This document shows positions 1-64,000 of a stretch of 64,000 nt of DNA, piece by piece. Under the pieces are notes generated by a model. The model was given only the letters and a program-made list of their open reading frames with translations, did no database searches and was not told the DNA's origin. A program made the translations under genes and the position numbers. The stretch spans positions 62,001 to 126,000 of the forward strand of contig DASUJH010000020.1 in the NCBI GenBank assembly GCA_036279355.1, in the 5' to 3' direction. Each line of letters starts with the position of its first letter. Within the stretch, counting starts at the first letter, position 1. The DNA is from Gemmatimonadales bacterium. GTDB lineage: Bacteria; Gemmatimonadota; Gemmatimonadetes; Gemmatimonadales; GWC2-71-9.

Positions 1-673
1 ACTTCGCAGCCTCCGCCTCCTGCGGGCCGCCGATTTCGCCGATCATCATCACGGCTTCGGTCTCGGGGTCTTGCTCGAAGAGCTTGAGCATGTCGACGAA
101 CGAGCTGCCGTTGATCGGATCGCCGCCGATCCCGACGCTGGTGGAGACTCCGATGCCGAGCGCCTTCATCTGCGAGGCGGCCTCGTACCCGAGGGTGCCC
201 GAGCGGGTCACGAGCCCGACCCCGCCGCGCTGATAGATGTGTCCCGGCATGATGCCGAGCATCGCCTTGCCGGGGCTGATGATGCCGGCGCAGTTGGGCC
301 CCACCAGCACGGGGCGCCGCTCGCGGGCATACCGGTAGAGGTACCGCTTCACCATCATCATGTCCTGCGCCGGAATGCCGTCGGTGATGGCACAGATGAG
401 CCGCACGCCGGCGTCGGCCGCCTCCATGATCGCGTCGGCACAGAACGCCGCGGGCACGAAGATGAGCGTCGCCTTGGCGCCCGTCCCCTGCACCGCATCC
501 TTCACGGTATTGAACACCGGCCGGTCGAGGTGCCGGGTGCCGCCTTTGCCGGGAGTGACACCGCCCACGAGGTTCGTGCCGTAGGCAAGCATTTCCTTCC
601 CATGGAAGGTGCCCTTGTCGCCCGTGAAGCCCTGAATGATGGCGGGCGTCTTTTCGTCGATGAGAATGCTCAT
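1..673 (-). CDS. mtkB: malate-CoA ligase (malate thiokinase) subunit beta, C-terminus beyond the window
   Basis: Small-subunit partner of an ADP-forming acyl-CoA synthetase that activates L-malate to malyl-CoA in the cytoplasm. The visible 224 residues begin [12 protein letters not shown] and carry the CoA-binding Rossmann start [14 protein letters not shown], then [31 protein letters not shown] and [14 protein letters not shown]. The family is the SucD/MtkB fold. From memory the sequence reads closer to methylotroph MtkB than to SucD, especially SILIDEKTP and [10 protein letters not shown]. The start ATG (673) overlaps the mtkA stop as ATGA, so the two subunits are translationally coupled. 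The C-terminal part, which should hold the phospho-histidine, lies off the window. Succinyl-CoA ligase alpha remains the alternative, but the mcl and sga neighbours argue for malate. Confidence 0.85.
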
Positions 674-1863
674 GGCTTTCCGTTCCCGGCCTTGGCGCCC
701 GAGGTCTTGAGGACGGCCACGGCGTTCTCGGCCGCCTCGGTGAGGGTATCTGCGGTGGTGAGCGTGAGGCCGCTCTGCTCCAGGATGCGGCGGCCTTCCT
801 CCACGTTGGTGCCCGCCAGCCGGACCACGATAGGCACCGGCGGCTTGAGCTCGCGCACGGCGTTCACCACGCCCTGGGCCACCCAATCGCACCGGTTGAT
901 GCCGGCGAAGATGTTCACCAGGATCGCCTTCACCTTGGGGTCGGCGAGCACCAGCCGGAACGCGTTGCACACCTTCTCCGGCGAGGCGCCGCCGCCCACG
1001 TCGAGGAAGTTGGCGGGCTGGCTGCCCGCGTGCTGGATGAGATCCATCGTCGCCATGGCGAGCCCCGCGCCGTTCACGATGCAGCCGATCTCCCCGTCGA
1101 GCGCGACGTAGTTGATCCCGTACTCGGCCGCCTGCGACTCGCGCGGGTCTTCCTCCGCGTAGTCACGGAGCTCGCTCACATTGGGCCGGCGGAAAAGCGC
1201 GTTGTCGTCGAAGGTCATCTTCGCGTCCAGCGCCAGGAGCTGCCCATCCTTGGTGAGCACGAGCGGATTCACCTCGACCATCGTCGCGTCGAGGTCGCGG
1301 AAGGCGCGATAACAGCCGAGCAGCGTGGTGACACCGCGGGTCACCTGCGCCGGGTCCAGCCCGAGCGCAAACGCGATCTCGCGCGCCTGGAACGCCGTCA
1401 TGCCGACCGCGGGCTCGACCACGGAGCGCACGATGGCGTTCGGCGTGGTTCCGGCAATCTCCTCGATCTCCATGCCCCCCTGCGGCGCTGCGACGATCAT
1501 CACCCGCTCGCTCTTCCGGTCCAGCACGAAGCCGATGTACAGCTCGCGCTCGATCGGCACCGCGGCCTCGACGTAGAGCCGGTGCACGACGCGGCCCTCC
1601 GGCCCCGTCTGGTGGGTGACGAGGCGCCGCCCGAGCAGCCCCTTGGCCGCCTGGCGCACCTCGTCCTCGCTGGTGCAGACCTTGATGCCGCCCGCCTTGC
1701 CGCGCGCGCCCGAGTGGATCTGCGCCTTCACCGCCCAGCGGGATCCGCCCACCTCGGAGGCGCGATACACCGCCTGCTCGGGGCTGTAGGCAACGCCGCC
1801 ACGCGGAATGGGGACGCCGAAGCTCGCCAGCAGTTCCTTGGCCTGATACTCGTGGATATCCAC
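670..1863 (-). CDS. mtkA: malate-CoA ligase (malate thiokinase) subunit alpha, ATP-grasp
   Basis: Nucleotide-binding subunit (397 aa) of malate thiokinase, a SucC homologue. It opens [15 protein letters not shown], followed by the ATP-grasp core with [17 protein letters not shown], a middle section with [33 protein letters not shown] and [14 protein letters not shown], and the C-terminal ligase domain with [28 protein letters not shown] and [14 protein letters not shown]. Start is GTG at 1863, supported by an AGGAGAGG ribosome site about 6 bases upstream. It follows mcl after 27 bases and overlaps mtkB by 4. The length is that of SucC/MtkA. Wording such as [20 protein letters not shown] and [11 protein letters not shown] is typical of MtkA in serine-cycle organisms. 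Substrate assignment to malate rather than succinate rests on this resemblance and on the operon. Confidence 0.87.
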
Positions 1864-1890
1864 CAGTTCCTCTCCTTGCGAAGCCGGCGC

Positions 1891-2847
1891 CTAGCGGCCG
1901 GCGGCTACCGGTTTGTCCGCGATCGCCTCGGCCATGCGCACCACGTTTTCCGCCATGCGGGCCGAGGCGGCATCGATCATCTTGCCGTCGAGCTGCGCGG
2001 CGCCCTTCCGTTCCCGCGCCGCCGCGTCGAGCGCGTCGAGAATCCGCCGCGCGCGATCCACTTCCGCCGCAGGCGGCGAGAAGACGTCGTTGGCGAGTCC
2101 GATCTGCGAGGGGTGGATAGCCCACTTGCCCTCGAAGCCGAGCGCGGCGCCGCGCCTGGCCGCCGCGAGGAATGCATCGGGATCCCTGAAGTCGCCGAAG
2201 GGACCATCGATCGGGCGGAGCCCATACGCGCGGCACGCGACCAGCATGCGGGAGAGCCCGTACTGCCACTGGTCGCCGGGATAATCCGGGTTGAGCCCCC
2301 CGATGTTCACGGTGCGGGCGCGGCAGCTCGCGGCGTAATCCGCAACGCCGAAGTGCATCGCCTCGAGCCGGCCGCGTCCGGCCGCGATCGCCTCGACATG
2401 AGCCATGCCGAGCGTCGTCTCGATCAGCACCTCGATGCCGATCCGGTGCGGGATGCCCCTGGCCGCCTCGATCTGGGTGAGCAGCGCGTCCACCAGATAT
2501 ACGTCCGCGGGCACGCCGACCTTGGGAATGAGCACGAGGTCGAGCCGGTGCCCCGCCTGCTCGATCACATCCACCACGTCGCGGTACATGTAGTGCGTGT
2601 CGAGCCCGTTGATGCGCACGCTCACCGTCTTGCCGTGGCCACGCCAATCGAGCTCGAGCAGGGCCGCGATGACGTTCCGGCGCGCCTGCTCCTTGTCGGC
2701 GGGAGCGACCGCGTCTTCCAGGTCCAGAAAGACGACGTCGGCCTCGCTGGCGAGCGCCTTCGGGAACATGCCTGGGTTGGACCCGGGGACCGCCAACGTA
2801 CTTCGCTGGAGGCGCGGGGTGGCCGGCTCGTAACGGGTATGGCTCAT
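1891..2847 (-). CDS. mcl: L-malyl-CoA lyase (HpcH/HpaI, CitE-like family)
   Basis: Cleaves malyl-CoA to acetyl-CoA and glyoxylate (318 aa, TIM barrel, Mg-dependent). Visible family signatures are TLAVPGSNPGMFPKAL at the N-terminus, the metal/acid loop DVVFLDLEDAV, VRINGLDT, LIPKVG, an IGIEVLIET strand with the glutamate ligand, AMHFGVADYAA, and the C-terminal EGKWAIHPSQI. The length matches methylotroph malyl-CoA lyase (about 320 aa) rather than citrate lyase beta (about 290). Start ATG 2847 overlaps the sga stop as ATGA. Being placed between sga and mtkA fixes its role at malyl-CoA. Beta-methylmalyl-CoA activity, seen in some relatives, cannot be excluded from sequence. Confidence 0.9.
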   Translation of the reverse strand: MSHTRYEPATPRLQRSTLAVPGSNPGMFPKALASEADVVFLDLEDAVAPADKEQARRNVIAALLELDWRGHGKTVSVRINGLDTHYMYRDVVDVIEQAGHRLDLVLIPKVGVPADVYLVDALLTQIEAARGIPHRIGIEVLIETTLGMAHVEAIAAGRGRLEAMHFGVADYAASCRARTVNIGGLNPDYPGDQWQYGLSRMLVACRAYGLRPIDGPFGDFRDPDAFLAAARRGAALGFEGKWAIHPSQIGLANDVFSPPAAEVDRARRILDALDAAARERKGAAQLDGKMIDAASARMAENVVRMAEAIADKPVAAGR

Positions 2848-4097
2848 CGAGCCACCGCCGTCGCGGGCCGCGAGGGGGCCGCGCCGGCCGACGCATCGGG
2901 CGAGCGCGGCGCCTGCTCCTTCTTGAGCGCCGGCGCGGTGCTGCGCCAGTACTCTTCCGCCGCCGCGACGCCGCTGCCCGGCGTCAGCTTGATGCCCACG
3001 TCGCGCATCGCCATTTCAGCACCGGCGAGGGCACCCAGGAGCATGAGCTCGTTGAGGTCGCCCAGATGCCCGATGCGGAAGAGCTTGCCGCCCATGCGCG
3101 CGAGGCCGGCGCCGAGCGCCAGGTCGTAGCGGCGGTACGCGACATCGATGACCTCGGCGCCGTTCACGCCTTGTGGCACCATCACGGCGCTCACCGTGTC
3201 GGAGTACCATCGGGGTTCCTTGGCGCAGAGCGAGAGGCCCCATGCCTTGACCGCGGCACGGGTCCCTTCGGCCAGCCGGTGATGGCGCGCAAAGACGCTT
3301 TCCAGCCCTTCCTCGAACAGAATGGCGAGCGACTCGCGCAGGCCGTAGAGGAGCGGCAGCGATGGCGTGTACGGGAAATAGCCGGTCGCGTTGGCCTTGA
3401 TCATGTCGGTGAAATCGAAGAAGACCCGATTGAGCTTGGCGGTCTCGGTGCGGGTCATCGCCTTCGGGCTGGCGCAGAGGATGCCGAGGCCGGCCGGCAG
3501 CATGAGGCCTTTCTGCGAACCGGTGATGGCGAGGTCGACGCCCCACTCGTCCATCCTGAAGTCGATGCTGCCGATCGAGCTCACGCCGTCGATGTAGAGC
3601 AACGCCGGGTGCTTGGCGCGGTCCATCGCCTTTCGGACCGCCGCGACGTCGCTCGTCACGCCGGTGGCGGTTTCGTTGTGGACCACCATCACGCCCTTGA
3701 ACTCGTGCGCCTTGTCGCGGGTGAGCGCCTCCTCGATCTTCTCGACCGGCGCGCCTTCGCCCCACTCGACGTCGATCACCTCGACGTTGAGGCCGAGCCG
3801 CTGGGCCATGTCGATCCAGAGATAGCTGAACTGCCCGTAGCGGGCCGCGAGCACCCGGTCGCCGGGCGACAGGGTGTTGCAGAGCGCGGCTTCCCAGGCG
3901 CCGGTCCCGCTCGCGGGGAAGATGAACGCGCGGGCGGAGTCCGTCTTGAAGACCTTCTTTACGTCGCGGAGCACCGGCGTCGCAAGCGCGGGAAAGTCCG
4001 GTGAGCGATGATCCTCCATCGCCCGGTGCATCGCGCGGAGAATGCGGTCGGGGGTATTGGTGGGACCCGGCACGAAGAGGAAGTTACGACCCGGCAT
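2844..4097 (-). CDS. sga: serine--glyoxylate aminotransferase (class V PLP enzyme)
   Basis: Transfers the amino group of serine to glyoxylate, giving hydroxypyruvate and glycine. The 417-aa protein begins MPGRNFLFVPGPTNTPDRIL, contains the class V signature around GSQKGLMLPAGLGIL with the PLP lysine, and has YIDGVSSIGSIDF upstream of it. The C-terminal RIGHLGDLNELMLLGAL is typical of SGA/AGT. I chose ATG 4097, preceded by GGTCGAGAG; a TTG 18 bases further up would add six residues. A low-complexity Ala/Pro-rich tail of about 30 residues follows the conserved domain. It is first in the sga-mcl-mtkA-mtkB run, and the divergent glycerate kinase would act on the glycerate made from its product. 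Alanine--glyoxylate aminotransferase is the alternative specificity. Confidence 0.87.
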   Translation of the reverse strand: MPGRNFLFVPGPTNTPDRILRAMHRAMEDHRSPDFPALATPVLRDVKKVFKTDSARAFIFPASGTGAWEAALCNTLSPGDRVLAARYGQFSYLWIDMAQRLGLNVEVIDVEWGEGAPVEKIEEALTRDKAHEFKGVMVVHNETATGVTSDVAAVRKAMDRAKHPALLYIDGVSSIGSIDFRMDEWGVDLAITGSQKGLMLPAGLGILCASPKAMTRTETAKLNRVFFDFTDMIKANATGYFPYTPSLPLLYGLRESLAILFEEGLESVFARHHRLAEGTRAAVKAWGLSLCAKEPRWYSDTVSAVMVPQGVNGAEVIDVAYRRYDLALGAGLARMGGKLFRIGHLGDLNELMLLGALAGAEMAMRDVGIKLTPGSGVAAAEEYWRSTAPALKKEQAPRSPDASAGAAPSRPATAVAR

Positions 4098-4176
4098 CTC
4101 TCGACCTCGACTCAAGGGGATGAAAAAGAATGACCGTGCGGGAGCGGTTGCTCTCGCCCGTCATGTGCCCGATTAA

Positions 4177-4205
4177 GCTTGCAACGCCATGTATATTGTG
4201 CAAGC
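4177..4205. promoter_or_regulatory. perfect 7-bp inverted repeat, candidate operator between sga and glycerate kinase
   Basis: GCTTGCA (4177-4183) and TGCAAGC (4199-4205) are exact reverse complements around a 15-base centre containing the AT-rich TATATT (4192-4197), a possible -10 element. It lies in the only space available for divergent promoters: 45 bases before the kinase GTG and 80 before the sga ATG. The size and spacing resemble a site for a dimeric regulator (LysR or GntR class), but no such gene is adjacent. Sequence observation is firm; function is inferred. Confidence 0.45.
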
Positions 4206-4249
4206 ACTGCCGTTTGCACCAGCCTCCACTCCACCACTCGGCAGGACTC

Positions 4250-5632
4250 GTGACGCCGATCGATCTCGACCGCGCTCGCCGCCGCGCCCTCCTCGAGGAT
4301 CTGTACGCCGCCGCCGTCGCTGCCGCGGCGCCCGGCCCGGCGGTGCGCCGCGCCGTCGATCGCCTGCTCGGCCAGCACCTGCCCGGCGAACGCCACGGCG
4401 CGCCTGAGCCCGGCAGGAGCATCTGGCTGCTCGCGCTCGGCAAGGCGGCGCTGCCGATGGCGGACGCGGCGGTCGCCGCGCTCCGAGCCCACGGGCTCGA
4501 ACCTGCCGGCGGCCTCGCTGTGCCGCCGGCACCGGGCGCTACTCCGCACGCGTCCATGGCGGTGACACCCGGCGACCACCCGGAGCCCGGCGCGAATTCG
4601 CTCGCCGCCGCCGATGCGCTGGCGCTCGTCGCCCGGCAGGTAGCGCCGGAAGACGAAGCATGGGTGCTGCTCTCCGGTGGCGCCACCAGCCTGCTCGGCG
4701 CTCCGGTGGAGGGCATCGCACCCGGCGAGCTCTCCGCCCTCTACGGCCTCCTGCTCGGGTCGGGCCTCGATATCGCCGCGATGAATCGCATCCGCAAGCG
4801 ATTCTCCCGCTGGGGCGGCGGCCGGCTCGCCGCGGCCCTCGCGCCGGCGCGGGTACGCGTGCTCGTGGTCTCCGATGTAATCGGCGATGATCTCGCGTCG
4901 ATTGCCTCGGGCCCCTGCGTCCCCGACCCGACGACGGCCGCCGAGGTCCGCGCCGCGCTCGAATCCGCGCGCCTCTGGCACCGGATGCCGGCCTCGCTTC
5001 GATTCGGCGTGGAGGCCACCGAGCGGGGGCAGGCGGGCGAGACCCCCAAGCCGGATCACCCCGCCTTCGCCGCGGTCGAGACGCAGCTCATCGTGAGCAA
5101 TCGCCTCGCGCTCGAGGCCGCATCGGCGCGCGCCGTCCAGCTGGGCCTGACACCGTCCATCATGCGGCCCGCGCTCGCAGGCGAGGCCGCGGACGCCGGG
5201 CGCGTGATTGCCGCCACACTCCAGGCGTACGGCCTAAGCTACCGCGCGGGTCCCCCGACGCAACCGAACGCGTTCAAACCGGCCTGTCTCATCTGGGGGG
5301 GTGAAACGACGGTGACGCTCGGCGCTGGTGCCGGACTCGGCGGCCGCTCCCAGGAACTGGCGCTCGCCGCGGCAGAGGTGCTCCACGACGGCGCGGGCGC
5401 GCAGGGACCGATGATCCTCGCGGCCGGCACCGATGGCCGGGACGGCCCCACCGACGCTGCGGGCGCGGTGGTAGACGGAGATACCTGGGAGGCGATCCGC
5501 GAGACCGGCCGAGACCCGGCGCGCGACCTCGCGCGCCACGACGCCTATCCCGCGCTCGATGCGGCGGGCGCGTTGCTTCGGCCCGGCCTCACCGGCACGA
5601 ACGTGATGGACGTGGTGTTCGGATTGGCGTAG
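4250..5632 (+). CDS. glycerate 2-kinase, GckA/MOFRL type
   Basis: Phosphorylates D-glycerate to 2-phosphoglycerate, feeding enolase. The 460-aa protein has an N-terminal DUF4147 domain (LALGKAALPMADAA, then LLSGGATSLL at about residue 140 and MNRIRKRFSRWGGG) and a C-terminal MOFRL domain (WGGETTVTLGAGAGLGGRSQELALAAA, AAGTDGRDGPTDAAGA). This is the class II kinase family used in the serine cycle. The reading frame is open back to an ATG at 4130, but that start would sit 33 bases from sga and swallow the intergenic dyad. GTG 4250 gives the usual family length. Transcribed away from sga. Family members also phosphorylate hydroxypyruvate-type substrates or tartronate-derived glycerate, so glyoxylate salvage is an alternative context. 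Confidence 0.87.
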   Translation: MTPIDLDRARRRALLEDLYAAAVAAAAPGPAVRRAVDRLLGQHLPGERHGAPEPGRSIWLLALGKAALPMADAAVAALRAHGLEPAGGLAVPPAPGATPHASMAVTPGDHPEPGANSLAAADALALVARQVAPEDEAWVLLSGGATSLLGAPVEGIAPGELSALYGLLLGSGLDIAAMNRIRKRFSRWGGGRLAAALAPARVRVLVVSDVIGDDLASIASGPCVPDPTTAAEVRAALESARLWHRMPASLRFGVEATERGQAGETPKPDHPAFAAVETQLIVSNRLALEAASARAVQLGLTPSIMRPALAGEAADAGRVIAATLQAYGLSYRAGPPTQPNAFKPACLIWGGETTVTLGAGAGLGGRSQELALAAAEVLHDGAGAQGPMILAAGTDGRDGPTDAAGAVVDGDTWEAIRETGRDPARDLARHDAYPALDAAGALLRPGLTGTNVMDVVFGLA

Positions 5633-6067
5633 CTAGGGGTGCAGTGGGCCCCGCGGCTGGTAGTCCTCGCCCACAATCACGCTCACGTCCACCCGGCGAA
5701 GCGTATCCGTCCGGAGCAGCACCTTCCCTGCACCGAGCGCACCGGCCACCCGCGCGCCGGCTTTGACCGAGCCCCGCCGCACCAGCACGAGCGAGCTGTC
5801 CACCCGTCCCGCCGAATCGGTGGTGCCGAAGAAGACCACGTCGAGCCCGTGCCGGCGCAGCGCCCGGGTGGCCGCGCGGGCGAGACCCGGGCGGTTCGTG
5901 CCGTTCAACACCTCGACCAGAACGCGATCATCGGCGGGAGGAACCGGAAAGGCATGGCTGGCAGCCTGCTCGGTGCGGGGACGCAACGCGGCGAGCGCCG
6001 CGGCGGTGGCGACGAGCGCGCCGGCGGCAATCAGCGCGACGGCGAGGTGGCGACGAGCGAGTTCCAA
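5633..6067 (-). CDS. membrane-anchored LytR C-terminal-domain protein
   Basis: About 144 aa. A single hydrophobic segment near the N-terminus (VALIAAGALVATAAALAAL) is followed by a Pro-rich linker and a LytR_C domain, recognised from VLVEVLNGTNRPGLARAATRAL and the spaced hydrophobic strands to VSVIVGEDYQP. Such domains occur at the end of LytR-CpsA-Psr proteins and as stand-alone envelope proteins of unknown biochemical role. The start is uncertain: a TTG at 6067 overlaps the end of yqeK by 37 bases, and no ATG or GTG in this frame places the membrane segment sensibly. Last gene of the minus-strand trp/pan run, tail-to-tail with the glycerate kinase (adjacent stops). Confidence 0.6.
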   Translation of the reverse strand: MELARRHLAVALIAAGALVATAAALAALRPRTEQAASHAFPVPPADDRVLVEVLNGTNRPGLARAATRALRRHGLDVVFFGTTDSAGRVDSSLVLVRRGSVKAGARVAGALGAGKVLLRTDTLRRVDVSVIVGEDYQPRGPLHP

Positions 6068-6612
6068 AACCGGATGGTGGGTTCGAGGAGTTGCCAGCCC
6101 GAGGCGACCTGGTGCGCGAGCCGCCGGCGCGCCACCTCGCGGAGCACGGCGGCCGGCGCCGTGGGAAACCGATTCGCGAGCTCCGCCCTCGCCTCGCGGT
6201 CGAACGCGCGCCCTGGCTCGAGAAAGTCGGCGCAGTAGAGCGCCCGCCCGACCATGTCCCACTCCGCGAGCCCAATCGAGTGATACCGGACCGCGTCGAG
6301 CACACCGCGGTCCAGCTCTCCATCCGCCTTGGCGTGCGCGGCGCTCGCCGGACCGTGCTTGAGCTCGGCGGGGCCCGGCGTGCCCGGCGCCCAGCGGTCG
6401 AGCTCCGCCGGCGGCGCGTCCCGCAGCGCATCGTGCAACCACACGGCCCGAAGCCACCGGTGGCGCTCCGAGTCGGGGACCCCCATCGCCTCCGTCCAGC
6501 CGGCCACCAGCTCGGCCACGCGCCCAATATGCCCCAGGCGCTCAGGTGTGCAAACGGCCCACGAAGGTAGCGTGGGCCGCAGGCCGGGCTGGGGGGCGGG
6601 AGCCAAGGTCAC
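6031..6612 (-). CDS. yqeK: HD-domain hydrolase, YqeK-like (Ap4A hydrolase family)
   Basis: 193-aa HD phosphohydrolase. The metal-binding order is visible: HIGRV near residue 28, WLHDALRD (the HD pair), HGPASAAHA and VRYHSIG, then YCADFLEPGR, which is characteristic of YqeK. Characterised YqeK enzymes split diadenosine tetraphosphate symmetrically to ADP. Start is GTG 6612, leaving 15 bases after panD. In many bacteria yqeK sits with nadD and rsfS; here it lies behind the pantothenate genes with a LytR_C gene after it. The substrate is inferred from family only. Confidence 0.75.
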   Translation of the reverse strand: MTLAPAPQPGLRPTLPSWAVCTPERLGHIGRVAELVAGWTEAMGVPDSERHRWLRAVWLHDALRDAPPAELDRWAPGTPGPAELKHGPASAAHAKADGELDRGVLDAVRYHSIGLAEWDMVGRALYCADFLEPGRAFDREARAELANRFPTAPAAVLREVARRRLAHQVASGWQLLEPTIRFWNSLVATSPSR

Positions 6613-6627
6613 CGAGCGGACGGGCCG

Positions 6628-7002
6628 TCAGCTCTCCGCTCGGAGCGGCGGGCGCACGATGCGATTGCGCTCGTCAACGAACACGACGCGCGGCATGTGC
6701 CGCGCAGCCTCCGCCTCGCTGAAGCTGCCGTAGGCAATGAGGATCACGAGGTCGCCGGGCAGCCCGAGCCGCGCGGCCGCGCCGTTCAGCTGAACGGCCC
6801 CCGATCCTCGCGGGCCCGGGATCACGTACGTCGAGAAGCGGGTGCCGTTGTTCACGTTGACCACCTGAATCTCCTCGTAGGTCGCGAGATCGGCGGCCTC
6901 GAGCAACTCCTCGTCCACCGTGAGCGATCCCTCGTAGTGCAGATCGGACGCGGTGATCGCGGCGCGGTGGATCTTGGATTTCATCAGACGGCGCAACATC
7001 AT
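6628..7002 (-). CDS. panD: aspartate 1-decarboxylase proenzyme
   Basis: Makes beta-alanine for pantothenate by pyruvoyl-dependent decarboxylation of aspartate. 124 aa, normal for PanD. It has the [20 protein letters not shown] start with the self-cleavage Gly-Ser, then [27 protein letters not shown] and [10 protein letters not shown]. Two adjacent ATG codons (7002 and 6999) are available; the first overlaps the panC stop. panB, panC and panD follow one another, so the complete beta-alanine/pantoate branch is co-transcribed. The C-terminal extension [12 protein letters not shown] is usual for the family. Confidence 0.95.
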
Positions 7003-7853
7003 CGATAGCCCTCGTGCAGAATCACATTGTCGATGAGCCGGGTGGCGCCGATCCGCACGGCCGCCGCCACGATCGTGCCCGGCTCGGCCACCTCCACCGG
7101 CCGCATCGCCTCCGGCTCCGCGACGGCAATATAGTCGACCCTGATCTCGGGTGAAGCAGCCAGCACCCCCTGCACGGTCGCCGTGAGCGCGGACGCCGAG
7201 CGCTCGCCGTGGCTCCAGGCATCGCGCGCGGCGAAGAGGGCCCGCGGCAACGCGACCGCCTCGCGCCGCGTCTCGGCGCTCAGGAACACGTTGCGGCTGC
7301 TCATCGCGAGCCCGTCGACCTCGCGCACCGTGGGCACCACCGCGATCGCGAGGTGCCAATCCAGATCCCGGACCATCCGTCGCACCAGCGTCACCTGCTG
7401 GATGTCCTTCTGGCCGAAGCACGCCACGTCGGGCTGCGCCAGGTGGAAGAGCTTGGCGACCACCGTGAGCACGCCGATGAAGTGGCCCGGCCGCACCGTG
7501 CCCTCCCAGCGCAACGCGGCCTCGCCCGGCACGACATGGACCTCGAACCCCGGCGGATAGAGCGCATCCGCGCTCGGCGCAAAGAGCACATCCACCCCGC
7601 GGGCCCGGGCCATCGCCTCGTCCCGTTCCAGCTTGCGGGGGTACCGCGCAAGGTCCTCGCCGGGCGCGAACTGAAGCGGGTTCACGAAGAGGCTCAGCAC
7701 CACGACGTCGGCGCGACGCCGCGCCTCGTCCACCAGCGCGAGGTGGCCCTCGTGCAGCGCACCCATCGTCGGCACCAGCGCGATGCGGCGTCCCGCGGCG
7801 CGCTCCGCCTCCACCCGGGCCCGAAGAGCGGATGGCGCGCTCAGCGTGTCCAC
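6999..7853 (-). CDS. panC: pantothenate synthetase
   Basis: Joins pantoate and beta-alanine using ATP. 284 aa. Nucleotidyltransferase signatures: [18 protein letters not shown] (HxGH-type), [42 protein letters not shown] and SSRNVFLS (KMSKS-like loop). Start GTG 7853, 12 bases after the panB stop. Overlaps panD by 4 bases. Confidence 0.95.
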
Positions 7854-7865
7854 GCGGAGCCCCGC

Positions 7866-8675
7866 CTACTCGAAGCTGTGCTCGGGGCCGGGATAGCTGC
7901 CCTCGTGCACCTCCGCGGCGAACTGTCGCGCCGCAGCGCGCACCGTCTCGCCAAGCGAGGCGTAGCGCTTGAGAAACTTGGGATTGAACGCCTCGTTGAG
8001 ACCCAGCATGTCGTGCAGCACGAGCACCTGGCCATCGCACCCGCCCCCGGCGCCGATGCCGACGGTGGGCACGGTGAGGCTCCCGGAGATCCGCGCGGCC
8101 ACCGTGGCCGGCACCAGCTCCAGCACGACACCGAACGCGCCCGCCGTCTCCAGCGCCCGGGCGTCCTCCAGCATGCGCGCCGCGTGCTCCGGATCGCGGC
8201 CCTGCACGCGATAGCCTCCGAGCGCGTGGACGGATTGCGGAAGGAGGCCGAGGTGGCCCAGCACCGGGACGCCCCGCTCGACCAGCGCCCGCACCGTCGG
8301 AACCATCGGCGCGCCGCCTTCCAGCTTGACCGCCTGCGCGCCGCTGGCCTGCAGCACGCGGCCGGCGTTCCGGATCGCGTCCTCGATCGAGACCTGATAG
8401 CTCAGAAACGGCAGATCCACGACGACGAGCGACCCCGGGCTTCCGCGCCGCACCGCGTCCGCGTGGTAGATCAGTTGCTCGAGCGTGGCACCCAGCGTCG
8501 AATCGTGTCCGGCCACGACCTGCTGCACCGAGTCGCCCACCAGCAGCACGTCGACTTCAGGCCCGATGAGCCGCGCAAAGGCCGCGTCGTAGCAGGTGAG
8601 CATGGCGATCCTGCGGCGGTCGGCCTTCATCGCCACGAGGTCGAGCACGGTCCGGGGGCGGCGATCAGGGCTCAT
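7866..8675 (-). CDS. panB: 3-methyl-2-oxobutanoate hydroxymethyltransferase
   Basis: Adds a hydroxymethyl group from methylene-tetrahydrofolate to ketoisovalerate, the first pantothenate step. 269 aa TIM barrel with [30 protein letters not shown] (metal Asp residues), [29 protein letters not shown] and [24 protein letters not shown] 8675 overlaps the end of folK by 11 bases; folate and pantothenate genes are linked here, which fits its folate cosubstrate. Confidence 0.95.
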
Positions 8676-9087
8676 GCGACCTCAGCTCCGAGAGTTCCCG
8701 CCGCCAGAAGTCGCGGTCGGCCAGTCCGGGGTGTGGCACGGTGAGCGCCCCATCGGCGATATGGCGCTCGCCGAAGCATACGATATCGAGGTCCAGCGTG
8801 CGGGGAGCCCAGCGCTCCCCGCGCACCCGCCCGCGCTCCCGCTCGATGCGCTGGCATTCCGCGAGCAGCTCGTGGGGCGCGAGTGCCGTCTCGAGCAGCA
8901 CCATCTGGTTCAGGTACGCGGGCTGCGCCATCCCGCCGAGCGGCGCCGTCTCTTCGGCGCGTGACGCAGCGACGAGCGTGGTGTCCGTGAGCCGCCCGAG
9001 CGCCGCACGCGCCGCGGCGAGGTGAGCGGCGCGGTCGCCGAGGTTGCTGCCGAGCGCCACGTAGACTCGCTCGCGCGGCGCGGCCAT
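8665..9087 (-). CDS. folK: HPPK, 6-hydroxymethyl-7,8-dihydropterin pyrophosphokinase
   Basis: Pyrophosphorylates 6-hydroxymethyl-dihydropterin in folate synthesis. 140 aa, slightly shorter than E. coli FolK. Motifs: VALGSNLGDRAAHL at the N-terminus, YLNQMVLLET, and the catalytic signature RWAPRTLDLDIVCFG with the metal-binding DLD. No folB or folP neighbour in the window. It begins just after a 13-bp tandem duplication that separates it from the MCP-like gene. Confidence 0.93.
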   Translation of the reverse strand: MAAPRERVYVALGSNLGDRAAHLAAARAALGRLTDTTLVAASRAEETAPLGGMAQPAYLNQMVLLETALAPHELLAECQRIERERGRVRGERWAPRTLDLDIVCFGERHIADGALTVPHPGLADRDFWRRELSELRSHEP

Positions 9088-9113
9088 GCTACGCGCCCAC
9101 GCTACGCGCCCAC
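9088..9113. repeat. exact 13-bp tandem duplication at a gene junction
   Basis: GCTACGCGCCCAC occurs twice head to tail (9088-9100 and 9101-9113). One copy contains the stop codon of the MCP-like gene; the other makes up the spacer before the folK ATG. Confidence 0.9.
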
Positions 9114-11183
9114 GGCGAAGTGGCGCGAGATGCCTTGCAGGTGCGCGGCCACCGACTCGAGCTCGCCAATGGCGCGCTCCAGGTCCACCTGGCCGCGCTC
9201 GGCTTCGCTCGCCTGCGCGGCCAGCGCGTCGCTCCGCTCGCGCGCGCGCGACGATTCCGCCGCCACCCGCTCGATGCGCGCGCGCAGCTCGTCGCAGGCG
9301 CTCTGCTGCCGCTCCGCCCCCGTGGCGATCTGCTCCGCGCGTGCGCCGGCTTCGCCGGTAGCCTGGAGGATGGCCTCGAGCGCGGCGGCGGCGGCGCTGC
9401 CCAGCTCCTCGACGTCGGCCACCGCGCCCTGCCCTTCGGCCATCTGCGCGGAGACGGTCCCCACCTGCGACGCCATCGCCGCAAGCAGCGCCGCGCTCTC
9501 CCGGGTCGCATCCAGGGTCTGCGCGGCGAGCTGCCGCACCTCGTCGGCGACCACGGCAAAGCCGCGGCCGTCGCGCCCCGCGCGCGCCGCCTCGATGGCC
9601 GCATTGAGCGCGATCAGGTTGGTGAGGTCCGCGATCTCGCGGATGCTGCCGAGAAATCCGGTGACCCGCTGGGCGACGTCACCCAGCGCGCCGACCTGCG
9701 CCGAGCTCGCGCCGACGAACCGCTTGAGCTCGACGAGGCGCGCCACGGCGGTCGCGATCACGGCGCGGTTCTCACCGGCCACCGCGGTCGCGCGGCGGCT
9801 CGCCTCGGCGGAGCGCCGGCCCTCGTCCGCCATCCCGTGCGAGAGCGCGGCGAGCGCGGTCGTGGCCTCGAGGCCGCTCGCGGCGAAGGCGCTCTGCTCG
9901 GCGATCCCGTCCCGCATGGCAAGGGACGCCGCGGCGAGCGCGGCCGCCGTGGTCCGGAGCGACTCGGTGACCCGGGCGAGCTCCGCGATCTGGTTACCGA
10001 TCTGGTCGACGGTGCTCACCAGCGGGCGGCGGAGCTCCGCGATATGGATCGCGGTGGCGACATGGCCGGCGAGCGTGCCCATCGTGAGCAGGTCGCGCTC
10101 GCCGTAGGTCCGCTGCTTGTGGTGCTCCACCTCGAGGGTCCCCAGCGTTTCGTCGCCGAACCGGATCGGATAGACGATCAGGCTCCGCACGCTCGGCACG
10201 TTCCCGATGACGCGCTGGTCTCGCTGGGTGTCGCGCACCAGCACGGGATCGCCGCCGGCCAGCACCTTACGCCGGAGCTGCTCCAGCGCGGGCGGCGGCT
10301 CCCCGCGCGCGGGCCGGCCGAACTCGCCGCGGTGGGTGAGCGCGGGCCCACCCTCCTCCATGCGGTAGATCCGGAAATCGCCCCAGTCGAGCAGCCGGTG
10401 CGCCAGCCGCTCGATCTGGGCGAGCGTATCGGCCAGTCGCAGGTTGCCGAGCATCGTTCGCTCGAGCTGGTGGACCTTGTTGAGGTCCTCCGCCGAGATC
10501 GCCTCTTCGACGATGCGTCGCGTGAGCACGCCGAGTGCGAGCAGCACGAGCCCCGCCGCGAGCCACCCGGGCGGATCGAGCAAATGCAGCGCGGCGATCA
10601 GCACCACGACGGCGATGAGCGTGAGCAGGTAGGAGATGATTTCCCACCGCAGGATCAACAGTTGCTCCGCCGTCTCCAGCTTGTCCCGCACCAGCAGCGT
10701 GAAGTAGAAGAGCGCCCGGCTGGTGAAGAAATACATGCTGACGAACGCGCAGGCCGCGGGCAGGAAGTCGAGCGACAGATCGACCACCCCCGTCGCGCGG
10801 TACACCACGGCATAGAAGCCGAATGCCGCGATGAAGGCGAGCACTTCGCGCCCCGCGTTGACCCACCCCGCGCGCCACGGCTTCCGGAGAATGGCCACGT
10901 CCGCCATGAGCGTTCCGACGCCGAGCCCGAGGGTCGCCGGCCCGGCGCCCAGGGCGAGCCCGCCGACCAGGGCTGCAACGCCGGTCTGCGTCAGGTAGGA
11001 ATACTTGCTCAGCCGGATCGGGCGGGCGCGCACCACGACGACGAGCGCGGCGATCGCGAGCACCGCGAGGGGCGCCTGGAGCCAGTGCGGATCGGTCGCG
11101 AGGACGAGTACGGCGATGACGGTGCCCCCCCAGGACAGCCAGGCGGCGTACCGGGTCACGAGGCGTGCGATGCCGATCCTCAT
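9102..11183 (-). CDS. membrane protein with GAF and methyl-accepting chemotaxis signalling domains
   Basis: 693 aa. The N-terminal third (to about residue 225) is hydrophobic with roughly seven or eight membrane segments and no obvious periplasmic sensor domain. A GAF domain follows (about 240-390; [21 protein letters not shown], then [18 protein letters not shown]). The C-terminal 300 residues are an Ala-rich coiled coil ending in the MCP hairpin tip near 516-558, with [20 protein letters not shown] and VADEVRQLA. It is therefore a candidate chemoreceptor-like transducer sensing a small molecule through GAF or the membrane part. No cheA, cheW, cheB or cheR lies in the window. ATG 11183 overlaps the trpA stop (ATGA), which is an unusual partner. 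Ligand unknown. Confidence 0.8.
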
Positions 11184-11974
11184 GAAACCCGCTCCCGCGC
11201 ATCGATCGCCTCGCGCAGCGAGTGGAGCAGCGCCGCTGCCGAGCGCACCCCGCCGCGGCCCAGCGCGTCGACCAGCGCGCTTCCCACCACGACGCCGTCG
11301 GCGAGGGCCGCCACGGTGCTCGCCTGCGCCGGCGTCGAGATCCCGAAGCCCACCGCGACCGGCAGCGTCGTGGCACTCCGCACGCGCGCGATGGAGGCGG
11401 GCAACTCGGCGGCGAGCGCGTCGCTCGCGCCCGTCACGCCGAGGCGGCCCACGAGGTACACGAACCCCGCCGCGCCCGCCACCGCGTCGGCGAGGCGCTC
11501 GGCGCGCGTGGTGGGCGCCACGAGGCGAATGAGGTCGAGCGGGCTTCGCCGCACCACGCCCTCGATGCCCGGATCGCTGCCCGCGGGAAGGTCGGTGAGG
11601 AGGAGGCCCGCGACGCCCAGCGCGTCGGCATCACGCAGGAGTCGCTCGACTCCGTAGCGCAGCACCGGGTTCACGTAGCTGAAGAGCACGACGGGCCGCT
11701 CGAGCCCCGCCTCGGCAATGAGGTCGAGCGTCTTCGGTAGCGTCATGCCCTGCGCGAGGGCCTCGAACGTCGATCGCTGGATGGTGGGCCCGTCGGCGAG
11801 CGGGTCGCTGAACGGCACACCCACCTCGATGACGTCGGCGCACTCGGCCGCCGCTCTGAGTGCGGCGACGCTCGCCGCAGGCGTGGGGTGGCCGGCGGTG
11901 AGATACGGGATGAGCGCCGTGCGGCCGTCGGCGCGCAACGCCGCCCACGCGGCATCGAGACGGGAGTCAGACAA
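11180..11974 (-). CDS. trpA: tryptophan synthase alpha subunit
   Basis: Cleaves indole-3-glycerol phosphate to indole and glyceraldehyde 3-phosphate, passing indole to TrpB. 264 aa barrel with [16 protein letters not shown], the catalytic-Glu region [42 protein letters not shown] and [11 protein letters not shown]. No ATG or GTG fits. The start is best placed at TTG 11974 (M)SDSRLDAAW, eight bases inside the preceding HD gene, so initiation should depend on that gene's translation. It is separated from trpB by two signalling genes. Confidence 0.93.
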
Positions 11975-13436
11975 AGTAGTCGCCGACGGTAATGCCGTAG
12001 CGGGCGGGCGTCGTGACCTTGACGATCGAGCGCACATAGGCGCCCCCCGCGGTCCGCTCGGCCAGGTTGACCGGCTGGCCCGGCGGCGGTACCGCCGCGC
12101 CGTCCGCCGAAACGGCGATCCGCGCGAGCGGCCGGTTGAGCGCGGTGCCCTCGGGGTTGGACGCGGCGACAAGCGCCACCTCGAACGTGTCGAGGATTAC
12201 GCACGTGCCCACCGGGTAGATGCCGATGAGATTGATCAGCGCCTTCACCAGCACCGTGTCGTAGCCGCGACGCGGGTTCTCCCACATTTCGCGGAGCACC
12301 TGGTCGGGCTCGATGGGGACGGTCTGATAGCTGCGCCGCGTGGTGGCCGCATCGAAGCCGTCCGCCACCGCCACGATGCGCGAGAAGAGGCTCAGCTCTC
12401 GGTTCCGAATGGCGCGGGGATAGCCCGAGAGATCGCTCTTCATGTGGTGCTCGTACGCCACCAGGATCGATCGGTACGGAATCTCCTCGTAGCCGCGCAG
12501 GCCGAAGAGCGTGAGCGCGCCGAGCCAGGGGTGCGCCTGCATCACGTGCCATTCGCGGTCGTCGAGACCGCTGGTCTTGTTGAGGATGTCGATCGGAACC
12601 CGCGCCTTGCCGACGTCGTGCAGCAGCGCCGTCATGCCAAGATCGTAGAGCTGCAGCCGGGAAAAGCCGAGCTTCTTGCCCAGCGCGATGGCGAAGATGC
12701 ACACGTTCACCGAGTGGGTGAAGGTGTACTCGTCGTAGTCGCGGATGGTGGTGAGACCCATGAGCGAGGTCTCGTTGTTGAGCACCTGGTCCACGATCAT
12801 CTGGACCGCGCGCTTGACCCGCTTCACGCTGGTGGTGCGGCCCAGCCGGACGCCGGTGATCACGTCCTTGGTGACCGCCACGCCCTGCGAGTAGGTGCGG
12901 CGCGCCACCTGCCGCGACTCCTCCGACTCCTGCAGGCCCTCCTGGTGCGGCAGCGCGCGGTCAAGCGTGAGGTTGGTCACGCCGCCCGCCGCGAGGCGCT
13001 GTTGCAGCTCGGCGAGCTGGTCCTCGCTCGCCACCCGGCCGCCCAGGCTGAGCAGCAGGCTCAGGAAGACCTGCCACTCGCGGCGCTCGATGTCGCGGCC
13101 GACCCGGAGCGCGCCGATCTCGAACGCGCGGAAAAGCGCGAGCAGGTGGCTGAACGACGCGTAGTTATCGAGCTCGAGGCGGAGCCGGGTGGCGTTGACG
13201 AAGATGAAATCGCCGGCGAGCCGTACCTCGAGCTCACCCTCGGAGGCGATCAGCGCTTCCGCCGAGGCCTGGAGATCGTACAGCGCCTTCTGTACGGTGG
13301 CGTTCTCGACCGGGTAGAGCTTGAGGCTGCGTAGCGCCGCATAGAGCTCGAGGAGCAGGCCGCGCCCCGCCTGGCGCAGCCGCGCCTCGGTCGAGGCGTC
13401 CGGGGCGCGGGCGGTGCCGCCGTCCGGTTGGGTCAC
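11967..13436 (-). CDS. HD-GYP-type phosphohydrolase with N-terminal domain shared with its neighbour
   Basis: 489 aa, soluble. Residues about 26-127 form an alpha/beta domain that aligns with the start of the next gene upstream (LLLELYAALRSLKLYP here). The catalytic part from about 225 has H241, the HD pair at 273-274 in LLHDVGKARVPIDIL, H302, HH at 330-331, GYP at 338-340 and VADGFDAATTRRSYQ. This is the order of HD-GYP cyclic-di-GMP phosphodiesterases, with the usual HHERxDGxGYP loop changed to HHMKSDLSGYP. The last 90 residues are beta-rich and unassigned. Start GTG 13436 overlaps the HEAT gene stop as GTGA. c-di-GMP as substrate is a family inference; the altered GYP loop lowers certainty. 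Confidence 0.8.
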   Translation of the reverse strand: MTQPDGGTARAPDASTEARLRQAGRGLLLELYAALRSLKLYPVENATVQKALYDLQASAEALIASEGELEVRLAGDFIFVNATRLRLELDNYASFSHLLALFRAFEIGALRVGRDIERREWQVFLSLLLSLGGRVASEDQLAELQQRLAAGGVTNLTLDRALPHQEGLQESEESRQVARRTYSQGVAVTKDVITGVRLGRTTSVKRVKRAVQMIVDQVLNNETSLMGLTTIRDYDEYTFTHSVNVCIFAIALGKKLGFSRLQLYDLGMTALLHDVGKARVPIDILNKTSGLDDREWHVMQAHPWLGALTLFGLRGYEEIPYRSILVAYEHHMKSDLSGYPRAIRNRELSLFSRIVAVADGFDAATTRRSYQTVPIEPDQVLREMWENPRRGYDTVLVKALINLIGIYPVGTCVILDTFEVALVAASNPEGTALNRPLARIAVSADGAAVPPPGQPVNLAERTAGGAYVRSIVKVTTPARYGITVGDYFV

Positions 13437-15118
13437 GCCGCCGGCTCGCGCAGCGCGCGGTTCACCGCGTTGCGCACCACGAGGTCCTTGTCGTCCGCGG
13501 CGCGGAGCAGGATGTCGCGGGCCTCGGGGCCGCGCATGCGGCCGAGCGCGATGGCGGCGCAGGCGCGGGTTTCCGCCGGCTCCTTGCGCTTGAGCAGCCC
13601 GCGCGGCAGCAGAAGCCCCGCGAGCGCGGGCAGCGCCGGCGGCCCGGCAATCGCGCCGTAGGCCTCGAAGAACGCCATCTTTTCGGTCAGGTCCATGTCC
13701 TTGACGCCCCGCCCGAGCACGACGGTCTCGACCCGGCGGAGCGCGCCCTTGTAGCCGCGCGCGGCGATGGTCCGGACCGCGGCGAGGCGGACGCCGCGAT
13801 CGGCATCCTCGACGGCGCGATCGATGTGGATGAGCGCGCCCGGGCTCGCGATCTCGGCCAGCGCCTGCACCGCCGCGAGGCGCACCGCGGGGTCGGCGTG
13901 CCCGACCGTCTCGCCGAGGCCCGGCACGGCCTGCTGCACGCGGAGTCGCCCGCAGAGCGCGATCGTGGCGGGGAGCGTTTCGTCGCCGCCCTCGCGCAGC
14001 AGACGCAGCACCTCAGTCGGGTGCTGCGTGGCGAGGCGGTCGATGGCCTGCTCCAGGAGCGCGCGCACCGGCGCCGCGCCGAGCTTCGGCACCGCGCCCA
14101 AGAGCGTGGCGACCGCCTCGGGGCGCAGCTCACGCAGCACCTCGACCACGTCGTCATCGCCTGCCGCGGGCGCCGCCTCGTCGAGCGCCTGGACGAGTTG
14201 CGCCACGATCGCCGGCTGACTCAACTGGGTCTCGAAGTTGTGCAGCCGCTGTCGGTGCTCCGCCGAAAGTTCGGCCGCGCGAGATGCCGCGAGCCGCGTC
14301 TCGCGCATCACCGTCGCGACCGTTCGGAACTCGCCCTTGTTGAGCAGGTTGGGGAACAGCATGTCGAGCACGTCCAGTATTTCAGACCGAGCCGCGGCAT
14401 TGGATTGCAGCTCGAACAGATCGAAGAGGCTGGTGAGCGCCTGCAGCCGGACGTCGCGCGCGTACTCCCGCTCCACCTCGCGGGAGATGTAGTTGATCTC
14501 CGCCTCATCCAGGAAGTAGAGCGTCGAGTCGAAATCGTCGATGTCCACCATGCCCTTGGGGCGCGGGGGCGCCTCTTCCCGCACCTGCTCCCGCCGCACC
14601 TCCGGCGGCGGCGGCTCGGCGGCGCCCGCGCTTTCCATCGACGCCGCGAGCGCATCGCCCTCGCCGAGGAAGTCGATGAACTGCCCGTGGATGTACTGGA
14701 ACTCCTGCTCCCACAGCAGCGTCATCAGGTCGTCGCCGGCGTCGGGCGAGAGAAAGCGCACGCGGTTCATCGTCTCCAGGAAGCGTGGCAATTCCTCCGC
14801 CTCGGCGCCGCGGCGGATGGTGAGCACGCGCATGCCGTCCTTGTACAGGAGCCAGGCGAGGCATTCGGACTTGCTCAACTGCTCGTAGACGACCTCCTCC
14901 TCCCAGCGGAAGTCGGTCTCGCCCACCGCGAGCACCAGCTCATCCACCGCGGCCCACACCGGCTCGAGCGCGGCCTGAACGTTCTGCACCGCGCGCTGAT
15001 GGATTGGATTGTTCGGGAGATACATCTGGAAGGCGCGCAATGCCTTCACCAGCGTCTGCAGGAGCTCCGCGACCTGGCTCGGCACCAGGAGCGCGGGCGA
15101 TGGGACGCCCGCCGTCAC
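13433..15118 (-). CDS. HEAT-repeat protein with the same N-terminal domain as the HD-GYP protein
   Basis: 561 aa, no signal peptide. Residues about 18-120 resemble residues 26-127 of the following HD-GYP protein: LLxxLxxALRxxxxYxxxN, QA, DEL and DF elements line up in order. A charged, Pro-rich linker follows, then helices, and from about residue 330 short Ala/Leu helical repeats of HEAT/PBS-lyase type ([46 protein letters not shown]). These are protein-interaction surfaces. Start GTG 15118 overlaps the trpB stop as GTGA. Function unknown. Translational coupling to the HD-GYP gene and the shared domain suggest the two proteins act together. Confidence 0.75.
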
Positions 15119-16317
15119 CGGGGCCCTCCGAGCAGCGCGGCCGCGTGCGCCACGTCCTTGTCGCCCCGGCCGCTCAGGCAGACGAGCACCGGCTCGTCGG
15201 CGCCCCAGCGGCCCCGCTCGCGCATGACCCACGCGAATGCGTGCGCGGTCTCGAGCGCGGGGATGATGCCCTCGAGCCGCGCCACGAGCTGAAACGCGTC
15301 GAGCGCCTCGCGGTCGCTGGCGGATTCGTAGCGCACGCGGCCGCTGTCGCGCAACCAACTGTGCTCGGGGCCCACGCCGGGGTAGTCGAGTCCCGCGGAC
15401 ACCGAATGCGCCGGCAGCACCTGGCCGTCCGCGTCCTGGAGGAGATAGCTCAGGCTGCCATGGAGCACGCCCGGGCTCCCGGCACTCAGCGTGGCACTGT
15501 GGTGCCCGCTCGCTATTCCCTCTCCGGCCGCCTCGACGCCGACCAGCTCGACCGCGCGGTCGTCGAGGAACGCCGAAAAGATCCCCATCGCGTTGGAGCC
15601 CCCGCCGACGCAGGCCACGATCGTCCGCGGCAGCCGGTTCGCGCGCTCCAGGAGTTGCGCCCGCGCCTCGCGTCCGATCACCGCCTGAAAGTCGCGTACC
15701 ATGCGCGGGTAGGGATCCGGCCCCACCACGGAGCCGATGATGTAGTGGGTCGTCGGCACGTTCGTGACCCAGTCGCGGAGCGCTTCGTTGGTCGCATCCT
15801 TGAGCGTGCGCGTCCCCGACTCGACGGGCACTACCGTCGCGCCGAGGAGCTGCATCCGGTAGACGTTGAGCCGCTGGCGCGCGACGTCCTCCGCGCCCAT
15901 ATACACCACGCACTCGAGGCCGAAGCGGGCGCACACCGTCGCGGTGGCAACCCCGTGCTGGCCCGCGCCGGTTTCGGCAATGATGCGCCGCTTCCCCATC
16001 CGCCGAGCGAGGAGCGCCTGGCCCACGGTGTTGTTGATCTTGTGCGCGCCGGTGTGATTCAGGTCCTCGCGCTTGAGCCACACCGGCGCACCCACCTCTG
16101 CGCTCAAGCGAGGCGCGGCCGAGAGCGGCGTCGGACGTCCCACGTACTCGCGCAGCAGCCCGTCGAGCTCGTCCCAGAACGCACGGTCCGTCCGCAGGCC
16201 GTCGTAGAGCGCGGCCAGCTCGTCGAGCGCCGCGACCAGCGTCTCGGGGACATACCGCCCTCCGTACGGCCCGAAGCGGCCGCCGACGGCGCGCTCAGGC
16301 GAAGGGGCGAGAGCCAC
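15115..16317 (-). CDS. trpB: tryptophan synthase beta subunit
   Basis: PLP enzyme that condenses indole and serine. 400 aa from GTG 16317, which overlaps the trpF end by 23 bases. Motifs: [13 protein letters not shown], the PLP-lysine segment [29 protein letters not shown], the phosphate loop [20 protein letters not shown], and LSGRGDKDV at the C-terminus. Standard TrpB1, with [11 protein letters not shown] and DYPGVGPEH all in place. Confidence 0.96.
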
Positions 16318-16939
16318 GGGCTGCCTCCACGAAGCGGTCCATCTTAAGCGGGTCCTTGATGCCAGGTTGGATTTCAACCCCGGAACTTACATCCACGATA
16401 TCGGGCGCCACGAGCCCCACCACCTCGCCCACGAGCTCGGCGGTGAGCCCGCCCGCCAGTACCATGCGGCACCCCGCGAGCGCGGCCCGCGCCGCACGGG
16501 CGACCGGCAAGCCGAGCTGTACGCCGCTGCCGCCGTCCGCGTGGGCCACTCGCGGCTCAACGAGCACGGCGTCCGCCTCGGCCGCCAGCCCGTCGAGCGC
16601 GGCGAGGTCGACCCACGCCGCAACCCGCGCCACGCGCCAGACGAGGAGCCCTTCGCGCCGGAGACGTGCCGCGTCCGCGACCGTGTGCACCCCATGGAGC
16701 TGTACTCCGCTCAGCGCCGCGGCATCCCGCAGTCGAAGAATCTCGTCGCCCGAGGCGGCGCCGACGACGCCGAGGACGGGCCGTCCATCCGCCGCCGCGA
16801 CGATCGCGCGCGCCGCAGCCGGCGTTACGACGCGCGGTCCGCTTGCAAAGACGACGCCGAGATAGCTCGCGCCGCTCGCCGCTGCCGCCGCCGCATCCTG
16901 GGGCCGAGTGAGCCCGCAAATCTTCACTTCGACGCTCAT
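16295..16939 (-). CDS. trpF: phosphoribosylanthranilate isomerase
   Basis: Amadori rearrangement of PRA to CdRP. About 214 aa barrel: [12 protein letters not shown] with the catalytic Cys, [18 protein letters not shown], and [12 protein letters not shown] with VDVSSGVE carrying the catalytic Asp and phosphate-binding loop. I use ATG 16939 (MSVEVKICG); ATG 16948 is equally in frame. 46 bases separate it from trpC. Confidence 0.94.
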
Positions 16940-16985
16940 GCCGCTCATCCCGGTGCGGCGAGGGTGCGTATCGGAGCGGATGCGC

Positions 16986-17777
16986 TCACCGCCCACGCCG
17001 TGCGATCGCCGTGCACTCAGCCGCGAGCGCCGCCGGGTCCGCTGCCGCCGAGAGCGCGGTCCCGATGAGCACCGCGTCCGCGCCGGCCGCCGCGGCGCGC
17101 GCGACGTCCGCGGCGGACGCCATGCCGCTCTCCGCCACGGCGACGAGCTCGGCGGGCACCGCCGCGATGAGCGCCCACGCGGCGGCGACATCGATCCGGA
17201 AGGTGTCGAGGTCGCGGCTGTTGATGCCGATGACGGTGGCGCCCGCCGCGAGCGCCCTCTCGAGCTCCGCGCGCGTGTGAACTTCGACCAGCGCGTCGAG
17301 ACCGTGGTCGCCGGCACATCCGATCAGCGCGGCGAGCCGCGCCGCGGGCAGCGCGCGCACGATGAGCAGCACCGCCGCGGCGCCGCGCGCGCGGGCCTCG
17401 AGTACCTGCAACTCGTCGATGATGAAATCCTTCCGGAGCACCGGCACTGCCACTCGGCGCGCGACGGCCGCGAGATCGTCGATCGAGCCGCCGAAGAACG
17501 GCTCATCGGTGAGCACCGAGATGGCCGATGCGCCGGCCGCCGCATAGCGCTCGGCCCGCTCCGGCGGTTTGAGGTCCTGTCGGATCACGCCGGCCGAGGG
17601 CGATCGCCGCTTGACCTCGGCAACGAGCGCTACCCGCGAGCCGCCCCCGAGCGCAGCCCGGAGCGAAGGGGGCGCCGGCGCCCGTCGCGCCGCAGATTCC
17701 AGCTCGCCGCCGCGCGCGTGCAGCCCCGGCAAGCCGCGGCGCGTCGTGGCGAGGATCTCGTCGAGCGTGACCGGCAT
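16986..17777 (-). CDS. trpC: indole-3-glycerol-phosphate synthase
   Basis: Converts CdRP to indole-3-glycerol phosphate. 263 aa, starting MPVTLDEILATTRRGL at ATG 17777 with an AAGGA ribosome site. Signatures: ALVAEVKRRSPSAGVI, ISVLTDEPFFGGSIDDL, VLRKDFIIDELQVLEA, VEVHTRAELERAL, IGINSRDLDTF and AVAESGM. First of the trpC-F-B run; its upstream region is shared with lexA. Confidence 0.95.
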   Translation of the reverse strand: MPVTLDEILATTRRGLPGLHARGGELESAARRAPAPPSLRAALGGGSRVALVAEVKRRSPSAGVIRQDLKPPERAERYAAAGASAISVLTDEPFFGGSIDDLAAVARRVAVPVLRKDFIIDELQVLEARARGAAAVLLIVRALPAARLAALIGCAGDHGLDALVEVHTRAELERALAAGATVIGINSRDLDTFRIDVAAAWALIAAVPAELVAVAESGMASAADVARAAAAGADAVLIGTALSAAADPAALAAECTAIARRGR

Positions 17778-17778
17778 C

Positions 17779-17823
17779 TTGTCCTTCGGCTGGTGTTCGG
17801 GTACTCTTATTCGGGACCTATTC
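17779..17823 (+). promoter_or_regulatory. lexA promoter with two direct-repeat candidate LexA boxes
   Basis: TTGTCC (17779-17784), a 17-base spacer and TACTCT (17802-17807) form a sigma-70-like promoter; expected start near 17814. Two direct repeats with an 11-base period overlap it: CTTC-N7-GTTC (17784-17798) in the spacer and ATTC-N7-ATTC (17809-17823) just after the -10. GTTC-N7-GTTC is the known LexA box of Alphaproteobacteria. The placement would let LexA repress its own promoter. Confidence 0.55.
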
Positions 17824-17851
17824 GGCCGCACCAGCACCCGGAGGCGCCGGC

Positions 17852-18460
17852 ATGCCGCTCACCAAGCGTCAGAGCGAAATCCTCACGTACCTGCAAAGCC
17901 ACATTCGCGCCGAGGGCTTCGCGCCGAGCTTCGAGGAAATCGCCGAGCAGTTCGGCTTTCAATCGCTCGCCACCGTTCATGAACACCTCACCAACCTCGA
18001 GCGGAAGGGCTACATCCGCCGCGCTTACAACGAGAGCCGAGCCATCGAGCTGCTCCCGCCCCGCGGCACCACCGTCGCCACCGAGATTCCGCTGCTCGGC
18101 AAGGTGGCCGCCGGCACGCCCATCGAGGCGCTGATGCAGCAGGAAACCCTCGCCGTGCCCGACGCCATGCTCCCCCGCCGCGGGCCCAACTTCGCGCTCA
18201 AGGTGGCCGGCAATTCGATGGTCGACGAGCACATCCTCGATGGCGACTTCGTCGTGGTGCACGGTAAGCAGTCCGCCGAAAATGGCGAGCTCGTGATCGC
18301 GCTCGTGAACGGCGCCGAGGCCACGGTTAAGAAGTTCTACCGCGAGGCCGGCGGTTGGATCCGGCTCCAGCCGGCCAATGCCACGATGCAGCCGCTCCGC
18401 TTCCATGAGCGCGACGTGCTGATCCAGGGCGTTGTGGTCGGCGTCATTCGGAAATACTGA
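17852..18460 (+). CDS. lexA: LexA, SOS repressor and self-cleaving protease
   Basis: 202 aa. N-terminal winged helix (LTKRQSEILTYLQSHI, EGFAPSFEEIAEQFGF, VHEHLTNLERKGYIRR), then the autocleavage site Ala87-Gly88 in GKVAAGTPIEA, and the S24 protease domain with Ser122 (GNSMVDEHI) and Lys160 (ATVKKF) as the catalytic dyad. Represses DNA-damage genes until RecA triggers self-cleavage. Preceded by its own promoter. It sits opposite to and inside the trp cluster: its last 17 bases overlap the end of trpD, and its 5' region is shared with trpC. Recognition-helix residues differ from E. coli, in line with a non-CTGT box. Confidence 0.96.
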   Translation: MPLTKRQSEILTYLQSHIRAEGFAPSFEEIAEQFGFQSLATVHEHLTNLERKGYIRRAYNESRAIELLPPRGTTVATEIPLLGKVAAGTPIEALMQQETLAVPDAMLPRRGPNFALKVAGNSMVDEHILDGDFVVVHGKQSAENGELVIALVNGAEATVKKFYREAGGWIRLQPANATMQPLRFHERDVLIQGVVVGVIRKY

Positions 18461-19550
18461 CGTCGGCCTCGGCGCGCACCGCGGGGGCAGCTTCGCGCAG
18501 CCGCTCGAGTGCCGCCGCCCCCCGCCCGTCATCCAGCGCCGCACCCGCACAGCGCACCGCCTCAAGGAACGAGAGCCCCCGCCCCGCCACATAGAGCGCC
18601 GCCGCCGCGTTGAGCTGGACGGCGGCGCGCGCCGGATCAATTCCGCCAGCACGGTGCATGGCGCTCCCTCCGCCGCCTCCGAGCAGGCGCTCGATGCGAA
18701 TCGCATTCTCAGCCGGCACGCCGCCCGCCAAGGGCGTGAGATCATCGCAGGCGAGTCCGAACGCCGCGGGCTCGATCGTCCACTCGGCGACACGCCCGTC
18801 CCGCACCTCCCAGACCAGGGTCACACCGCAGGGACTGATTTCGTCCATGCCCACGAGGCCGTGCACCACGAGCGCATGCGCGGCGCCCAGACTGCGGAGG
18901 GCTTCGGCCACGAGCGGCGCTCGCGCCCGGTCCGACACGCCGACGACCTGACGCCGCACCCCGCCAGGATTTGCCAGTGGTCCGACGAGATTCATGATCG
19001 TGGGAACGCCCAACTCGCCGCGCGTAGGCGCCACGTGCCGCATTGCCGGGTGATAGCTCGGCGCGAACAGAAAGACGAGCCCCACCTCCCGCAGCACCTC
19101 CACCGCGCGCGGCGGAGGCAGCATGATTTCGACGCCGAGAGCTTCCAGTACGTCCGCTGAGCCGGAGCGCGAGGTGTAGCTCCGATTGCCATGCTTTGCC
19201 ACGGGTACCCCGGTGCCGGCCACCACGAAGGCCGCCGCAGTCGACACGTTGATCGTTCCGATGCTGCCGCCGCCGGTACCGCAGGTATCGACCAGCTCGT
19301 CGGCGCGGTCGGTCGCGAACGGCACCATCGCGGTGCGCAGCGCACTGGCAGCGCCGGCAATCTCTTCGGCGCATTCGCCCTTGGCGCGAAGACCCATCAG
19401 CAGCGCGGCAACCTGCACCGGCGTCGCCTCGCCGCGCATCACGACGCCGAACGCCGCCGCCGTCTCGACGGCCGTGAGCGACGCGCCGGCGGCCAACTGC
19501 CGGAGCGCATGGGCCAACGCGGACTTGGCAGGAAATGAGGCCAGGGTCAC
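18444..19550 (-). CDS. trpD: anthranilate phosphoribosyltransferase
   Basis: Adds phosphoribosyl to anthranilate. 368 aa. Signatures: VDTCGTGGGSIGTINVST (PRPP loop), VPVAKHGNRSYTSRSGSADVLEALG, FAPSYHPAMRHVAPTRGELG, NLVGPLANPGG, VVHGLVGMDEIS. Best start is GTG 19550, about 38 bases after the predicted transcription start. No trpE or trpG is present nearby. Its stop overlaps the lexA stop region by 17 bases, so any transcript continuing to trpC would be antisense to all of lexA. Confidence 0.93.
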   Translation of the reverse strand: MTLASFPAKSALAHALRQLAAGASLTAVETAAAFGVVMRGEATPVQVAALLMGLRAKGECAEEIAGAASALRTAMVPFATDRADELVDTCGTGGGSIGTINVSTAAAFVVAGTGVPVAKHGNRSYTSRSGSADVLEALGVEIMLPPPRAVEVLREVGLVFLFAPSYHPAMRHVAPTRGELGVPTIMNLVGPLANPGGVRRQVVGVSDRARAPLVAEALRSLGAAHALVVHGLVGMDEISPCGVTLVWEVRDGRVAEWTIEPAAFGLACDDLTPLAGGVPAENAIRIERLLGGGGGSAMHRAGGIDPARAAVQLNAAAALYVAGRGLSFLEAVRCAGAALDDGRGAAALERLREAAPAVRAEADVSISE

Positions 19551-19594
19551 GACGCGCGCGGGGTCGGGAGGATGAAGGTGGAATCCGACGGAAA

Positions 19595-19624
19595 ATGGTA
19601 CCCAGCACCAGCGCCTTTTGTCAA
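19595..19624 (-). promoter_or_regulatory. trpD promoter
   Basis: Read on the minus strand: a consensus -35 TTGACA (19624-19619), an 18-base spacer and TACCAT (19600-19595). Predicted start near 19588, giving a leader of about 38 nt to the GTG. No leader peptide with Trp codons and no attenuator is visible in that leader. Confidence 0.55.
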
Positions 19625-19633
19625 TTGTGACAA
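19618..19633. promoter_or_regulatory. TTGTCA-ATTG-TGACAA inverted repeat over the trpD -35
   Basis: Perfect 6-bp arms separated by 4 bases. The repeat covers the -35 box of the trpD promoter and lies 14 bases before the truA -35, so a bound dimer could block trpD and influence truA. Regulator unknown. Confidence 0.45.
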
Positions 19634-19646
19634 CGATTTGCGCGCC

Positions 19647-19675
19647 TTGCTCGGGGGCCGCTCGGCGGCTAGATT
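19647..19675 (+). promoter_or_regulatory. truA operon promoter, near-leaderless
   Basis: TTGCTC (19647-19652), 17 bases, TAGATT (19670-19675). The predicted start is about 19682, two bases before the truA ATG at 19684. The predicted mRNA therefore has essentially no leader. Confidence 0.45.
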
Positions 19676-19683
19676 TCGCCCCG

Positions 19684-20496
19684 ATGCTCCAGACCTTCCT
19701 CGCGGTGCTGCACTTCGACGGCGGCCGGTTCGTGGGGTGGCAGCGCCAGCCCTCCGGACGCTCGGTGCAGGCGGAAGTGGAGAAGGCCCTGGAGCAGCTC
19801 GCCGGCCAGCCGGTTGAAGCGCACGCATCCGGCCGCACCGATGCCGGTGTGCATTCGATCGGCCTCGGCGTCAGCACCACCCTTTCCTCTGGCTGGACTC
19901 CCGACGCGCTCCGGCGCGCGCTCAACGCGCTGCTCCCCTCTGATTGCTGGGTCGAATCGGTCGCGCGAATGCAGCCCGGCTTTCACGCCCGGAAGAGTGC
20001 CTCCTTCCGCCGCTACCGTTACGACATCGGAACCGACGACGCCAGCCGCTCGCCGTTTCGGCGCCGGTTCGAGTGGGCCCTCGCGCGGCCGCTCGATCTC
20101 GACCTGCTGCGCGCAGCCACCGAGCCCATCCGGGGCGAGCACCAATTCGAGGCCTTCGCGGCCAAGGGCGTTCCCAAGCGGCATTACCGCTGCCGCATCC
20201 ACCTCGCCGAATGGGAACCCCGCGCCGGAGAGCGCGGCGTCCGGCTCCACATTGAGGCGGACCGCTTCCTCCACCACATGGTGCGCATGCTCGTCGGCAC
20301 GATGGCCGACGTCGGGCGCGGGCGGCGGCCCCCGAACGATATGGCGGCGCTTCTCGAGCGGCACGACAATCTCGATACCAGCCCACCCGCACCTCCGGAG
20401 GGACTCTACTTCGCCGCGGCCACGTATCCGGCCGAGTGGTATGCGGAGCCCCAGGAACTCGGCGCCGAAGCGCGGCGCGTGGTCCGCTCCGCATGA
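19684..20496 (+). CDS. truA: tRNA pseudouridine(38-40) synthase
   Basis: Isomerises uridine in the anticodon arm of many tRNAs. 270 aa: YDG-like start VLHFDGGRFVGWQRQPSGRSVQ, the catalytic Asp in GRTDAGVHS, FHARKSASFRRYRYDI, and the C-terminal HHMVRMLVGTMADVGRGRR. Chosen ATG 19684 gives the usual N-terminus. First of a 12-gene co-directional run; overlaps the protease gene by 4 bases. Confidence 0.95.
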   Translation: MLQTFLAVLHFDGGRFVGWQRQPSGRSVQAEVEKALEQLAGQPVEAHASGRTDAGVHSIGLGVSTTLSSGWTPDALRRALNALLPSDCWVESVARMQPGFHARKSASFRRYRYDIGTDDASRSPFRRRFEWALARPLDLDLLRAATEPIRGEHQFEAFAAKGVPKRHYRCRIHLAEWEPRAGERGVRLHIEADRFLHHMVRMLVGTMADVGRGRRPPNDMAALLERHDNLDTSPPAPPEGLYFAAATYPAEWYAEPQELGAEARRVVRSA

Positions 20497-21944
20497 GGCG
20501 CCGCGTCCTCGCGATCGCAATCGCCGCCGCGGCGGTGCTCGGCACCGCGGCGCGCAGCGCACCAGCGCGGCAAGCGATCGAACAGGCCCAGGCATCGGCC
20601 GCCGCGCCGCCCGCGAAGGCCGCGCTCCCGTCGCCTTCCGGGGCCGTCCCGGCGCAGGCCGCCGTCAGCTCGAGCCGGCGAACCGCGCTGGTCGAGGCGA
20701 CCGAGAGGGTCGCACCGGCGGTCGTGTCCATCCATGGCTTTTCCCGCCAGCGCGTCGCGCCGCGCACCCCGTGGGACATGTTCTTCGTGCCCGAGGGCGC
20801 CGAACGCCTCGTGGAGGACTACGGCACCGGCTTCGTGATCCGTCCGAACGGCATCGTCCTCACCAACCAGCACGTGGTCGCCAATACCGATCGCATCGTC
20901 GTCACCCTCGCCGACGGCACCGACCTGCCGGCGCGAGTACTGGGCGAGGATCCGGTCACCGACATCGGTGTGCTCAAGGTGGACCGGAACAATCTTGCCA
21001 CCGCGCCGCTGGGTCGGAGCACCGACCTCATGATCGGCGAATGGGTGGTGGCGCTCGGCAATCCGTTCGCCTATTTGCTGGGGAACGCGGAGCCGACCGT
21101 GACCGTCGGCGTCGTGAGCGCTACGGGTCGCAACATCCTGCCGTCGGGCGAGCAGCCGGGGCTCTACCTCGACATGATCCAGACCGACGCCGCGATCAAT
21201 CCGGGGAACTCCGGCGGCCCGCTCACCAACGCGCTGGGCGAAGTCGTCGGGGTCAACTCGTCGATTTTTTCGAGCAGCGGCGGCTCCATCGGCCTCGGCT
21301 TCGCGATTCCGATCGAGCGCGCGCTGGCCGTGGCGGACGAGATCATTCGAACGGGCAAGGTGCGGCGCGCCTGGACCGGCCTTGACGTGGACGGGCCGAG
21401 CGGAATGACCAACTGGAAGAGCGTGGGCGGCGTCACCATCGCGTCGGTAGCGCCGGGCGGACCGGCCGCGAGAGCGGGCCTCCGGCCCGGCGACGTGCTG
21501 GTCGACGTCAACGGCCGTCGGCTGCGCAACTACCTCAACTGGGAAGCGGTGAAGCTCGACCTCGCTGTGGGCGACACCGTGGCACTCACGGTGCGAAAGG
21601 GGGGCGCGACATCGTCGCGCCGGCTCATCACCGACGACCTCCCGACCGTCACCGCCGAGAAGGTCACCGTTCTGCGTGGTCTTCAGCTCGTAACCGTGAC
21701 GCCCGCGGTGCAAGCCGAGCGTCGCCTGCAGAGCGAGCATGGTGCGCTCATCTTCGGCATCTCGCCCGCCGCGAGTCGGGCCACCGGGCTCGACGAGGGC
21801 GACGTGATCGTCGCGGTGAACCGCACGCTCGTTTCGAGCGCGTCCCAAGCGTCGAGCCTGCTGGGCGCGCGTTCCGGCACGCCGGTGCGGGTCTACTTCG
21901 AGCGCGACGGGCAGATCAGTTTCACCGACCTGGTGTTCCGATGA
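20493..21944 (+). CDS. HtrA/DegP-family periplasmic serine protease with two PDZ domains
   Basis: 483 aa from ATG 20493 (ATGA with truA). Signal peptide or anchor RRRVLAIAIAAAAVLGTAARS, then a low-complexity Ala/Pro linker. Chymotrypsin-fold triad H127 (LTNQHVV), D157 (VTDIGVL) and S240 (NPGNSGGPL). First PDZ around VTIASVAPGGPAARAGLRPGDVLV; a second, more divergent one at the C-terminus (LIFGISPAASRATGLDEGDVIVAV). Quality control of envelope proteins. It lacks the long LA loop sequence of DegP itself, so DegQ/DegS-like is possible. Its presence in a purine operon is unexplained. Confidence 0.88.
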   Translation: MRRRVLAIAIAAAAVLGTAARSAPARQAIEQAQASAAAPPAKAALPSPSGAVPAQAAVSSSRRTALVEATERVAPAVVSIHGFSRQRVAPRTPWDMFFVPEGAERLVEDYGTGFVIRPNGIVLTNQHVVANTDRIVVTLADGTDLPARVLGEDPVTDIGVLKVDRNNLATAPLGRSTDLMIGEWVVALGNPFAYLLGNAEPTVTVGVVSATGRNILPSGEQPGLYLDMIQTDAAINPGNSGGPLTNALGEVVGVNSSIFSSSGGSIGLGFAIPIERALAVADEIIRTGKVRRAWTGLDVDGPSGMTNWKSVGGVTIASVAPGGPAARAGLRPGDVLVDVNGRRLRNYLNWEAVKLDLAVGDTVALTVRKGGATSSRRLITDDLPTVTAEKVTVLRGLQLVTVTPAVQAERRLQSEHGALIFGISPAASRATGLDEGDVIVAVNRTLVSSASQASSLLGARSGTPVRVYFERDGQISFTDLVFR

Positions 21945-23380
21945 GCGACGAGCGCTGGCGCTCCCCGCTCGGCACTCGCTACGCGTCGCCCGCGATGCAG
22001 ACGCTCTGGGGTGAAGCGCGCCGGGTGGCTCTCTGGCGCCGGCTCTGGCTGGCGCTCGCGGAGAGCGAGCGCGCACTCGGGCTTCCCATCCCCGACGCTG
22101 CGCTCGCCGAGATGCGCGCGCACCTGGACGACGCCGACCTCGCCGCCGCCGCGCGCTACGAGCGCCGCTTCCGCCACGACGTGATGGCACATGTTCACGC
22201 ATTCGGTGACCAGGCGCCGGCCGCGCGGCCGTATATCCACCTCGGTGCCACCAGCGCGTTCGTTACCGATAATGCGGACCTCCTCGTCATGCGCGAGGGG
22301 CTCCGGCTCCTGCTCGGGCGATTGCTCGCGGTGCTTGGCGCCCTGGAGGGATTCGCGCGCCGCTACGCCGCGCTGCCCTGCCTTGCCTACACCCACTTCC
22401 AGCCGGCGCAGCTCACGACCGTGGGGAAGCGCGCTACGCTCTGGATGCTGGACTTCGCGACGGATGTGGAAGAGGTGGCCCATCGAATCGAGACGATGCG
22501 CTTCCGCGGCTGCAAGGGCACGACGGGCACTCAGGCCTCCTTCCTCGAGCTGTTCCGCGGCGACGGTGCCAAGGTGCGCGAGCTGGACCGGTTGGTTACG
22601 TCGAAGCTCGGGTTCGCACACACGGTGCCGGTGACGGGGCAGACGTACGGCCGGAAGCAGGACAGCCTCGTGGTGGATGTGCTGAGCGGCGTCGCACAGT
22701 CGGCGGCCAAGATGGCCACCGATCTCCGGCTCCTGCAGCATGAGGGCGAAGTGCTGGAGCCGTTCGAGAGCGAGCAGGTCGGCTCCAGCGCCATGGCCTA
22801 CAAACGGAATCCGATGCGCGCCGAGCGGATCTGCGGGCTCGCGCGGTTCGTCACCGCGCTCCAGGCGAACGCGGCGCAGACCGCGTCGACCCAGTGGCTC
22901 GAGCGCACGCTCGATGATAGCGCCAATCGGCGGCTCACGCTCCCGGAGGCCTTTCTTGCGGCCGACGCGATCCTCATCCTGGCGACGAATGTCGCGGCCG
23001 GGCTCGAGGTGCGGGAGCCGGTCATCGCCGCCCACGTCGCTGCCCAGATGCCGTTCATGGCGACAGAGCGCTGGCTCATGCTCGGCGTCGGCGCGGGCGG
23101 CGATCGCCAGGCACTCCACGAGGTGATCCGCCGGCACAGCCTTCCGGTGGCCGAGGCCATGGGCCGGGGCGAAGCGAACGACCTGCTCGCGCGCCTGGCT
23201 GCCGACCCCGCATTCCGCGCGGTGCCGCACGACGCGCTCCGCGCCGAGCTCGACCCCTCGCGCTACGTCGGCCGCGCGCCCGAGCAGGTGGCGGAGTTCC
23301 TGGACGAGCACTTGGCACCGCTCCTGGCGCGCGTCCGTGCGCTCGCCGCGGAGGCCGACACGGCGGAGCTGCGGGTATGA
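21941..23380 (+). CDS. purB: adenylosuccinate lyase
   Basis: Catalyses two fumarate eliminations in purine synthesis (SAICAR and adenylosuccinate). 479 aa, all-helical. Signatures: [45 protein letters not shown], the catalytic-Ser signature loop [16 protein letters not shown], and [21 protein letters not shown]-terminal arm and length follow the eukaryote-like PurB subgroup (as in human ADSL) more than B. subtilis PurB. ATGA overlap with the protease upstream and with purC downstream. Confidence 0.93.
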
Positions 23381-24312
23381 CGATGCTCGCGCGGAGCGCG
23401 CTCCCCCTGCCCCTCCTCCGGCGCGGCAAGGTGCGCGAAGTGTACGAGGTGGACGCCGCCCATCTGCTGCTCGTGGCGAGCGACCGGGTCAGCGCCTTCG
23501 ACGTCGTGATGGGGGAGACCATCCCGCACAAGGGTGCGGTGCTCACCCAGCTCAGTGCATTCTGGTTCGAGCGACTGGCCGGTGCGCGCACCGCGCCGGC
23601 GGTGCGGTCGCACTACGTGACGGCCGGGGCGGCCGAGATTGTGGCGCGCCTGCCGGCACTCGCCGGCCGCAAGTCCGAGCTGGACGGCCGCGCCATGCTG
23701 GTGCGCCGGACCACGCCGATCCCGTTCGAGTGCGTGGTGCGCGGGTATCTGTCGGGCTCCGCGTGGGTCGAGTACTCCCATGACGGCACCCTCGCGGGCG
23801 AGCCGCTGCCCGCGGGCCTCGTGCAAAGCGCGCGGCTTCCCGAGCCCATCTTCTCGCCTGCCACCAAGGCCAAGTCGGGCCACGATCAGAACGTGACCGC
23901 GTCCTTGGTCGCGAGCGCCGTCGGTGCCGAGCTGGCCCGCCGTCTTCGCGACGCCAGCTTTGCCGTATACATGGCCGGTCGCGATCATGCCGCCACGCAC
24001 GGCATCATCATTGCCGATACCAAGTTCGAATTCGGCGTCGACGCCGGCGGCGAGCTCCTTCTGATCGACGAGGTGCTCACCCCGGACTCGTCGCGCTTCT
24101 GGCCCGCCGACGAGTACGAGCCCGGGCGGCCGCAGCGCAGTTTCGACAAGCAGCCGTTGCGCGACTACCTTGCCTCCCTGCGTGCGACCGGCCGCTGGAA
24201 CGGCGAGGCGCCGGGCCCGCCGCTGCCGCCCGACGTCGTAGACGCCACGAGCCGGCGCTACCTCGAAGCCTTCCGCCGGCTCACCGGCCGGGAGCTCGAG
24301 CGCGGTGCGTGA
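23377..24312 (+). CDS. purC: SAICAR synthetase
   Basis: Joins aspartate to CAIR with ATP. 311 aa, the longer (yeast-like) PurC class of about 300 residues. Motifs: [86 protein letters not shown] and [13 protein letters not shown]. Placed directly after purB, which acts on its product. Confidence 0.95.
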
Positions 24313-24319
24313 GCGGCGC

Positions 24320-24952
24320 ATGATCCGCATCGCGCCGGAGGGCCGATGGTTCATCGCCGCAGCATGGGCCATCCTGCTCGTGCTCGCGCTCCTCGGCTGG
24401 TGGCTCGCGGCGGTGGTGTGGCTGGTCGTCGCGATCTGGGTCGTGGTGTTCTTTCGCGATCCCGAGCGGCGCTGGGCGTCGCGCCCGGACCTGATCGTGG
24501 CGCCGGCGGACGGGCGGGTGGTGAGCGTCATTCGGGTCGAGGAGCCGGCCTTTCTCGCGGCGCCGGCGACGAGGATCTCGATCTTCATGAACGTGTTCGA
24601 CTGCCATGTCAATCGATATCCCACGGATGGCACCGTGACGTATCGCCAGTACAACGCGGGCAAGTTCATGCATGCGGCGGCGGAGAAATCGAGCGCGGAC
24701 AACGAGCAGTCCTCGATCGGGCTCGCGACGGCGCATGGCCGGCTGCTGGTCCGCCAGATCGCGGGTTGGGTCGCGCGACGCATCGTCACGGACGATCCTG
24801 TCGGAACCCCGGTGCACCAGGGGGAGCGCCTCGGGATGATCCGGTTCGGATCGCGGGTCGATGTCTTTTTCCCCGAGGCGGCCGCCACTCCGCTCGTGCA
24901 GGTGGGCGACCGCACGCTGGTCGGTGTGACGCCGGTCGCCCGGTGGAACTGA
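24320..24952 (+). CDS. psd: phosphatidylserine decarboxylase, short PSD-A type
   Basis: Pyruvoyl enzyme making phosphatidylethanolamine. 210 aa, the short bacterial/archaeal-type class. Two N-terminal membrane helices (about residues 10-45), FFRDPERRW, VAPADGRVVSV, ISIFMNVFDCHVNRYP, and the self-processing site in RLGMIRFGSRVDVFFP, where the FGS Ser becomes the pyruvoyl group. ATG 24320 matches the family start MIRIAPEG; a GTG at 24305 overlapping purC is the alternative. Shares TGATG with pssA, the enzyme that makes its substrate. Confidence 0.92.
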   Translation: MIRIAPEGRWFIAAAWAILLVLALLGWWLAAVVWLVVAIWVVVFFRDPERRWASRPDLIVAPADGRVVSVIRVEEPAFLAAPATRISIFMNVFDCHVNRYPTDGTVTYRQYNAGKFMHAAAEKSSADNEQSSIGLATAHGRLLVRQIAGWVARRIVTDDPVGTPVHQGERLGMIRFGSRVDVFFPEAAATPLVQVGDRTLVGVTPVARWN

Positions 24953-25839
24953 TGCCTCGCCGCCCCGGCGGCATCGCGCGGCCCGACATGCGGCGGGTCG
25001 TCATCATCATGCCGAGCGCGTTCACGATCGGCAACCTGTTCTTCGGATTCTGGTCGATCATCTCGGCGTTCAACGGCAACTTCCGCTGGGCGGGCTGGTT
25101 CATCGTCTTCGCCGGTATCCTCGACATGCTCGACGGCCGGGTGGCGCGGCTCTCCAAAACCCACAGCCGTTTCGGCGCGGAGCTGGATTCGCTGGTCGAC
25201 GTGATCTCGTTCGGCGTGGCGCCCGCGCTGCTCATGTATTTCCTCGACTTCGCCGCCGGCGGGCGGTTCGCCTGGCTGCTCTCCTTCATCTACGTCTCGG
25301 CGGTCGCGTTGCGCCTCGCGCGGTACAACGTGCTCGCGTCTACCAAGTCGGCGACGCCGGGCTGGTTCACCGGCATGCCCTCGCCGTCGGCGGGCATGAC
25401 GCTCGCCGTGTACTACCCGTTCAGCCAGACGCCCTGGTACCGGGCGTCGCTCGCCTACCTCGACCTGCAGCACCAGGGCCTCGTCGTCCTCATTCTGCTG
25501 CTGTCGGTCCTGATGGTGAGCAACGTCAAATATCCGCGCTTCCCCCCAATCGGCATTCGCAGCGCGCGCGGCTGGTTCGGCATCGCGGTGCATGTCGGCA
25601 TTCTGGTCGGCGGATTGCTTGCGCCCGACGCGTTTCTGTTCCCGCTCGGCCTTGCCTACATGCTCTTCGGCGTGGTGCGCGCGCTGATTCTGGGCCTCAT
25701 GGAGCGCGGCGACCTCGAAGCGGAAGGCCCCGACGCCGAGCAGACCGCGGTCCCGCCGCCGGCGGGGCTCGAGCCGGTGCAGCGGCCGCGCGAGCGCCGG
25801 CGCATGTGGGGCGACCGGCGCGAGGAGCCGAACGAATGA
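24952..25839 (+). CDS. pssA: CDP-diacylglycerol--serine O-phosphatidyltransferase
   Basis: Makes phosphatidylserine from CDP-diacylglycerol and serine. 295 aa integral membrane protein of the CDP-alcohol phosphatidyltransferase family: DMLDGRVARLSKTHSRFG followed by ELDSLVDVISFG gives the DGxxAR-x8-GxxxDxxxD signature at about residues 58-85, then several hydrophobic helices. The last 45 residues are charged and Pro/Arg-rich. Start codon shares one base with the psd stop. Confidence 0.93.
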   Translation: MPRRPGGIARPDMRRVVIIMPSAFTIGNLFFGFWSIISAFNGNFRWAGWFIVFAGILDMLDGRVARLSKTHSRFGAELDSLVDVISFGVAPALLMYFLDFAAGGRFAWLLSFIYVSAVALRLARYNVLASTKSATPGWFTGMPSPSAGMTLAVYYPFSQTPWYRASLAYLDLQHQGLVVLILLLSVLMVSNVKYPRFPPIGIRSARGWFGIAVHVGILVGGLLAPDAFLFPLGLAYMLFGVVRALILGLMERGDLEAEGPDAEQTAVPPPAGLEPVQRPRERRRMWGDRREEPNE

Positions 25840-26086
25840 CCTACCGCGTGCACGTGCGCGTGATGCCGCGCGACGGATTGCTCGACCCGCAGGGCCTCGC
25901 CGTCGAGCATGCGCTCACGGCGCTGGGCTTTGCCGGCGCCGGCGCCGTCCGCGTGGGCCGGGCCATCGAGCTCGACGTCTCGGCAGGGTCGCGCGCGGAG
26001 GCCGAGGCTCGTGCCCGGCTCATGTGCGACCGCCTGCTGGCCAACCCGGTCACCGAGGATTACACCGTGGCTGTCGAGGGGGCCTG

Positions 26087-26087
<1 letters not shown>
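25836..26087 (+). CDS. purS: FGAM synthase subunit PurS
   Basis: 83-aa small subunit that dimerises and bridges PurL and PurQ for ammonia transfer. RVHVRVMPRDGLLDPQGLAVEHAL is the family hallmark, followed by VGRAIELDV and NPVTEDYTVAV. ATGA with pssA, TGATG with purQ. Confidence 0.94.
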
Positions 26088-26793
<706 letters not shown>

Positions 26794-26797
<4 letters not shown>

Positions 26798-27156
26798 GCG
26801 TTGACAAACCCAGTCGCAACGAGAACGAATACTTCGTCCGCCGCGAGGCGGAGCTGATCAAGGCGGCGCACGAGCACGAGATCGCCGAGCGTGAGGCGGC
26901 CGCGCGCCACTCCCACTTCATGAAGTGCCCGAAGGACGGCTACGATCTCACGACGCAGGAGTTCCATGGCGTGGACATCGAGACCTGCCCGCACTGCGGT
27001 GGCGTGTGGCTCGATGCGGAGGACGTGCACACCTATGCGCACCACCGCGAGCCGGACGTCGTGAGCCGCGTGTTCGCCGAGTTTCTCGCCAATCTGCACT
27101 TCACCCCGACGCGCGCGGCCGGCGCGCCGGTCAAGAGCAGCACCCGCCGCCGGTGA
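26794..27156 (+). CDS. zinc-ribbon (TFIIB-type) small protein
   Basis: 120 aa. A charged helix (residues 8-40) precedes a zf-TFIIB-like motif: MKCPKDG (C45) and, after 15 residues, [12 protein letters not shown] (C65, C68). The usual second cysteine of the first knuckle is Asp48, so only three Cys ligands remain. The tail is basic. It is fused by ATGA to purQ and GTGA to purL, so its synthesis is tied to the FGAM synthase subunits. Relatives are annotated only as zinc-finger proteins; role unknown. Confidence 0.75.
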
Positions 27157-29477
27157 GCGGCTCAGCCCACGCATCCGCACCGCCGGCCGGGCTCGCGGCC
27201 GAACCGTTTCCCGGCGAGCGGCCGATCACGCCGGAGGTCGTGCGCGAGCACAACCTGACCGAGGCCGAGTTCGCGCGAATCATCGCGCTGCTGGGCCGCC
27301 AACCGACCCTCACCGAGCTCGGCATTTTCAGCGCCCTCTGGTCCGAGCACTGCTCCTACAAGCACTCCAAGCCCGTGCTCCGGACGTTCCCGACCACTGG
27401 CGCGCAGGTCATCCAGGGGCCGGGTGAAAACGCCGGCGTGCTGCGCCTGCCCGATGGCTGGGCGGTGGCCTTCAAGATCGAATCGCACAACCATCCGTCG
27501 GCCGTCGAGCCGTACCAGGGCGCGGCCACCGGCGTCGGCGGCATTCTCCGCGACGTGTTCACCATGGGCGCCCGCCCCGTCGCCGTGCTCAACAGCCTGC
27601 GCTTCGGGCCGCTCGACGTGCCGCGCAATCGCTATCTCTTCGCTGGCGTCGTGCGCGGCGTGGGCGATTATGGCAATTGCGTCGGCATCCCGACGCTCGG
27701 CGGGGAGGTCGCGTTTGCGCCGGGCTACACCGGCAACCCGCTGGTGAACGCGATGTGCGTGGGATTACTGCGGGAGGACGACCTGGTGCGGGCCCGCGCG
27801 CACGGGCCGGGCAACCTTCTCCTTACGATCGGGTCCCGCACCGGCCGCGACGGCATTCACGGCGCCAGCTTCGCCTCCGAGGAGCTGTCCGCCGCGAGCG
27901 AAGCGCGCCGCCCGCAGGTGCAGGTCGGCGACCCGTTCACCGAGAAGCTCCTGCTCGAGGCCACCCTCGAGTTGATCCGAGCCGATCTCGTCGTCGCCAT
28001 CCAGGACATGGGTGCGGCCGGGCTCACCAGCTCGTCGGCCGAGATGGCGGCGCGCGGCGGCGTCGGGGTCGAGCTGGATACGAGCCGCGTGCCCACGCGC
28101 GAGCCGGGCATGACGCCGTACGAGATCCTGCTCTCCGAATCACAGGAGCGGATGCTTGCGGTGGCCACGCCGGACAAGGTGCCCGCGATCATCGCCATCT
28201 GCGCCAAGTGGGAGCTGGAGGCCACCATCATCGGCCGGGTGACGGACGACGGGATCTACCGCGTGCGACACGAGGGCCGGGTCGTCGCCGCGATTCCGGG
28301 GCAGCCGCTGGTGGACGACGCGCCGCTCTATTACCCGCAGGCGCGTGAGAGTGAAGCTGCGCGCGCGCGCCGCAGCTCCGCGCCGCAGACTTCGCCGATT
28401 ACCGATCTGCATGGCGCCCTGCCCCGTTTGCTCGACGACCCGACCATCGCGAGCAAGCGCTGGGTCTTCGAGCAGTACGACTCGACCGTTCAGGCCGCCA
28501 CGGTGCTCGGGCCCGGCGGCGACGCCGGCGTCCTCAATGTTCCCGGTACCGACTTCGGGCTCGCCGTCGCGGTGGACGGCAACAGCCGGCTCGTGGCGCT
28601 CGATCCGTACGAGGGGGGCAAGGCGGCGGTCGCCGAGGCCGCCCGCAATGTTGCCTGTACCGGTGCGCGGCCGCTCGGCATTACCGACTGCCTCAACTTC
28701 GGCAACCCTGAAAAGCCCGAAGTGTTCTTCCAGTTTCGTGAGGCATCGCGCGGGATCGCGGATGCGTGCCGCGCGTTCGGTACCCCGGTCACCGGCGGCA
28801 ACGTGTCGTTCTACAACGAGAGCCCCACTGGCGCCGTGGACCCGACGCCGGTCATCGGCATGGTGGGGTTGCTCGACCGGATCGCCGAGCGCGTGCCCAG
28901 CCATTTTCGTCGCGCCGGCGACACGATCGTGCTGCTCGGTACCACCCACGGCGTGCTCGGCGGCTCCGCCTACTGGGCGAGCGTGTACGGCTTCGTGGGC
29001 GGCCGGCCGGCGGCGGTGGATCTCGAGGCCGAGCGCCGCCTGCAGGGGCTGCTCGCGGGCGCCGCCGCTCGGTCGCTGCTGCGCTCGGCCCATGACTGTT
29101 CCGATGGTGGCCTCGCGGTGGCCCTCGCAGAGGCGGCGATGGGCGGCCCGTACGCGGACGTGTGTTTGGGGGGAACCGTCGATCTCACCGGCTACGCCCC
29201 GGATGCCACCGAGGAGGGGCTGCTCTATGGCGAGGATGGCGCCCGCGTCATCGTCACGACAGCTCCGGAACGCGCCGAGGCGCTCCTGGCCCTGGCGGCC
29301 CGCCACGGCGTCCCCGCGCGCGCCGTCGGAGCCGTGGGCGAACCCGGGGCCCCGCTGGAACTTCGGGTGGGCGGCCATTTGTTTTCATGGGTCTCTTCCG
29401 AGCTACGAAGGATCTACTTTGATGCGATTCCCCGGCGCATGGCTCACGCCGACGTGGATCGCGCGGCGGGGAGCTGA
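27153..29477 (+). CDS. purL: FGAM synthase large subunit
   Basis: ATP-dependent amidation of FGAR. 774 aa, the small PurL type that needs PurS and Pur[20 protein letters not shown] start, [48 protein letters not shown] (catalytic His), [20 protein letters not shown], then the second half with [29 protein letters not shown] and [17 protein letters not shown]. Start GTG 27153 overlaps the zinc-ribbon stop; two bases to purF. Confidence 0.96.
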
Positions 29478-29479
29478 CC

Positions 29480-30874
29480 ATGTGCGGGATCTTCGGCGTC
29501 TCGGGCGTACCGGAGGCGGCCAAGCTCACCTACCTCGGGCTCTACGCCTTGCAGCACCGGGGACAGGAGAGCGCGGGCATCGTGACGATCGACCGCGAAG
29601 GCCACGCCCATTCGCACCGGGGCATGGGCCTCGTCTCGGAGACCTTCGACGATGCCCTGCTGGCCCGACTCATAGGCGATGTCGCCGTGGGGCACACCCG
29701 CTACTCCACCACCGGTAGCACGGTTCTCGCCAACGCCCAGCCGTGCATCATGAACACGCGCTGCGGCCCCCTCGCGATCGCCCTCAACGGCAATCTGGTG
29801 AACGCGCCGCTCCTCAAGCGCGAGCTGGTCGATCGCGGCGCGATCTTCACTACCTCGACCGACACCGAAGTGCTGGTGCACCTCATCGCGCGCTCGGAGG
29901 CGGAGACGGTGGAGGGCCGGATCCGCGACGCGCTGGAGCAGGCCGAAGGGGCCTACAGCCTCATCATGAGCGTCGGCCGCACCATGTACGCGGTGGTTGA
30001 CAGTCGCGGTTTCCGCCCGCTCGTGCTCGGCCGCCTCGGCTCGGGCGCCATAGTGGCCTCGGAGACCTGCGCGCTCGACCTCGTGGGCGCCACCCTCGTA
30101 CGCGAGCTCCAGCCCGGCGACTTCCTCCGCATCGACGATGGCGTCGTCACCGAGCTGCCCCGCCTCTCGCCACGGCCGGTGAGCCGGTGCGTGTTCGAGC
30201 TGGTGTACTTCGCGCGGCCGGACAGCCGCGTCTTCGGCGAGTCGGTGGATCGGGTGCGGCGCGAGCTCGGGCGCCAGCTCGCCCGGGAGCAGCCGGCCCC
30301 CGAAGGCGACGTCGTATTCAGCGTGCCGGACAGCTCGAACGCGATGGCGCTGGGCTTCTCGGAGGAGTCGGGCATCAAGCTCGAGAACGGGCTCATCCGG
30401 AACCATTATATCGGGCGGACGTTCATCAACCCGACCCAGGCGATGCGCGTGGCCAAGGTGCGCATCAAGTTCAATCCGGTGCGCGACGTGATTCAGGGCA
30501 AGCGCGTCGTGGTGGTGGACGACAGCCTGGTGCGCGGCAATACGAGCCGCGGTCTCGTGCAGATGATCCGCGCGGCGGGCGCGAAGGAGGTGCATCTCCG
30601 GCTCGCCTCGCCGCCCATCACCGGGCCATGCCACTACGGGATTGACACGCCCACCCGGGAGGAGCTGATCGGTGCCACGCACTCGGTCGAGGAGATTCGC
30701 CAGTTCCTCGGCGTGGATTCGCTCGGCTATCTCTCGCTCGACGGGATGCTCCGTGCAGCCGGCGATGCGGGCGGCTTCTGCCACGCCTGCTTCTCCGGCC
30801 AGTATCCCACGCCGATTCCTGAGGACCTGGTGCAGTTGAGGCACGCCTCACCGCTCGTCGCGACACCCGCATGA
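29480..30874 (+). CDS. purF: amidophosphoribosyltransferase
   Basis: Commits PRPP to purines. 464 aa, beginning directly at MCGIFGVSGV, so Cys2 is the glutaminase nucleophile after Met removal and there is no propeptide. LQHRGQESAGI, GHTRYSTTGST, ALNGNLVN, then the phosphoribosyltransferase half with VFSVPDSSNAMALGFSEESGI, IGRTFINPTQ and VVVVDDSLVRGNTS (PRPP loop). Four Cys at the C-terminus (FCHACFSGQYP and others) may hold an iron-sulfur cluster as in B. subtilis, although the enzyme lacks the leader usual in that class. Confidence 0.95.
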   Translation: MCGIFGVSGVPEAAKLTYLGLYALQHRGQESAGIVTIDREGHAHSHRGMGLVSETFDDALLARLIGDVAVGHTRYSTTGSTVLANAQPCIMNTRCGPLAIALNGNLVNAPLLKRELVDRGAIFTTSTDTEVLVHLIARSEAETVEGRIRDALEQAEGAYSLIMSVGRTMYAVVDSRGFRPLVLGRLGSGAIVASETCALDLVGATLVRELQPGDFLRIDDGVVTELPRLSPRPVSRCVFELVYFARPDSRVFGESVDRVRRELGRQLAREQPAPEGDVVFSVPDSSNAMALGFSEESGIKLENGLIRNHYIGRTFINPTQAMRVAKVRIKFNPVRDVIQGKRVVVVDDSLVRGNTSRGLVQMIRAAGAKEVHLRLASPPITGPCHYGIDTPTREELIGATHSVEEIRQFLGVDSLGYLSLDGMLRAAGDAGGFCHACFSGQYPTPIPEDLVQLRHASPLVATPA

Positions 30875-33537
30875 GCGGGCCGTTCAGCCAGCCGCTGGTC
30901 TTTTTTTTCGGCCAGGGGCGCGCCGACGGCACCGCGGCGATGAAGGACATCCTCGGCGGCAAGGGCGCAGGCCTCGCCGAGATGACGAACCTCGGCATTC
31001 CAGTCCCGCCCGGATTCACGATCTCCACCTCCGTCTGCCACACCTACCTCGAAAGCCACCAATTCTCCGGGCGCCTGCGGGCGCAAGTCGAACACGATCT
31101 GCAGCGGCTCGAGGCGGCCACCGCCCGGCAGTTCGGGGGCGCGACCCAGCCGCTCCTCGTCTCGGTGCGCTCGGGCGCGCCGGTATCCATGCCCGGGATG
31201 ATGGAGACGATCCTCAACCTCGGCCTCAACGACGCCACCGTGGAAGGGCTCGCGACGCTGAGCGGCAACCCGGCGTTTGCGTGGGACAGCTATCGGCGCT
31301 TCGTGCAGATGTACGCCAGCGTCGTGTTCGACATGGCCCGCGCTCCGTTCGAGCAGAGGCTGGAGGAGCGGAAGCGCGACTGCGGCGCCGCCCGTGACAT
31401 CGATCTCCCGGTCGCGGCGCTGCAAGGCCTTGTCCGGGGGTTCAAGGAGCTCGTGCGGGCCGAAACCGGCCACCCTTTTCCGGACGAACCACTGGCGCAG
31501 CTCTGGGGCGCCATCGCCGCGGTCTTCGAGAGCTGGAACACGCGCCGCGCCATCGATTACCGCCGGCTCCACGGGATCGCCGACTCGATGGGCACCGCGG
31601 TCAATGTCGTCACCATGGTCTTCGGAAACCTGGGCGAGGACTCGGGCACCGGCGTCGCTTTCACCCGCGATCCCTCCACCGGCGAGCACCGCCTCTACGG
31701 CGAATACCTGCTCAACGCGCAGGGCGAGGACGTCGTGTCCGGCACCCGCACCCCCGAGCCGATCGCCACGCTGGCCGAGTGCCTGCCCCACGCCGCCCGC
31801 GAGCTCGAGCGCACCGCGCGCACCCTCGAGCGCCACTTCCGCGACGTGCAGGACCTCGAATTCACCATCGAGCATGGGCATCTCTACATGCTGCAGACGC
31901 GGCGCGCGCAGCGCTCGGGCGCCGCGGCCGTGCGGATCGCGTGCGACATGGTGGATGAGGGGCTTATCACCCGCGAGGAAGCGGTGGCGCGCATTCCGCC
32001 CAACGATCTCGACCAGTTGCTGCACCCGACGATCGACCCCGCCAGCCATCTCGACCTTCTCGCGGTCGGGCTCCCGGCGTCGCCGGGCGCGGCCTGCGGC
32101 ACGGTGGTTTTCGACGCCGACCGCGCGGAGCAGCTGGGCCGGAGCGGTCAGCCGGTCATCCTCGTTCGCCGCGAGACCTCGCCGGAAGACTTCCACGGCA
32201 TGGTCATGGCCAAGGCGGTGCTCACCGCGCGTGGCGGCATGACGAGCCATGCCGCCGTCGTCGCGCGCGGCATGGGCAAGCCGTGCGTCGCCGGGGCGCA
32301 GACGATCGACGTGGACGAGCGGCTGGGCCGGTTCACCGCGGATGGCCGCGTGGTGCGTGAGGGCGACTGGATCAGCCTCGATGGTGGCACCGGTCAGGTG
32401 TTCGGCGGCCAGGCCCGGCTCGTCGAGCCCACGCTGGGCGAGCCGTTCAAGCGGCTCATGGCCTGGGCCGACGACGTGCGCCAGCTCCGCGTCCGTGTCA
32501 ACGCGGACACCCCGGCCGACGCACACCGCGGTCGCGACTTCGGCGCGGAAGGGATCGGGCTCTGCCGCACCGAGCACATGTTTTTCGACGGCGACCGCCT
32601 CATCGCCATGCGCGAGATGATCCTCGCGCAGGACGAGACCGGGCGCCGCCGCGCGCTCGACAAGCTCCTTCCGATGCAGCGCGCCGACTTCGAGGCGATC
32701 TTCCGCGCGATGGAGGGCTATCCGGTTACCGTCCGGCTGCTCGACCCGCCGCTGCACGAATTCCTCCCCAAAGAAGACGCCGAGCTCGAAGCGCTTGCCC
32801 GCGACCTCGGACGATCCGCCGCGGACCTCCGCCGGATCGTGCATGCGATGCAGGAGGTGAATCCGATGCTCGGCCTGCGCGGCTGCCGGCTGGGCATTCT
32901 GCATCCCGAGATCACGGAGATGCAGGCGCGGGCCCTGTTCGAGGCCGCGTGCACCGTCGCCGCCCGCAAAGGCCGCGTGATGCCCGAGATCATGGTGCCG
33001 CTTACGGCGACCGTGGTCGAGCTGCGCAAGCAGGCGATCATCCTCCGCCGCGTCGCCGCCGAAGTGTTTCAGGAGCGCCAGATCACCGTGCCCTACCTCG
33101 TCGGCACCATGATCGAGCTGCCGCGCGCCGCCATCACGGCCGACGAGATCGCGCTCGAGGCGCAGTTCTTCTCCTTCGGCACCAACGACCTCACGCAGAC
33201 GACGTGGGGGCTTTCGCGCGACGACGCGGGCCGCTTCCTGCCCCGCTACATCGAAGAGGGCGTGATCGAGAGCGATCCGTTCCAGGAGCTCGATCTGGGC
33301 GGGGTCGGCAAGCTCATGCAGATCGCCTCCGAGCTCGGCCGCAAGTCGCGGCCGGACCTCAAGCTCGGCGTCTGTGGCGAGCACGGCGGCACCCCGGCGG
33401 CGGTGGCATTCTGCGATCGCCTCGGCATGAATTACGTCTCCTGCTCGCCGTTCCGGGTGCCGATCGCCCGGCTCGCCGCCGCGCAGTCCGCGCTCGCTGA
33501 ACGTGGCACGATGGACCGAACCCGGGCCACCGTTTAG
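30871..33537 (+). CDS. ppdK: pyruvate, phosphate dikinase
   Basis: Interconverts pyruvate + ATP + Pi and PEP + AMP + PPi. 888 aa. N-terminal ATP-grasp (DILGGKGAGLAEMTNLGIPVPPGFTI, RSGAPVSMPGMMETILNLG), central phospho-His domain GGMTSHAAVVARGMGKPCV, and a C-terminal PEP barrel (GIGLCRTEHMF, PMLGLRGCRLGI, EIMVPLT, FSFGTNDLTQTTWG, GVCGEHGGTPAAV). ATGA overlap with purF. It is the last gene of the run. Codons 11-13 form an eight-T tract. Provides PEP for gluconeogenesis and, if the malyl-CoA module is a serine cycle, links pyruvate to it. Confidence 0.96.
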   Translation: MSGPFSQPLVFFFGQGRADGTAAMKDILGGKGAGLAEMTNLGIPVPPGFTISTSVCHTYLESHQFSGRLRAQVEHDLQRLEAATARQFGGATQPLLVSVRSGAPVSMPGMMETILNLGLNDATVEGLATLSGNPAFAWDSYRRFVQMYASVVFDMARAPFEQRLEERKRDCGAARDIDLPVAALQGLVRGFKELVRAETGHPFPDEPLAQLWGAIAAVFESWNTRRAIDYRRLHGIADSMGTAVNVVTMVFGNLGEDSGTGVAFTRDPSTGEHRLYGEYLLNAQGEDVVSGTRTPEPIATLAECLPHAARELERTARTLERHFRDVQDLEFTIEHGHLYMLQTRRAQRSGAAAVRIACDMVDEGLITREEAVARIPPNDLDQLLHPTIDPASHLDLLAVGLPASPGAACGTVVFDADRAEQLGRSGQPVILVRRETSPEDFHGMVMAKAVLTARGGMTSHAAVVARGMGKPCVAGAQTIDVDERLGRFTADGRVVREGDWISLDGGTGQVFGGQARLVEPTLGEPFKRLMAWADDVRQLRVRVNADTPADAHRGRDFGAEGIGLCRTEHMFFDGDRLIAMREMILAQDETGRRRALDKLLPMQRADFEAIFRAMEGYPVTVRLLDPPLHEFLPKEDAELEALARDLGRSAADLRRIVHAMQEVNPMLGLRGCRLGILHPEITEMQARALFEAACTVAARKGRVMPEIMVPLTATVVELRKQAIILRRVAAEVFQERQITVPYLVGTMIELPRAAITADEIALEAQFFSFGTNDLTQTTWGLSRDDAGRFLPRYIEEGVIESDPFQELDLGGVGKLMQIASELGRKSRPDLKLGVCGEHGGTPAAVAFCDRLGMNYVSCSPFRVPIARLAAAQSALAERGTMDRTRATV

Positions 33538-33564
33538 GCGGGCGCCTCGCTACGCCGCGCCCGC
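33538..33564. terminator. GC-rich stem-loop directly after ppdK
   Basis: GCGGGCGC and GCGCCCGC pair perfectly (8 bp, 11-base loop), starting at the first base after the ppdK stop and ending 9 bases before the convergent WYL-like gene. There is no T tract on either strand, so factor-assisted termination or 3'-end protection is as likely as intrinsic termination. Confidence 0.4.
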
Positions 33565-33573
33565 TGCCGGCAC

Positions 33574-33897
33574 CTACGCTCGCGCGAAGATTTCGGTGAG
33601 CTCCTGGTGTGCGGCGTTGAAGTCCGGCCGCGGCCCTGGAAAGGTCCGGTCGAGCACGTCGAGATCCTGGACTTCCGACACGATGAAAGTCCGCCACCCA
33701 GGCACCTCGCCTGTCCGGCTGAAGCCGGCCGTCTGGTAGCCCATCAGCACCGCCTCGCCCGCGCCGTGGAGCGCCACCATGTGGGGTTCCACCATGCGCC
33801 GGAGCCCGTCGTACATGAACGTCACCACCCGATGCTCCTGGGTCGCGCGCACGAGCTGCTCACCGACCTGTTGCTCGCCGATCTGCTGTTCCGCCAT
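33574..33897 (-). CDS. small WYL-like domain protein
   Basis: 107 aa, stand-alone. Reads VVTFMYDGLRRMVEPHMVAL, AVLMGYQTAG, PGWRTFIVSEVQDLDVLDRTF, which follows the WYL core pattern of strand, YxxxxxRxVEPH, GY and a basic/aromatic strand, without the helix-turn-helix seen in WYL regulators. The N-terminal 15 residues are Gln/Glu-rich (EQQIGEQQVGEQ repeat). Strong GGGAGG ribosome site 5 bases before ATG 33897. Convergent with ppdK and divergent from purE. WYL domains bind nucleotides or nucleic acid in characterised regulators; function here unknown. Confidence 0.65.
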   Translation of the reverse strand: MAEQQIGEQQVGEQLVRATQEHRVVTFMYDGLRRMVEPHMVALHGAGEAVLMGYQTAGFSRTGEVPGWRTFIVSEVQDLDVLDRTFPGPRPDFNAAHQELTEIFARA

Positions 33898-33917
33898 GAT
33901 TGCCTCCCATCCGTGAC

Positions 33918-33946
33918 TTGCCCGGCCGCCACGCGCCGCCTTAATT
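33918..33946 (+). promoter_or_regulatory. purE-purK promoter
   Basis: TTGCCC (33918-33923), 17 bases, TTAATT (33941-33946) in the 95-base space between the WYL-like gene and purE. Expected start near 33953 with a 40-nt leader. No purine riboswitch-like fold is apparent. Confidence 0.4.
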
Positions 33947-33992
33947 CTCCCCCCGTCACCCCATCCACACCCGGAGCCCCCGCGAGGACCTC

Positions 33993-34487
33993 ATGGCGCA
34001 GCCGGTCGTAGGAATTGTTATGGGGAGCGACTCCGATTGGGCCGTGATGCAGCACGCCGCGCGGCGGCTCACCGATTTCAGCGTGGAACAGGAGCGGCGC
34101 GTCATCTCGGCCCATCGGACGCCTGATCTGCTCTACCAGTACGCGACCGAAGCCGAAGGCCGCGGGCTCCGTTGCATCATCGCCGGCGCGGGCGGCGCCG
34201 CCCATCTCCCGGGGATGCTCGCCGCCAAGACGGCGCTTCCGGTGCTCGGCGTTCCCATCCCGAGCCGCCACCTGCAAGGGCTCGACTCCCTCCTTTCGAT
34301 CGTCCAGATGCCGGCCGGCGTGCCGGTCGCCGCCTTTGCCATCGGCGACGCCGGCGCGGTTAACGCCGCGCTCTACGCTGTCGCGATGATCGCCGGCTCC
34401 GACCCGGATCTCGCCCGGCGCCTCGCGGCATTTCGGCGGACGCAAACCGAACGCGTGCTCCAGCTCACACTGCCCGACCCGCCATGA
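33993..34487 (+). CDS. purE: N5-carboxyaminoimidazole ribonucleotide mutase
   Basis: Class I PurE, 164 aa. [33 protein letters not shown] (catalytic His), [44 protein letters not shown]. Works with PurK in the N5-CAIR route. GAGGA ribosome site; overlaps purK as ATGA. Confidence 0.96.
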
Positions 34488-35629
34488 TCCTGCCCGGCGC
34501 CTGGCTCGGCGTCGTGGGTGGCGGGCAGCTCGGTCGCATGTTCACCATCCGGGCCCGCGAGATGGGGTACCATGTCGCCGTGCTCGACCCCCAGCCCGCG
34601 AGCCCGGCTGGCGCGGTCGCCGACCGCCAGATCGAGGCCGCGTACGACGACCCAGCCGCGCTCGCTGAACTAGCCCGCCAGTGCGCCGCCGTCACCGTGG
34701 AGTTCGAAAACGTGCCGGCTCACGCACTCGACCTGCTCGCCGAGCGCGTGCCGGTCCGGCCGGCGGCGGCGGCCGTCGCAATCACCCAGCACCGGCTCAG
34801 CGAGAAGGAATTCATCCGGGCGCACGGCTTCGCGACGGCTGAGTTCGTGCCCCTGCGCGGTTCCGGGGATGTCGAGCCGGCCTTCGCCGCCATCGGCGCG
34901 CCGGCGCTCCTCAAGACGAGCCGATTGGGGTACGACGGCAAGGGCCAGACGCCGGTCGATACCCTCGCCGATGCCGTCGCGGCGTTCGACCGATTCGGCC
35001 GCGTCGAATGCCTGCTCGAGCGCCGCCTCACGCTGGAACTCGAGCTCTCGGTCGTGCTGGCACGCGGCGCCGATGGCGAGATTCGCGCGTTCCCGCCGGG
35101 GGAGAACTGCCACCGCCGCGGGATCCTCGACACCACGCTCGTGCCCGCGCGCGTGCCGGACGCGCTCGCCCGCGAGGCCGAGGCCGCGGCCGCGGGCGTA
35201 GCGCGCGCGCTGGACTATGTCGGCGTGTTGGGGGTCGAGCTGTTCGTCGCCGACCGGGGCCGCATTTTCGTGAATGAGATCGCGCCGCGTCCCCACAACA
35301 GCGGGCACTTCACGCTCGACGCATGTATCACCGACCAATTTGAGCAGCAGGTACGCGCGCTCGCGGGGCTTCCGCTCGGCGATCCGGGGCTGCTCACGCC
35401 GGTGTGCATGGTGAACGTCCTCGGCGACCTCTGGTCCTGCGGGCCGCCGCACTGGGACGCAGCGCTGGCGCTGCCGGGTGTAAAGCTCCATCTCTACGGT
35501 AAGACCACGCCGCGGCCCGGGCGCAAAATGGGTCACCTCAACTGCATCGCGCCCGCGCCTGATGAGGCGCTCGCGCTCGCGCGTCGGGCACATGCCGCGC
35601 TCACGTCCGCCCACCCGGAGGATGATTGA
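34484..35629 (+). CDS. purK: N5-carboxyaminoimidazole ribonucleotide synthase
   Basis: ATP-grasp enzyme carboxylating AIR with bicarbonate. 381 aa: [59 protein letters not shown]-like strand [34 protein letters not shown] and MVNVLGDLW. Normal length. Confidence 0.95.
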
Positions 35630-35630
35630 T

Positions 35631-36209
35631 ATGTTGCTGCTCCTGCAGTTCGTGACCGCGTTCACGCTCGCAGGGCCGGCTCCCGCCCCCGCTCCGGCCT
35701 GCATCACGATGAATACGAAGAATCTGCCGCTCGCCACCCGGCAGAGTCCGCTCGATTCGGTATCGTTCCCGGTGGGCGGGCACGTCGTGAAGGTGTGCTA
35801 TGGCCGACCCTCGCTCCGAGGCCGCACGATGATCGGTGGCGACGCCGTTCCCTTTGGCAAGCTCTGGCGCACCGGCGCCAACGAGCCGACGATGGTGCAC
35901 GCGACCTCCCCGATCGTGATCGCAGGCCTCGCGGTACCCGCGGGGGCGTATTCGCTCTACACGGTACCGGGGCCCGCGGAGTGGGAGGTGATCGTGAATC
36001 GCTCGATCACGCAGTGGGGCGAAGAGTCGAACTACACCGACAAGGTGCGGGCACAGGAGGTGGGCCGGGCGCGCGTGCCCGCGGAAAAGACATCGACTCC
36101 GGTCGAGACGTTCACGATCCGTCCCGACCCCGGGAGCGGCGATGCCCGCGCGCTGCTGCTGGAGTGGCAGCAGACCCGGGTGCGCATTCCCCTCGCGCCG
36201 GCCAAGTGA
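35631..36209 (+). CDS. exported DUF2911 protein
   Basis: 192 aa with signal peptide MLLLLQFVTAFTLAGPAPAPA. The mature part is DUF2911: VKVCYGRPSLRGRTMIGG, PFGKLWRTGANEPT, VPAGAYSLYTVPGPAEWEVIVNRSITQWG. Such proteins are common in Bacteroidota, Gemmatimonadota and relatives; no activity is established. ATG 35631 follows the purK stop by one base, with GGAGG upstream, so it is co-transcribed with purEK. Tail-to-tail with the aminotransferase. Confidence 0.85.
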   Translation: MLLLLQFVTAFTLAGPAPAPAPACITMNTKNLPLATRQSPLDSVSFPVGGHVVKVCYGRPSLRGRTMIGGDAVPFGKLWRTGANEPTMVHATSPIVIAGLAVPAGAYSLYTVPGPAEWEVIVNRSITQWGEESNYTDKVRAQEVGRARVPAEKTSTPVETFTIRPDPGSGDARALLLEWQQTRVRIPLAPAK

Positions 36210-36216
36210 CCGTGCG

Positions 36217-37470
36217 TCAGCGCCGGGCCACGCTCTCGATGCCGTCGAGCAGCCGATCGATCTCATCCGGCGTGGTGTAGCAGGCGCACCCGGCGCGCAC
36301 GACGCCGTCGGTTCCGTAGCCGTACCGCTCGACAACGGTCGGCGCGTAGAAGTCGCCGTGGGACACGAACACGCCCCGCGCCGCAAGGGTCCGCGCAACC
36401 GCCTCGGACCGATGCCCCGCCACTGCGAACGAGATGGTGGGCGTCCTGGGCTCGGTCGGCGGTGGCCCCAAGCGGCGCACACCGCGAATGCCGCCCAGCC
36501 CTTCCCAGAGCCGCTCGATCAGGTGCTGACCCCGCCCGTGGAGCGCAGCAAATGCCGCAGCCAGCCGGTCGCGGCGCGCTCCGTCCTCACCCGCAACTGA
36601 CGCGAGAAACTCCACCGCAGCCGCGGCACCCACGATTCCCTCGTGATTCTGCGTGCCGGTCTCGAGGTGCTCCGGCGGCTCGGCCGGCGCGGGATCGAGT
36701 TTCGGAGGATCCAGGCTCTCGAGGACTGCCCGCCGCCCCCAGAGCACGCCGACGTGCGGACCGTAGAACTTGTACGCCGAGCATGCGAGCAGGTCCACAC
36801 CCAGCGCGGCCACGTCGAGCAGGACGTGCGGGGCGTAGTGCACGGCATCCATGAAGGTGAGCGCACCAACGTCGCGCGCGAGCCGAGCGGCCGCCGCGAT
36901 GTCGTTCACCGTTCCAAGCGCGTTCGATGCACCGCCAATCGCCACGAGCCGCGTGCGGGGTCCGAGGAGTCGTTCCAAGGCGCCCGGCACGAGCTGACCC
37001 GTTTCCGGATCCAGCGGAACCGACCGGACGGTGATGCCGCGCTCGCCCGCGAGGCGGCGCCAGGGCGCCACGTTGGCATGGTGGTCCAGCTCGGTCACGA
37101 CCACCTCGTCGCCCGGGCCCCAGCGCGCGGCGAGGGTGCGAGCGAGGTGGAATGTGAGCGTGGTCATGTTCGCGCCAAACGCGATCTCGTCCGGCCGTCC
37201 CCCGACGAAGTCCGCCAGCGCGGCTCGGGCCTCGGTGAGCGCCGCGTCGGTCTCCTGGCTTGTGGGGTAGGACCAGTGCGTATTCGCGTTGTGGTTCACG
37301 AGGTAGTCGGCCATCGCGGCGACCACGCGCTCGGGGACCTGCGTGCCGCCGGGCCCGTCGAAGTAGGCAACCGCCTTGCCGACGTGCGAGCGGCTCAGCG
37401 CCGGGAACTGGATCCGCAGCTCGTCGACGCTCGTGGGCGGCAGTCCGAACACCTCCTGTCCTGACCTCAT
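36217..37470 (-). CDS. class V aminotransferase, cysteine desulfurase-like family
   Basis: 417 aa PLP enzyme. FDGPGGTQVPERVVAAM, ANMTTLTFHLARTL, VVVTELDHHANVAPWRRLA, FMDAVHYAPHVLLDV and the PLP lysine in SAYKFYGPHVGVLWGR place it in the NifS/Csd fold, close to the VC1184-type subfamily. The C-terminal VRAGCACYTTPDEIDRLL resembles that subfamily rather than IscS or SufS; the mobile catalytic-Cys loop is not clear, so desulfurase activity is doubtful. ATG 37470 has GAGGTG five bases upstream. A weak promoter (TTGTCG at 37535-37530, 16 bases, TAGTAC) is possible. No suf or isc partner nearby. Confidence 0.8.
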   Translation of the reverse strand: MRSGQEVFGLPPTSVDELRIQFPALSRSHVGKAVAYFDGPGGTQVPERVVAAMADYLVNHNANTHWSYPTSQETDAALTEARAALADFVGGRPDEIAFGANMTTLTFHLARTLAARWGPGDEVVVTELDHHANVAPWRRLAGERGITVRSVPLDPETGQLVPGALERLLGPRTRLVAIGGASNALGTVNDIAAAARLARDVGALTFMDAVHYAPHVLLDVAALGVDLLACSAYKFYGPHVGVLWGRRAVLESLDPPKLDPAPAEPPEHLETGTQNHEGIVGAAAAVEFLASVAGEDGARRDRLAAAFAALHGRGQHLIERLWEGLGGIRGVRRLGPPPTEPRTPTISFAVAGHRSEAVARTLAARGVFVSHGDFYAPTVVERYGYGTDGVVRAGCACYTTPDEIDRLLDGIESVARR

Positions 37471-37583
37471 AAGTCACCTCATCAAGAAGCGCCTAATGTG
37501 TCCTGACGTACTAGCTTACCGCATAGACTCGACAAACGTTGGACAGCTTGGATAGCCTTTGGACCCGGCCCGAGCAGCTGGGC

Positions 37584-37617
37584 AAGAAAAAGCGGGATAC
37601 CGTTGCCGGCACCCCGC
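37584..37617 (-). terminator. intrinsic terminator of ssrA
   Basis: Seven bases past the tmRNA 3' end: an 11-bp stem (37617-37607 pairing with 37602-37592, two G-U pairs) closed by a GCAA tetraloop (GNRA type), followed on the minus strand by TTTTTCTT. The clearest Rho-independent terminator in the window. Confidence 0.85.
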
Positions 37618-37623
37618 TCCCGA

Positions 37624-37987
37624 TGGAGGCGGAGGGAATCGAACCCTCGTCCGAGTAAGGCTCCAGAACCGCGTCTACGTGCGTAGGCCCGACTTCTTCC
37701 CTTTTCTCCGGACCGGCGCCGAGCCGGCCTGCCCGGAGATCAACCTCTTGCCCAACTCGCTCGACGCGGCGAGGTCTCGCGGCGAGCCAGTCCGGCTTTG
37801 CGATTCGGCGGAGGCGCTCCGGACGAGCTCCATCCGCCGAAGGTGCGAGAAGCGAGCGTTAGCTCAGCTTACGCAGCCAGTGCCAGTTCTGAGTTGGCAG
37901 TTGAAACGTTCCAGACGGTTTCACCAGGGATCTGGACCTGGGCACGCTACGATTCCTTCATCGAACCCGTCGAAGCCAGTCGCCCCC
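37624..37987 (-). ncRNA. ssrA: transfer-messenger RNA (tmRNA), proteolysis tag ANSELALAA
   Basis: About 364 nt. The 5' end GGGGGCGACTGGCTTCGACG and the 3' end with GGGTTCGATTCCC T-arm and CGCCTCC-A pair as the tRNA-like acceptor (7 bp, one G-U). CCA is not encoded: the next bases are TCG. The internal reading frame at 37898-37869 gives A-N-S-E-L-A-L-A-A then TAA, so the added tag is AANSELALAA with the charged alanine. One-piece, not circularly permuted. Rescues stalled ribosomes with SmpB. Confidence 0.93.
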
Positions 37988-37998
37988 GGGTCGCCCTT

Positions 37999-38007
37999 AA
38001 TATAACA
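37999..38007 (-). promoter_or_regulatory. ssrA promoter, extended -10
   Basis: On the minus strand TGT-TATATT (38007-37999) is an extended -10 (TGn plus hexamer) just before the tmRNA 5' end; no good -35 precedes it. The site is between the ssrA 5' end and the stop of the diguanylate cyclase gene. Confidence 0.55.
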
Positions 38008-38027
38008 GGCCATGTGGTCGGGGCGGC

Positions 38028-39509
38028 TCAGACGGCCCGCGCCGCGGCCTCGACGCGGTTTCTCCCGCTGCGCTTGGCCGCCTCGAGCGCGCCTGCCGCC
38101 TGAGCGCCCAATTGCTCGACGCTCCGGCCCGTCTCGGGGCACGCCGCGACCCCGAACGAGGCGCTGAGCGGCCAGTGGCGGCCCTTCCAGTCCCATGGGG
38201 TGGTGCCGAGCTTGATCCGGATCCGCTCGGCGACGCGGAGGGCTAGCTCGAGCGAGGCGTCAGGCAGCCAGACCGCGAACTCCTCGCCGCCGATGCGCGC
38301 CGGGGAGTCCGACCCGCGCACCTGCTCCCGGAGAATGCGCGCCAGGTGCAGCAGCACGGCGTCACCAGCCAGCGAACCGAGCGCATCGTTCAGCACGCGG
38401 AAGCGGTCGAGGTCCACAAAGATGAGCGCGCCGGTTGTGCCCGCCTCCCCGTCGCCGCGGCAGAGGAGCGCGTCCAGTCCGCGACGATTGAGGAGTCCCG
38501 TGAGCGGATCAAGCACGGCCGCGTTGCGGCTCCGGTCTTCCGCGAACGCGGCGGCGAGCCTGGGGCCCGCCTGCGCCAGCGCCTCGATCAGCTCGGCGCG
38601 CGCCGCACCACTTGGTTCGGCCCCGGTCGGGATGTGGATGGCGACCGCACCCACGGTCTCCGCGCCGGCCGGTATCGGCACCAGCAGCATCGCCCCCTGC
38701 CGTTCGCGGCGATCCGGTACCACATCGCCGAGCGGGTCGTCACTCACGATATGTTGGCCGGCTGCTCCGGTGGCGACCCGCGCGAGTGCGCTGTCCGGCG
38801 GGAGTACGGTGTCGGCCAGCCGGCCGTCGCCCCGTCCCGATACCCCCGCCACCCGGACGCCCCCAACCTCTCGCGCGACCACGACCACCTCGGCCCCGAG
38901 CGAGCGCTCGAGCTGATAGGCGAGCCTCAGACCCACGCTTGCCGCCGATTCGAACGCTGCCTCATCGCCCTGCGCCTGCGCCGCCGCCACCGCGTCCGGG
39001 CGCCGTCGGAGCCCCGTGACGAGCCCGTCGAGATCGTGGCCCACACGCGCGATTGAAGCCGCGTCGGGCGTGCCAGGCAGGAGCACGCCGGCCGCCACAC
39101 CGCCGGCGGTCCGGAACACCAGCGTGCCACCATCCATCGGCTCGCTCCCGCCCTCGTCGCTGTCGCGGGCCCGCTCGAGGCGGCGGTCCACGCCCGTAAT
39201 CTGCGCCACCGAGAGGTGCTCCGCGTCCACCACCCGCTCGGCGCGCGGCCCTTCCTCTCCCGGCGGCAGCTCGCTGATCCACACGCCGAGCCCGCCGCTC
39301 GCTCTGAGCAGCCAACCAAGCGCAGGGTCGGGGAGGAAGTATGGAGCGACCCCGCCTCTCTTGACCACCGCACGCCCGCGGCCGGTGCGCGGTTCATTAT
39401 TTCGGGACGGCCCGGAAGCCCGCGCCAGCCGCATCGCCGCCACCCATCCGATGCCGATGCCGGCGATACCCCCGACAGCCGCGGCAGCCGCCGTTCCCGC
39501 CGGAAGCAC
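38028..39509 (-). CDS. diguanylate cyclase with one membrane segment and a GAF-like middle
   Basis: About 493 aa. One N-terminal transmembrane helix (AAAAAVGGIAGIGIGWVAAM), a middle region with GAF-like spacing (residues about 150-310), and a C-terminal GGDEF domain: DPLTGLLNRRGLDALL, FVDLDRFRVLNDALGSLAGD, the active loop RIGGEEFAVWLP and an inhibitory RxxD (RGSD) five residues before GGEEF. So it should make c-di-GMP with product feedback. Start: GTG 39509 right after the larB stop, or GTG 39533 overlapping it. Pairs functionally with the HD-GYP-type gene at 12-13 kb only in the sense of the same second messenger. Confidence 0.85.
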   Translation of the reverse strand: MLPAGTAAAAAVGGIAGIGIGWVAAMRLARASGPSRNNEPRTGRGRAVVKRGGVAPYFLPDPALGWLLRASGGLGVWISELPPGEEGPRAERVVDAEHLSVAQITGVDRRLERARDSDEGGSEPMDGGTLVFRTAGGVAAGVLLPGTPDAASIARVGHDLDGLVTGLRRRPDAVAAAQAQGDEAAFESAASVGLRLAYQLERSLGAEVVVVAREVGGVRVAGVSGRGDGRLADTVLPPDSALARVATGAAGQHIVSDDPLGDVVPDRRERQGAMLLVPIPAGAETVGAVAIHIPTGAEPSGAARAELIEALAQAGPRLAAAFAEDRSRNAAVLDPLTGLLNRRGLDALLCRGDGEAGTTGALIFVDLDRFRVLNDALGSLAGDAVLLHLARILREQVRGSDSPARIGGEEFAVWLPDASLELALRVAERIRIKLGTTPWDWKGRHWPLSASFGVAACPETGRSVEQLGAQAAGALEAAKRSGRNRVEAAARAV

Positions 39510-39511
39510 GA

Positions 39512-40261
39512 TCAGCCCCGCAGGATCCGGCACGCGGCCGCGGCCGCGCCGAATCCGTTGTCGATGTTTACCACGGTGATTCCGGCCGCGCATGAATTGA
39601 GCATCGCGAGCAGTGCGGCGAGGCCGCCGAACGAAGCGCCGTACCCGATGCTCGTCGGCACCGCGATGACGGGCGCGGCGACGAGCCCTCCCACCACGCT
39701 CGGCAGCGCGCCTTCCATTCCCGCCGCCACGAGGATGACGTCGGCCGCGCGGAGCTGATCGCTCGCGGCAAGGAGCCGGTGCAGCCCGGCGACGCCTACG
39801 TCCGGCAAGCGCGCCACCCCGTAGCCGAACGCATCGACCGTGACGGCGGCCTCCTCCGCTACCGGGAGATCGCTCGTGCCCGCCGAGACGACAAGCACGG
39901 TGCCCGTGCGCGCAAGGGGCCGCGGCTCGGGAGGCAGGTACACGGTGCGGCCCAGTGCGTTCCACTGGAGCCGCGGATGGCGCTCGGCCAGCGCGGCCGC
40001 CATCGGCGCGTTGGCGCGAGTGCCGAGAAAGGCGCCGTCCGCCGCGGCCAGCCGATCGCAGATGGCCGTCACCTGCCCGACGGTCTTCCCCGCGCAGAAG
40101 ACCACCTCCGGCTGCCCCTGCCGGAGTGAGCGGTGGTGGTCGACCTTGGCGAAGTCGAGATCCTCGAACGGAAGGCGGCTGAGCCGGGTGACGGCTGCCG
40201 CCGGGGCGAGTCGGCCAGCGGCGACCTCGGCAAGCAGCGATTCGAGCTCGGCGGCGGTCAC
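39512..40261 (-). CDS. larB: LarB-like pyridinium-3,5-biscarboxylate mononucleotide synthase
   Basis: 249 aa. The C-terminal two thirds are PurE-like (VVSAGTSDLPVAEEAA, VGVAGLHRLL, VILVAAGMEGALPSVVGGL, PVIAVPTSIGYGASFGGLAALLAML, VVNIDNGFGAAAAA), the hallmark of LarB, which carboxylates nicotinate adenine dinucleotide in nickel-pincer cofactor synthesis. GTG 40261 overlaps dusB. larC, larE and a lactate racemase are not in the window. Confidence 0.88.
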   Translation of the reverse strand: MTAAELESLLAEVAAGRLAPAAAVTRLSRLPFEDLDFAKVDHHRSLRQGQPEVVFCAGKTVGQVTAICDRLAAADGAFLGTRANAPMAAALAERHPRLQWNALGRTVYLPPEPRPLARTGTVLVVSAGTSDLPVAEEAAVTVDAFGYGVARLPDVGVAGLHRLLAASDQLRAADVILVAAGMEGALPSVVGGLVAAPVIAVPTSIGYGASFGGLAALLAMLNSCAAGITVVNIDNGFGAAAAACRILRG

Positions 40262-41241
40262 GCCACCTTGGCGATCGGCTCGAGGTAGCCGAGGAAGATC
40301 GCCTCGGCTTGCGCGATGGACTCGACCTGGAACAAGCGCTGGCGCAATTCGCTCGCGCCATGGAGGCCCCGAGTGTACCAGCCGAGGTGCTTGCGAAACT
40401 CGACGACGGTGCGCCGGGTGTCCCCCTGCAGGCGGATCGCAAGGCGCGCATGGTCTAGCGCCACGCGGAACCGCTCGGCGGCGGAGGGAGCCGGCGGCTT
40501 GGGACGATCGTCAAGCAGCGCGCGCGCATCGCGAAAGAGCCAGGGATTGCCGAATGACGCGCGCCCCACCATCACGCCGGCACACCCCGTGTGGTCCCGC
40601 ATGCGCACGATGTCCTCCGGGGTCTGGATGTCCCCGTTGCCGATGACCGGGATGTCGAGCGCTTCCACGACGCGCGCGATCTCGTCCCAGTTGGCCGACC
40701 CCGAAAACATCTGGGTGCGGGTACGTGCATGGAGCGTGAACGCACGGGCGCCGGCGTCCTGCATCCGCAGAGCGATGCCCACCGGATCGCGCAGCTCGTC
40801 GCTCCAGCCGCTCCGCGTCTTCACCGTGACCGGAAGGTGCGTCGCATCGATCACCGCGCGGATAATGCGCGCGACGAGACCAAGATCGCGCAGGCACCCC
40901 GAGCCGCCGTTCCGCTTGACGACTTTCTTCACCGGGCAGCCGAAGTTGATGTCGATGAACTCGGGCCCATAGTGCTCGGTCACGAGCCCCGCAGCCTCCG
41001 CCATGGCATCCGGATCGGCGCCATAAATCTGAATGCCGATCGGGCGCTCACATGGCTCGAACTCCGCGCCCTCGAGCGTGGTCCGGATGCGGCGGCGGAT
41101 GGCCTCTGACGACAGAAATTCGGACAGCACCACGTCGGCGCCCATCCGCCGGCAGAGCTGGCGGAACGGCGCCTCCGACACCCCGGCCATCGGAGCGAGG
41201 AGGAGGGGGAACGCGACGCCGGGAGCGTAGGGCAACTGCAT
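40258..41241 (-). CDS. dusB: tRNA-dihydrouridine synthase
   Basis: FMN enzyme reducing uridines in tRNA D-loops. 327 aa: LLLAPMAGVSEAPFRQLCRRMGAD, PIGIQIYGADPDAMAEAA, FIDINFGCPVKKVVKRNGGSG with the catalytic Cys, VTVKTRSGW, LHARTRTQMFSGSANW, IPVIGNGDIQTPED and GVMVGRASFGNPWLF. Dus subtype B is the likeliest. ATG 41241 appears to be at the transcription start of its own promoter. Confidence 0.9.
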   Translation of the reverse strand: MQLPYAPGVAFPLLLAPMAGVSEAPFRQLCRRMGADVVLSEFLSSEAIRRRIRTTLEGAEFEPCERPIGIQIYGADPDAMAEAAGLVTEHYGPEFIDINFGCPVKKVVKRNGGSGCLRDLGLVARIIRAVIDATHLPVTVKTRSGWSDELRDPVGIALRMQDAGARAFTLHARTRTQMFSGSANWDEIARVVEALDIPVIGNGDIQTPEDIVRMRDHTGCAGVMVGRASFGNPWLFRDARALLDDRPKPPAPSAAERFRVALDHARLAIRLQGDTRRTVVEFRKHLGWYTRGLHGASELRQRLFQVESIAQAEAIFLGYLEPIAKVA

Positions 41242-41247
41242 GGCGTG

Positions 41248-41276
41248 AACATACTTGCCCGTGTGAAGCCGGGCAA
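41248..41276 (-). promoter_or_regulatory. dusB promoter, leaderless
   Basis: TTGCCC (41276-41271), 17 bases, TATGTT (41253-41248) on the minus strand. Six bases separate the -10 from the dusB ATG, so the expected start coincides with the A of the start codon. Confidence 0.5.
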
Positions 41277-41281
41277 CTCGT

Positions 41282-41311
41282 TTGACAGTGCGCCCTGCGC
41301 GCGGGTAGGTT
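41282..41311 (+). promoter_or_regulatory. ptsN-like gene promoter, near-leaderless
   Basis: Consensus TTGACA (41282-41287), 18 bases, TAGGTT (41306-41311). Expected start near 41318, two bases before the ATG at 41320. No ribosome site is present. Confidence 0.55.
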
Positions 41312-41319
41312 CGTGCGCC

Positions 41320-41772
41320 ATGCGTCTCGGCGACTATTTCACCGATGGATCGGTACGACTCGCGCTCCGGGGTGCGACACCCGATGCGGTGCTTGCCGAG
41401 CTGGTGGGGCTGCTGCATCTCGACGACGACGATGCCGCTGAACTGTTGCGCGTGCTCCAACGCCGCGAGAGTCTGGGCTCGACCGGGGTCGGGCACGGCA
41501 TCGCCATTCCGCACTCTCGCTCGCTCGCGATCGGCCGACTGCGGCTGGCCTACGGGCGCCGTCCCGAGGGCGTGGAGTACGATGCACTCGACGGGCAACC
41601 GGTATATCACTTCTTTCTGATCGTGGCGCCGCCCAGCCAAGGCGGTGCCGAGTATCTGCCGGTGCTCGGGCAGATCGCCCGGTTCGTGAAGGAACCCGGC
41701 GTGCCCGAGCGCCTCGCGGGGCTTACGCGGCCCGAGGACTTCCTCGCGCTGCTCGACCAGAAGGGAGTCTAG
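41320..41772 (+). CDS. PTS EIIA-Ntr-like protein
   Basis: 150 aa, EIIA-2/PtsN fold: MRLGDYFTDGSVRLALRGATPDAVLAELVGLL, LQRRESLGSTGVGHGIAIPHSRS with the phosphorylatable His, then VYHFFLIVAPPSQGGAEYLPVLGQIARF. In the nitrogen PTS this protein is phosphorylated by NPr and regulates K+ transport and other targets. No rpoN, hpf or npr neighbour here, unlike the proteobacterial arrangement. Start ATG 41320 fixed by the promoter spacing. msrA follows after 2 bases. Confidence 0.85.
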   Translation: MRLGDYFTDGSVRLALRGATPDAVLAELVGLLHLDDDDAAELLRVLQRRESLGSTGVGHGIAIPHSRSLAIGRLRLAYGRRPEGVEYDALDGQPVYHFFLIVAPPSQGGAEYLPVLGQIARFVKEPGVPERLAGLTRPEDFLALLDQKGV

Positions 41773-41774
41773 GA

Positions 41775-42329
41775 ATGGCGGAGGCGCGGCACGAGGTGGC
41801 GACGCTCGCAGGTGGATGCTTCTGGTGTGTTGAGGCGGTGTTCGAGCGGCTCGAGGGTGTCGAGCGCGTCGTCTCCGGCTACATCGGCGGGCGGACGCCC
41901 AACCCCACTTACGAACAGGTTTGCGGCGGCAACACGGGGCATGCCGAAGCGGTGCAGGTCACCTTCGATCCCGACGTGATCGGCTACCGCGAAATCCTCG
42001 AGGTCTTCTTCGCCTTTCACGACCCGACAACGCTCGATCGGCAAGGCGCGGATGTGGGCACGCAGTACCGCTCGGCCATCTTCGTCCACTCACCGGAGCA
42101 GGCGGCGACAGCCCGCGAGGTCGTGGCCGAGCTCGAGCGGCAGCATGCCTTCCCCGCCCCGATCGTGACCGAGATCGTGCCGGCCGGCACCTTCTATCCG
42201 GCCGAGGGCTATCACCAGAGTTACTACGACCAGAATCCGGAGCGGATGTACTGCCAGGCGGTGATCGCGCCGAAAGTCGCCAAGCTCCGGCAGCACTACG
42301 CCGGGCGCCTCAAGGCGGCGACTCACTAG
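41775..42329 (+). CDS. msrA: peptide methionine (S)-S-oxide reductase
   Basis: Repairs methionine-S-sulfoxide. 184 aa: TLAGGCFWCVEAVFERLEGV with the catalytic Cys, SGYIGGRTPNPTYEQVCGGNTGHAEAVQVTFDP, FFAFHDPTTLDRQGADVGTQYRS, YHQSYYDQNP. One further Cys (MYCQ) may resolve the disulfide. AGGA ribosome site. Its last 20 bases overlap the convergent hypothetical gene. Confidence 0.96.
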   Translation: MAEARHEVATLAGGCFWCVEAVFERLEGVERVVSGYIGGRTPNPTYEQVCGGNTGHAEAVQVTFDPDVIGYREILEVFFAFHDPTTLDRQGADVGTQYRSAIFVHSPEQAATAREVVAELERQHAFPAPIVTEIVPAGTFYPAEGYHQSYYDQNPERMYCQAVIAPKVAKLRQHYAGRLKAATH

Positions 42330-42765
42330 CTCGCTCGGCCGCCGCGCGCTCCAGCGCGGCGCGCTGCTGCCGGAGCGCCACCTCGCGACCCCACGCGGCG
42401 TGCAGCTCGCCGAGCAGCCAGTCGACGTCGCGCGTGAGGGCCACGACCGGCCCGGATGCATCGGGCGTGTCGCGGAGGGCGTGGGCCCGGTGTTCGATTT
42501 CGCGCTCGCGCGGCGCCAACGCCCTGGTCACCTCAGCCCACAGCCGGTCCTCCTGCTCGCGCGAGAGCGGCACCGGCGGAGGCTGGCCGGTGGATTCCCG
42601 GCTCAGCACCTCGTCCACCTTGCGCACTGTCTGCTCCGCCGTGTCGCCCACCCAGCTTGCGCCGGACTCGACCAGCGCCGCGAGTCGCGCGGCCGCATCC
42701 GCGATCTCCGAGGGCGTCGCCTTCGGGAGGATCGCGCGGACCAGACGCGTCAGGCCATCGGGCAT
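42310..42765 (-). CDS. hypothetical coiled-coil protein downstream of guaA
   Basis: 151 aa, not recognised. Helical and charged: an N-terminal LTRLVRAILPKATPSEIADAAARLAALVESG segment, then long Glu/Arg-rich helices ending in an Ala/Glu/Arg coiled coil (REVALRQQRAALERAAAERA). No Cys, no membrane segment. It starts 4 bases after the guaA stop and ends inside the 3' end of msrA, so it is the last gene of the guaA transcript. Confidence 0.55.
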   Translation of the reverse strand: MPDGLTRLVRAILPKATPSEIADAAARLAALVESGASWVGDTAEQTVRKVDEVLSRESTGQPPPVPLSREQEDRLWAEVTRALAPREREIEHRAHALRDTPDASGPVVALTRDVDWLLGELHAAWGREVALRQQRAALERAAAERASESPP

Positions 42766-42769
42766 CGCG

Positions 42770-44335
42770 TCACTCCCACTCGATCGTGGCGGGCGGTTTC
42801 GAGCTCACGTCGTAGACGACCCGATTCACACCGGCGACCTCGTTGGCGATCCGATTCGATGCGCGCGCCAGCACATCGGGCGGGAACGGGAACCAGTCCG
42901 CCGTCATGCCGTCGCGGCTGGTGACGGCGCGGAGCGCCACCGCCTGGTCGTAGGTGCGGAAGTCGCCCTGCACACCGACGGACCGGATCGGGAGGAGCAC
43001 AGCGAACGCCTGCCAGATCTCGTCGTAGAGTCCCGCTGCGCGGATTTCCTCGATGTAGATGTGGTCCGCGCGCCGAAGCACGTCGAGGCTCTCGGCCGTG
43101 ACCTCGCCCAGGATGCGGATGGCGAGCCCGGGGCCCGGAAACGGATGCCGCCCGACCATTTCCTCCGGCAGGCCCAGCTCGCGCCCCACCCGGCGCACCT
43201 CGTCCTTGAACAATTCGCGCAGCGGTTCGAGCAGGGTGAACGGCAGCCGCTCGGGCAGGCCACCCACGTTGTGGTGCGTCTTGATCGTGACCGATGGGCC
43301 GCCCCGCGGCGAGAGCGACTCGATGACGTCGGGGTAGAGCGTGCCCTGGACGAGATATTTCACATCCGGGCCCACCTGCCGTGCTTCGCGTTCGAACACC
43401 TCGATGAACGTGTGCCCGATCCGGCGCCGCTTCTCCTCCGGATCGGTGACACCCGCGAGGCGCGACAGAAACGCGTCAGCGGCGTCGACCACGCGGAGAT
43501 CGATGCCCAGGTGGCGCCGGAAAGTGCTCTCGACCTGCTCGCGCTCGTGCAGCCGGAGCAGGCCGTGATCCACGAAGATGCATGTCAACCGCTCGCCGAC
43601 GGCACGGTGCACCAGCACCGCGGCGACCGACGAATCCACGCCGCCCGAGAGCCCGCAGATGACGCGCTCGCCGGGCCGCACCAGCTGCCGGATGCGCTCG
43701 ACCTCCGTTTCGACGAAGTGGCCGGGGGTCCAGTCGGGCGTACAGCCACAGATGTCGAACAGGAACGTGTCCAGCACCTCGCCGCCGCGCGGCGTATGGG
43801 CGACTTCGGGATGGAATTGCACGCCGAAGAGCGGACGGCTCAGGTGCTCGATCCCGGCGATGAGGCAATTCTCGCTCGACGCGGTGACTGTGTAGCCCGG
43901 AGGCGGCGCATCGACGTGATCGCCATGACTCATCCACACCGGCGTCTCCTCCTCGACCGCGAACCCGCGAAAGAGCCGCCCGCCTTCGACCCGTACGATG
44001 GCGCGGCCGTATTCCCGCCGCTCCGCCGGCACCACCACGCCGCCCGAAAGATGGGCCATGAGCTGCATGCCGTAACAGAGACCGAGGATCGGCACGGCGA
44101 GCTCGAGCAGGGCGGCGTCGGCGGTGGGGACGTCCTCGCCGTAGACCGACGCGGGGCCGCCAGAGAGAATGATGCCCTTGGGGCACCAGTCGCGGATCCA
44201 GTCCACCGTGCGCGTGGGCGGGTGGATCTCGCAATACACGTGCGCCTCACGCACCCGGCGCGCGATGAGCTGGGTGTACTGGCTGCCGAAATCGATGATG
44301 AGAATGCCGCCGCGCGGCCGCGGCGCGGCGGTCAT
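42770..44335 (-). CDS. guaA: GMP synthase (glutamine-hydrolysing)
   Basis: Converts XMP to GMP. 521 aa. Glutaminase half: [49 protein letters not shown] (nucleophile Cys), FGVQFHPEV. Synthetase half: P-loop [49 protein letters not shown], dimerisation end with TRDGMTADW-like [13 protein letters not shown] and IEWE. ATG 44335 overlaps lysA. Confidence 0.97.
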
Positions 44336-45621
44336 GGTGTGGCCCTCTCGCCGCGCGCGAGATCGGCGATCGTCTCGCGGGGCCGCGCAACCCACCAGCG
44401 ACCCCCGTCAATGACGACTTCGGGCGGCCGCGGCCGAGCGTTGTAGTTCGAGGCCATCACGAAGCCGTATGCGCCAGCACCGAGCACCGCCACCCGCTCT
44501 CCGGTCGCGAGCGCGGGAAGCGTACGATCGACCGCGAGAAAGTCGCCCGTCTCGCAGACCGGGCCCACTACATCCACTCTGTGCGGTGGGCGCCCCGCCG
44601 CCTCCAGCTCCACGATCTCGTGGTGCGCCTGATAGAGACTTGGCCGGATGAGGTCGTTCATGCCCGCGTCGAGCACCACGAAATCCCGACCGGCCGAATG
44701 CTTGCGATCGACGACTTCGGCGAGCAGCACGCCGGCCGGGCCTACGACGTAGCGGCCGGGCTCGACCACCACGGTGAGCCCGCTCCCTTGGAGCAGCGGC
44801 AGTACGGCGCGGGCGTATTGCGCGGGCTCGAGCACCGGCTCGTCGGCGTAACGGACGCCCAACCCGCCGCCCAGATCGATCGTGTCGAGCGCACGGGCAC
44901 CGAGCGCACGCACGTCGCGCACGAGCGCGAGCAACCGCTCGAGCCCGCGGACGAACGGCGCCGGCTCGCGGATCTGGCTGCCGAGGTGCATGGCGAGCGC
45001 TGTGAGCTCGAGCCGTGGGTGCGCCAGCGCGAATTGCGCCGCGCCCGCCACCTGATCGGTGGGAATGCCGAACTTGAGCCCGCTCCGGCCGGTCGCGATG
45101 TAGGGATGGGTATCCGCCGTGACGTCTGGATTCACCCGGATCCCGACGGCGACGTCGTGCCGCTCCTCGGCGGCAACGGCCGCCAGACGCTCGACCTCGG
45201 ACATCGACTCGACGTTGATCTGCCCTACCCCCGCGCGGACCGCCGCGCGCAGCTCCTCGGCGCGCTTGCCCACGCCGCTGAACACGATGCCCCCTGCGGG
45301 AAACCCGGCCGCGAGCGCGCGCGCCAGCTCGCCGGCCGAGACGATGTCCGCGCCCGCACCGACGCGCGCGAGCGCGTGCAGCACCGCGAGGTTGCCGTTC
45401 GACTTGATCGCGAAGCAAATCCGGTGGGGCACAGCAGACAGTGCCGCATCGAGCGCGGCGTAGCGCTCGCGCACCGCGTCCAGGTTGTAGACGTACGCCG
45501 GCGTGCCTACCGTTTCAGCGATCTCGGAGAGCCGTAGTCCCCCCATGGCGAGCGACGGCCCGACGCGGACAAGACCCGCATCGGCGAAGAGCCCGGGCTC
45601 CGTCAGTACGCCTTCGCCCAC
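44332..45621 (-). CDS. lysA: diaminopimelate decarboxylase
   Basis: Final lysine step. 429 aa alanine-racemase-fold barrel: [30 protein letters not shown] with the PLP Lys, [50 protein letters not shown], and CETGDFLA with the cross-subunit Cys. GTG 45621 is preceded by GGAGG and puts the conserved LFxDxGLVRV segment inside the protein; it overlaps proS by 19 bases. Confidence 0.93.
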
Positions 45622-47051
45622 AGCGCCTCCGCTACGCTCGGCCGTCCGCACCACATGCAGGTGGCCGGCGCCTCGGCGGAACGAAACTCCGCGTCAGGCA
45701 GCACCCGCACCGTCGCCTTGGTCTGCTCCTTGACCTCGGCTTCGCAATCCGCGCTCCCGCAGAAGCCGCCGTAGGCGAAGCCGCCGGGCCCTTCCATGAA
45801 CGCGAGGAACTGTTCCTTGGTGGCGCCCCGGATGGTGTGGGCCTCCTGGCGGCGGCGTGCCGCGGCGAGCATGTCGCGCTGCATGCGGTCCATTTCGGCG
45901 TGCAGCCGGTCGGCGAGACCGTCAATCGCCAGCGGCTCCTTCTTGCCGCCGGTGCGCCGGGCGAGCAGCACGGTGCCGGCCGCGACGTCGCGCGGGCCCA
46001 CCTCGAGCCGGAGCGGCACACCGCGCGCTTCCCATTCGTAGTACTTGGCGCCCGGCTTCATCCCTTCGCGCGCGTCGAGATGCACCCGGATGGCCGCCGC
46101 GTGCAGCGCGCCGCGCACGCGCTCAGACGTTTCCATTACCGCGGCGCGCTCCTCGTCGGTGCGGTGGATGGGCACGATCACCACCTGGAACTGCGCGAGG
46201 CGTGGTGGGCAGACCAGGCCCGTGTCGTCGCCGTGGCTCATGATGAGCGCGCCGACCAGCCGGGTCGACACGCCCCACGAAGTGTTCCAGACGAAGTCGA
46301 CGTCGCCGCTCGCCGTCTGGTAGGTGACCTCGAAGGCGCGGGCGAAGTTCTGACCCAGATTGTGGCTCGTGCCGGCCTGCAGGGCGCGGTTGTCCTGCAT
46401 CAGCGCCTCGCAACTGTACGTCCGCACGGCGCCGGCAAAGCGCTCGCTGTCGGTCTTGCGGCCGGTCACCACCGGCATCGCCATCCACTCTTCCATGAAC
46501 CGGCGATAGACGCCGAGCATCCGGAGCGTCTCCGCTTCGGCATCCTCATCGGTGGCGTGCGCGGTGTGCCCCTCCTGCCAGAGAAACTCGGTGGTGCGCA
46601 GAAACAGCCGGGTGCGGAGCTCCCACCGGACCACGTTCGCCCACTGATTGATGAGCAGCGGCAGGTCGCGGTAGCTCTGGATCCACTTGGCATACATCGA
46701 GTAGATGATGGTCTCCGACGTGGGCCGCACCACGAGCGGCTCCTCCAGCTCCTTGCCGCCGCCGTGCGTCACCACGGCGGTTTCCGGCGCGAACCCCTCG
46801 ACGTGCTCCGCTTCGCGCGAGAGAAAGCTCTGCGGAATGAAGAGCGGGAAGTACGCGTTCTGGTGCCCCGTTTCCTTGAACATCGCGTCGAGCGCGCCCT
46901 GCATCTGCTCCCAGATCGCGTAGCCGTTCGGCCGGATCACCATGCAGCCGCGGACCGGGCTGTAGTCGGCCAGCTCGGCGCGCATGATCAACTCATTGTA
47001 CCAGGCGCTGAAGTCGACCGCGCGCGGCGTGAGTGCCTTGGAATCAGCCAT
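45603..47051 (-). CDS. proS: prolyl-tRNA synthetase, archaeal/eukaryotic-like type
   Basis: 482 aa, the short ProRS class (type 3) without the bacterial editing insertion. Motif 1 region VRGCMVIRPNGYAIWEQMQ, motif 2 VVRPTSETIIYSMYAKWI with ELRTRLFLRTTEFLWQEGHTAHAT, motif 3 within SWGVSTRLVGALIMSHGD. The C-terminal zinc domain has FCGSADCE and CMWCGRP and ends in the typical KAY. ATG 47051 overlaps hisS by 8 bases. Confidence 0.96.
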   Translation of the reverse strand: MADSKALTPRAVDFSAWYNELIMRAELADYSPVRGCMVIRPNGYAIWEQMQGALDAMFKETGHQNAYFPLFIPQSFLSREAEHVEGFAPETAVVTHGGGKELEEPLVVRPTSETIIYSMYAKWIQSYRDLPLLINQWANVVRWELRTRLFLRTTEFLWQEGHTAHATDEDAEAETLRMLGVYRRFMEEWMAMPVVTGRKTDSERFAGAVRTYSCEALMQDNRALQAGTSHNLGQNFARAFEVTYQTASGDVDFVWNTSWGVSTRLVGALIMSHGDDTGLVCPPRLAQFQVVIVPIHRTDEERAAVMETSERVRGALHAAAIRVHLDAREGMKPGAKYYEWEARGVPLRLEVGPRDVAAGTVLLARRTGGKKEPLAIDGLADRLHAEMDRMQRDMLAAARRRQEAHTIRGATKEQFLAFMEGPGGFAYGGFCGSADCEAEVKEQTKATVRVLPDAEFRSAEAPATCMWCGRPSVAEALWAKAY

Positions 47052-48384
47052 GACGTGCGGCGGCGGGTGAACGGTGGATGGCGGACGACCCTGCCGCGAG
47101 CTCGGCGACCACCGCCTCGCGGGCCACCGCCCGCTGCGACCGCGCGGCGAGATCCTTGAGCTGCACTTCACCTCGGGCGCGGTCGTCGGGGCCCACAATC
47201 ACGGCGGCGCGGGCCCGCCGGGCGTCCGCCTGCTTGAGCTGGCGCGCCACCGGCTGGGGCGTGAGCGCATACTCCACGGCGAGTCCCGCGTCACGCAGCT
47301 CGTGCGCGAGCGCCAGCACGTCGGGTATGTCGTCCGGCGTGACGGCCGCGACGTACACGTCGATGCCGGCCGCCGGCGCCGGCACGAGACCGCGCTCACG
47401 CAACAGCTCAGCCAGCACGACGTCACCCATGCCGAAGCCGAGCGCGGGCAGCTCGACCCCGCCGAGCGCGCCCAGCAAGTCGTCGTAGCGGCCGCCCCCG
47501 CAGATGGCGCGCAGGGTGCGGCCGGCGTCGAAAAGCTCGAACACCGTCCCGGTGTAATACGCGAGCCCGCGCACGATCGAAAAGTCGACCTCCACGAAGT
47601 CGCCCAGCCCCATTGCCTCGAGCGCGTCGACGGTCCGGCGGAGCGGCGCCAGCTCCGGATGCGAGGCGCCATCTTCGCCCAGCCGGCCGAACTCCGCGGT
47701 GACTGCGGGCAACCCCCGCAGCCCGGCGACGCGAAACACGGCGTCGATGGCCGCCGTGGTGAGCCCGGCTGTCGCGAGCTGCACCGCGAGCGCCTCGCGC
47801 GGCATCCGCTCGACCTTGTCAATGGCCTGGTATGCCTCGGAGAGTCGTGCCTCGGGCACACCCGCCGCGAGGAGCAGCGCCGCCAGCGGCCGCCGGTCGG
47901 AGAGGCGAACGCGCACGTCGCGCGCGGTGAGGCCGAGCGCGCGCATGATGTCGAGCGCGAGCGCCACGATCTCCGCGTCGGCGAGCGGACTTGCCTCGCC
48001 GATCAGATCGCAGTTCAACTGGAAATGCTCGCGGAGTCGGCCACGCTGCTGGCGCTCGTAGCGAAAGAGCTGCGGGATCGCGTACCAGCGGATCGGCTTT
48101 CGCATCCCGTTGGCGCGTGCGGCCACCATGCGGGCAAGCGTCGGCGTCATCTCAGGCCGGAGCGAGACACGGCGCCCCCCCTTGTCCTCGAACTCGTAGA
48201 GCTGCCCCACGATCTCCGCGCCGCTCTTGGCCGTGTAGAGCTCGAGCGGTTCGAGCGGCGGCCCGTCGTACTCCTCGAAACCGTACCGCGCCGCCACCCC
48301 GCGCCAAGCGTCGAAGATATGGGTGCGAAGCGCGAGCTCGTCAGGGTAGAAATCGCGGAAACCCGGCAGGCCCTGGAGTTTCAT
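47044..48384 (-). CDS. hisS: histidyl-tRNA synthetase
   Basis: Class II, 446 aa. GLPGFRDFYPDELALR, VSLRPEMTPTLARMV, FRYERQQRGRLREHFQLNCDLIG, the His-specific loop VRGLAYYTGTVFELFDAG, GGRYDDLL, GFGMGDVVLAELL, and an anticodon-binding domain at the end. The EHFQLNCD wording fits the actinobacterial/archaeal-like HisRS subgroup. 42 bases after folC. Confidence 0.95.
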   Translation of the reverse strand: MKLQGLPGFRDFYPDELALRTHIFDAWRGVAARYGFEEYDGPPLEPLELYTAKSGAEIVGQLYEFEDKGGRRVSLRPEMTPTLARMVAARANGMRKPIRWYAIPQLFRYERQQRGRLREHFQLNCDLIGEASPLADAEIVALALDIMRALGLTARDVRVRLSDRRPLAALLLAAGVPEARLSEAYQAIDKVERMPREALAVQLATAGLTTAAIDAVFRVAGLRGLPAVTAEFGRLGEDGASHPELAPLRRTVDALEAMGLGDFVEVDFSIVRGLAYYTGTVFELFDAGRTLRAICGGGRYDDLLGALGGVELPALGFGMGDVVLAELLRERGLVPAPAAGIDVYVAAVTPDDIPDVLALAHELRDAGLAVEYALTPQPVARQLKQADARRARAAVIVGPDDRARGEVQLKDLAARSQRAVAREAVVAELAAGSSAIHRSPAAARHG

Positions 48385-48426
48385 GGGCGGAACAATAAGG
48401 GGGGACCGGTGAACGGCAAACGGCGA

Positions 48427-49683
48427 TCATAGCCCGTCGCGGTCGAGCGTGCACATGCCGAGCGCATGCATGACGTCGCCCACCGTGTGAAAGGAGCCGG
48501 TGACGAGCACCGTGCCGGCACCCGCCTCCGCCGCCTCGATCGCCTCGCGGAACTCGGGCACCAGGCTCCACGACGCGCGCGCCGGCGGGCGCGATTCGTC
48601 GCGCAGCCACTCGCGCAACCACTCGAGGTTCCAGCCGCGGCCGGCGGCAGTCGGCGCCATCGTGAGCACGCCGCGGTCGATGACGCTGTCGAGGAGCACG
48701 AGCATTTCCGGCCACGCCTTATCGCCCAGGATCGAGATCAGCGCGTGCAGCGGGCGTGGTGGCCGCAGCTCGCGGAGGGCCGCGACGAGCGCGCGGATAC
48801 CGTCGGGGTTATGCGCCACGTCGAACAGCCAGCGGCCACGCCGGTCGAGCCGCCCCGGCACTCGCGCGCGCGCGAACCCGGCGGCGAGCGCGTCGGGTGC
48901 CGGCCTGTACGGCGCCGGGAGCGCCATGAGAATGCCGTGCGCCACGCCCGCGTTGCGCCGCTGGTGGGCCCCCGCAAGCGCGAGCGGACCATCCCATTCA
49001 TAGCCGGCCGGGACGACACGGATGTCCGGGCGCGCCCGGCGGTCGAGCGCGGCGACGTGGCACTTCGCCTCGCGCCGGAGCGCATCGACCAGGTGCGGCC
49101 GCGTCTCGCCGATCACGAACGGCGCGCCCGGCTTCGCGATGCCCGCCTTTTCCGCGGCGATCCGCTCGAGCGTGTCGCCGAGGTACTTCATGTGGTCCAG
49201 CTCGATCTTGGTCACGGCGCTCACCAGCGGCCGGATCACGTTGGTGCTGTCGAGGCGCCCCCCAAGACCGACTTCGACCACGCCGATCTCGGCGCCCCGC
49301 GCGGCGAAGTCGGCCATGGCGATCGCGGTCGTTGCCTCGAAAAAGGTGGCGCCGCGGCGCCGAATGAGCGGCTCGAGCTGGCCGGTCCACATCGCGACGG
49401 CATCCTCGCTGATGGGCGCGCCGTCAACCCGGACGCGCTCCCGGAAGGACACGAGATGCGGCGAGGTGTAGAGGCCGACGCGCCATCCCGCCGCCGCGAG
49501 CGCCGCCGCCACGAGCGTGCAGACGCTCCCCTTTCCATTGGTGCCGCCGATGTGCACCAGCGGCATCACCTCGTGCGGATTGCCGACCGAGGCCAGCAGC
49601 GCGCGCGTCGTGGCGAGCCCGAACTTGATCGTCGTCGTCCGGGGGAAAAGAAATTCGAGCGCGCCGGAATACCCGAGCGTCAT
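48427..49683 (-). CDS. folC: folylpolyglutamate/dihydrofolate synthase
   Basis: 418 aa Mur-ligase fold. VHIGGTNGKGSVCTLVAAAL P-loop, LYTSPHLVSFRERVRVDG, FFEATTAIAMADFA, EVGLGGRLDSTNVI, LDHMKYLGDTLERIAAEKAGI and the C-terminal WLFDVAHNPDGIRAL. Adds glutamate to folates and may also make dihydrofolate. ATG 49683; separated from accD by a strong hairpin. Confidence 0.95.
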   Translation of the reverse strand: MTLGYSGALEFLFPRTTTIKFGLATTRALLASVGNPHEVMPLVHIGGTNGKGSVCTLVAAALAAAGWRVGLYTSPHLVSFRERVRVDGAPISEDAVAMWTGQLEPLIRRRGATFFEATTAIAMADFAARGAEIGVVEVGLGGRLDSTNVIRPLVSAVTKIELDHMKYLGDTLERIAAEKAGIAKPGAPFVIGETRPHLVDALRREAKCHVAALDRRARPDIRVVPAGYEWDGPLALAGAHQRRNAGVAHGILMALPAPYRPAPDALAAGFARARVPGRLDRRGRWLFDVAHNPDGIRALVAALRELRPPRPLHALISILGDKAWPEMLVLLDSVIDRGVLTMAPTAAGRGWNLEWLREWLRDESRPPARASWSLVPEFREAIEAAEAGAGTVLVTGSFHTVGDVMHALGMCTLDRDGL

Positions 49684-49713
49684 GGAGCGATCCGCCTGCG
49701 GAGTGACGGTAAC

Positions 49714-49752
49714 ACGACGCCCCACCCGGCGGCCGCTCAGGTGGGGCGTCGT
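49714..49752. other. strong stem-loop between accD and folC
   Basis: ACGACGCCCCACC (49714-49726) and GGTGGGGCGTCGT (49740-49752) form a perfect 13-bp stem with a 13-base loop. There is no T tract, so it is not a simple intrinsic terminator. In the transcript it sits 22 nt after the accD stop and 30 nt before the folC start. Confidence 0.7.
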
Positions 49753-49774
49753 CCGACTGGTGCGCGCCGAGTGC

Positions 49775-50644
49775 CTAGGCGATTTCCTCGACCGGCGGAC
49801 GCTGCCCCTGCATATGCCGGAGAAGTCGGGCAATCGTCTCGCGGAGGGAACCCCGCGGCACCACGTCATCGATCTGGCCATGCTCGAGCAGGAACTCCGC
49901 CGTCTGGAAGCCCTCCGGCAACTCCTGCCCGATGGTCTGCTTGATCACGCGCGGGCCGGCAAACCCGATCACGGCACCCGGCTCCGCCAAGATCACGTCG
50001 CCCTGCATGGCGAAGGAAGCGGACACGCCGCCGGTGGTCGGGTCCGTCAACACGGAGATGTAGGGAATCCGGGCCCGCGCGAGTTGCGCCAGCGCCGCCG
50101 ACGTCTTCGCCATCTGCATGAGCGAGACGACGCCCTCCTGCATCCGGGCGCCGCCGGAGGTGGAGACAATGACGAGCGGAATCTTCTTTTCCAGGGAGCG
50201 GCGGGCGAGACGGGTGATCTTCTCGCCGACGACGGAGCCCATGGAGCCGCCCATGAACCCGAAGTTCATCACCCCGAGATTGAAGGGCGTGCCCTCGAGG
50301 CGTGCTGTGCCGGTGAAAATCGCGTCGCCCGGGCCCGCCTTCTTGCGGGCGGCGGTGAGTCGCTCGACGTAGTGCTCGAAGTTGAGCGGGTCGGCCGATC
50401 GGAGGCTGCCATACAGCTCGCGCCACGTGCCGCCGTCGGTCAGCAGCTCGATGTATTCCTCCGCGGTGAAGCGGCGGTGCCGCCCGCACTCGGGGCAGAC
50501 GCTGAGCGCCTTCTCGAACTTCTCCCGGATATCAACGTGGCCACAGCTGTCGCATTTTTCCCAGGCATCCGCCGGGATCTCAAGGCGATTGCGCTGGGAT
50601 GTCCGCGGCTTCCGCTCCTTCTTGAACCATGCCATCACGGCCAT
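49775..50644 (-). CDS. accD: acetyl-CoA carboxylase carboxyltransferase beta subunit
   Basis: Transfers carboxyl from biotin to acetyl-CoA with AccA. 289 aa. N-terminal four-Cys zinc ribbon (KCDSCGHVDI, VCPECGRHRRF), then the crotonase-like core: GVMNFGFMGGSMGSVVGEKITRL, STSGGARMQEG, VLTDPTTGGVSASFAM, IGFAGPRVIKQTIGQELPEGFQ. ATG 50644 or ATG 50635. The 98 bases upstream hold no convincing promoter. Confidence 0.96.
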   Translation of the reverse strand: MAVMAWFKKERKPRTSQRNRLEIPADAWEKCDSCGHVDIREKFEKALSVCPECGRHRRFTAEEYIELLTDGGTWRELYGSLRSADPLNFEHYVERLTAARKKAGPGDAIFTGTARLEGTPFNLGVMNFGFMGGSMGSVVGEKITRLARRSLEKKIPLVIVSTSGGARMQEGVVSLMQMAKTSAALAQLARARIPYISVLTDPTTGGVSASFAMQGDVILAEPGAVIGFAGPRVIKQTIGQELPEGFQTAEFLLEHGQIDDVVPRGSLRETIARLLRHMQGQRPPVEEIA

Positions 50645-50742
50645 AGTGGTGATTGGGGTCGGAGGTTAGAGGGGCGCCGGATCCGAGACAGGCAACTAAT
50701 TTGCCATCACTGACGGGTTCACGCCAGAGCCACGGTGCTAAG

Positions 50743-51990
50743 TCATTGTGTAGCATCAGCATAGCCGGCCAGCCTGGCATCCCATGCGACCCGGAACGCG
50801 AGACCGAGGCAGATGCAACAGATCACAAAGAACGAGCCGCCATACGAGAAAAACGGCAGCGGAATGCCGGTGATCGGCATGATACTGACCGTCATGCCGA
50901 CGTTTTCGAAGACGTGCGAGAAGAGCAGCCCGAAAATCCCGAACACCGCGAGGCTGCTGAAGGGGTCCGTGGCGCGGCGGGCGATGCGAACCAGGGTGAG
51001 CAGGAGTGCCGCAAAGAGCGCGAGCGCTACGGCCACGCCCACGAACCCGAGCTCCTCGCCCACCACCGAAAAGACGAAATCGGTGTGCTGCTCCGGAAGA
51101 AATGCGAGCCGCTTCTGCGGGCCCTCGGTGTAGCCGGTCCCGAACCAGCCGCCCGATCCGATCGCGACCTTCGATTGCAGGGCGTGATAACCGGCGCGCT
51201 GCGGGTCCACCTCCGGATTGAGAAAGGTGAGCAGCCTGTCCTGCTGGTAAGGTTTGAGTCGATGCCAGAGCGGCAGCGCCACGCCGCCCATGACGGCACT
51301 CAGGAACCAGAACGTGAGGCCATCCCACACGTACGGCCGCCACGCGAAGAGCAGTGCCGTAAACCCGATCATCCAGAACGCCCACGTCACGTTGCTGAAC
51401 GCGAGCAGCAGGCTCATGCCGGGCGACGCGATCAGGAACAGCAGGCGGAAGCGCACGCCCGCCCAGTAGAGCATGCTGAAGAAAATGCCGATGAAGACGA
51501 GGGCGCTGCCCAGGTCGGGCTGCTTCATCACGAGGAGGAACGGCACGCCGACGATAATGGCGGGCCCGGCGAGATCGCGGAGCGAGCGCGGGGGCTCGCG
51601 CCGGCTCGAGAGATAGCGGGCGAGCATCAGCACCGTGGCCAGCTTGGCAAGCTCGGCCGGCTGGCCGATCTGGCGGCCGCCGACCGTGAGCCAGGAATGC
51701 GTGCCGGCCGCCGTGCCGGCGCCGGTGCCCACCGCCAGCACGATCAGGAGCAGCGCGAGGCTGGTGCCGTAGATCGCCGGCGTGAGCCACTCGATCAATC
51801 GGGGCGAGATCCGGAAGGTGCCCCACGCGACGAGGAGCCCGATGCCAAACCACACGAACTGGCGCTGCCACACGCCCGCCCCCGCTGTGGGCACGTCGGT
51901 CTGCCCGGCCGAGTAGAGGACCAGGAGACCGTACAGCATGAGCCCGAGGCTTTCGGCCGCGAGCGGCCGATCCACCGCGGCGAGTCTCAT
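50743..51990 (-). CDS. rodA: RodA, SEDS peptidoglycan polymerase of the elongasome
   Basis: 415 aa with about ten membrane helices. SEDS signatures: HSWLTVGGRQIGQPAELAKLATVLMLARYLS, MKQPDLGSALVFIGIFF with the catalytic Asp loop, SKVAIGSGGWFGTGYTEGPQKRLAFLPEQHTDFVFSVVGEELGF (read in parts) and IPLPFFSYGGS. ATG 51990 overlaps the mrdA stop. Works with the PBP2 transpeptidase encoded just upstream. Confidence 0.95.
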   Translation of the reverse strand: MRLAAVDRPLAAESLGLMLYGLLVLYSAGQTDVPTAGAGVWQRQFVWFGIGLLVAWGTFRISPRLIEWLTPAIYGTSLALLLIVLAVGTGAGTAAGTHSWLTVGGRQIGQPAELAKLATVLMLARYLSSRREPPRSLRDLAGPAIIVGVPFLLVMKQPDLGSALVFIGIFFSMLYWAGVRFRLLFLIASPGMSLLLAFSNVTWAFWMIGFTALLFAWRPYVWDGLTFWFLSAVMGGVALPLWHRLKPYQQDRLLTFLNPEVDPQRAGYHALQSKVAIGSGGWFGTGYTEGPQKRLAFLPEQHTDFVFSVVGEELGFVGVAVALALFAALLLTLVRIARRATDPFSSLAVFGIFGLLFSHVFENVGMTVSIMPITGIPLPFFSYGGSFFVICCICLGLAFRVAWDARLAGYADATQ

Positions 51991-53897
51991 GGCGGGGGAA
52001 GCGGGGACGGCTCGGGCGGCCGTGGCGGCTCGGCCGCGCGAAGCGATTCAGCAGCGGCCTGTGCGGCCGCCGAATCCGGATCGAGCTCGAGCGTGCGCGG
52101 GGCGGTGTCCTCCGGCGCCACCACCTTCATCCTGAGCCGTGCCGCAGCCGGCGCCTCGGGGCCGAGGAGATAGCGGCGCAGCACGCGGACGACGTACGGT
52201 GCGACGACGGTGCCGTGCTTGGCGAACTCCATGATGCCGCCCACCACAACCTGCGGATGATCGGCCGGCGCGAAGCCGATGAACCAGCCGTGGTCCTCGC
52301 CGTGCGGGTTCTGCGCCGTGCCGGTCTTGCCGGCCACGGCCAGATCGGCCTGCCGGCTCGCGCGCGCCGTGCCCGACTGCACGACGGCAATCAACGCCTG
52401 CCTGAGCCCGTCGAGCTGGGCGTCCGTGAGACCGAGGGAGTGCGGTTTGGCATCCTCCGGTGGCCGGACGATGTAGGGCGTCACCTCCTTGCCCGCGCCC
52501 GCGAGCGCGTCGTAGAACTGCACCATGTTGATCAGCGTCTGGGTGTTCTCGCCCTGGCCGATCGAGAAGTTGAGCGTGGTCGCCGCAGGGCTCCAGTGCC
52601 GGGGCCCGTAGAGCCGATCGAAGTAGGCGGTGGTGGCGGGATAAATCGGCGCTACCTCGTTGCGCAGATCGATGCCGCTCTTGGCGCGGAACCCCATCAG
52701 CACGCCGTCATCGATGATCGCGTCGAGGCCGAGCTTGAGTCCGAGCTGATAGAAGTAGACGTCGCAGCTCGCCGCGACGGCACCGATGAGGTCGAGCGAG
52801 CCGTGGCCTTCCCGCTTCCAGCAGCGGAACACCCGGTTGCCGATGCGCAGGCCACCGCGGCACGGCACGGGCATGTGGGTGTCGAGCCCGATGATGCCGC
52901 GCCGGAGCGCCATGGCCGCGATGGCGAGCTTGAACGGCGATGCTGGCGGATAGCGGGTCTGGACCACGCGATTGAGGAGGGGCCGCGCGGGATCGCTGTT
53001 GAGCGCGCGCCAGAGTGCGGACGAGATCCCTCCGACAAACGCATTGGGGTCATAGGATGGCGCCGAGTAGAGCGCCAGCACTTCGCCCTTGGTCGAGAGA
53101 GCCACCATCCCGCCGCGCACGTCCGGCGGCCAGATGCTATCGATGAACGTCTGAAGGTCGAGGTCGACGGTCGTGTGGATCGGATACCCGGGCGTGGGCT
53201 CGAGCGAGGCGGTGCTGGCCTGCTCGCGCACGAGCCGGCCACGGGCGTTCACCTCGACGTAGCGGACGCCGTCGCTGCCGCGCAGGGTGTCATCGTAGGC
53301 GAGCTCCAGGCCGGCCTTGCCGACGATCGATCCGAGGTCGGCGCCCGGGTAGCGGTCCTTGTCGAGATCGGCGGCGGTCACCTCCCCGACGTAGCCCACG
53401 AGCTGCGCCACCGCCCGTCCCGCCGGGTAGAGGCGCTTGGGCTCGGATTGGATCACGAGCCCGGGGAGCGCGGCGCGGTGCTCCTCCAGGCGGGAGATGG
53501 TCGCAAAGCTCGCGTCGCCGAACACGAGCACCGGCTGGTAGCGCGCGGCGGCATACCGGCGCAGCACATCGGCCGCGTCGGCGCTGTCGAGCGGCACGAG
53601 CCGCGCGATGCGCTCGAGCACGCCCTGGAGCCCCGCGCGCGAGGGCGCGAGGAGCTTGACCGAGTAGCCGGGCACATTCTCCGCGATGATTCGGCCGTCG
53701 CGGTCGTAGATCGCCCCGCGCGGTGGCGGGAGGGGAATCGGGCGCAGCCGATTGGTCTCGGCCTTGAGCTGAAACTTCTCGTGCTGGATGATCTGGGCGT
53801 TGAAGAAAGCGCCGAGCAGCACGGCAAAGGCGCCGGTGACGATCCACCGGGCCACCCGGGCGCGTTCGCCCACGCGATACGAGTCGAATCCGTGCAC
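51987..53897 (-). CDS. mrdA: penicillin-binding protein 2 (transpeptidase of the elongasome)
   Basis: 636 aa class B PBP. N-terminal anchor IVTGAFAVLLGAFFNAQII, pedestal domain with RGAIYDRDGRIIAENVPGYSV, transpeptidase with S-x-x-K in PPASPFKLAI, SCD in AASCDVYFYQLG, and KTG in VAGKTGTAQN. The C-terminal 60 residues are Pro/Ala-rich and disordered. GTG 53897, one base after mreD. Confidence 0.95.
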   Translation of the reverse strand: MHGFDSYRVGERARVARWIVTGAFAVLLGAFFNAQIIQHEKFQLKAETNRLRPIPLPPPRGAIYDRDGRIIAENVPGYSVKLLAPSRAGLQGVLERIARLVPLDSADAADVLRRYAAARYQPVLVFGDASFATISRLEEHRAALPGLVIQSEPKRLYPAGRAVAQLVGYVGEVTAADLDKDRYPGADLGSIVGKAGLELAYDDTLRGSDGVRYVEVNARGRLVREQASTASLEPTPGYPIHTTVDLDLQTFIDSIWPPDVRGGMVALSTKGEVLALYSAPSYDPNAFVGGISSALWRALNSDPARPLLNRVVQTRYPPASPFKLAIAAMALRRGIIGLDTHMPVPCRGGLRIGNRVFRCWKREGHGSLDLIGAVAASCDVYFYQLGLKLGLDAIIDDGVLMGFRAKSGIDLRNEVAPIYPATTAYFDRLYGPRHWSPAATTLNFSIGQGENTQTLINMVQFYDALAGAGKEVTPYIVRPPEDAKPHSLGLTDAQLDGLRQALIAVVQSGTARASRQADLAVAGKTGTAQNPHGEDHGWFIGFAPADHPQVVVGGIMEFAKHGTVVAPYVVRVLRRYLLGPEAPAAARLRMKVVAPEDTAPRTLELDPDSAAAQAAAESLRAAEPPRPPEPSPLPPP

Positions 53898-53898
53898 G

Positions 53899-54393
53899 TC
53901 AGGCGTCGAGCCGCACGGCGAACCATTGGCGGAAGCAGAACAGCACGAGGGCGCCGGCCGCGGCGGTGATGATGCCGCGGAGCGGGCTGTAGACGCCGAG
54001 GCCGATCAGGAGCTGGCGCGCATCGGCCCCGCTCGCCACCAGCACGATGAAATCGCGCAGCCAGACGCCCACGGCCACGAAGCCGGCGGTGACGAGCAGG
54101 TTGTCGAGAAAGAAGACCGCGCGGCCCCAGGCGGCAGCGTAGCCGACGACCGTGTGCGCGAGCGCCGACGCGCCGAAACGCGCCGGCGTCATTGCGTCGG
54201 CCACGAGCCCGACCATGAAGCCCGCGACCGCGGCCGCGCCGGGCCCGCTCCGCATGGCGAACACGACGAGCGCAAAGAGCAGGAAGTCGGGGCCGAGGCG
54301 CGGGTCGAAGATGCGGGGCCGGACGTAGAAATGCAGCAGCACGAGGGTCGCGATGACCAGCGCAAGCTGGGCCCGGCCGGCACGAGTGCTCAT
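53899..54393 (-). CDS. mreD: MreD-like rod-shape protein
   Basis: 164 aa, five or so hydrophobic helices (LALVIATLVLLHFYV, FLLFALVVFAM, AAVAGFMVGLVAD, LLVTAGFVAVGVWL, ITAAAGALVLFCF). Sequence conservation in MreD is low; identity comes from size, topology and the position between mreC and mrdA. ATG 54393, ATGA with mreC. Confidence 0.88.
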   Translation of the reverse strand: MSTRAGRAQLALVIATLVLLHFYVRPRIFDPRLGPDFLLFALVVFAMRSGPGAAAVAGFMVGLVADAMTPARFGASALAHTVVGYAAAWGRAVFFLDNLLVTAGFVAVGVWLRDFIVLVASGADARQLLIGLGVYSPLRGIITAAAGALVLFCFRQWFAVRLDA

Positions 54394-55334
54394 CGCGCGG
54401 GCGCGGCTGCCGGCGGGGACGAAGCCGAGGCGGTCAGGCGCGGGTGCGCCGGGGCGGTATTCGGCGCGGAGTCGGCCGGCAGGCTCACGGCGCCGAGCGA
54501 GTCGAGCGGAAAGGCATCGGCGACCGAGGCGTCGCGGGGCGCCAGGAGCACCAGCACGTGCGCCGCCGCGCCCGGGATGGCCGCGGCTCGCATCGTATAC
54601 ACTCGCTCCCAACCGACCTGTTCGCGCTCGATGCGCTCCACGGTGCCGATCGGAATCCCCTTGGGGTAAACGCCGCCGAGCCCGGACGAGAGAACGACGG
54701 TGCCGGCGGGGATCGAGTCGCGGTAAGGGACGCCGCGGAATTCCAGCGTCGCATCGCTCGCCGTTCCGCCAGGCGCCGCGGCAACGAGCCCGAAGGCATT
54801 GGCCGTGGGCGTGAACGCGCTCACCCGGAAATCGGGGTGCGCCCAGGTCATCGCGACGCTCGTGCTCCGGCCCACGCTCGAGATGACGCCGATGAGCCCT
54901 TGCGGCGCAACCACGGGATCGAACGGCTCGACGCCCGATGCGCGCCCTACGCTCAGGAGCAGCGTGCGGCCGTCGGTGGCCTGCGCCTGGTGCAGCACTT
55001 CGGCCGCGACGTACCGCGTGTGGAGGCGGTGCCCGAGGCCGAGGAGGCGCCGGAGGCGCTCGTTCTCGGCGAGCAGCGACGGCAGCACCTGCGCCGCCAT
55101 GGCCGCAGAATCACGCTCGACGGTGACGGCGTCGAGCCGCGCGCGACTCGTGCGGCCCTCCTCCGCACGCTCCTCCAGCCACACAAACGGCCACAGGATG
55201 CTCTGCCGGAGACCCGTGGCTACCGCGCCGGTCAGCCGGGGGGGCGCGAACAGCGCGGTGAGGGAGAGGACGAGGCAGAGGGCGAAGAGCGCGGTGTCCC
55301 GCCGGCTGACGGTGCGGTCGGACGCGGGGAGCAT
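54390..55334 (-). CDS. mreC: MreC rod-shape-determining protein
   Basis: 314 aa: one N-terminal membrane helix (ALFALCLVLSLTALFA), a periplasmic coiled coil ending AENERLRRLLGL, and the beta-barrel domain with VVAPQGLIGVISSVGRSTSVAMTWAHPDF, GVPYRDSIPAGTVVLSSGLGGVYPKGIPIGTV (read in parts). The Pro/Ala-rich tail of about 30 residues is unusual in length. Links MreB to PBP2-RodA. Confidence 0.94.
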   Translation of the reverse strand: MLPASDRTVSRRDTALFALCLVLSLTALFAPPRLTGAVATGLRQSILWPFVWLEERAEEGRTSRARLDAVTVERDSAAMAAQVLPSLLAENERLRRLLGLGHRLHTRYVAAEVLHQAQATDGRTLLLSVGRASGVEPFDPVVAPQGLIGVISSVGRSTSVAMTWAHPDFRVSAFTPTANAFGLVAAAPGGTASDATLEFRGVPYRDSIPAGTVVLSSGLGGVYPKGIPIGTVERIEREQVGWERVYTMRAAAIPGAAAHVLVLLAPRDASVADAFPLDSLGAVSLPADSAPNTAPAHPRLTASASSPPAAAPAR

Positions 55335-55336
55335 CC

Positions 55337-56374
55337 TCAGGCGGATAGCACGCTGCGATACTTCTCGTAGTCGTCGAGGATCCGGCCGGTCCCGCGCACG
55401 ACGCAGGTGAGCGGGTCTTCGTCGACGTGGATCGGCAGCCCCGTCTCCTGCGAGAGCAGGATGTCGAGCCCGCGGATCAGGGCGCCGCCCCCGGTCATCA
55501 CGATGCCGCGGTCGACGATGTCGCTGGCCAGCTCGGGCGGGGTGATCTCGAGCGCGCGCCGCACCGCGTCCACCACCTGCTGGATCGGCTCCTGCACCGC
55601 TTCGCGGATCTCGCTCGAGTGCACGCGGACTGTCTTCGGAATGCCGGAGACCAGATCGCGGCCCTTCACCTCCATCTCGCGCTCGTCGCCCACCGGCGCC
55701 GCCGACCCGATCTTGATCTTAATCGCCTCGGCGGTGGGCTCGCCCACCAGGAGGTTGTAGTTCTTTCGCATGAACTGCACGATGGCCTGATCCAATTCAT
55801 CACCGCCGGTGCGGATCGACGTGTCAGACACGATGCCGGAGAGCGCGATGACCGCGATCTCCGTCGTGCCGCCGCCGATGTCGATCACCATGTTGCCGGT
55901 GGGCGTCTCGACCGGCAGCCCGACCCCGATGGCGGCCGCCATCGGTTCGGCCACCATGAGGACCTGCTTGGCGCCGGCCGTCTGGGCCGAATCGCGCACG
56001 GCGCGCCGCTCGACCTCGGTGATCCCCGACGGCACGCAGATGATCACCTTCGGCTTTACGCGGAAGACGTGCTTGTCGATGATCGTCTTGAGGAAATACC
56101 GCAGCATCTTCTCGGTGACGTCGAAATCCGCGATGACGCCGTCCTTGAGCGGCCGCACCGCGAGGATGCCGTCGGGCGTGCGGCCGAGCATCCGCTTGGC
56201 CTCGAGCCCGATGCCCTTGATCTTGCCGGTGCTCTTCTCGATCGCAACGACGGAAGGCTCGTTCAGCACGATGCCCTCGCCCTTGACGTAGACGAGGGTG
56301 TTCGCCGTGCCCAGGTCCACCGCGATTTCATTCGCGGGAAGCCAGGAACCCAGGTTAAGCGACGGGAGCTTCAT
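55337..56374 (-). CDS. mreB: MreB actin-like cell-shape protein
   Basis: 345 aa. Actin-fold motifs: [16 protein letters not shown] (phosphate 1), [16 protein letters not shown] (phosphate 2), [20 protein letters not shown] (adenosine), and [16 protein letters not shown] short amphipathic N-terminus ([11 protein letters not shown]) may contact the membrane. ATG 56374; a GTG 18 bases upstream is in frame. First gene of mreBCD-mrdA-rodA. Confidence 0.97.
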
Positions 56375-56431
56375 CGAATGGCCATGAGCCACATGGGCGG
56401 GAAGGTAAGTGGGAGGGCGAGGGAGACGGTA

Positions 56432-56471
56432 GTGGAAGGGAGCAAGGCAGGCTTACCGCCTCCCTTACCAC
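56432..56471. other. stem-loop between ald and mreB
   Basis: GTGGAAGGGAG (56432-56442) pairs with CTCCCTTACCAC (56460-56471), 11 bp with one bulged base. It lies 4 bases after the ald stop and about 57 bases before the mreB start. Without a T tract it may be a weak ald terminator or an mRNA boundary. Confidence 0.5.
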
Positions 56472-56475
56472 CCAG

Positions 56476-57588
56476 TCAGAGCACGCTCTCGACCTCCAGC
56501 AGCGGCAACTTGAACGCCTCAGCCACACCTGGATACACGACCTTTCCCTCGACCACATTGAGACCCTTGCGGAGCGCCGAGTCCGCGCGGCACGCGGCAC
56601 GCCAGCCATGGCGGGCGAGCTTGAGCGCGTAGGGCAACGTCGCGTTGGTGAGCGCCAGCGTCGACGTGCGCGGCACGCCGCCCGGCATGTTGGCCACGCC
56701 GTAGTGCAGGATCCCGTCCACGAAGTACGTCGGATTCTCGTGCGTCGTGGGATGGATGCTCTCGACGCAGCCGCCCTGGTCCACGGCGACATCGACGATC
56801 ACGGCGCCCGGCTGCATCAACTTGAGGTCGTCCCGCCGAACGAGATGCGGCGCCCGCGCCCCCGGCAGCAGCACGGCACCGATCACGAGATCCGCCCGCG
56901 CGGCCACATCGAGCACACTGTGGCGATTGGAGTACCAGGTGTCGCAGTTGGCGGGGAGCACGTCGTCGAGGTAGCGCAACCGGTCGAGCGACACGTCGAG
57001 GATCGTCACGTGGGCGCCGAGGCCAGCGGCCATCTTGGCCGCGTTGATGCCGACGGTGCCGCCGCCCAGGATCATTACCTCCGCCGGCGCCACGCCCGGC
57101 ACGCCGCCCAGGAGAATGCCGCGGCCGCCGTAAATCTTCTCGAGATACTTGGCGCCCGCCTGCACCGCCATGCGGCCGGCGACCTCGGACATCGGGGTGA
57201 GCAGCGGCAGCTCCCCCCGCGGGAGCTGCACCGTCTCGTACGCCACCGCGATCGCGCAGGACTGGATTACCGCGCGGGTGAGCCGTTCGTCGGCCGCGAA
57301 GTGGAAGTAGGTGTAGAGCACCTGGCCGGGCCGCATGCGCGGCCACTCCGGCTCGATCGGCTCCTTCACCTTCATGATGAGCTCGGCGCGGCCCCACACC
57401 TCGGCCGCATCCGGAGCGAGCTGCGCGCCGGCCGCCGCGTAGGCCTCGTCCACGAAGCCGCTCCCCACACCGGCGCCGCGCTCGACGACGACGGTATGGC
57501 CCGCGGCCACCAGCGCCTCCGTGCCGGCCGGCACGAGCGCGACCCGGTTCTCATTGGTCTTGATTTCCCTGGGGACTCCGATGAGCAT
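56476..57588 (-). CDS. ald: alanine dehydrogenase
   Basis: Reversible NAD-dependent deamination of alanine to pyruvate. 370 aa. [28 protein letters not shown] with the substrate Lys, [13 protein letters not shown] with the catalytic His, [51 protein letters not shown] (NAD Rossmann), [23 protein letters not shown]. Full length, all catalytic residues present. Confidence 0.96.
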
Positions 57589-57621
57589 GGCGCCTCGACG
57601 ACGTCTAGGGTGTCGGTGCGA

Positions 57622-58884
57622 TCACACGATTCCGTCCGGGCCGAGGCGCACGATGCTCTGGCGCTCGGGGGCAAAAAACTCGGCGGCCACTTCGGCTACG
57701 CTCGCCGGCGTCACCGCGTCGATTTCGGCCAGCATCTCGTCCAGCGGGCGATAGCGGTCGCCGTGAAGCGTGAACCCGGCAAGGCGGCCCATCCGGCTCG
57801 CCGGGCTCTCGAGGGAGAGCATGATCTGGCCCTTGAGCTGCTGCTTGCCGTCGGCGAGCTCGGCCGCCGGAAGGCCCTCACACGCCAGCCGGCCGAATTC
57901 GGCCCGGATTGCCTCGACGGCGCGCGCGGCCGTGGCGGGTTGGGTGCCGACGTATACGCCGAGCTGCCCCGCGCTCTGGTAGAACTGCTTGAACGCGAAG
58001 ACCGCGTAGGCGAGGCCCAGCTCCTCGCGCACGCGCTGGAAGAGACGGCTCGACATCCCCCCGCCGAAGGCGTTTACCAGGATGGCGAGGGCAAAGCGGC
58101 GCGGGTCGCGCAGGGGAAAGGTATCGGTGCCGAAGACGATGTGGCTCTGCGCCGTGTCGCGGACTTCCGCACGATCGGCGCCGCGCACCGCCGGGGCACC
58201 GGCCACCGCCGGGCGGGCCGGCTCGCGCGTGGCGCCCTCGAACCAGCCCTCGCGCTCGAGGACGGTGAGGAGCTGGTCATGATTCACGTTGCCGGCGGCC
58301 GCGATCACGCAATTGCCCGGATAGTAGCCGGCGCGGTGCAGCCGCCGGACGTCCTCCGCGTCGAGCGCGCCGACCGTTTCGGGGGTGCCGAGAATGGAGT
58401 AGCCGTACGGGTGGTCCGGCCAGAGCGTTTCGGCGTGCACCTCGAAGACGAGATCGTCCGGTGTATCGAGCACGCCGTTGATCTCTTCGAGGATGACGTT
58501 CCGCTCGGGCCCCAGGTCCTTCGGATCGAGCAGCGGCCGGCGGACGAGATCGGTGAGGATTTCGACCGCGAGCGGCAGATCCGCGTCGAGCACGTGGGCC
58601 TGGTAGCTCGTGTAGTCGCGGCCGGTATAGGCGTCGAGACCGCCGCCCCGCACCTCGAGTTCGAGCGCCAGCTGCTTGGCCGAGCGCCGCTCGGTGCCCT
58701 TGAAGACCATGTGCTCGAGCAGATGGGAGAGCCCCATCTGCCCGCGGGCCTCGTGCGCGCTCGCCGTGCGCACGTAGATCCCGAGCGCCGCCGACCGCAC
58801 CCCCGGCAGCGCCTCGGTGAGAACGACGAGCCCGTTGGGTGCCGTGGTGCGGCGCAGGCCCTCGTCCAGTTGAACCGTTTCCAT
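57622..58884 (-). CDS. M16 zinc metalloprotease
   Basis: 420 aa, mitochondrial-processing-peptidase-like. Inverted zinc motif HLLEH in MGLSHLLEHMVFKGTERRSAKQ, then the third ligand in NVILEEINGVLDTPDDLVFE, and the C-terminal half with GGGMSSRLFQRVREELGLAYAVFAF. No signal peptide. Ends nine bases before... the next gene in coordinate order, pnp, whose stop is at 58894; the pnp-M16 order behind rpsO is a common bacterial arrangement (as in ymxG/mlpA of Bacillus). Confidence 0.93.
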   Translation of the reverse strand: METVQLDEGLRRTTAPNGLVVLTEALPGVRSAALGIYVRTASAHEARGQMGLSHLLEHMVFKGTERRSAKQLALELEVRGGGLDAYTGRDYTSYQAHVLDADLPLAVEILTDLVRRPLLDPKDLGPERNVILEEINGVLDTPDDLVFEVHAETLWPDHPYGYSILGTPETVGALDAEDVRRLHRAGYYPGNCVIAAAGNVNHDQLLTVLEREGWFEGATREPARPAVAGAPAVRGADRAEVRDTAQSHIVFGTDTFPLRDPRRFALAILVNAFGGGMSSRLFQRVREELGLAYAVFAFKQFYQSAGQLGVYVGTQPATAARAVEAIRAEFGRLACEGLPAAELADGKQQLKGQIMLSLESPASRMGRLAGFTLHGDRYRPLDEMLAEIDAVTPASVAEVAAEFFAPERQSIVRLGPDGIV

Positions 58885-58893
58885 GCAGGCAGG

Positions 58894-60981
58894 CTACTCC
58901 CTCGGCAGCAACGCCTTCCGCGAGAGCTTCATCCGGCCGCGCTCGTCCACCTCGAGCAGCTTGACCTGGACCACGTCGCCCTTCTTCACCACGTCCTCGG
59001 TCTTCTCGGTGCGGCCGTGCTGCAGCTCGCTGATGTGCAGCAGGCCCTCCACGCCCGGGAGGATCTCAACGAACGCACCGAATGGTGTCGTGCTCTTGAC
59101 GGGCCCCTCGTAGATCCGCCCGACCTCGGGCTCGGTGACGATGGCCGCGACCATATCGCGCGCCTTCTGCCCGGCCTCGCCGCCCACCGCGGAGATGGTG
59201 ATGAGCCCGCTGTCGTCCACGCTGATCTTCGCACCGGTGGCGTCCTGGATGCCGCGGATCGTCTTGCCCTTGGGGCCGATCACGTCGCCGATCTTGTCCG
59301 GCTTGATCTGCATCGTGATGATGCGCGGGGCGTACGGCGAGAGCTCGGCCCGCGGGCGCGGCAGCGCCTTTTCCATTTCCTTCAGAATGTGCAGCCGGCC
59401 CTTCCGCGCCCGCTCCAGCGCCTCCTTCATGATCTCGAGCGTGAGGCCCGCGATCTTGATGTCCATCTGGATCGAGGTAATGCCGCGGGTAGTGCCCGCC
59501 ACCTTGAAGTCCATATCGCCCAGCGCGTCCTCGGAGCCGAGGATGTCGGTGAGGACGGCGACCTTGTCGCCCTCCTTCACCAGCCCCATGGCCACGCCGG
59601 CGCACGGCGCCTGCACCGGCACGCCCGCATCCATGAGCGCGAGGGACCCGGCGCACACCGTCGCCATCGACGAAGAGCCGTTCGATTCCAGGATTTCCGA
59701 GACGATGCGGAGGGTGTAAGGAAACTCCTCGTAGTGCGGCAGCAGCGGCTGGAGCGCCCGCTCCGCCAGCGCCCCGTGGCCGATCTCGCGGCGGCTCGTG
59801 CCGCGGATCATCTTCACCTCGCCGGTGGAGTACGGCGGGAAATTGTAGTGCAGCATGAACGACTTGGTCGTCTCGCCTGCCACGTCGATGCTGTCGATCC
59901 GCTGCTCGTCGTCCGCGGTCCCCAGCGTCGCCGAGGCGAGCGCCTGCGTCTCGCCCCGCTGGAACAGCGCGGAGCCGTGGGTGCGCGGCAGCACGCCCGC
60001 CTCGATCGCGATGGGCCGGATCGTGTCCAGGTCCCGCCCGTCCACCCGCTCACCCTTCTCGAGCACCTGCGCCCGCATCACCCGATACTCGATCTCGTCC
60101 AGTTCGGCGGCGATATCCCTGGCCTGCTCGGGGAATTCCTCGGCGAGCTTCTGCGCCACCTCATCGCGCAGCGCGCGGACGCCCGTGGCGCGCGCGGCCT
60201 TGTCCCGTGCGTTGATGGCGCGAGCCATGGGCGCTTCGGCCAGCGTACGCACCCGCGCGAGGAGCGCCGGATCAGGCTCCGGCTTGGTCCACGCGAGCTT
60301 GGTCACGGGGGCCGCGCCGATCACACGCTGCTCCAGCGCGATGAGGTCGCGGATGCCTCGCTGCGCCACCTTGAGCGCCTCGAGCATCTCGGCCTCGGAA
60401 ATCTCCAGCGCCCCGCCCTCGACCATGTAGATGGCGTCGGCCGACCCGCTCACCACGAGGTCGATGCTCGACGCTTCGAGCTGCTGAAAAGTGGGGTTGA
60501 GAATCCAGTTGCCGTCCACCCGCCCCACGCGCACGGCGGCGAGCGGTCCGTTCCAGGGTACGGTCGAGACGCTGAGCGCCACCGAGGCGGCCACGGCGCC
60601 GAGGATGTCGGCGTCGTTCGCCTGGTCGGCCGAGAGGACGGTCACGAAAACCTGGACCTCGTTCTTGAACCCTTCCGGAAAGAGCGGGCGGATGCCACGA
60701 TCGATGAGCCGGCTCGCCAGGATCTCCTTGTCGGAGGGGCGGCCCTCCCGCTTCAAGAACCCGCCGGGGATCTTGCCGGCGGCGTAGGTCTTTTCGCGGT
60801 ACTCAACGGTGAGGGGGAAGAACGGCAGGGTGGAGATGTTCGGGGAGACGGTCACGGCGGCGAGGACGACCGTTTCGCCGAACTGCACGAGCGCCGATCC
60901 GGCGGCCTGTTTGGCCAGGCGTCCCGTTTCGATCGTGAGGGGTCGGCCGGCGAATTCCTGGTTGATCCGATGTACGGTCAC
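58894..60981 (-). CDS. pnp: polyribonucleotide nucleotidyltransferase (PNPase)
   Basis: 3'-to-5' phosphorolytic RNase, 695 aa. Two RNase PH domains (FAGRPLTIETGRLAKQAAGSALV; KIPGGFLKREGRPSDKEIL; second with GSALFQRGETQALASATLG and GDMDFKVAGT, whose Asp residues bind metal), then KH (KIGDVIGPKGKTIRGIQDATG) and S1 (VGRIYEGPVKSTTPFGAFVE). GTG 60981 gives the normal N-terminus; GTG 61005 or TTG 61008 are alternatives. Preceded by a hairpin after rpsO. Confidence 0.96.
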   Translation of the reverse strand: MTVHRINQEFAGRPLTIETGRLAKQAAGSALVQFGETVVLAAVTVSPNISTLPFFPLTVEYREKTYAAGKIPGGFLKREGRPSDKEILASRLIDRGIRPLFPEGFKNEVQVFVTVLSADQANDADILGAVAASVALSVSTVPWNGPLAAVRVGRVDGNWILNPTFQQLEASSIDLVVSGSADAIYMVEGGALEISEAEMLEALKVAQRGIRDLIALEQRVIGAAPVTKLAWTKPEPDPALLARVRTLAEAPMARAINARDKAARATGVRALRDEVAQKLAEEFPEQARDIAAELDEIEYRVMRAQVLEKGERVDGRDLDTIRPIAIEAGVLPRTHGSALFQRGETQALASATLGTADDEQRIDSIDVAGETTKSFMLHYNFPPYSTGEVKMIRGTSRREIGHGALAERALQPLLPHYEEFPYTLRIVSEILESNGSSSMATVCAGSLALMDAGVPVQAPCAGVAMGLVKEGDKVAVLTDILGSEDALGDMDFKVAGTTRGITSIQMDIKIAGLTLEIMKEALERARKGRLHILKEMEKALPRPRAELSPYAPRIITMQIKPDKIGDVIGPKGKTIRGIQDATGAKISVDDSGLITISAVGGEAGQKARDMVAAIVTEPEVGRIYEGPVKSTTPFGAFVEILPGVEGLLHISELQHGRTEKTEDVVKKGDVVQVKLLEVDERGRMKLSRKALLPRE

Positions 60982-61014
60982 AATGGGTTCCGTTTCAGAG
61001 CACACCAATGCGGC

Positions 61015-61049
61015 GAGGGCGCCCCAACGTGCTCGATCGGGACGCCCTC
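61015..61049. other. rpsO-pnp intergenic hairpin
   Basis: GAGGGCG (61015-61021) and CGCCCTC (61043-61049) pair, with a further CCC/GGG inside after one mismatch. The position between rpsO and pnp is the same as the RNase III site/terminator region in E. coli, where PNPase autoregulates. No T tract. Confidence 0.55.
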
Positions 61050-61064
61050 GTGGACCCGCGTGGC

Positions 61065-61325
61065 TTAATGCCGGAGACCCAGTTCCTCGATGAGCGCGCG
61101 ATACGTGGCGAGATCGCTGCGCTTGAGGTACTGGAGGAGGCGGCGGCGTGTGCCGACCATCGAGAGCAGGCCGCGGCGCCCGTGGTGATCCTTGGGGTGC
61201 GAGCGGAAATGGTCGGTGAGCGAGTTGATCCGCTCGGTGAGCAGCGCCACCTGCACCCGAGCCGACCCCGTGTCGGTCTCGTGCTGGCGATACTTCGTGA
61301 CCACGCTCTGCTTGTCGAATGGCAT
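61065..61325 (-). CDS. rpsO: 30S ribosomal protein S15
   Basis: 86 aa: [40 protein letters not shown] and [15 protein letters not shown] read in order, the standard four-helix S15 that binds 16S rRNA h20-h22. ATG 61325. Confidence 0.97.
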
Positions 61326-61383
61326 GCTGCGGGTGTCCTCGGGCGACTTTCTCGTTTCAGGTCCGTTTCTCTGTCAGCACGAA

Positions 61384-61412
61384 AACATAACGGCGCCTCG
61401 ACCCAGCGTAAA
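61384..61412 (-). promoter_or_regulatory. rpsO-pnp promoter
   Basis: TTTACG (61412-61407), 17 bases, TATGTT (61389-61384) on the minus strand; expected start about 61377, leaving a 52-nt leader in which S15 could act on its own message as in other bacteria. Confidence 0.5.
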
Positions 61413-61441
61413 GGCCGCCGTGGACGAGACTTCCCAACCCC

Positions 61442-62815
61442 TCAAAGCAGGCCCAGGAGGCGCCGGATGTCGTTGGAGAAAGCGAGACCCATGAGGAGCA
61501 CCACCAGCACGAGTCCCACCGCGATGAGCCGCTCGCGGATGCGGAGCGGTACCGGCCGGCGCATCACCCCCTCCGCCACGAGCAGCAGGAACTGGCCGCC
61601 GTCGAGCACCGGCACGGGGAGAAGATTGAGCACCGCGAGATTGACGGAGATGAGCGCCATGAACGCGAGGAAGCTATCGAGGCCGAGCCGGGCCACCTCC
61701 CCCGCTTGCTGGGCGATGAGGATCGGGCCGCCGAGCGTGCTCGCGGCCACCCGGCGGGTGAGCAGGCCCTGCACCGTGCGCACGAGGAACGTGCTGGCGC
61801 TCACCGTCCGTTCGGTTCCGTCGCGGATGGCGCCGAGCGGGCCGAGCGACTGGGTCGAGTCGGCGACGCGAAACGCGATGCCGACCCGCCCTACGGTGCG
61901 GGGCTTTCCGTCGAGTCCCACGCCCGGCTCGCTCGACGAGGTCATGGGAATCGAGACGGTGCGGCCGTTCCGGTCGACCGTGAGCGTCACCGGCCGCGCC
62001 GGGCTGGTATCGAGGATCGCGAACACGTCGTAGATCTGCGCGGCGGAATGACCGTTGATCGCGATGATCGAATCGCCCGGGCGCACCCCGGCTGCGCCCG
62101 CGGGCCGCCCGCTCACCACCGAATCTACGACCGCCGGCCGGTAGGGGAGGAGCGCGCTGGCTGCGCGGATGCGGGCCCCGACCGCGGTGGGGCCGATGGG
62201 TAGCGTCACCACCCGCCCGTCGGCGAGCGCGATGCGCACGGTCGACGCATCAGTGCCCTGGATTTTCTCGACCACGTCCTCCCACGTGTGCACCGAGTCA
62301 CCGCTCACCGCGACGATCCGATCGCCGGGCTCCAGTTGAGCGAGCGGTGCCGCCTGGTCCGTGGCAAGCTCGGGCACGATGTATCCCACGCGCGTCGTGG
62401 GAAGGACCGGGCGCCCGTACGCGGCGGCGACGGCTGTATAGAGCACCCAGGCGAAGACCATGTTCATCGCGACGCCCGCCAGGATGACGACCATGCGCTT
62501 CCACACCGGCTTCGCCTCGAACACGCGGTCCGGCGGCACCGGGGCGAGGCCCGCCCCGCCCTCCAGCATGGCGCTCGCCGCATCCTCCTCCCGGCTCGCC
62601 ATCTTCACGTAGCCCCCAAGCGGCAGCCAGGAGATGGAGTATTCGGTTTCGCCGCGCCGAAAGGTGAGCGCCCGGATGGGCGCGCCGAGCCCGAGGGAGA
62701 AGCGGTGCACGTAGATCCCGGCCCACTTGGCGGCCACGAAGTGCCCCGCCTCGTGCACGAACACCAGCACGCCCAACACGACGGCCAGGGCGAGAATACT
62801 GATGACGACGTTCAC
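61442..62815 (-). CDS. rseP: RseP-type site-2 intramembrane zinc protease
   Basis: 457 aa. HEAGH in VLVFVHEAGHFVAAKWAGI inside the first helix, LPLGGYVKM, NMVFAWVLY, two PDZ domains (LEPGDRIVAVSGDSV; GVRPGDSIIAINGHSA), and the LDG motif NLLPVPVLDGGQFLLLV. Cuts anti-sigma factors and remnant signal peptides within the membrane. GTG 62815 overlaps dxr as GTGA; this pairing is very common. Confidence 0.95.
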   Translation of the reverse strand: MNVVISILALAVVLGVLVFVHEAGHFVAAKWAGIYVHRFSLGLGAPIRALTFRRGETEYSISWLPLGGYVKMASREEDAASAMLEGGAGLAPVPPDRVFEAKPVWKRMVVILAGVAMNMVFAWVLYTAVAAAYGRPVLPTTRVGYIVPELATDQAAPLAQLEPGDRIVAVSGDSVHTWEDVVEKIQGTDASTVRIALADGRVVTLPIGPTAVGARIRAASALLPYRPAVVDSVVSGRPAGAAGVRPGDSIIAINGHSAAQIYDVFAILDTSPARPVTLTVDRNGRTVSIPMTSSSEPGVGLDGKPRTVGRVGIAFRVADSTQSLGPLGAIRDGTERTVSASTFLVRTVQGLLTRRVAASTLGGPILIAQQAGEVARLGLDSFLAFMALISVNLAVLNLLPVPVLDGGQFLLLVAEGVMRRPVPLRIRERLIAVGLVLVVLLMGLAFSNDIRRLLGLL

Positions 62816-63981
62816 GTCTTCCTCACGAGTTGGCGGGCCCGCGCCCTTGCCCACCGATCGGCGCTCCGCAGCGCATCAAGGTCGGCCGCCGGCGCCGGCG
62901 CATGTGCGCCGAGCACGGCCTCGATTACGTCGCTGATCCGGCCGAACGGCAGGCAGCCGTCGAGGAAGCCGGCCACCGCCACCTCGTTGGCGGCGTTGAA
63001 TACCGCCGGCGCCGTGCCCCCCGCGCGCCCCGCCGCGACGCCGCAATGGAAGGCGCGGAACACGTCGCTGCGCACGGGCTCGAAGGTGAGCGGACCGGCT
63101 GCCACCGGATCGAATCGCCGTACGCCCCCGTCGGGCAGCCGCGCCGGATGCGTGAGGGCGTACAGGATCGGCAGCTCCATCGAGGGAAACGCGAGCTGCG
63201 CGATGATGCTGCCGTCGCAAAACTCGGCGAAGGCGTGCACGATGCTCTGCGGGTGTATCACGACGTCCAGCGCGTCGTACCCGAGCCCGAAAAGATGGTG
63301 GGCCTCGATCACCTCGAGCGCCTTGTTGGCGAGCGTGGCACTGTCCACCGTGATCTTCCGCCCCATGCGCCAGGTCGGGTGGTTGAGCGCCTCGGGCACC
63401 GTGGCGCGCGCCACGCGCTCGGGCGCCCAGTCGCGGAACGGTCCGCCGGAGCCGGTGAGAATGAGCCGGGCGACACCCCGATCCGAGCCGGCGATGCACT
63501 GGAGCACCGCGCTGTGCTCCGAGTCGATCGGCACCAGCTCACCGCCGCCCTGGCGGGCCGCCGCGGTCACGAGATCGCCCGCCATGACGAGCGTCTCCTT
63601 GTTGGCGAGCGCGACCCGCTTGCCGGCGCGGAGCGCCGCGAGCGTGGCGTCGAGCCCCGTCACGCCCACCACGGCGTTCACCACCACATCGACTTCGGGA
63701 TGCAATGCGGCATCGACCAGCACCGACGGCCCCGACGGGAGCCGCGCGTGGCCTTGCCGCTGCGCGAGACCCGCGAAGGCCGGTCGCCACTCCTCCAGCT
63801 GCGCCTCGAGTGCCTCCGCGTTCCGTCCGCCGGTGAGCGCCACCACGCGGAAGTGCGCGCGCTGCCGGCTGAGCACGGCGAGCGCGCTCCGCCCGATCGA
63901 GCCGGTGGACCCGAGCACCGCGACGCCGCGCACGCCGCGCACGCCGTTCGTGGAAACGCCCTCGTCCATTCCGCCGCCCAT
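62812..63981 (-). CDS. dxr: 1-deoxy-D-xylulose 5-phosphate reductoisomerase
   Basis: First committed step of the MEP isoprenoid route. 389 aa: NADPH loop VAVLGSTGSIGRSALAVL, VNAVVGVTGLDATLAALRAGKRVALANKETLV, PIDSEHSAVLQCI with metal/substrate residues, LILTGSGGPF, HPTWRMGRKITVDSATLANKALEVIEAHHLF (read in parts), IHPQSIVHAF. ATG 63981 or ATG 63969 (MDEG). Confidence 0.95.
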   Translation of the reverse strand: MGGGMDEGVSTNGVRGVRGVAVLGSTGSIGRSALAVLSRQRAHFRVVALTGGRNAEALEAQLEEWRPAFAGLAQRQGHARLPSGPSVLVDAALHPEVDVVVNAVVGVTGLDATLAALRAGKRVALANKETLVMAGDLVTAAARQGGGELVPIDSEHSAVLQCIAGSDRGVARLILTGSGGPFRDWAPERVARATVPEALNHPTWRMGRKITVDSATLANKALEVIEAHHLFGLGYDALDVVIHPQSIVHAFAEFCDGSIIAQLAFPSMELPILYALTHPARLPDGGVRRFDPVAAGPLTFEPVRSDVFRAFHCGVAAGRAGGTAPAVFNAANEVAVAGFLDGCLPFGRISDVIEAVLGAHAPAPAADLDALRSADRWARARARQLVRKT

Positions 63982-64000
63982 CAGCCCACCCCGAACGCGC
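63981..64000 (-). CDS. C-terminal end of the gene upstream of dxr (partial)
   Basis: On the minus strand a frame ending AFGVG and TGA (63983-63981) overlaps the dxr ATG as ATGA, the same coupling seen across the window. Phosphatidate cytidylyltransferase (cdsA) usually stands here, but five residues cannot prove it. Confidence 0.3.

Follow-up and report, generated by a model that had tools for sequence, protein, structure and literature searches.

Gene arrangement at the locus

The window is a stretch of 64,000 nucleotides from one contig (C20) of a Gemmatimonadota genome that is 97.5% complete, and most of a one-carbon assimilation gene set sits in its first 5.6 kb. As a preliminary description of this DNA had stated, sga, mcl, mtkA and mtkB are consecutive and divergent from a gene for a GckA-type glycerate kinase, which is borne out by open reading frames, model matches and solved relatives; the four genes form one operon on the minus strand, and the kinase gene lies on the plus strand. 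The features are listed below, in window positions unless prefixed with C20.

2844-4115, minus strand: sga, serine-glyoxylate aminotransferase (open reading frame; likelier start ATG 4097)
1891-2847, minus strand: mcl, malyl-CoA lyase (open reading frame; 4-base overlap with the sga stop)
670-1863, minus strand: mtkA, malate-CoA ligase beta subunit (open reading frame and model match)
1-673, remainder at C20:61762-62000, minus strand: mtkB, malate-CoA ligase alpha subunit (303 aa)
C20:60791-61765, outside the window, minus strand: hpr, hydroxypyruvate reductase (directly after mtkB)
C20:58017-60794, outside the window, minus strand: ppc, PEP carboxylase (directly after hpr)
4130-5632, plus strand: gckA-type glycerate 2-kinase gene, divergent from sga (likely start GTG 4250, not ATG 4130)
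4098-4249, no strand: divergent intergenic region with two inverted repeats, a possible operator

The genes hpr and ppc had been described as lacking, but they are the next two genes after mtkB and seemed missing because the window begins at C20:62001, with both beyond its edge. Besides sga/mcl, the pairs mtkA/mtkB, mtkB/hpr and hpr/ppc also overlap by 4 bases. The 80 top-ranking relatives (of 590) include seven named Gemmatimonadota loci, all of which keep the order sga-mcl-mtkA-mtkB-hpr, and the arrangement is therefore not due to chance. Between sga and gckA, the inverted repeats GCTTGCA-N15-TGCAAGC and GTGCAA-N10-TTGCAC may form an operator. The TTGCA/TGCAA half-sites upstream of sga showed no plain conservation across the nine relatives examined, and a promoter and terminator scan of positions 3900-4500 found none.

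One-carbon genes in the rest of the genome

In profile searches of the genome, FTHFS, FTCD_C, FolD, SHMT (GlyA) and formate dehydrogenase all scored above the cut-offs of their respective families. The preliminary description saw no glyA and no methanol or formate genes at the locus; the genome encodes GlyA, FTHFS and formate dehydrogenase, and has xoxF on another contig. The call of an Fch-like protein is weak (128 against an NCBIfam FchA cut-off of 275), and FolD may therefore perform that step. At 161-167 kb of contig C28 lie two xoxF genes with a D-Y-D motif in their translations and xoxJ between them; xoxF exceeds the TIGR03075 cut-off, and we take the D-x-D motif in XoxF to be the mark of a lanthanide-type methanol dehydrogenase. 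After these come genes of the H4MPT-biosynthesis type together with mch, fhcCDAB, mtdB and fae. FhcC exceeds its cut-off, FhcB is under its NCBIfam cut-off (232.6 vs 327.8), and FhcA is assigned by a general Amidohydro_3 domain and by position; taken together, the Fae, MtdB, Mch and FhcABCD set of H4MPT methylotrophy is represented. Each serine-cycle enzyme sought was found, Fch weakly, so that the absence of every other enzyme of the cycle, which the preliminary description had named as a refutation, did not occur.

We propose, with a probability of about 90%, that the operon serves an assimilatory serine cycle in a Gemmatimonadota bacterium that uses methanol facultatively and probably depends on lanthanides to do so. 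The basis is the gene families, their order and co-occurrence, and the fact that the genome contains them; from these we infer substrates, fluxes, expression and growth on methanol. In this cycle, (i) methanol would be oxidised by XoxF, and formate produced via the Fae-MtdB-Mch-Fhc H4MPT pathway; (ii) formate-THF ligase together with FolD or the Fch-like protein would yield methylene-THF, which GlyA would combine with glycine to give serine; (iii) Sga would convert serine and glyoxylate to hydroxypyruvate and glycine, Hpr would reduce hydroxypyruvate to glycerate, and GckA would form 2-phosphoglycerate; (iv) a presumed enolase would supply PEP for the formation of oxaloacetate by Ppc, and a presumed malate dehydrogenase would lead on to malate; (v) MtkAB would activate malate to malyl-CoA, which Mcl would cleave to glyoxylate and acetyl-CoA. 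Net assimilation would require that acetyl-CoA be turned into glyoxylate again, most likely by an isocitrate-lyase-type step.

Alternatively, the operon might mainly assimilate glyoxylate or glycine, or formate, in a heterotroph that oxidises one-carbon compounds for energy only. Such a role would fit the spread of Mcl relatives over many taxa, some of which we do not know as methylotrophs, and the ICL-family gene in 27 of the 29 Mcl-positive Gemmatimonadota genomes; moreover, five of these genomes (G032, G075, G110, G202 and G293) gave no Fae match. However, the full-cycle genes ppc and gckA adjoin the operon, the genome has both xoxF and the H4MPT pathway, and Fae strongly tracks Mcl in the phylum sampled (24/29 Mcl-positive vs 0/20 Mcl-negative genomes), which leaves this alternative improbable.

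Assignment of the operon's enzymes

The highest score of MtkA is with NF010647, the malate-CoA ligase beta equivalog (695 bits, cut-off 604), although it also exceeds the cut-offs of SucC models (551 and 509 bits) and its best solved relatives are succinyl-CoA synthetases. MtkB is over two SucD models, the malate-CoA alpha model is absent from its matches, and its models alone do not decide between a malate and a succinate type. The genome has a separate SucC (C7:95895) that is 45% identical to MtkA, and in the MtkA tree the protein groups with MtkA of Methylobacterium, Hyphomicrobium and Aminobacter, whereas SucC of E. coli and the 18 SucC rows of Gemmatimonadota stand separately. MtkA is thus not in the SucC group, and the other refutation foreseen, a position of MtkAB within the SucCD clade, did not occur. 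Based on the NF010647 score, the separate SucC and the tree, we reject MtkAB as SucCD and regard it as a probable malate-CoA ligase distinct from SucCD. The best solved relative of Mcl is 5ugr, a malyl-CoA/beta-methylmalyl-CoA lyase (E 3.5e-125), in line with the malyl-CoA lyase expected of a serine cycle; none of its four NCBIfam matches reaches the cut-off, and its score is far below that for CitE (157.6 vs 443.4). That the operon instead holds a second succinyl-CoA synthetase and a generic CitE-like lyase is therefore very unlikely.

Reading the aminotransferase as BhcA, and the whole module as part of a beta-hydroxyaspartate cycle, is likewise very unlikely to be right: BhcA model NF045640 is its best NCBIfam match, above both control SGAs, but the score misses the cut-off (613.9 vs 650 bits), the control SGAs of Methylobacterium bullatum (544) and Aminobacter aminovorans (600) likewise have this model as best match below cut-off, and no other gene of that cycle was recognised among the operon's genes. 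We therefore reject it; the best solved relative is 6pk1, a serine-glyoxylate aminotransferase (E 1.2e-153). GckA carries DUF4147 and MOFRL domains and has two solved relatives, one of them 2b8n, a putative glycerate kinase. Ppc exceeds the Pfam PEPcase cut-off with 803 bits and misses that of NCBIfam (779.7 vs 815), and Gck and Hpr are below the cut-offs of their NCBIfam matches and are assigned at family level. Judged by these matches, Sga, Hpr, Gck and Ppc of the serine cycle are all represented at family level.

Relation to known systems

Serine-pathway methylotrophy in soil Gemmatimonadetes has been in print since 2016 (PMC5103831). Like the genome studied here, those bacteria have a XoxF-type methanol dehydrogenase with adjoining H4MPT biosynthesis genes, H4MPT-dependent formaldehyde oxidation and a malate-type serine pathway; in the part of that paper available to us, no operon order, MtkAB/SucCD separation or glyoxylate-regeneration enzyme is given for Gemmatimonadetes, nor is an ICL-like variant mentioned. 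The operon is best read as an ordinary serine cycle for methylotrophy, in a phylum from which this pathway had already been reported.

Plasmid pAA01 of Aminobacter aminovorans (L211) has the same order sga-mcl-mtkA-mtkB-hpr (identities: SGA 59%, Mcl 73%, MtkA 67%, MtkB 67%, Hpr 61%), but its gck lies behind hpr in the same orientation, and the 17-kb stretch gave no match to ppc. Methylobacterium bullatum (L210; SGA 64%, MtkA 68%, MtkB 73%, PPC 61%, Mcl 64%) differs in its order, sga-hpr ... mtkA-mtkB-ppc-mcl, and in an Hpr match of 31% identity. MAGs labelled Gammaproteobacteria (L041, L055, L063, L083) and Porisulfidus (L069) share the order sga-mcl-mtkA-mtkB-hpr-ppc, but no gckA match is divergent from sga. 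The six-gene order shared with the MAGs labelled Gammaproteobacteria, and the order of the first five genes shared with the alphaproteobacterial plasmid, fit exchange between phyla.

The claim of a serine-cycle module in a non-proteobacterial genome stands, the genome being that of a Gemmatimonadota bacterium. As to whether the module was transferred or independently kept, the Gemmatimonadota rows hold together in quick trees without bootstrap, in which nearly all rows outside Gemmatimonadota were drawn from the 80 top-ranking relatives (of 590), but the two rooted trees disagree on direction. Rooted on SucC, the MtkA tree places Gemmatimonadota inside Pseudomonadota; in the Mcl tree, rooted over a long branch on a distant Gemmatimonadota paralogue, all others form one branch among Gemmatimonadota rows.

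Regeneration of glyoxylate

No crotonyl-CoA carboxylase/reductase exceeded the cut-off in the genome search, and the ethylmalonyl-CoA pathway was provisionally rejected as a closure route, judged by this one marker. The sole isocitrate-lyase candidate is the following:

C20:217535-218680: ICL-like protein (over the Pfam ICL cut-off)

This divergent protein reads NRTCGH, that is, RTCGH instead of the KKCGH signature, and is far under the NCBIfam ICL cut-offs (TIGR01346 169.7 vs 275.9). Its AlphaFold model has a mean pLDDT of 48, and a plasmid search with it gave 266 records, all below 60% identity (27.9-30.6% in the 25 listed). Genomes were typed by score, and the motif itself was inspected in 11 KKCGH sequences and 10 of the variant type. 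On this basis, the 29 Mcl-positive genomes comprise 11 with the RTCGH variant, 16 with a canonical ICL and two with neither, and the 20 Mcl-negative genomes none with the variant and 10 with a canonical-type ICL; variant and canonical ICL occur together over the Pfam cut-off in no genome of the sample. We tentatively suggest, with the odds somewhat against it, that the RTCGH enzyme (about 380 aa) is a new subfamily that replaces canonical ICL and closes the cycle in some serine-cycle Gemmatimonadota. If so, the variant would be a glyoxylate-forming lyase dedicated to the serine cycle.

We know of no cultured methylotroph in Gemmatimonadota. Followed beyond the edge of the window, the fragment becomes a system for one-carbon assimilation in this soil phylum that is complete and can be tested, and the enzyme of glyoxylate regeneration is one concrete gap that this system exposes.

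A complete serine-cycle operon at the window edge

The serine-cycle operon is real, and its assignment to a serine-cycle/malyl-CoA pathway in the preliminary description is correct: the operon is complete, and the further serine-cycle genes sought are present in the same genome, the Fch assignment being weak (3,249,470 bases; completeness rating 97.52%). Open reading frames in the window bear out the consecutive sga-mcl-mtkA-mtkB arrangement, divergent from a GckA-type glycerate kinase gene. The reported lack of hpr and ppc was an effect of the window edge, as both directly continue the operon outside it.

Genes of the operon and its divergent neighbour (bare coordinates, window positions; C-numbers, contigs of the same genome, the window being C20:62001-126000)
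2844-4115, minus: sga (likely start 4097, inferred from the sequence immediately upstream)
1891-2847, minus: mcl
670-1863, minus: mtkA
673 to past the window edge (end C20:61762), minus: mtkB
C20:60791-61765, outside the window, next after mtkB: hpr
C20:58017-60794, outside the window, next after hpr: ppc
likely start 4250 (inferred from upstream sequence), end 5632, plus, divergent from sga: gckA-type kinase

The 4-base overlaps at sga/mcl, mtkA/mtkB, mtkB/hpr and hpr/ppc argue for a single transcription unit. Between sga and gckA, positions 4098-4249 contain the inverted repeats GCTTGCA-N15-TGCAAGC and GTGCAA-N10-TTGCAC, a possible operator for some regulator. Elsewhere, a tmRNA gene (37621-37987, minus strand, tag ANSELALAA) is the window's sole Rfam match above a gathering score.

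Identity of the enzymes

MtkA reaches 695 bits with the malate-CoA ligase beta model NF010647 (cut-off 604), exceeding its SucC scores. It does not fall inside the SucC clade, the placement that the preliminary description had named as speaking against its assignment: in the tree the SucC rows of Gemmatimonadota, 18 in number, cluster together with support 100, separate from the MtkA rows, and the genome has a second, SucC-type gene at C7:95895-97022, 45% identical to MtkA. Among 21 genomes of the phylum searched with MtkA, the eight without an Mcl match (Mcl-negative) gave one match apiece (43-48% identity), and 12 of the 13 Mcl-positive genomes gave two, the exception (G107) having the SucC-like match alone. 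MtkB passes SucD-type models only, which do not tell malate from succinate.

The best solved relative of Mcl is 5ugr, a malyl-CoA/beta-methylmalyl-CoA lyase, and that of Sga is 6pk1, a serine-glyoxylate aminotransferase. BhcA, the best NCBIfam model for Sga, was rejected as its identity: the cut-off is missed, as it is by control SGAs from the serine-cycle regions of Methylobacterium bullatum and Aminobacter aminovorans, for which BhcA is also the best model, the window's Sga scoring highest of the three. At family level, Hpr groups with glyoxylate reductases/D-glycerate dehydrogenases; Pfam identifies Ppc as a full PEPcase, although the NCBIfam cut-off is missed; and GckA has DUF4147 and MOFRL domains.

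C1 genes elsewhere in the genome

Besides hpr and ppc, the genome supplies SHMT, formate-THF ligase and xoxF, which the preliminary description had not seen; its Fch-like protein remains below the FchA cut-off.

C1 genes outside the operon
C51:126706: formate-THF ligase
C45:37450: FTCD_C/Fch-like protein, under the FchA equivalog cut-off
C20:161385: FolD (matched in 12/14 control genomes, alone of little weight)
C60:159432: SHMT (14/14 controls, likewise)
C2:102735: formate dehydrogenase alpha, above its cut-off

The PQQ alcohol dehydrogenase model has nine matches, four above cut-off, two of which, both with a D-Y-D motif, flank an XoxJ-type protein (TIGR03871) at C28:161-167 kb. Past this xoxF pair lie tetrahydromethanopterin/methanofuran biosynthesis-type genes (4HFCP synthase, Pterin_4a, DUF447, GHMP kinase, PTPS, pterin-binding), followed by mch, fhcCDAB, mtdB and fae. 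A second PQQ alcohol dehydrogenase pair, one with D-Y-D, was seen by eye at C16:1-18000 (L130), in a run with a substrate-binding-like protein, cytochrome-oxidase-like subunits and a cytochrome c-like protein.

Across the phylum, 46 of 298 genomes match Mcl at E <= 1e-40. Orthologues (identity >= 67%) were assigned to 29, two of them split (G110, G214), leaving out 17 weaker matches (38-51%); 20 of 252 Mcl-negative genomes served for comparison. Fae occurs in 24/29 Mcl-positive vs 0/20 Mcl-negative genomes, PQQ alcohol dehydrogenase above cut-off in 27/29 vs 9/20, and an ICL (isocitrate lyase)-family gene above the Pfam cut-off in 27/29 vs 10/20; in Fisher tests on these counts kinship is uncorrected, and all 20 Mcl-negative genomes belong to the window's family, with 7/29 Mcl-positive ones outside it. 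Five genomes (G032, G075, G110, G202, G293) have Mcl and no Fae match; in these the module may work with no H4MPT-linked oxidation of formaldehyde, or the assembly may lack the gene.

A divergent ICL-like protein

For the glyoxylate-regenerating step that would close the cycle, no crotonyl-CoA carboxylase/reductase match in the genome exceeds the cut-off (best 102.8 vs 378.55 bits). The sole ICL match, a 381-residue protein at C20:217535-218680 (L169:9535-10680), scores highest on ICL models, yet under the NCBIfam ICL cut-offs. It retains SGW, the Cys-Gly-His core and N-x-S-P-S, to which, as to the KKCGH position, roles in ICL are ascribed, and reads NRTCGH vs KKCGH in 11 other Gemmatimonadota ICL-type proteins. 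Typed by score, this variant occurs in 11/29 Mcl-positive vs 0/20 Mcl-negative genomes; RTCGH, preceded by N or D, was read directly in 10 of the 11 (G048 excluded), and nine of the ten aligned proteins are 74-84% identical to that of the window's genome. The gene is conserved in several Mcl-positive Gemmatimonadota showing no canonical ICL, and here its surroundings are apparent sugar-nucleotide genes. The predicted structure was of too poor quality for use.

Gene order and origin

The order sga-mcl-mtkA-mtkB-hpr recurs in 7/7 named Gemmatimonadota loci, with ppc next in all four that have room and gckA divergent in four. Of the 73 other loci compared, at least 5 (L041, L055, L063, L069, L083) show the whole six-gene arrangement and at least nine more the first five, both counts being minima since contig ends interrupt many loci. 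The A. aminovorans plasmid shares the five-gene order, followed there by a DUF4147 protein, whereas M. bullatum has sga-hpr, then mtkA-mtkB-ppc-mcl. Nine Pelagibacteraceae-labelled (SAR11) loci (L065, L067, L071, L077, L088, L093, L098, L102, L105) have mcl-mtkA-mtkB, with no sga match within the fetched stretch.

Among the best 80 of 590 Mcl relatives, the three best named-genome matches (80, 81 and 79% identity) are labelled Gemmatimonadales or Gemmatimonadetes, and lower-ranked non-Gemmatimonadota matches reach 79%; two of the seven named Gemmatimonadota loci show just 73 and 76%. In the SucC-rooted MtkA tree, Gemmatimonadota form one group (support only 65) within Pseudomonadota diversity, joined by a long-branched M. 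bullatum row (support 98); the Mcl tree separates Gemmatimonadota from all others (support 98), with the opposite rooting. Some rows are identical to those of named Gemmatimonadota loci (G145 = L042 and G113 = L040 in both trees; G090 = L038 and G227 = L039 in the Mcl tree), these four genomes being labelled as the window's family. Such labels place the window's genome in Gemmatimonadota, very probably within Gemmatimonadales. The preliminary description had left open transfer or independent retention; a shared block was likely transferred between phyla at least once, in a direction on which the two trees disagree.

Relation to known systems

The available parts of PMC5103831 (2016) report Gemmatimonadetes genomes with XoxF, adjoining H4MPT genes and a malate-type serine pathway, and a Gemmatimonadetes methanol dehydrogenase as the most abundant protein of that soil proteome. 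In those of PMC6784897 (2019), XoxF is abundant in Gemmatimonadetes and the word 'serine' is absent; those of PMC10875860 (2024) describe XoxF3 systems in Gemmatimonadetes and, with several phyla pooled, a serine pathway in most of the XoxF genomes of that study. The available portions of PMC8782848 and PMC11264602 do not describe this operon, and among the openly licensed PMC papers listed, mostly as titles and abstract beginnings, none was seen to describe the operon order or the ICL variant. The operon is a well-resolved further case of an already known system. Two features keep it of interest: a gene order common to more than one phylum, and the divergent ICL-like enzyme.

Follow-up and report, generated by a model that had tools for sequence, protein, structure and literature searches.

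Predicted direct-repeat SOS boxes at lexA and other genes throughout class Gemmatimonadetes

Introduction

Do the paired TTC repeats at the lexA promoter of a Gemmatimonadales bacterium serve as operators, and does its LexA read a direct repeat rather than a palindrome? A sequence-only reading of the 64,000-nucleotide stretch analysed here (the window) had proposed LexA boxes like those of Alphaproteobacteria, with CTTC-N7-GTTC in the promoter spacer and ATTC-N7-ATTC just after the -10, each with an 11-base period. Direct-repeat LexA motifs are known in Alphaproteobacteria (PMC8565304) and in Balneolaeota, where the motif is TTACACATATTTTWTACATA and repeated independent origin has been discussed (PMC7739468); the direct repeat CTA-N9-CTA is cited in PMC3091678 as reported for Synechocystis LexA. 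The Bacillota LexA box, CGAAC-N4-GTTCG, is inverted (PMC9578287). A literature search by title and abstract, which covered few subscription papers, returned no LexA or SOS study on Gemmatimonadota.

Our comparative analysis makes it very probable that the repeats are direct-repeat LexA operators (SOS boxes) with the consensus TTCGG-NNNN-T-N-TTCGG, present throughout class Gemmatimonadetes. What appears to be new is the SOS box across Gemmatimonadota, the direct-repeat type of operator being already known elsewhere. The prediction provides an SOS box and a partial regulon for a widespread soil phylum, for which the literature searched reports none, and would add a further instance of a symmetric repressor dimer on a direct repeat.

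Results

Two direct repeats at the lexA promoter

All four half-sites lie where the sequence-only reading had placed them (CTTC at 17784-17787, GTTC at 17795-17798, and ATTC at 17809-17812 and 17820-17823), and their 11-base period, in the spacer and after the -10, is confirmed. The region from 17779 to 17851 reads TTGTCC-TTCGGCTGGTGTTCGG-G-TACTCT-TA-TTCGGGACCTATTCGG, followed by GGAGG and ATG, and contains two perfect TTCGG-N6-TTCGG direct repeats (Table 1). Operator 1 exactly fills the 17-bp spacer between the predicted -35 and -10 hexamers, and operator 2 spans the predicted transcription start of lexA. A consensus promoter scan gave no match at lexA, as the GC-rich hexamers are too weak for such a scan, and the promoter was therefore assigned through conservation. 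These are the only two copies of TTCGG-N6-TTCGG in the window, where 0.19 are expected and two are reached in 3 of 100 shuffles. The TTC-N8-TTC core alone is not above chance there (10 found, 12.1 expected), so a single window is insufficient as proof.

Table 1 Coordinates of the lexA promoter region in the window and of boxed DinB-fold proteins in relatives
Feature	Position	Strand	Basis or detail
Predicted -35 hexamer of lexA, TTGTCC	17779..17784	+	TTG 90-99% conserved in 105 aligned promoters
LexA operator 1 (predicted), TTCGG-CTGGTG-TTCGG	17785..17800	+	Half-sites 17785-17789 and 17796-17800
Predicted -10 hexamer of lexA, TACTCT	17802..17807	+	TAnnnT conserved in 105 promoters
LexA operator 2 (predicted), TTCGG-GACCTA-TTCGG	17810..17825	+	Half-sites 17810-17814 and 17821-17825
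Ribosome-binding site of lexA, GGAGG	17840..17844	+	Sequence
lexA	17852..18460	+	TIGR00498, PF01726, PF00717; conserved cleavage site and catalytic pair
trpC, divergent from lexA	16986..17777	-	Translation and tblastn
DinB-fold proteins with boxes	L199:1012-1485, L259:1016-1522, L275:943-1437, L279:1518-1985		

Conservation across the class

An exact TTCGG-N6-TTCGG lies upstream of lexA in all 106 promoters sampled from families f1 to f9 of the class, and 97 of them carry two boxes; a background of about 770 stretches of 200 bp, taken from downstream of lexA, holds no exact copy. All 80 named Gemmatimonadota lexA loci also have one, and the named records among the LexA relatives are nearly all Gemmatimonadota, mostly Gemmatimonadales. 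One exception, in the first search, was a locus (L028, genome G019) with no TTCGG pair near the lexA start. The direct repeat thus stands, while the NTTC half-site first proposed gives way to a conserved TTCGG: box 1 has C or T ahead of TTC and box 2 a mixture of bases, and the GG that follows TTC is invariant in the boxes scored. The sequence-only reading had named a conserved palindrome as a finding that would count against it, and none occurs in these promoters. Inverted TTCGG/CCGAA pairs are found in at most 2 of the 106 at any spacing, against period-11 direct pairs in every one, and a palindromic operator was rejected; the Gram-positive GAAC-N4-GTTC type of inverted repeat does not describe the Gemmatimonadota boxes.

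When 105 promoters are aligned on the first box, a TTG lies six bases upstream of it (90-99%) and a TAnnnT begins 17 bases after its start (95-97% per fixed position), positions that place the first box across the 17-bp spacer. The second box at lexA follows the -10. Most box-to-box distances are 23-28 bp, others cluster at 33-37 bp, and 11 and 30 bp occur once each. As the two groups differ by about one helical turn, the pattern suggests that both boxes share the same helical face, and the start site could be an alternative cause of it. A scan of viral contigs for the promoter-box pattern gave 24 matches, probably largely by chance.

A variant box in the sister class f10

Four of four lexA promoters from the sister class f10 carry two pairs of the form TTCGC-N6-TTCG[CT], and the box usually lies between near-consensus hexamers TTGACT and TATAAT (TATAAT in most). 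In one genome (G062), TTCGC-N6-TTCGC follows the TATAAT of a umuD-like gene, assigned by eye from its sequence, and this is the only gene besides lexA among the promoter-like f10 matches checked; genome-wide, TTCGC-N6-TTCGC is not enriched beyond the control. The f10 recA genes (L287-L290) have no box although lexA is boxed, so that recA may have left the SOS regulon in this lineage, or may never have joined it. The recognition helix of f10 LexA reads STATVHKHL or SPATVHKHL, against SLATVHEHL in the class. Glu to Lys at residue 44 is paired with TTCGG to TTCGC, which, as a single change in a single lineage, is only a hint.

LexA and the proposed mode of repression

The window LexA scores 214.5 bits against the full-length equivalog model TIGR00498 (cut-off 110.95) and has both the DNA-binding domain (PF01726) and the S24 peptidase domain (PF00717). 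Across 18 family members there is no variation at A87 and G88, which form the Ala87-Gly88 cleavage site, or at the Ser122/Lys160 dyad. LexA is single-copy in the source genome; a second, weak PF01726 match was rejected, since both its sequence and the adjacent dnaJ point to HrcA. From the sequence evidence we infer that LexA binds the boxes, with the two winged-helix domains of a dimer lying head to tail on half-sites one helical turn (11 bp) apart. The interdomain linker is four residues longer than that of E. coli LexA, as an alignment gap, a length suggestive of easier head-to-tail placement. At the lexA promoter one dimer would sit between the -35 and the -10 and a second on the start site, where both would block RNA polymerase. 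On DNA damage, RecA filaments would stimulate LexA to cleave itself at Ala87-Gly88, and the regulon would be switched on: lexA, recA and imuA-imuB-dnaE2 and, in relatives, also uvrA, uvrB, dinB and others.

Many genomes of family f2 encode a second, diverged LexA-like protein with 25-38% identity (L358, L359, L360, L361). In L358 and L359 its gene follows gltX, encodes a different recognition helix (IKSTKTVSDIL) and has no TTCGG box just upstream.

Comparison with known LexA systems

As a control, the same extraction recovered GTTC-N7-GTTC or its complement from four of four alphaproteobacterial lexA promoters and CTGT-N8-ACAG from one gammaproteobacterial lexA promoter, the expected boxes, which validates the approach. 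The likeness to Alphaproteobacteria (Caulobacter, Rhizobiaceae; GTTC-N7-GTTC) holds for the direct repeat, the 11-bp period and the TTC-N8-TTC core, as well as for an autoregulated LexA-type repressor and for boxes that occur in both orientations, GTTC and GAAC. It does not extend to the full half-site, since TTCGG lacks a conserved leading G, or to the recognition helix, which in Alphaproteobacteria is SKSGIHRLI and is accompanied by a longer linker. The host phylum, Gemmatimonadota, does bear out the suggestion of a direct-repeat operator outside Proteobacteria. The box of Bacillota and Actinomycetota shares TTCG within its half-site, and the recognition helix is similar (STVHGHL there against ATVHEHL in Gemmatimonadota, within Bacillota SSSTVHGHL and Gemmatimonadota SLATVHEHL), but the repeat is inverted. 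Balneolaeota share the direct repeat, its discovery by comparative genomics and a phylum-level SOS box, with other half-sites and spacing. The Synechocystis motif has another half-site and is not a phylum-wide SOS box.

We judge the chances evenly divided on whether direct-repeat recognition arose in Gemmatimonadota separately from that in Alphaproteobacteria, in a LexA that retained a Gram-positive-type helix and TTCG half-site, in which case half-site specificity and orientation would evolve separately. The paired change at residue 44 and in the half-site, together with operator distances of 23-28 or 33-37 bp, hint at such a gain. Inheritance of the direct-repeat mode from an ancestor in common with alphaproteobacterial LexA seems the less probable history. 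The shared period and core favour it, as does a small tree with Gemmatimonadota and Alphaproteobacteria on one side of a branch, but the support of that branch is 41/0, the alphaproteobacterial helix and linker differ, and the helix in Gemmatimonadota is more like the one in Bacillota, whose LexA reads a palindrome with similar GTTCG half-sites. Because helix and half-site resemble those of this palindrome-reading LexA, a clean test of orientation is possible, and swaps of domains or linkers with Bacillota LexA could reveal what sets it.

Predicted regulon in the source genome and its relatives

The source genome, a metagenome-assembled one, holds 11 exact copies of the box against 3 of a reversed control pattern. 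Boxes were anticipated upstream of other SOS genes, and exact copies do precede recA and the imuA-imuB-dnaE2 operon, besides the two at lexA; uvrA, also named, has none in this genome. Here imuA was assigned by a weak NF033429 match and dnaE2 by PRK05672 above its cut-off. Further boxes precede mutM (Fpg), with the box at L040:1501-1520, 5 bp from the start codon, a radical SAM gene of the Rv2578c family, and unassigned ORFs. Two ORFs (L036:1623-2660 and L037:1550-1855), with no Pfam family, are possible lineage-specific SOS genes. Exact copies at L035 and L041 are intragenic and probably due to chance.

Over 61 genomes, 837 copies were counted against 229 of the reversed control, and 60 of the 61 genomes lie above it. 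The box is exact at 25 of 29 recA promoters and present with at most one mismatch at all 29; in family f8 it lies upstream of recA in reversed orientation, in keeping with a box that may face either way relative to the promoter. In six relatives it precedes uvrB, uvrA, imuB, dnaE2 and dinB, so that the repeat sought at uvrA, imuB and dnaE2 is found there. Also boxed in these relatives are lhr and genes for a UvrD-type helicase, HolB, ribonucleotide reductase, a WYL protein, DinB-fold proteins and radical SAM repair proteins of two kinds.

Boxes of this kind could in principle be bound by another DNA-damage regulator, such as a WYL-domain (PafB/C-like) activator, and in one relative a WYL-domain gene has its own upstream box (L284). 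We consider this very improbable: lexA is the one gene that is almost always boxed, usually twice, the box sits where a repressor blocks polymerase, and a full-length LexA equivalog with intact cleavage residues would otherwise be left without an operator. Least credible of all is that the repeats are core promoter elements or a sigma-factor spacer feature, as the exact fit of the first lexA box to the spacer might suggest, since the box follows the -10 at imuA and umuD, lies upstream and reversed at f8 recA, occurs twice at lexA and is restricted to a small set of genes that includes many with SOS roles.

Additional observations

Four DinB-fold proteins (PF05163/PF12867) in two genomes have exact boxes close upstream (Table 1); Bacillus dinB is a damage-inducible gene of the same fold. 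In G098, boxes precede genes for a CHAT-domain protein (L282:1513-2568) and a WYL-domain regulator (L284:373-1470), possibly a damage-linked effector and a second-tier regulator. A metagenome-assembled genome titled Candidatus Kuenenia stuttgartiensis (L122) carries a Gemmatimonadota-type lexA with an upstream box, and this bin is probably mislabelled or mixed. In the window, lexA (plus strand) lies between trpD and trpC (both minus strand), antisense within a row of trp genes (15115-19925), and both neighbours are on the minus strand at 59 of the 80 named Gemmatimonadota loci. As operator 1 is 7 bp from the trpC start codon, a link between the SOS response and both trpC expression and antisense transcription is possible.
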